A DNA stretch of 17,460 nt from Deltaproteobacteria bacterium (GTDB lineage Bacteria; Myxococcota; Myxococcia; Myxococcales; Myxococcaceae): the NCBI GenBank assembly GCA_016875515.1, contig VGRA01000003.1, positions 1 through 17,460 on the forward strand, written 5' to 3'. The position numbers and the translations under genes are program-made. This document shows positions 1 through 17,460 of the stretch, piece after piece. The notes beneath the pieces were generated by a model. That model did not search any database. It was not told the DNA's origin and was given only the letters and a program-made list of their open reading frames with translations. Numbering within the stretch: the stretch's first letter is position 1; each line of letters opens with the position of its first letter.

Positions 1-25
1 CGTTGGGGTAGGCTGCCGAGCCAAC

Positions 26-1753
26 ATGTCCCCTTTCCCTTCCGTTGCTGCCCGCTCCCTCACGCTGTGCCTCCTGCTGCTCGCCGCCTGCGGCCGGGAG
101 AAGGTGGTCGCCTCCGCCTGCCGGGAGGACCCGGACTGCCCGACCGGCTTGCTTTGCGAGGACTTCCAGTGCGTGCCGGCCAAGACCAAGGCCTGCGAGG
201 TGGTGCTGGACGGCAACCCGGTGCTCCAGCCGGCCCCCTACGCGGCCAACTTCGGAGACGTGGACGTGCCGGACAGCGCGCTCACCCTGACGCTCCACAA
301 CATCGGCAACTGCACGCTGACGCTGTTCGAGATGGGGCTGGAGAAGGGCATGGACTCGCCGTTCACCTGCGACGCCTGCTCGGACTCGTTCCCGGTGGAG
401 ATATTCCCGGGGCGAAGCCGGGACCTGAAGCTGGGCTTCCGCGCCAAGGCGGTGGGGGCGGTGGCGGACGCGCTGAAGATCCTCTCGGATGACCGCGAGT
501 TCTCCGAACTCAAGGTCCCCATACGCGCCAACTTCCTGGGCATCCCGGACCTCCGCGTGGCCCCCAACCCGGTGGAGTTCGGCTTCGCGGCCCAGTCCAC
601 CATGAAGGCGAAGACGGTGCGCATCACCAACAACGGCACTGGCGTGGCCGGGCTCACCGTGGAGTCCATTGCGCTGGACCCGCCGGCCACCGAGCACTTC
701 GAGCTGGTGGGGCTGCCCGAGCTGCCCCTGGCCCTGCCGCCGGTGGGCAAGGACGAGTCCGCCATCCAATCGCTGGAGCTGCGCTACCACCCGCGCTCCT
801 CCGAGCAGCACGCGGCGGATCTGGTGGTGACGAGCAACAAGGGCGTGGTGCGCGTGCCGGTGAGCGGCAGCGCGCTCGGGCCCCCCAAGCTGAACCTCAG
901 CCCCACCTCCCTGGACCTGGGCAACGTGCCGCTCGGTACCACCAACGTCCTGCCGCTGACGCTCACCAACGAGGGCGGCTCGCCGCTGCAGGTGACCTAC
1001 GCCTGGGGCGGCCCGTCCCCCGCGACGGACCTGTTCGCCACCCCGCTGCTCGTCCCCCCGGTGGCCCCCGGCGCCTACACCACCCTCAACGTGGCCTTCA
1101 CCGCCACCGCGGCCGGCCCGGTGAGCGGGCTGCTGATGCTCTCCACCAACGACCCGGCGAAGCCCTCCGTCACGGTTCAGGTCAACGCCGTGGGGGTGCT
1201 CGGCCCGGGGCCGCAGGTGGTGAAGGTGGAGATGGTCTACGACAACGGCGCGGACTCGGCGTTCGACTCGGACCTGCGCAACGTGGACCTGACCCTGGAG
1301 CACCCCTTCGGATTCGTCTGCAACAAGCAGAACCCCAACCCCACCAACTGGGGGGCGTACGGCAGCCCGGCGTGGATCTCCTTCGCTCCCAAGGAGGAGC
1401 CCGAGCGCATCGTGCTCCCCGGCGTGATGCAGGACGGCACCTTCCGCGTGATGCTCAGCTACCAGGAGGACTGCGCCTCGCTGCCCACGGACCTGGCCGC
1501 GGGGCTGCTCGGCATCTCCGTCGACGTCCTCATCGCCTACCTGTCCGGCGGGGCCTCCATCCCGGTGGGCGGGGCGCAGGTGGGGCAGCTCATCGGGGAC
1601 GTGTGCCTGGACAAGAAGAACTCAAACGCCACCGTGCGCGTCTACACCAACGGCGCGCTCATCAAGGAGAAGACGGTGTCCCTCTCGAAGAAGGGTGACA
1701 CCACGTACGCGGTGGACCTGATCCGCACGAACGGCGTCTTCACCGCCAAGTGA
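26..1753 (+). CDS. Lipoprotein with repeated choice-of-anchor D domains and a YfaP/DUF2135-like C-terminus
   Basis: Predicted outer-surface or periplasmic lipoprotein of 575 residues. The N-terminus has a hydrophobic stretch ending in LLLLAAC, giving a lipobox with Cys22 as the acylated residue. A short cysteine cluster follows (CREDPDCPTGLLCEDFQCVP, about residues 32-51), of a kind common in myxobacterial surface proteins. Three immunoglobulin-like ASH/choice-of-anchor D repeats come next; each has an N/E-FG-x-V or LDLGNVPLG strand followed by an N-x-G turn (near residues 77-100, 187-205 and 293-315). The last 170 residues differ: a 'VDLTLEHPFGFVC' strand and a 'PERIVLPG...DGTFRVMLSY' strand recall DUF2135/YfaP beta-sandwich domains. 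The start is the ATG 25 nt into the window; the region before it is too short to judge the ribosome binding site. No enzymatic motif is seen, so a structural or adhesive role is likely but unproven. Confidence 0.85.
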   Translation: MSPFPSVAARSLTLCLLLLAACGREKVVASACREDPDCPTGLLCEDFQCVPAKTKACEVVLDGNPVLQPAPYAANFGDVDVPDSALTLTLHNIGNCTLTLFEMGLEKGMDSPFTCDACSDSFPVEIFPGRSRDLKLGFRAKAVGAVADALKILSDDREFSELKVPIRANFLGIPDLRVAPNPVEFGFAAQSTMKAKTVRITNNGTGVAGLTVESIALDPPATEHFELVGLPELPLALPPVGKDESAIQSLELRYHPRSSEQHAADLVVTSNKGVVRVPVSGSALGPPKLNLSPTSLDLGNVPLGTTNVLPLTLTNEGGSPLQVTYAWGGPSPATDLFATPLLVPPVAPGAYTTLNVAFTATAAGPVSGLLMLSTNDPAKPSVTVQVNAVGVLGPGPQVVKVEMVYDNGADSAFDSDLRNVDLTLEHPFGFVCNKQNPNPTNWGAYGSPAWISFAPKEEPERIVLPGVMQDGTFRVMLSYQEDCASLPTDLAAGLLGISVDVLIAYLSGGASIPVGGAQVGQLIGDVCLDKKNSNATVRVYTNGALIKEKTVSLSKKGDTTYAVDLIRTNGVFTAK

Positions 1754-1764
1754 GAGGGCACGCC

Positions 1765-3729
1765 ATGCACGCCTCCCGGATGACGTCCGCGCTCGCACTG
1801 ACCCTCCTGACCTGGGCGTGCGGCAGCAACAAGCCCAGCACCGAGCAGCCCGAGGACAACCGCCCGCCCGGCGTGGTGTCCGCGCCGTCCCGCCTGGCGT
1901 GGACGTGCGTGGCGCCGGGGTGTGACGAGACGCAGCAGCTCACCTTCACCGTGCTGGGCACCCGGCGCGCGGCCATCAAGCGCATCCTGCTGTCCGGGGG
2001 CGGCGCAGCCGACTTCAGCTTCACCTCCAGCGAGGAGGCCCCCTTCACCGTGGGGGCGGGCAGCAGCTTCACCGTGGATGTTCGGTACGTGCCCAAGGGG
2101 GCCCCGCCGTCCGGCCCCGCCGAGCTGCGCGTCACCTTCACGGATGCCCTGGCCGAGGAGTCCGAGGACCGGCTGGTGGCCGGGGAGACGGTGGTGCCGC
2201 TGGTGCGCCGCATCGTGGGCGAGGCGCTGCTCGTGGCGGAGCCGGAGACGCTCAAGTTTGGCGCCGTCGGCGTGGGGGCCTCGCAGACGCTCCCGCTCCG
2301 CGTGTCCAACGGCGGCTTCGGCAACATCTCCCTGCAGTTGTTGCCCGCGGACGGCGGCCACCCCGAGGTGCAGGTGCAGTGGCCCACCGACGCGGCGCTG
2401 GCCCCGGACGCGGGCGTGGAGGTCCCGGTGACGTGGACCCCCGCGGCGCCGGCCTACCTCTCCGGGGAGCTGGTCCTGCGCGCCACCGCGGAGGACGTGG
2501 TGCCCGTGACGGTGAAGCTGGAGGGCACCAGCCTCCCGGAGCCGCGCCTGGGGGTAGAGCCGCAGGCCACCGTGGACTTCGGCACGCTCGCCAAGGGGAA
2601 GACGAAGGCGCTGTCGCTCGTGCTGAAGAACCGCGGCGGGCGTGCCCTCACCTTCACCGCCATCACCGTGCAGGACATCCTGGGCAATGTGAAGGTGACC
2701 GCGCCGGCCACCCCCGCGGGGCTCTCACTGCAGCCGCTGGAAAGCCTCCCGCTGCAGCTGCTGGTGGACGCCAAGACCGCCGGGGCGGTGGACGCCCGGG
2801 TGCGCATCTCCAGCAACGACGCGTCGGCCCCGGTCACGGTGGTGAAGGTCACCGGCACCGTGACGGAGCCGCGCGTGGCGCTCACCCCCACCGCGCTGGA
2901 CTACGGCGTGGTGCCGCTCGGGTGGGTGATGAACAAGCCCGTGGAGGTGAAGAACGTGGGGTACGGCACCCTCACGGTGAAGAACATCTCCCTGGTGGGA
3001 GGGTCCAGCCAGCTGTTCTCGCTGTTGGGCCTCCCGTCCCTGCCGCTCACCCTGGAGCGCAACGCGCGCGCCAGCTTCCAGGTGGAGTTCCGTGCGGAGG
3101 CCCCCGCCACCGTGCAGGGCACCGTGGTGGTGGAGACGGACGACGCCACCACCCCCTTCGCCGAGGTGGAACTGGACGCCACCGTGGGCACCTGCGCCCA
3201 GGGCTGCCCCATTGCCAACGGCACCGCCTCCTGCAGCAGCGGCAAGTGCGAGGTGGGGACGTGCAACGCCGGCTGGTACAACACGGACGGCCTGGCGGCC
3301 TCCGGGTGCGAGTGCCAGGACACCTCCAACGATCCCGGTGAGTTCTGCGCGGACGCCCAGTACGCCGGCAACCTGCCGGACAACGGCGCCAGCGCCACCT
3401 GGACGGGACTCCTGCCCATCACCGGGGACGTGGACCTCATCAAGTTCCACGCGAACGACAACAACCAGTTCTTTTACGACGACTTCGACGTCCGCATCTC
3501 CCTGTCCAGCGCGGACCCGGGCATCAGCCTCTGCATCTACCGGCACGGCACCGCGGACGGGGAGAACGACTGCTTCTTCACCGAGGAGACCTGCCCGGCG
3601 GACCGGCAGTACCGCAAGGACGGCAGCTTCGGCACCGAGGACGGCGCGGACTTCGTCCTCAAGGTGTTCCGCACCGCCTCCTCCGTCCCCGCCTGCATCC
3701 CCTACACGGTGTTCATGCGCAACGGCTGA
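1765..3729 (+). CDS. Second choice-of-anchor D lipoprotein with an EGF-like cysteine cluster and a C-terminal beta-sandwich
   Basis: Follows the previous lipoprotein gene by 11 nt and is probably co-transcribed with it. I chose ATG 1765 over GTG 1750 because GAGAGGG at 1752-1758 lies 6 nt before it and the signal sequence then starts MHASRMTSALALTLLTWAC. The lipobox (TWAC, Cys19) is acceptable but not canonical. The 654-residue product carries about four ASH/choice-of-anchor D repeats, for example LKFGAVGVG, VDFGTLAKG and LDYGVVPLG, each followed by an N-x-G turn. From about residue 477 there is a cysteine-rich EGF-like segment (TCAQGCP...CSSGKCEVGTC...GCEC). The final 150 residues resemble a pre-peptidase-type beta-sandwich, with a GDVDLIKFHA strand and a Cys pair in the tail. 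The same repeat class with a different C-terminal head suggests the two genes arose by duplication. A surface role is inferred; no catalytic residues are evident. Confidence 0.85.
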   Translation: MHASRMTSALALTLLTWACGSNKPSTEQPEDNRPPGVVSAPSRLAWTCVAPGCDETQQLTFTVLGTRRAAIKRILLSGGGAADFSFTSSEEAPFTVGAGSSFTVDVRYVPKGAPPSGPAELRVTFTDALAEESEDRLVAGETVVPLVRRIVGEALLVAEPETLKFGAVGVGASQTLPLRVSNGGFGNISLQLLPADGGHPEVQVQWPTDAALAPDAGVEVPVTWTPAAPAYLSGELVLRATAEDVVPVTVKLEGTSLPEPRLGVEPQATVDFGTLAKGKTKALSLVLKNRGGRALTFTAITVQDILGNVKVTAPATPAGLSLQPLESLPLQLLVDAKTAGAVDARVRISSNDASAPVTVVKVTGTVTEPRVALTPTALDYGVVPLGWVMNKPVEVKNVGYGTLTVKNISLVGGSSQLFSLLGLPSLPLTLERNARASFQVEFRAEAPATVQGTVVVETDDATTPFAEVELDATVGTCAQGCPIANGTASCSSGKCEVGTCNAGWYNTDGLAASGCECQDTSNDPGEFCADAQYAGNLPDNGASATWTGLLPITGDVDLIKFHANDNNQFFYDDFDVRISLSSADPGISLCIYRHGTADGENDCFFTEETCPADRQYRKDGSFGTEDGADFVLKVFRTASSVPACIPYTVFMRNG

Positions 3730-3732
3730 CAT

Positions 3733-3752
3733 GCCCGCGTGACGCGGCGGGC
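3733..3752 (+). terminator. Possible hairpin after the lipoprotein pair
   Basis: GCCCGC at 3733-3738 and GCGGGC at 3747-3752 form a perfect 6-bp GC stem with an 8-nt loop. The stem begins 3 nt after the stop codon of the second lipoprotein gene. No T-tract follows, so this is at best a partial match to an intrinsic terminator. In such GC-rich DNA, chance hairpins are common. Confidence 0.3.
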
Positions 3753-3802
3753 GCCCCCGGGCTCCCCCGCCTCGCGCGCCCCGTGGCAGCGTGCAGCGTC
3801 CC

Positions 3803-5179
3803 ATGAAGGTTACCGGCCCCAAGCGCAGCGCGCCCCCGCCTCCCGCGGACCCGGCTGCACGTGGGGCTGCCGCGTCGCCGTCTGCCGCGCGCACGCCGCG
3901 CCCTGACGGCTTCTCGGGAGGGACGCCGGCTGCCCCAGGCCCGCTCCTGGCCCCTCTGCCGGCCCGCACCGTCCCGGCGCTTCCCCGCTTCTGCGACCCG
4001 GCCTTCGAGGCCGCGCTGGACGCCGCCACCTTCAGCCGGGCCCGCCCCGGCAACAACGTCCAACTGCTGCAGGACGGGGCCGAGTCCTTCCCCGCCCGCG
4101 ACGCCCTCATCGACGGGGCGAAGCAGAGCATCTGCCTGCAGACCTTCATCTTCGACTCGGACGAGACCGGCTGGGCCCTGGCGCGCCGGCTCGCGCAGAA
4201 GGCGAAGGACGGGGTGAAGGTGCGCGTCATCTACGACGCCGTGGGCTCGCAGCGCGCGGACCCCGCCCTGTTCGAGCACCTGCGGCAGGCCGGCGTGGAG
4301 GTGCGCGCCTACGGTCAGCCGTGGAAGGTGTGGGACCTCAACGACCGCTGGCACGAGAAGCACCTCGTGGTGGACGGCCGCGCCGCCATCACCGGCGGGA
4401 TGAACATCGCCAACGAGTACGCCTACGGCGGCTCGGGGCGCGCGGTGCTCTCCCGCGGCAAGGTGGCGGAGCAGCCCTGGCGGGACGTGGACGTGAAGCT
4501 GACCGGACCGGTGGTGGGGGACGCGGCGCGCGCGTTCATCCGCAACTGGGAGTTGCTCGGGGACGCGCTGCCGGGGGCGGACCGCTCTGCGCTGCTGCCG
4601 CGGCTGTCCCCCGCTCCCGGCGGCCACCGCGTCCGGCTGGTGCAGGCGGACCCGGAAGCCGAGACGGCCGGGCGCACCACGGCGCTGTACCTGGAGGCCA
4701 TCCGCCACGCGCGCCGCTCCATCACGCTGGAGAACGCCTACTTCGTCCCTCCGGAGGAGGTGCGCACGGCGCTGGTGGAGGCGGCCCGCCGCGGCGTGGA
4801 GGTGCGGGTGCTGACCAACTCGCGCGCCTCCACGGACTTCGGTGTGGTGTCGGACGCGGGCCGGTACTTCTACGACGCGCTCGTGCATGCCGGGGTGAAG
4901 GTGTACGAGACCACCGGCGGTACGCTGCACGGCAAGGTGGCCACCTTTGACGGGGAGTTCAGCATCGTGGGCTCGGTGAACCTCAACGGCCGCTCCGCCC
5001 ACCAGGACACGGAGGTGGCCGCCGCCATCGACGACGGCGGGACCGCCTCCGCGCTCGTCTCCCGCTTCGAGGCGGGGCTGCGGCAGGCCCGGCAGGTGAC
5101 CGCCGCGGAACTGGAGCACGAAGGGTTCCTCGCCAACCTCCGGCAGTGGGCCGTCTCCTCGTTCGCATGGATGCTCTGA
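3803..5179 (+). CDS. Phospholipase D-family protein, cardiolipin-synthase-like (two HKD motifs)
   Basis: Both catalytic HxKxxxxD motifs of the phospholipase D superfamily are intact: HEKHLVVDG starting at about residue 184 and HGKVATFDG at about residue 376, counted from ATG 3803. They are followed by the expected GGMN and GSVNLNGRS segments. In this family the two histidines act together in phosphatidyl transfer or hydrolysis, as in ClsA/ClsB cardiolipin synthases. Unlike ClsA it has no N-terminal membrane helices; instead the first 60 or so residues are a Pro/Ala/Arg-rich low-complexity leader. A soluble or peripheral ClsB-like enzyme is likely, and another phosphodiester substrate is possible. 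No strong ribosome binding site precedes either ATG 3803 or GTG 3791, so the start is uncertain. The 3' end overlaps the next gene by 13 nt. Confidence 0.88.
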   Translation: MKVTGPKRSAPPPPADPAARGAAASPSAARTPRPDGFSGGTPAAPGPLLAPLPARTVPALPRFCDPAFEAALDAATFSRARPGNNVQLLQDGAESFPARDALIDGAKQSICLQTFIFDSDETGWALARRLAQKAKDGVKVRVIYDAVGSQRADPALFEHLRQAGVEVRAYGQPWKVWDLNDRWHEKHLVVDGRAAITGGMNIANEYAYGGSGRAVLSRGKVAEQPWRDVDVKLTGPVVGDAARAFIRNWELLGDALPGADRSALLPRLSPAPGGHRVRLVQADPEAETAGRTTALYLEAIRHARRSITLENAYFVPPEEVRTALVEAARRGVEVRVLTNSRASTDFGVVSDAGRYFYDALVHAGVKVYETTGGTLHGKVATFDGEFSIVGSVNLNGRSAHQDTEVAAAIDDGGTASALVSRFEAGLRQARQVTAAELEHEGFLANLRQWAVSSFAWML

Positions 5180-5736
5180 CGCGGCTGCTGGCCACCGCGC
5201 AGGCGCGGGAGGCGGAAGGGGACCGGCAGGCCGCCTGCGCCCTGCTGGACGAGGCCCCGCCGCCGCTGCGCGAACGGGCGCTGTGGGCCTACGCCCGCGC
5301 GGCGCTCGCCTTCCGTGGGGGAGAGTTGGAGCAGGCCGAGGCGCTCGCCGCCGAGGCTGTACAGCGCGAGCCGGCCATCCCCGAGTACCGCGCCACGCTC
5401 GGGGCGGTGCTGCTCGAGCGGTACCAGCGCGCGCGCGAGGCAGGGCTGCTCGAGCGGGCACTGCGCGAACTCCAGTCCGCGGTGGCCCCCGGGCCGCTGT
5501 TGCCGCACGCCCGCGCGCAGTTGTCCCTCGCGCAGTTGCTCGCCGGGCAGCCCGCAGACGCTCTTCAGAGCGCGGAGGCGGCGCTGGGGCAGGACGGCCG
5601 CTTCGTTCCCGCGCTCTGGCACCGCGCGCTGGCGCTGGAGGCGCTCGGGCGGGCGGAGGAGGCGTCTGTCGCCGTGCGCGCCGTCCTGGCCGAGCGGCCG
5701 GACTTCGCCCCCGCGCTCGCGTGGCACCCGCGCTGA
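5167..5736 (+). CDS. Small TPR-repeat protein
   Basis: A 189-residue, Ala/Leu/Glu-rich all-helical protein with three to four degenerate tetratricopeptide repeats, recognisable by A-x-x-G-x-x-x-x-A spacing (for example ALAFRGGELEQAEALAAEA, SLAQLLAGQPADALQSAEAAL and ALALEALGRAEEASVAVRAVL). TPRs mediate protein-protein contacts, and no catalytic domain is present. There is no signal peptide, so a cytoplasmic location is expected. I chose ATG 5167, which starts MDALTRLL and lies inside the last codons of the phospholipase D gene. GTG 5146 is an alternative. The 13-nt overlap suggests translational coupling and a shared function with the HKD enzyme, but the partner is unknown. Confidence 0.75.
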   Translation: MDALTRLLATAQAREAEGDRQAACALLDEAPPPLRERALWAYARAALAFRGGELEQAEALAAEAVQREPAIPEYRATLGAVLLERYQRAREAGLLERALRELQSAVAPGPLLPHARAQLSLAQLLAGQPADALQSAEAALGQDGRFVPALWHRALALEALGRAEEASVAVRAVLAERPDFAPALAWHPR

Positions 5737-5774
5737 GGACGGGCGCCCGGCTCCGCAGCTCGCCGCCTGGCCTC

Positions 5775-5801
5775 GGCCGCGCTCAGCTCCTCAGCGCGGC
5801 C
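5775..5801. terminator. Inverted repeat between convergent genes, possible bidirectional terminator
   Basis: GGCCGCGCT (5775-5783) pairs perfectly with AGCGCGGCC (5793-5801): a 9-bp stem with a 9-nt loop. It lies in the 46-bp gap and last codons between the convergent TPR and DUF423 genes and includes the DUF423 stop codon. It could stop transcription in both directions. There is no T-run on either side, so the call rests on stem strength and position only. Confidence 0.35.
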
Positions 5802-6148
5802 ACCCCCAGCAGCGCCCAGCCGGCCATGAAGCACACACCGCCCAGCGGCGTGATGGCCCCGAAGGTGCGCACCCCGGAGAGCGCGAGCGCATAGAGGCTT
5901 CCGGAGAACAGCACCGTCCCCACGGCGAAGCACGCGCCCGCGGCGGTGGAGAGCGCGCCGGGGCGCGCGGAGGCGAGCCACGCCACCCCCAGCAGCGCCG
6001 CGGCGTGCACCAGCTGGTAGCGCGCCCCCGTCTCGAAGGCGGCGAGCAGGTCCACCGGGAGCCGGGCCTTGAGCGCGTGCGCCCCGAAGGCGCCGGCCGC
6101 CACGCCGAGGAAGCCGTTGAGGGAGGCCAGCAGGAGCCAGGGTTTCAC
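5783..6148 (-). CDS. DUF423 family small membrane protein
   Basis: A 121-residue integral membrane protein with four predicted helices. It has the DUF423 hallmarks: an N-terminal N-G-F-L-G-V-A-x-G-A-F-G-A-H-A-L segment, then Y-Q-L-V-H-A, a small-residue helix, G-S-L-Y-A-L, and a final T-P-L-G-G-x-x-F-M-x-G-W. The family is widespread, roughly 120 residues long and of unknown biochemical role. Start: GTG at 6148 (VKPWLLLASLNG), preceded by AAGGAG with an 8-nt spacer, so the longer upstream frame is not used. It follows the zinc-knuckle gene by 13 nt, and the Shine-Dalgarno overlaps that gene's stop, which indicates one transcription unit. Confidence 0.88.
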   Translation of the reverse strand: MKPWLLLASLNGFLGVAAGAFGAHALKARLPVDLLAAFETGARYQLVHAAALLGVAWLASARPGALSTAAGACFAVGTVLFSGSLYALALSGVRTFGAITPLGGVCFMAGWALLGVAALRS

Positions 6149-6161
6149 GGGTGCATCTCCT

Positions 6162-6608
6162 TCAGTGCGGTCGCAGCAGGTCGCGCAGGGCGGATGGGTC
6201 GGCCGGGGCGAGGGGAGGGGAGAAGAGCACCGCCAGCGCCTGCCCCGAGAGCGCCTCGTCCGGGGTGGCACCGAGCACCCCGGCCGCCTCCAGCACCGCC
6301 TCCCGCAAGAGCCCCATCTCCACGTACACGGCCGAGAGGCGCGTGCGCGCCGGCCAGTCCAGCTCCGCCTTGAGCGCCGCGGTGCGGTCCCGGAGCGGCA
6401 CCTTGCGCCCGTCCTTCAGGTGGACGAGCGGCTCGGGGCCCGGCTCCTCCTCCTCCAGCAGCGCAGGCCACAGCCGGCTCACCCCCGGGTCCCCTGCCAG
6501 GAGCAACGTCCCCAGCCGGGCGGCGCAGCCGGCACAGGAGAACAGGCCTCCGGGGACGGGGAGGGAGGCGGGACGCTCGCAGACATGACAGGGGCCGGTG
6601 CCGGACAC
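6162..6608 (-). CDS. Hypothetical protein with an N-terminal CxxC...CxxC zinc knuckle
   Basis: A 148-residue cytoplasmic protein. Cys7, Cys10, Cys25 and Cys28 form a CxxC-x14-CxxC pattern typical of a treble-clef or zinc-ribbon fold (CHVC...CAGC). An acidic stretch (LLEEEEPGPEP) follows, then a basic segment around VHLKDGRKVPLRDRT and a helical C-terminal half. I do not recognise the family. Zinc binding is inferred from spacing alone, and protein or nucleic-acid binding are both possible. The GTG start at 6608 has no convincing ribosome binding site but gives the complete cysteine cluster; no later start would keep it. It is the first gene of a two-gene unit with the DUF423 gene and is divergent from the HAD hydrolase gene. 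Confidence 0.65.
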   Translation of the reverse strand: MSGTGPCHVCERPASLPVPGGLFSCAGCAARLGTLLLAGDPGVSRLWPALLEEEEPGPEPLVHLKDGRKVPLRDRTAALKAELDWPARTRLSAVYVEMGLLREAVLEAAGVLGATPDEALSGQALAVLFSPPLAPADPSALRDLLRPH

Positions 6609-6686
6609 GGTGGGAGAAGGTAGGAGCCAGCGCCGCCCGCTGCAATCCCGTGGTACAAGGGGAGGCCCTTAGCGAGGAGTACACCC

Positions 6687-7541
6687 GTGGCTGCCCTCCG
6701 CTGCATCGTCCTGGATTTCGACGGCACCTTCACCCGCGTGGAGGAGGAGGCAGCCCCCTTCGAGCGCGCCTACCGCGAGGCGCTCACGGACCTGCTGCGC
6801 GAGGACATCACCCCCCTCTGGGCGGAGGAGGTGGCCCACGTCAACGGCCGGCCCCACGAGTTCGGCTGGAAGGTGGACGACCGCATCGTCGCCCCCTGCG
6901 CGGACCCCTACATCCTCGCCACCGCGGTGGCCCACCGGCTGTTCGACCGGCTGGGGATGCTGAAGAAGACCGGCTTCCGCTTCGAGGTGTTGCAGGCGCT
7001 CTACCGGGACGCCTACCGCCACAGCGCCACCGCCTTCCGCCCGGAGGCGAAGGAGGCGCTCGAGGGGCTGCTGGACCTGGGGCTGCCCGTCTACGTGGTG
7101 ACCAACTCCAACACCGACGTGGTGGAGAAGAAGGTCCGCAAGCTGGCCCCCCGCGGCGTCGAGCGCGTGGTGGTGCGCGGGGACGCGCGGAAGTTCATCG
7201 TCGAGGAGCCGCAGACGGCGGACGCCCGGTTTGCCGGCGTCCCGGCCGAGCGCACCCTTCCCGGCCTGCAGGGGCGCCCCGTCTACCTGCGGCGCGGCCA
7301 CTACTACGACGTGCTGCGGCGGGCGTGGAACGACACCGGTGCCACCCCGGAGCAGACGCTGGTGTGCGGGGACATCTACGAGCTGGACCTCGCGCTGCCG
7401 GAGGCGCTCGGGTGCCACCTGCACCTGGTGGAGCGGGACAACTCGCTGCCGTACGAGAAGCAGGCGGTGCTGGCGAGCGGCCGCGGGGCCATAAGCACGG
7501 ACCTGCTCGCCATGGTGGAGCGCGTGCGGCGCGCCGCCTGA
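6687..7541 (+). CDS. HAD-superfamily hydrolase
   Basis: All four haloacid dehalogenase signatures are recognisable. Motif I is DFDGT near residue 10, where Asp10 would be the nucleophile and Asp12 the acid/base. Motif II is TNSN (Thr139), a basic residue in RKFIV near residue 170 fits motif III, and motif IV is GDIYELD (Asp229, Asp234). These residues support Mg-dependent phosphoester or phosphoanhydride hydrolysis. The long segment between motifs I and II (about residues 20-130) would be a helical C1-type cap that sets substrate choice. The substrate cannot be told from sequence. It is 284 residues, cytoplasmic, with no signal peptide. The GTG start is preceded by CGAGGAG at 6673-6679, a good Shine-Dalgarno about 7 nt away. 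Confidence 0.85.
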   Translation: MAALRCIVLDFDGTFTRVEEEAAPFERAYREALTDLLREDITPLWAEEVAHVNGRPHEFGWKVDDRIVAPCADPYILATAVAHRLFDRLGMLKKTGFRFEVLQALYRDAYRHSATAFRPEAKEALEGLLDLGLPVYVVTNSNTDVVEKKVRKLAPRGVERVVVRGDARKFIVEEPQTADARFAGVPAERTLPGLQGRPVYLRRGHYYDVLRRAWNDTGATPEQTLVCGDIYELDLALPEALGCHLHLVERDNSLPYEKQAVLASGRGAISTDLLAMVERVRRAA

Positions 7542-7544
7542 CGG

Positions 7545-7682
7545 ATGGCGAACATGTTCAAGTCCCCGCTGCTCTCCCGGGTACGTCCCTGCCTGGCCGT
7601 CACCGGCGTGGTCCCCGGGTGCGTGGGGTTCTGGCTCGTCCCCGCACGTTCCACCCCCGAGCCGGAGGGCCCATCCCCATGA
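7545..7682 (+). CDS. Possible 45-residue small ORF linked to the next gene by an ATGA overlap
   Basis: A short frame starts at ATG 7545, 3 nt after the HAD hydrolase stop, and ends at TGA 7682. That stop overlaps the ATG of the downstream membrane protein gene (ATGA at 7679-7682). The peptide begins MANMFKSPLLSRVRPCLAVT and has a weakly hydrophobic centre (GCVGFWLV) and a Pro-rich tail. It could be a small membrane peptide, a leader that couples translation of the next gene, or chance. No ribosome binding site stands out before it. I know of no homologue. Confidence 0.3.
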   Translation: MANMFKSPLLSRVRPCLAVTGVVPGCVGFWLVPARSTPEPEGPSP

Positions 7683-8119
7683 GCGGAGGCGAAGACAAGG
7701 ACGGCGGGCGGCGGGCCCTGTCGCTCGTCTTGTCCATCGTTGCCATGGGACTCACCTATGGGGGCCAGCTGCTGCTCGTGCTCGTGGTGGTCCTGGTGGG
7801 GCCGGAAGACCTCCGGCGGCTGGTGTCCGGAAAGGGCATGGCGGAGGGGCTGCTCTGGGCGGCATTCGCCCTGCCGGGGGCGGCAGCGGGGCTCGGGGCG
7901 TGGTGGCCGTGGAGGGCCGTGCTGGGTCCGGTGGGTCTGCTGCTCGTCTCCGGGGCGGGCGCTGCCTGCTGCGCCGCACCGCAGTGGGCCTGGATGGCGT
8001 TGCGCCTGCAGGTCCCGGCTGGAGTCTGGATGGCCCTGCCCCCGGCGACCACCTTCGGCCTCGCCTTGTGGTTGGCGCAGAGAAGGCGTCCATCCCCCCC
8101 GGCTCAGCCGCCCGCGTAG
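7679..8119 (+). CDS. Hypothetical four-helix membrane protein
   Basis: A 146-residue protein with a short polar N-terminus (MSGGEDKDGGRR) and four hydrophobic segments at about residues 14-41, 56-77, 81-102 and 110-133. It ends in a short basic, Pro-rich tail (AQRRRPSPPAQPPA). I do not recognise a family. The start is ATG 7679 because GGAGGG at 7664-7669 lies 9 nt before it and the upstream part of the same frame is a shadow of the HAD gene. Its 3' end overlaps the convergent methyltransferase gene by 16 nt. A membrane location is well supported; the function is unknown. Confidence 0.7.
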   Translation: MSGGEDKDGGRRALSLVLSIVAMGLTYGGQLLLVLVVVLVGPEDLRRLVSGKGMAEGLLWAAFALPGAAAGLGAWWPWRAVLGPVGLLLVSGAGAACCAAPQWAWMALRLQVPAGVWMALPPATTFGLALWLAQRRRPSPPAQPPA

Positions 8120-8883
8120 CGCCAGGCCACCTGTCCCGCCGCGAGCAGGTTCTCCACCCGCAGCAGAGGCTCCCCCGATGCGGCGAGCCTCTCCGCCGAC
8201 GCACGGAATGCCTCCCGCGGCGCCAGCCCCGCCCGCGTCGCGTCCCACGCCGCCGTCCAGCGCCCGAGGAAGCCGTGGATGGCCGTGCCCGGCTTCACCG
8301 AGCGGCGCAAGTCCCTCGGCAGCCAGTCCCGGAACTGGATGGGGGCAAAGCCGCGCGTGAAGTCGGTGGCGAGCCAGAGCGCCTCGGGGCGCAGCGCGCC
8401 GTCCACCTTCCGGAGCAGGTGGGCGGTGCACAGCTCCCCGTCCGCGGACGCGCTGCCCTCCACGAGCAGCCCGCCCTCTGCGAGCCCCGTGCCCAGCAGT
8501 GCGTGGGCGGCTTCCGCCTCTGCCCCGGTGTAGCCGCGCAGGACGTTCATGGCGCGCACCAGCCGGGCGGGTGCAAGACCGTTCAAGTCGAACCCACCCT
8601 CTCGCAGCGCAACGCCCGCCCCTGCGCAGGGGTCCGCCGCTGTCCGAAGTGCGCCCGGGTCCCGCTCCACGCCCACAACGGCGAGGGACGGGTTGACCGA
8701 GCGCACCGCCGTGGCCAGCTCCAGCAGCGTCCACGGCTCCGCGCCGAAGCCTACGTCCACGACGGGGGCCTCGCCCGGGGCCTCGAGCAGCGGGCGCTCG
8801 GTGGCGAGCAGCCACGCGTCCAGCGCGGCCAGCCTCCCGGCCCGCGTGCGCCCGCGTGTCCTCCTGTCGGGCGGGGTGTTCAC
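8104..8883 (-). CDS. SAM-dependent class I methyltransferase (putative)
   Basis: A 259-residue protein with a Rossmann-type S-adenosylmethionine site. Motif I is VVDVGFG at about residues 41-47, directly followed by AEPWT. The next strand is AVVGVERDP, whose Glu73 would hold the ribose hydroxyls. A G-L-A-E-G-G-L-L-V-E-G segment fits the later core strand. The substrate cannot be deduced. Start: GTG 8883, preceded by GTGGAGG with a 9-nt spacer. The open frame continues upstream to 8976, but that part has low-complexity composition and no better ribosome binding site. It lies 181 nt downstream of the lipoprotein gene on the same strand, so co-transcription is possible but not obvious. Confidence 0.75.
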   Translation of the reverse strand: MNTPPDRRTRGRTRAGRLAALDAWLLATERPLLEAPGEAPVVDVGFGAEPWTLLELATAVRSVNPSLAVVGVERDPGALRTAADPCAGAGVALREGGFDLNGLAPARLVRAMNVLRGYTGAEAEAAHALLGTGLAEGGLLVEGSASADGELCTAHLLRKVDGALRPEALWLATDFTRGFAPIQFRDWLPRDLRRSVKPGTAIHGFLGRWTAAWDATRAGLAPREAFRASAERLAASGEPLLRVENLLAAGQVAWRYAGG

Positions 8884-9064
8884 GCGGGGTGGCCTCCACG
8901 GGGCGGCAGCCGTGGGGTGGGTACCGGCATGCTGCGGGTCCCCGGCCGCGGGGCTGCGTGCAGCGGGCGAGCCCAAGGTCGCTGGAGGAGCCGGAGGTGA
9001 GGCACCCCGGGCAGCGTCCGGCAGGGCCTTCCGCTCCGGGACCGCGCGCCTCCGCTGACGTCCC

Positions 9065-9931
9065 TCACAACGTCCCGCACCGGTCGAGGATGACCTCGGC
9101 CGGCTCCGCGCCGTCCACCCAGACGCGTGCCTTGCCGCACGAGGCGAGCTCTATCTGCACCACGCCTCGGCCTCCGGAGGCGGCGCCGGACAGTGCCCCG
9201 CTGCTCGCGCAGTTGCAGTTCTCGTCCCACGCGAGCTCCCCGGCGCGCAGCGGCACCGCCGTCCCGGTGAGCGCGTCCCGAACCTCCAGCACACCGCCGG
9301 ACAACGTCCTGCCCGCCCGCGCCTCGCCGGACAGGCGCAGCGGCTCTGCCGTCCGCGCCCGCATGTCCGAGGTGGCCTGTCCGTCCTCCCCAAGCAGCCG
9401 GCGCCGGAAACCTGCCACGGTGGCGGTGAACCCATCTGCGGCGCGCTCCACGCGGATGCCGCCGCCCTCCGCGTCCAGCAGGAAGGTGCCTGCGCGCGGC
9501 CCCCGCAGGGACACCTGGGACGTGCGCGTCACGCCCGCCCCCGTGGTGCCCAGCGCGCAGGCTGCGTCGTCGAACCGCAGCCGCACCGAGCCCTCCAGGT
9601 AGCCCCAGCCCAGGTAGCACCCATCGAGCGTGCGCTCCCGCACTCCGCCGTCGCACGCGGAGAAGGGCAGCCCCGCGCAGGTGGCGTGCGCGTGCGCGGC
9701 GGGCCACGCCGCCTGGAGCAGCCGCTCGTGCCACGCGGGCTCGAACGCGGCCGGCCGCCGCAGCCACGGCCCTGCGAAGCCGCCTCCCTGGCTCGCCTCG
9801 TCCACCGAGGCAAGCAGCTCCCCCACCGCCTGCGCCACGTCCGCGAGCTCCTCCCCGGAGAGCGGCCGGCACGCCCCGGCGAGGAGCAGCAGCAGGCACG
9901 GGGCGAGGCGGGCGGCGCGGGGAGGCTGCAT
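9065..9931 (-). CDS. Hypothetical lipoprotein
   Basis: A 288-residue exported protein. The N-terminus is basic and then strongly hydrophobic (LAPCLLLLLAGAC), with Cys21 as the likely lipidated residue; the lipobox LAGAC is a variant form. The mature region has paired cysteines (for example CAGLPFSAC, WDENCNCASSG, ASCGK and DRCGTL) and many beta-strand-like segments, which suggests a disulfide-stabilised beta fold in the periplasm or at the cell surface. I do not recognise the family; similar lineage-specific lipoproteins are common in myxobacteria. It is divergent from the DUF4142 gene, with a 127-bp shared upstream region. Confidence 0.7.
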   Translation of the reverse strand: MQPPRAARLAPCLLLLLAGACRPLSGEELADVAQAVGELLASVDEASQGGGFAGPWLRRPAAFEPAWHERLLQAAWPAAHAHATCAGLPFSACDGGVRERTLDGCYLGWGYLEGSVRLRFDDAACALGTTGAGVTRTSQVSLRGPRAGTFLLDAEGGGIRVERAADGFTATVAGFRRRLLGEDGQATSDMRARTAEPLRLSGEARAGRTLSGGVLEVRDALTGTAVPLRAGELAWDENCNCASSGALSGAASGGRGVVQIELASCGKARVWVDGAEPAEVILDRCGTL

Positions 9932-9966
9932 GGCTGGCCTGCATCCGGCCCGCTGCGGTGGGGGGC

Positions 9967-9980
9967 TGTCAACAGTTCAC
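9967..9980. promoter_or_regulatory. TTGACA-like -35 element and near-palindrome in the divergent intergenic region
   Basis: In the gap between the divergent lipoprotein and DUF4142 genes, the minus strand reads TTGACA at 9972-9967. This is a consensus -35 hexamer facing the lipoprotein gene, but no good -10 hexamer follows at 17-18 nt. The same bases sit in an imperfect palindrome, GTCAAC-A-GTTCAC (9968-9980, 5 of 6 pairs), which could be an operator. Both readings are weak. Confidence 0.2.
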
Positions 9981-10058
9981 TGCCACCTCCGGCCGGGGTG
10001 CAGCGGGGAGGCGACGCCCCACCCTGCGGCACCTCTTCACAAAGGGAGCAGCACCCAC

Positions 10059-10704
10059 ATGACGAAGACGCTGAAGCGAATGGTCCTCTCCGGCGCGGTC
10101 CTCCTGTCCTCCCTCGCGGTCGCCCAGCCGGAGGGGCGCACGCAGCCGCAGCGCGGCAAGCAGGGGCGCATGGGCGGCCAGGCCGGCATGCAGGCCGGGA
10201 TGCAGGGCGAGGAAATTACCTTCGACGAGCGCGGCCTGCTCGAGCGGCTGCACGACCTCCACCAGCGCGAGATTGCCCGGGGCAAGCTGGCCCAGTCCAA
10301 CGCCACCCTGCAGACCACCCGCGGCTGCGCGGAGACCATGGTGCGCGACCATCAGAACGCGGACGCGCGCGTGGTTCAGGTGGCGGAGATGCGCAAGGCC
10401 CCACGTTCGACTCCGTCTACCTGTCCACCCAGGTGATGGCGCACGACAAGGCCATCCAGATGCTGACGGCGGCCCAGCCCCGCTTCCCGGGGGCGGAACT
10501 GGCCTCTGTGGTGGGCCAGGTCATCCCGCGCCTGCAGAGCCACCGCGAGCAGGCCTACCGCGCGCGCTGGGTGAGATTGGCCCGCAGCGCGGCATGGGCG
10601 GCGCCGGGATGGGCTCGGACACCGGCGGCTCCGGCAAGTCCCATGGTTCCGGCAGCGAGTCCGGCATGGGCGGCGGCATGCAGCGCCGCGACGGCGGGAT
10701 GTAG
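10059..10704 (+). pseudogene. DUF4142-family exported protein gene, broken by two -1 frameshifts
   Basis: Starts at ATG 10059 with AAAGGGAG upstream and a Sec signal peptide (MTKTLKRMVLSGAVLLSSLAVA). A Gly/Met/Gln-rich linker follows, and then the DUF4142 helical core (LLERLHDLHQREIARGKLAQ...MVRDHQNAD). The frame breaks at AAGGCCCC (about 10395-10402). The continuation TFDSVYLSTQVMAHDKAIQM is in the -1 frame. It breaks again near 10561-10573, after which the -1 frame gives GEIGPQRGMGGAGMG and a Gly/Ser/Met-rich tail ending at TAG 10704. Restoring one base at each site gives one protein of about 215 residues. DUF4142 proteins are ferritin-like helical periplasmic proteins of unclear function. 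Both breaks are in GC-rich runs, so a sequencing error is as likely as true decay. Confidence 0.75.
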
Positions 10705-10746
10705 TCCAGGCCGTTCGCAGTGACCTGCCTGGTGGGGAGGACTGCG

Positions 10747-13700
10747 TCAGTGGCGCGTGTCCGCCTCGCCGGGCAGCTGCGTTGCGGCCGGCGCGGAGAG
10801 CAGTTGCAGCAACTGCTGCGTGGACAGCTTCCCGGCGCGGTCCTTCCCCGCGAGCACCTGCCCCACGAGTGCGCGCTTGTCCCCGTGCAGATCCAGCACC
10901 CGCTCCTCAATGGTGCCCCGCGACACCAGCCGGTACACCGTCACCGGGCGGGACTGCCCCAGCCGGTGGGCGCGGTCGGAGGCCTGGTCCTCCACCGCCG
11001 GGTTCCACCACGGGTCCAGGTGGACCACGTAGTCCGCCCCGGTGAGGTTGAGCCCCGAGCCGCCTGCCTTGAGGGACACGAGGAACACCTCGCCCTCGCC
11101 CCCCTGGAAGCGCCGCACAAGCTCCGCGCGCTCCTTGCGAGGCGTCTGGCCGTCCAGCCAGAGCAGCCGCACCCCGCGCCCCTCCAGCGCCGCCCGGGCC
11201 AGGGAGAGGTGCGAGGTGAACTGGCTGAAGACGAGCGCCCGGTGCCCCTCCGCGCGCAGCTCCTCCACCAGTTCGCACAGCCGGTTCAGCTTGGAGGAGA
11301 GCGGGTCCGCGGAGGCGTCGTACAGCTTGGCGTGGCACGCGGCCAGCCGCAGCCGGGTGAGCGCGGCCAGCACCTGGATGCGCCGCTGGGCCTGTCCCCG
11401 GGGGGGCCCCGAGGTGGACTCCAGCTCCGCCACCGTCGCCAGCCGGGCGTCCTCGTACAGCTGCCACTCCGCGGGCGAGAGGACCACCGGGACGCGCACC
11501 TCCGTGCGGGGCGGAAGCTCCGTGGCCACCTCCGCCTTGGTCCGGCGCAGCAGGAACGGCTCCAGCACCCGGGCCAGCGCGGGGGCCGCCTCCGGGTCCA
11601 GCTTCTTCTCAAGGGGCAGCGCGAACCGGTCCCGGAAGCTGTCCCAGCTGCCCAGCAGTCCCGGCAGCACCACCCGGTAGAGGCTCCACAGCTCCCCGAG
11701 GTGGTTCTCCAGCGGCGTCCCGGAGAGCCCCACGCGGAAGCCTGCCTGCAGCTCCCGCGCGGCCCGCGCCCGCGCCGTGCCCGGGTTCTTGAGCGCCTGC
11801 GCCTCGTCGAACACCGCCGTCGCGAACTTCACGGCACACAGCCGCTGCGCGTCCCGCGCCAGCAGCCCATGGCTGCACACCAGCACGTCCCCGGGCCCCA
11901 GCGAGGACAGCAGCCGCACGCGGTCCGGCGCGTCCGCGTAGACGTGCAGTGTCAGTGACGGGGCGAACCTCCGCGCCTCGTCCACCCAGTTGAAGCCCAC
12001 CGAGGTGGGGGCCACCACCAGCTGCGGCCCGCCCGCCGCCCGGTGCAGCAGCAGGGCCAGGGCCTGCACCGTCTTGCCCAGCCCCATGTCGTCCGCCAGC
12101 ACGCCGCCCGCGCCCCAGGAGGCCAGCCGCGCGAGCCACTCGAACCCCTCGCGCTGGTAGGGTCGCAGCTCCGCACGGAGGCCGCGGGGCAGTCGCACCC
12201 GAAGGGTGCGCGAGGCGAAGATGCGCGCCGACAGCTCGCGCCACGCGCGGTCCGCGGACACGTCCGCTCCGGCTTCCTCCAGCGCGTCCAGCGCCTCGGC
12301 GGAGGAGAGCCCCACCTCCACGCCATGCCGCCCCGTCCACGCGTGGTCGGAGAGCCGCTGCAGCTTCGCCCGCAGCGCCTCTGTCAGCTCCACGAAGCTG
12401 CGCTCCTCCACGCGCACGAAGCGCGCCTTGCGCCGCACCGCGTCCAGCAGCACCGCCAGTTCCACCCGCTCGCCGCCCACCGACAGCCCGCCCGCCGCCC
12501 CGAACCAGTCCTTCTTCCGCTCCAGCGCCACCTTCAGCTGGGGCGGCACCGCCTTCGCCGCCACGGCCAGCTGCGGCCCGGTCCATTCGACCGGCGGGGC
12601 AGGGGAGAGCCCCTGAGCGTCTGCCAGGAAGCACAGCGCGTCCTCGGGGGTGGCGAGCAGCCAGGTGAAGGGTGCCTCGGTGGCGTGGGCGCGCCCCAAC
12701 GGCAGCCGCTCCACGAACGCACGGGCCAGCGCGCGCTCTCCGGGGAAGTCCCGCCGCGCGTGCACCGCCTCCGCCCCGCGCCGGACGTGCACGGTGGGGG
12801 GGCCGTCTCCCGGTGGGAACGAGGGGGCATCCGGAAGGGCCCGCATCCGCAGCTCCAGTACGCAGCTGCCGTCCGCCTGCAGCTGCAGCCGCAGCACCGG
12901 GGCGAGCTCGGCCGGCAGCTCCTCTCCCAGAAGCGAGCGCGGCAGCGCCACCGGCAGCCGCGCGGACAGCCGGGAGAGCCGCTGCAGCAACTGCGCGCGG
13001 GCCTCCGCTGGGAAGTCCCCGCCGTGCCGGCGCAGCATGCCCAGCGCGGCCGCCGCCTCCGGCGGGATGTCCACCACCAGCAGCCGCTGCCCGTGGGACT
13101 CCAGCCACGGGAAGGGCTCGCGGGGGCCCAGCCCCTCGCTGCGGCGCAGCACCTCCGCCAGCAGAACCGGCGCCCCTCCCACGGCGGGGGACAGCGCCAC
13201 GCCGTCGCCGCGCTCCTCGGCGTGCAGCCCCAGGGGCGCGGAGACCACGGCCAGCGGTGCGTCCAGCGCGTCCGCGTGGAATACGGCCGGGTGGCCCACC
13301 AGCGCGCGGAACACCTCGCCGCGCGGCGGCTCGTCCCGCCGGGCCGCGAGCAGCAGCAGCCGGGCCGCCTCCAGGTCTGCCGGCCGTGCCTCCCCCGGGG
13401 GAAGCCCCAGCACCTTCTCCGCCGACACGCGCTGCGAGCGCAGGTGCGGCTGGGCGTACAGCCGCATCCCCAGCGCGCCCACCCGCCAGGACAGCTTCGG
13501 CGCGGCGCCCGCGGTGGCGGCAGGTGCTGCAATGCCGTCCAACTCCCGCAGCGCCCGCTCCCACGCGGGCAGCGCCAGCCCCTCGGCCAGCGCCGAGAGC
13601 GCGTCGCGGTTCGCCGGGTCATGCAGGTGCAGCAGCGCCCGCTGCACCGCCACGAGCGCGTGGCAGCAGGCGTCCGCCTCGCACGTGCAGCGGGACTGGC

Positions 13701-14331
13701 CGTCGCCTGACAGCGAGAGCGTCACCTCGTGCAGCCGCGGCTCGGACGGCCCCGGCGCGAAGGCCTTGCGACCGTCCCGCACGGTGAAGCCGGTGCCGTC
13801 CCCGGAGGGACGAAGCGGGAGGCGGGACAGCGCGGCGCCCGGCAGTGGTGCACCGGAGGCTGCATGCCGCGCGTGGAGGGCGCCCAGCGCGCGCGCCAGC
13901 CCGTGCAGGCGGGCGTCCGCGGGCTGCGCGAGCAGCGACGCGAGGCCCGCCCGCCCCTCCTCGGCGCTCTCCGCCTCGGCAGCCACGAAGCGGTAGGCCG
14001 CCGCCGGCAGCACCTGCCGCAGGTGGGGCACGTAGGTGAGGTGCGAGGCGGAGTGGCGCACGGACTCGGTGGTGGCCAGCTCGGAGAAGCGGGAGACGGA
14101 CAGCACCCAGCGCAGCGAGCGCGCCTGCGCCTCCTCCAGGTGGGGCGCGAGCGCCTCGGCGCAGGTGTCCAGCAGGTGCAGCAGCCCCCTCTCGGAGAGC
14201 CACCCCCGCAGCTGCAGGTCCCGCTCGAAGTGCGCGTGCTCGCCGTCCACGGCGCGGCAGGATGGAGCAGCCCTGCGGGTGCGCTCCAGCGCGAACTGGA
14301 GGAAACGAGGCGCACATGTGCCTTCATCCAC
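10747..14331 (-). CDS. SNF2-family DNA helicase/ATPase with an N-terminal SWIM zinc finger
   Basis: A 1194-residue Swi2/Snf2-type DNA-dependent ATPase, expected to translocate on duplex DNA and remodel protein-DNA complexes. Near residue 215 a SWIM zinc finger is seen (CTCEADACCH, fitting CxC-xn-CxH). A long poorly conserved middle follows, typical of bacterial SNF2-associated regions. Helicase core: Walker A DDMGLGKT at about residue 752; motif II DEAQ near 840, followed by LSGTPLENHLGELWSL; then the C-terminal RecA lobe with ALVFSQFTSHL, GGSGLNLTGADYVVHLDPWW and motif VI QASDRAHRLGQ near 1115. All core motifs look intact. The start is the GTG at 14331; no clear ribosome binding site decides between this and later starts. 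It is divergent from the pilin-like gene and convergent with the DUF4142 gene. A role in repair or transcription is inferred from the family. Confidence 0.92.
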   Translation of the reverse strand: MDEGTCAPRFLQFALERTRRAAPSCRAVDGEHAHFERDLQLRGWLSERGLLHLLDTCAEALAPHLEEAQARSLRWVLSVSRFSELATTESVRHSASHLTYVPHLRQVLPAAAYRFVAAEAESAEEGRAGLASLLAQPADARLHGLARALGALHARHAASGAPLPGAALSRLPLRPSGDGTGFTVRDGRKAFAPGPSEPRLHEVTLSLSGDGQSRCTCEADACCHALVAVQRALLHLHDPANRDALSALAEGLALPAWERALRELDGIAAPAATAGAAPKLSWRVGALGMRLYAQPHLRSQRVSAEKVLGLPPGEARPADLEAARLLLLAARRDEPPRGEVFRALVGHPAVFHADALDAPLAVVSAPLGLHAEERGDGVALSPAVGGAPVLLAEVLRRSEGLGPREPFPWLESHGQRLLVVDIPPEAAAALGMLRRHGGDFPAEARAQLLQRLSRLSARLPVALPRSLLGEELPAELAPVLRLQLQADGSCVLELRMRALPDAPSFPPGDGPPTVHVRRGAEAVHARRDFPGERALARAFVERLPLGRAHATEAPFTWLLATPEDALCFLADAQGLSPAPPVEWTGPQLAVAAKAVPPQLKVALERKKDWFGAAGGLSVGGERVELAVLLDAVRRKARFVRVEERSFVELTEALRAKLQRLSDHAWTGRHGVEVGLSSAEALDALEEAGADVSADRAWRELSARIFASRTLRVRLPRGLRAELRPYQREGFEWLARLASWGAGGVLADDMGLGKTVQALALLLHRAAGGPQLVVAPTSVGFNWVDEARRFAPSLTLHVYADAPDRVRLLSSLGPGDVLVCSHGLLARDAQRLCAVKFATAVFDEAQALKNPGTARARAARELQAGFRVGLSGTPLENHLGELWSLYRVVLPGLLGSWDSFRDRFALPLEKKLDPEAAPALARVLEPFLLRRTKAEVATELPPRTEVRVPVVLSPAEWQLYEDARLATVAELESTSGPPRGQAQRRIQVLAALTRLRLAACHAKLYDASADPLSSKLNRLCELVEELRAEGHRALVFSQFTSHLSLARAALEGRGVRLLWLDGQTPRKERAELVRRFQGGEGEVFLVSLKAGGSGLNLTGADYVVHLDPWWNPAVEDQASDRAHRLGQSRPVTVYRLVSRGTIEERVLDLHGDKRALVGQVLAGKDRAGKLSTQQLLQLLSAPAATQLPGEADTRH

Positions 14332-14355
14332 GCACCCGGGCGCGCGGTGGCCTTC

Positions 14356-14384
14356 TTGAGTGCCCGTCAGCCGGGCGCTAGGCT
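14356..14384 (+). promoter_or_regulatory. Possible sigma-70-type promoter for the pilin/cytochrome/Cys-rich operon
   Basis: TTGAGT (14356-14361) and TAGGCT (14379-14384) are separated by exactly 17 bp in the 77-bp gap between the divergent helicase and the PilX-like gene. They match the consensus at 4 of 6 and 3 of 6 positions, with the key first T, second A and last T of the -10 kept. Transcription would begin about 17 nt before the PilX-like ATG. Confidence 0.35.
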
Positions 14385-14408
14385 GTCCGCAGTCGCTCCC
14401 TGATCCGG

Positions 14409-15182
14409 ATGATGCACGCCACCCCCAGCGTTGAATTGGTACGGACGCCGCGCGTTGCCGCGGCGCGGTCGCGGCGTGGCGAGCGCGGGTTCGCGCTCAT
14501 CATCATCCTCGGGCTCGTGGGCATGCTCACCGCGGGCGCGGCGTACACGCTCACCTCTGTGGGGCGCGAGGCGTCGCTGCAGGCGCAGCTGCGCAAGTCC
14601 AACGAGGCCTTCTTCGCCGCCGAGGCGGGGCTTTCCGAGGGGCGCGAGCGCGCGCGGCTCATCACGCAGCGCATGGGCAACATCTCCACGTACACGCCCA
14701 TCATGGCGGACCTGCCGCTCGCCTCGGGCGTGGCGGTGAGCCCCGGGGACGTCTGGTACGACCTCATCCCCAGCACGCCCTACACGCTGCAGACCACCGC
14801 GCAGGTGACCGCGGGCGCGGTGGACGCCAACGTCTCGGTGGCGGACCGCGAGAACAAGGACCAGGCCTCCGTGAAGTTCGAGGCCTGGCCGGGCGCCACG
14901 GACATCTCGTTCCGCGTCTTCCTCCGGGACGACGTGGACGAGTCGCCGCGGGACGGCACCAAGGACGCCAACGCCGCGGTGTGGATCATCTCCGTGGGTG
15001 AGGCGGCGGTGCCGGGCGGCAACCCCATCCGGCAGGTGGTGCAGGCGCTGGTCTCCTTCACCCCCGGCGCCGTAACCGAGGGTTGTGTGGGCCAGAAGGG
15101 CGGCTGCTCGGACAAGTCGAACATCAACTCGACGGACGCGAATAACCCGGACATGTCCGGGGGCGCGAAGAAACTGTTCTGA
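14409..15182 (+). CDS. PilX-like type IV pilin/pilus-assembly protein
   Basis: A 257-residue protein with a basic leader and a prepilin-type segment GERGFALIIILGLVG. Prepilin peptidase would cut after Gly27, leaving Phe28 and a roughly 22-residue hydrophobic helix that anchors the protein or packs into a pilus core. There is no Glu at position +5 of the mature protein, as in GspK/PilX-type minor pilins. The next segment, SNEAFFAAEAGLSEGRERAR, is the AAEAGL signature of PilX N-terminal domains. The remaining globular domain is not recognised; its tail has one Cys pair (CVGQKGGC). The start is ATG 14409, with a second ATG at 14412 and only a weak ribosome binding site. No other pilin or PilY1 gene lies next to it in this window. 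It is first in a tight unit with the cytochrome gene 11 nt downstream. Confidence 0.8.
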   Translation: MMHATPSVELVRTPRVAAARSRRGERGFALIIILGLVGMLTAGAAYTLTSVGREASLQAQLRKSNEAFFAAEAGLSEGRERARLITQRMGNISTYTPIMADLPLASGVAVSPGDVWYDLIPSTPYTLQTTAQVTAGAVDANVSVADRENKDQASVKFEAWPGATDISFRVFLRDDVDESPRDGTKDANAAVWIISVGEAAVPGGNPIRQVVQALVSFTPGAVTEGCVGQKGGCSDKSNINSTDANNPDMSGGAKKLF

Positions 15183-15193
15183 GGGTGTTCCGC

Positions 15194-15619
15194 ATGGACC
15201 GTCGGACGACAGCCCTGGCAATCCTCCTCCTCCCGCTGCTGGCGCACGCCGGCAACGAGAAGGACGGGGCCCGGCTCTTCCGCGACCAGTGCGCCCACTG
15301 CCACCACGCCCGCCCCCTGGACCGGCCCGCTCCTCCCCCGCTGCGCCGCGACAAGGGGCCGGACCTGGTCCAGCGCTACCACTACGGCCCCGAGAAGTTC
15401 GACACCTGGGTCCAGCAGCCCGGGAGCCGCCCGTCCGGCAGCTACTGCAAGGCCCGCCCGCTCGCTCACGAGGACCTGGACTCGCTGCAGCGCTACCTGT
15501 TCACCGTCAGCCTCCCCATCCCGGAAGACCGCGCCGCACGCAGGCTCCGCGAGGTGCAGCGCGCAGCAGAGCGCCAGACCGGCGGGACCGGCTATGACAA
15601 GCAGGGGTCCACGCCATGA
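15194..15619 (+). CDS. Small exported c-type cytochrome, no distal methionine
   Basis: A 141-residue protein with a Sec signal peptide (MDRRTTALAILLLPLLAHA) and a single haem-attachment site CAHCH (Cys33, Cys36, His37) in the context GARLFRDQCAHCH, typical of class I cytochromes c. The C-terminal helix AHEDLDSLQRYL is also typical. In most relatives the methionine ligand precedes this helix. Here the mature protein has no methionine, and Cys85 (SGSYCKARPL) occupies the usual place. His/Cys ligation is known in SoxA and TsdA. His63, His92 or Lys86 are other candidates. I chose ATG 15194 over GTG 15185 because GAGGG at 15181-15185 lies 8 nt before it. Its stop overlaps the next start as ATGA (15616-15619). 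Location: periplasm or outside the cell. Confidence 0.8.
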   Translation: MDRRTTALAILLLPLLAHAGNEKDGARLFRDQCAHCHHARPLDRPAPPPLRRDKGPDLVQRYHYGPEKFDTWVQQPGSRPSGSYCKARPLAHEDLDSLQRYLFTVSLPIPEDRAARRLREVQRAAERQTGGTGYDKQGSTP

Positions 15620-17460
15620 GCAAGGGCATTCAGCTGTTGCTCATCCTGTTGACCCTGCTCTTCGGCGGCTGGGCCAACGAGGCCTACGCCCAGTGCCCCG
15701 CCGGCACATGCCAGACGGGCACCTACGAGTGCAATTGCTACAACTACGAGTGCAACTGTTATAATTACAGCTGCAACTGCTACTGGTATCAATGCAACTG
15801 CTACACGCGCTGCTCTTGCTGGTACGTACCGCGGACGTGCTGTGACTGCTGGGGCTGCTGGGACTGCGGCTACTGGACGTGCAGCTGCTGGACGGAGTGC
15901 AGTTGGTGCCAGGCGTGCAGCACCTGCCGCGCCTGCAGCACCTGCCGCGCCTGCAGCAGGTGCCCCATCTGCACGTCCTTCGACTTCAATACGAACAACA
16001 GCCACTGCGGCGGGTGCAACCGGCCGTGCGGCAGCGGCACCAACTGCTGCGGCGCGGCCTGCCGGAACTACCAGACGGACTCCGCCAACTGCGGCAGCTG
16101 CGGGAACAACTGCGCCAACAGCTTCGGCAGCAACGGCATCTGTTGCAGCGGCGGCTGTAAGAACAAGGCCACGGACAACAACAACTGCGGCAGTTGCGGC
16201 AACGTCTGCACGGGCGGGAGGTTCTGCAGCAACGGCAGATGCGTCTGCCCGTCCGGCCAGTCGGACTGCGGCGGGGCCGGGTGCCGGAACCTCCAGAACG
16301 ACGCCAGCTACTGCGGCAGCTGCAGCACCAGCTGCATCTCCCAGTTCGGCGCCAGCGGCGGCATGTGCTGCTCCGGCACCTGCCGCAACAAGCTGAGTGA
16401 CAGCAACAACTGTGGCCGCTGCGGCAACGTCTGCACGGGCGGCAAGTTCTGCAGCAACGGCGCCTGCGTCTGCCCGTCCGGCTTGACGGACTGCAACGGC
16501 ATCTGCAGGAACCTTCAGACGGATGCCTCCAACTGCGGCACCTGCGGCAACGCGTGCCCGGCCTCCGCCAACACCTGCTGCTCCGGGTCCTGCAAGAACC
16601 TGCAGACGGACAACAACAACTGCGGCAGCTGCGCCAACGTGTGCAAGGGCGGCAAGTTCTGCTCCTCCGGCACCTGCGTCTGCCCGTCCGGCCAGACGGA
16701 CTGCGGCGGCACCTGCCGCAACCTCCAGAATGACGTCAATAACTGCGGCAGCTGCGGCAAGGTGTGCCCTGGCGGCAACAACTGCTGCTCCGGCACCTGC
16801 AGCAACCCGCAGACGGACAACAACAACTGCGGCGGCTGCGGCAAGGTGTGCACGGGCGGCAAGTTCTGCTCGTCCGGCACCTGCGTGTGCCCGGCGGGCC
16901 AGACGGATTGCAACGGCGTCTGCAAGAACCTGCAGAACGACGTCAGCAACTGCGGCGCCTGCAACAACGTCTGCCCCGCGGGCAACACCTGCTGCTCGGG
17001 GTCCTGCAAGAACCTGAAAACGGACGTCAACAACTGCGGCACCTGCGGCAAGAAGTGCACCGGCGGGAAGATCTGCAGCAACGGGAGCTGCGTGTGCCCG
17101 GCTGGCCAGACGGACTGCGGCGGCATCTGCAAGGACCTGCAGAACGACCTCAACAACTGCGGCAGCTGCGGCAACGTCTGCCAGGGCGGCAAGACATGCC
17201 AGGCGGGGGTGTGCAAGTGCCCCTCCGGCCAGGACTTCTGCGGCACGCCCTACCAGTGCAACTGCACCAATTACAGCTGCAACTGCACCACCTACCAGTG
17301 CAATTGCTACAACTACAGCTGCAACTGCTACTCGTACTCTTGCAACTGCTACTGGTACCAATGCAACTGCTACACGCGCTGCTCTTGCTGGTACGTACCG
17401 CGGACGTGCTGTGACTGCTGGGGCTGCTGGGACTGCGGCTACTGGACGTGCAGCTGCTGG
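15616..17460 (+). CDS. Secreted cysteine- and aromatic-rich repeat protein (partial, runs off the window)
   Basis: The frame is open for all 615 codons to the window edge. ATG 15616 overlaps the cytochrome stop and is preceded by AGGGG with an 8-nt spacer. A signal peptide (MSKGIQLLLILLTLLFGGW...AYA) probably ends before Gln26. By manual count about 132 of 615 residues are Cys. Layout: four heptads of type Y-x-C-N-C-Y-x (37-64); a Trp/Cys block with RCSCWYVPRTCCDCWGCWDC (65-92); CSTCRA hexapeptides (about 98-118); twelve Stig1-like modules with N-C-G-x-C-G-x-x-C cores (about 128-543); six more heptads (546-587); and a second copy of the Trp/Cys block (588-615). Stig1-type modules occur in secreted proteins and are expected to be disulfide-bonded. 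The aromatic-Cys heptads are not a family I know. Function is unknown; metal binding, cross-linked matrix and redox roles are all possible. Confidence 0.8.
   Translation, partial: MSKGIQLLLILLTLLFGGWANEAYAQCPAGTCQTGTYECNCYNYECNCYNYSCNCYWYQCNCYTRCSCWYVPRTCCDCWGCWDCGYWTCSCWTECSWCQACSTCRACSTCRACSRCPICTSFDFNTNNSHCGGCNRPCGSGTNCCGAACRNYQTDSANCGSCGNNCANSFGSNGICCSGGCKNKATDNNNCGSCGNVCTGGRFCSNGRCVCPSGQSDCGGAGCRNLQNDASYCGSCSTSCISQFGASGGMCCSGTCRNKLSDSNNCGRCGNVCTGGKFCSNGACVCPSGLTDCNGICRNLQTDASNCGTCGNACPASANTCCSGSCKNLQTDNNNCGSCANVCKGGKFCSSGTCVCPSGQTDCGGTCRNLQNDVNNCGSCGKVCPGGNNCCSGTCSNPQTDNNNCGGCGKVCTGGKFCSSGTCVCPAGQTDCNGVCKNLQNDVSNCGACNNVCPAGNTCCSGSCKNLKTDVNNCGTCGKKCTGGKICSNGSCVCPAGQTDCGGICKDLQNDLNNCGSCGNVCQGGKTCQAGVCKCPSGQDFCGTPYQCNCTNYSCNCTTYQCNCYNYSCNCYSYSCNCYWYQCNCYTRCSCWYVPRTCCDCWGCWDCGYWTCSCW
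15724..15807 (+). repeat. Four tandem 21-bp units coding Y-x-C-N-C-Y-x heptads (N-terminal block)
   Basis: Units read YECNCYN, YECNCYN, YSCNCYW and YQCNCYT. They sit just after the signal peptide and the CPAGTC segment of the Cys-rich protein. Synonymous codons vary between units (TGC AAT TGC, TGC AAC TGT), so the units are not recent identical copies. Confidence 0.9.
15772..15891 (+). repeat. 120-bp direct repeat, copy 1
   Basis: Matches 17341-17460 at 119 of 120 positions. The only difference I find is T at 15789 against C at 17358, a silent Tyr codon change. It encodes the last part of the heptad block and the Trp/Cys block. Identity stops sharply on the left side at 15772. Confidence 0.95.
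15916..15951 (+). repeat. Two perfect 18-bp tandem units coding CSTCRA
   Basis: TGCAGCACCTGCCGCGCC occurs twice in a row, followed by a partial third unit (TGCAGCAGG). They encode CSTCRA-CSTCRA-CSRC, a hexapeptide repeat with Cys every third residue. This is a likely site of slippage. Confidence 0.9.
16003..17247 (+). repeat. Tandem Stig1-like module array, alternating two module types
   Basis: Twelve modules share the core N-C-G-x-C-x-x-x-C. One type continues GGKFCSxGxCVCPSGQTDC (A); the other continues to a CCSGxC motif (B). The order read is B, B, A, B, A, B, A, B, A, B, A, A. The A+B pair repeats every 207-225 bp (69-75 residues); equivalent A cysteines fall at 16186, 16411, 16621, 16828 and 17035. 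Units differ at many positions, so they are older than the flanking 120-bp repeat. Confidence 0.85.
17251..17376 (+). repeat. Six tandem 21-bp units coding Y-x-C-N-C-(Y/T)-x heptads (C-terminal block)
   Basis: Units read YQCNCTN, YSCNCTT, YQCNCYN, YSCNCYS, YSCNCYW and YQCNCYT. The last unit and most of the one before it lie within the 120-bp repeat. There are two more units here than in the N-terminal block, showing copy-number change. Confidence 0.9.
17341..17460 (+). repeat. 120-bp direct repeat, copy 2 (reaches the window edge)
   Basis: Same sequence as 15772-15891 except for one silent base. The right end of the repeat is not visible because the window stops inside it, so the duplicated segment may be longer. 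Confidence 0.95.

Follow-up and report, generated by a model that had tools for sequence, protein, structure and literature searches.

The window, that is, the entire 17,460-nucleotide stretch of myxobacterial DNA analyzed here, ends in three genes on the forward (+) strand, as are all the features within them: a PilX-like minor pilin gene (14409..15182, 257 aa), a gene for a TfcP-like noncanonical cytochrome c (15185..15619, 144 aa), and a gene for a Cys- and aromatic-rich protein with Stig1-like modules (15616..17460, 615 codons), whose start codon and the cytochrome stop codon share an ATGA. In the reading of open reading frames, no stop occurs between the ATG at 15616 and the final base of the window, and the frame runs open to the contig edge. 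This edge falls exactly at the 3' end of an identical 102-nt repeat, so that the frame end at the window edge is the edge of the assembly; the genome bin has a completeness of 87% and a contamination of 3.4%. The secretion claimed in the original prediction is in line with the signal peptide (15616..15690) that we recognized by eye from a hydrophobic stretch and AYA-Q, and recounting gave the same extreme Cys content, 132 of the 615 codons (21%), together with 25 Tyr, 14 Trp, 22 CxC, and 8 CC. Nearly all the aromatic residues are in the end blocks (17 Tyr/Trp within residues 26-125 and 18 from residue 535 onward), and the 415-residue core contains two Tyr and no Trp. Metallothioneins are small proteins without aromatic residues, with CxC and CC clusters. 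Compared with what is generally known of them, the frame shares such clusters but differs in its signal peptide, its large size (at least 615 residues), its modules, and its many Tyr and Trp, so that the contrast with metallothioneins drawn previously is borne out.

The core (15973..17217) is an array of 12 Stig1-like modules, identified by two profiles, a count of sites, and a structure model. It passes the cut-offs of both Pfam Stig1 PF04885 (145.2 bits, gathering cut-off 24.1) and NCBIfam NF041328, the MXAN_6577-like cysteine-rich protein (182.4 bits, cut-off 100), with the best stretch for the latter at residues 452-544, inside the core. Twelve N-x-C-G-x-C-like sites at residues 129-513, alternately spaced by 28 and 41 in the later part, indicate that the predicted module count of 12 is right, and the predicted structure of residues 119-363 has a mean pLDDT of 84.5. 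Silent changes are not in excess either among the 12 modules (59 silent vs 376 changed codons) or among the heptads of the end blocks (54 vs 83), so that strong purifying selection is without support. Stig1 matches are common, being found in 89 of 98 genomes with the source genome counted, and in a plasmid search with P0001, three records matched, in the core region only. A search with the whole protein was dominated by the core, and the end blocks were therefore searched apart; among the 120 matches listed of 3858 relatives, three tandem CxC heptads were absent. Thus, of the "undescribed-looking" protein announced in the original prediction, the end blocks retain this description, and the core, passing the MXAN_6577-like cut-off, merits it less.

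The array is flanked by matching end blocks, as had been claimed. On the N-terminal side, four YxCNCxx heptads (15724..15807; CNC at residues 39, 46, 53, and 60) are followed by a Trp/Cys block, delineated by reading the sequence (15808..15894), and, directly after it, by a run of CxxC repeats (CQACSTCRACSTCRACSRC) that was absent from the first reading (15895..15972; QACSTCRACSTCRACSRC). On the C-terminal side, six such heptads (17251..17376; CNC at residues 548, 555, 562, 569, 576, and 583) lead into a second Trp/Cys block (17377..17460) that is cut by the contig edge. A single base in 115 nt separates 15777-15891 from 17346-17460, and 15790-15891 recurs unchanged as the final 102 nt of the window. 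Structure prediction gave no usable model of the heptad block (pLDDT 41.6). No named model covers the end blocks, the Pfam and NCBIfam matches being confined to the core; they have no PDB sequence match, and the protein search recovered no named protein carrying an end block, the only match found having no family name. A match to a characterized family, which had been set as a test, was thus not encountered in the searches made.

The separate block search did identify four prepilin-type proteins, P0122-P0125, with tails resembling the end blocks, so that a prepilin N-terminus is present in the proteins found to share the pattern. P0122 is 47% identical across 85% of the block, and its tail scores 279 against the block, compared with 110 +/- 13 for composition shuffles, none of which (0 of 500) reached 279. 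In P0122-P0124, YxCNCxx heptads are clearly followed by CSTCxxC-type repeats, in the order of elements seen in the frame, and in P0125 both are degenerate; in all four, unlike in the frame, the block is C-terminal and the Stig1 array is missing, and the P0122 tail is also Trp-free. A search of 145 genomes of the order and 195 of the phylum (overlapping sets) recovered the block nowhere else, and neither P0122 nor the N-terminal block had a relative in the viral contigs searched, nor P0122 among the phages searched. A loose CNC-heptad DNA pattern, run on viral and genome contigs, returned mostly unrelated frames among the matches listed, and a tighter YxCNC pattern on viral contigs yielded nine stretches, none convincing. 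The P0122 tail had a match in one of five genomes of one set (L374, on reading a simple repeat or unrelated frame) and, at E <= 0.001 (best 6.5e-6), in nine among 398 Bacilli genomes, where the four places read out of 13 (L378, L383, L384, and L388) are all simple repeats or unrelated frames. From composition, the host of P0122-P0125 may be guessed to belong to Bacillota.

The genes upstream bring the frame into the realm of type IV pili. The PilX-like gene falls below the cut-off of PilX_N PF14341 (18.3 bits, cut-off 25.5) and has no NCBIfam match, and it is 29-43% identical to the pilX-like genes that adjoin tfcP in relatives. In PMC8833165, TfcP is defined by a CxxCH, by a distal Cys that replaces Met/His and serves as the second haem ligand, and by a charged extension at the C-terminus. 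In the cytochrome gene, the predicted haem-binding motif CAHCH (15290..15304) and the Cys of SYCKARPL (codon 15446..15448), which by alignment would occupy the position of this unusual ligand, line up with two relatives in agreement with the sequence part of the definition, and the C-terminal stretch is Arg/Glu-rich, as in the charged extension. Nine of the 59 other genomes searched contain a match to the gene, and its cytochrome matches in Pfam and NCBIfam are all below cut-off.

In all nine tfcP-bearing relatives (59 other genomes searched), the gene after tfcP encodes PilY1 (1381-1432 aa), and its start lies between -3 and +22 nt relative to the tfcP stop with no gene in between; likewise, a 2026 survey places tfcP immediately upstream of pilY1.1 only (PMC13190605). 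Given the PilX-like and TfcP-like genes upstream, the ATGA overlap, and the nine of nine relatives, the Cys/aromatic gene occupies the PilY1 slot of a pilus operon. The PilY1 propeller PF05567 has no match within the 615 codons, which end at the contig edge, and in the frame, itself cut there, the signal peptide is directly followed by heptads, unlike in the PilY1.1 N-termini of relatives; the conserved PilY1.1 N-terminal domain, which together with a DUF4114 region marks this class, may still come after the contig edge. Among 29 PilY1.1-type loci, the 15 with a script-readable N-terminus have just 3-5 Cys ahead of the NLLEP motif, the tfcP-linked PilY1 frames of relatives contain 21-25 Cys in total, and the Cys/aromatic block was not seen in the relatives' N-termini that were read. 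With so few Cys before NLLEP and no intervening gene in the nine relatives, an extension of PilY1 or a partner encoded next to it would be unusual for the clade.

The sole PilY1 found in the same genome (G000) is on another contig (C11:11555-15118, minus strand), with its N-terminus cut by the contig edge at the equivalent of residue 223 of 1415 in a relative. It shares 42% identity, across some 1190 aa, with the PilY1 of locus L306, which passes PF05567 and DUF4114, and is itself below both Pfam cut-offs (20.1 of 28.1 and 21.2 of 27, respectively). The three genes after it have prepilin motifs that exceed the Pfam cut-off, and the middle gene also has a PilW match below cut-off. In the four tfcP-bearing genomes with two PilY1.1/1.2-type copies each, it is always (four of four) the one linked to tfcP that has the higher score against the C11 PilY1. 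The ends of C11 and of the contig with the window (C3) do not overlap when tested over 12 to 399 bases, and sequence bridging the two is absent. Nevertheless, the two pieces appear to be the two halves of a single minor-pilin/PilY1.1 operon, in which the PilX-like and TfcP-like genes adjoining the frame would be linked to the pilin-type genes of C11. Across the two contigs, the gene kinds are the same as in Myxococcus xanthus cluster_1 (PilX1, PilW1, PilV1, FimU1, PilY1.1, and TfcP), and tfcP similarly lies directly before the PilY1 slot and overlaps it; the difference is that, here, a Cys/aromatic Stig1 protein begins at the PilY1 start position.

It appears probable, therefore, that the frame belongs to a type IVa pilus minor-pilin/PilY1.1 operon and encodes either an N-terminal extension of PilY1 or a separate secreted partner, so that an odd orphan frame is accounted for by its genomic context and not by its composition. 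We slightly prefer the extension of the organism's PilY1 tip adhesin, to which we give about an even chance and under which the frame may continue past the contig edge into PilY1; a separate partner encoded between tfcP and pilY1 is credible at somewhat less than even. In either case, the product probably represents a novel type of pilus-tip component, used for gripping or as a spacer. The signal peptide would export the protein, oxidation in the periplasm could turn it into a disulfide-bonded rod, and the rod would reach the tip alongside the minor pilins and PilY1; there, the Stig1 array might serve as a stiff spacer built of small beta-hairpin modules, with the Cys/Tyr/Trp blocks at both of its ends as possible contact surfaces for the substrate, other cells, or neighboring tip subunits.

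Among the alternatives, the one that fares best, if still rather unlikely, is a stand-alone secreted Cys-rich protein, of the same kind as MXAN_6577/Stig1 proteins, whose gene merely ended up between tfcP and pilY1 and which contributes nothing to the pilus. The NF041328 score of the core, the abundance of Stig1 matches, and the lack of a Cys block in the readable PilY1.1 N-termini all favor such a protein, but the overlap between its start and the tfcP stop is similar to that of PilY1 in relatives, the end-block pattern is also carried by prepilin proteins, and Stig1/PilY1 pairs exist elsewhere in the phylum. We identified a PilY1-like frame fused to N-terminal Stig1 and Cys-rich modules (G059:C22, L358) and a PilY1 with Stig1 arrays on both sides, all as separate genes (G150:C12, L453); both resemble the proposed arrangement in having such modules fused to or adjoining PilY1 and differ from it in that aromatic heptads were not found, by pattern scan in L453 and by reading in L358. 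These are the 2 of 70 loci examined with Stig1 near PilY1, and because Stig1 matches occur in so many genomes, this nearness could be due to chance. In the literature searched, we found no paper treating PilY1 together with STIG1, and a single one in which Stig1 appears along with a Myxococc- name.

Still less probable is a matrix that binds metal or is redox-active, its CxC, CC, and CxxC thiols either coordinating metal or switching between the reduced and the disulfide form, perhaps together with the adjoining cytochrome. The density of these motifs and the cytochrome c gene next door are what such a matrix would have, but two facts speak indirectly against it: the core is a Stig1 array, and the cytochrome is similar to TfcP, which, according to PMC8833165, acts in the periplasm to promote the binding of calcium by PilY1.1 and went undetected in pili. 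For the metal-sequestering matrix of the original prediction, we found no evidence pointing there, the context being a type IVa pilus minor-pilin/PilY1 operon; the cross-linked surface polymer proposed alongside it likewise lacks support as an independent polymer in view of this context and the prepilin N-termini of the block carriers, and survives as a possible disulfide-linked structure within the pilus tip. That the C-terminal block is an assembly artefact, misjoined via the 102-nt repeat at whose end the contig breaks off, is highly improbable: the six C-terminal heptads differ from the four N-terminal ones in residues and codons and are therefore not a re-reading of the N-terminal stretch.

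Differences among PilY1 N-termini are believed to customize the pilus tip, the variants described in the 2026 survey (PMC13190605) having vWFA, DUF4114, or neither. If the placement of the frame at the PilY1 tip is correct, a tip in which two aromatic-Cys pads enclose a Cys rod of twelve modules would represent a novel design. More tentatively, and against our own leaning, the Tyr-x-Cys-Asn-Cys heptad and CxxC block could be a transferable module, so far undescribed, on the surface of type IV pilus systems, present at the PilY1 tip in the myxobacterium and in the tails of prepilin-like proteins in other bacteria, where a disulfide/aromatic pad would grip surfaces or cross-link at the pilus tip; if so, the pad shared with prepilin-like proteins would be a searchable mark of a surface-contact module. 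As a separate observation, Cys-rich stretches are present near the N-terminus in 9 of 17 PilY1 frames.

The frame at positions 15616-17460(+), which runs off the contig end, likely encodes a protein of the type IVa pilus tip, PilY1-associated tip equipment of a new type with a core of an already known kind. The original prediction of an undescribed secreted Cys/aromatic protein described something both real and unusual: a putative signal peptide, recognized by eye, opens a frame of 615 codons with 132 Cys, 25 Tyr and 14 Trp, and is followed by four YxCNCxx heptads, a Trp/Cys block, CxxC repeats and 12 Stig1-like modules, after which six further heptads lead into a second Trp/Cys block that is truncated by the contig end. 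The two copies of the Trp/Cys block differ by one base over 115 nt, and the contig (C3, spanned entirely by the window) terminates where the final 102 identical bases of this repeat end. It appears that the contig, one of 904 in a 3.9 Mb genome bin that is 87% complete, broke at the repeat, a common behaviour of assemblies; the second copy is real sequence because the heptads that precede the two copies differ. An Ala/Val-rich open frame of 589 codons antisense to the Cys gene (15592-17361(-)) is probably a by-product of base composition.

The setting is suggested by the two genes immediately upstream. The first is PilX-like (14409-15182(+)); the second encodes a small TfcP-like cytochrome c (15185-15619(+)), and its stop codon overlaps the start of the Cys gene in the sequence ATGA. 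The cytochrome carries a CAHCH motif and a Cys aligned with the distal Cys of its TfcP-like relatives. As described in PMC8833165, TfcP of Myxococcus xanthus cluster_1 is a noncanonical His/Cys cytochrome that is periplasmic, was not detected in pili, and stabilizes PilY1.1 through promoted calcium binding. Among the 60 genomes searched, 10 yielded a tfcP match, and in all nine besides the source genome, a full-length PilY1 comes next, its start falling between -3 and +22 nt relative to the end of tfcP; likewise, a survey of 67 Myxococcota genomes places tfcP directly upstream of pilY1.1 only (PMC13190605). Elsewhere in the window, 26-1753(+) and 1750-3729(+) encode adjacent proteins with HYDIN/ASH-type Ig domains above the Pfam cut-off.

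When searched against the bin, a relative's PilY1 found a single place, on another contig (C11:11555-15109(-), 42% identity, starting at residue 223 of 1415), and the Pfam PilY1 model recovered the same place below its cut-off; neither query found a second one in the bin. This frame continues past the contig end. Downstream of it, in the same orientation, lie three genes whose prepilin motifs score above the Pfam cut-off, the middle one also giving 23.6 bits for PilW (cut-off 26); read by eye from order and N-termini, the three may be pilV, pilW and fimU. Four tfcP genomes have two PilY1.1/1.2-type copies, and in each of them the copy linked to tfcP is the closer to the C11 protein. C3 thus breaks off downstream of pilX-tfcP, and C11 opens within pilY1. 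The contig ends share no overlap, and no piece joining them was found in the bin; that the two contigs belong together is strongly inferred rather than observed.

We give about an even chance to the Cys frame being fused to PilY1. It starts where PilY1 starts in the relatives. In addition, PilY1-type frames of the phylum repeatedly contain Cys-rich stretches: among 62 long frames (from 58 loci, picked by length or score, four being second frames of unestablished PilY1 identity), 17 have at least 10 Cys in some 100 residues, nine of these within the first 500 residues, compared with a peak of 28 per 100 in the window protein. Near the N-terminus of a 1932-codon frame in genome G059 lie two Stig1-like sites, with Cys density there reaching 20 per 100 residues. 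Its Stig1 score exceeds the cut-off (24.7 bits against 24.1), its PF05567 score does not (21.8 against 28.1); its likeness to PilY1 lies in 26-31% identity with many PilY1 frames across more than 1000 residues, including those of loci L441 and L442, which exceed the PF05567 cut-off. A separate gene for a partner of PilY1 is a slightly less probable arrangement, exemplified by genome G150, where PilY1 (56 bits) lies between two same-strand Stig1-array genes (L453, G150:C12, 5826-8165(-) and 294-2570(-); 780 and 759 codons, 139 and 115 Cys). Among 70 fetched pilus loci (795 kb), the ones from these two genomes are the only loci with at least two Stig1-like sites in a frame. The 15 of 29 PilY1.1-type loci that were readable by the motif script have only 3-5 Cys before the NLLEP motif, and therefore, fusion and partner would both be abnormal for the clade. 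Cys-rich stretches of different kinds occur in L457 (G193:C223; up to 21 Cys per 100 residues) and other PilY1-type frames; in L316 (G075:C10, 757-6243(-)), a PilY1-like protein of 1828 aa with DUF4114 below the cut-off, a Cys-rich insertion lies directly N-terminal to NLLEP, near the point where the C11 frame starts.

Gene order, overlap and modules are the observed basis of the mechanism we propose, whereby the Cys protein would be exported, then oxidized, then displayed at the pilus tip, with the Stig1 array serving as a spacer and the Cys/Tyr/Trp blocks as putative contact pads. The model of the array (residues 119-363, pLDDT 84.5) shows small beta hairpins strung one after another. The metal-sequestering matrix originally considered is not favoured, the pilus tip being the likelier setting. 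The core is familiar: Stig1 is the sole Pfam match (145 bits), and the sole NCBIfam match, the MXAN_6577-like cysteine-rich protein family NF041328 (182 bits, cut-off 100), has its best-scoring stretch there. The whole protein as query retrieved 3858 proteins at E <= 0.001 out of 7992 scored; among the matches listed for these relatives, none of 120 has three tandem CxC heptads.

The end-block module matched no named family in Pfam, NCBIfam or the other searches run. At E <= 0.001, the block was found in no genome except the source, in a set of 145 from its order and another of 195 from its phylum, which overlap and include the source. Querying 5.8 billion sequences with the first block alone (residues 24-124), under a length limit, gave four candidates and among them one match at E <= 1, P0122 (E 2.9e-6). 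The tail of P0122 in turn retrieved P0123 (86% identical) as well as P0124 and P0125, with E about 0.001 for each of the latter two. All four proteins carry a prepilin N-terminal motif, and P0122-P0124 have heptads followed by CSTCxxC repeats, the same element order as in the window protein, whereas the heptads of P0125 are degenerate. The P0122 tail scores 279 against the window block, a value attained by none of 500 shuffles of the same composition (110 +/- 13), of inter-Cys segments (162 +/- 18), or with each Cys fixed in place (190 +/- 14); therefore, the likeness exceeds mere Cys spacing. For P0125, the weakest case, one of 500 segment shuffles attained its score. The resemblance to prepilin-type tails could reflect common descent or convergence, which are indistinguishable on such repeats. 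Long terminal CNCN[FY]C[PT] arrays, also Cys heptads but in another register, occur in the phage frames L098:9803-10450(+) and L075:2-694(-), both matching phrog_26958 (unknown function), and similar frames are present in L065, L112, L127 and L054.
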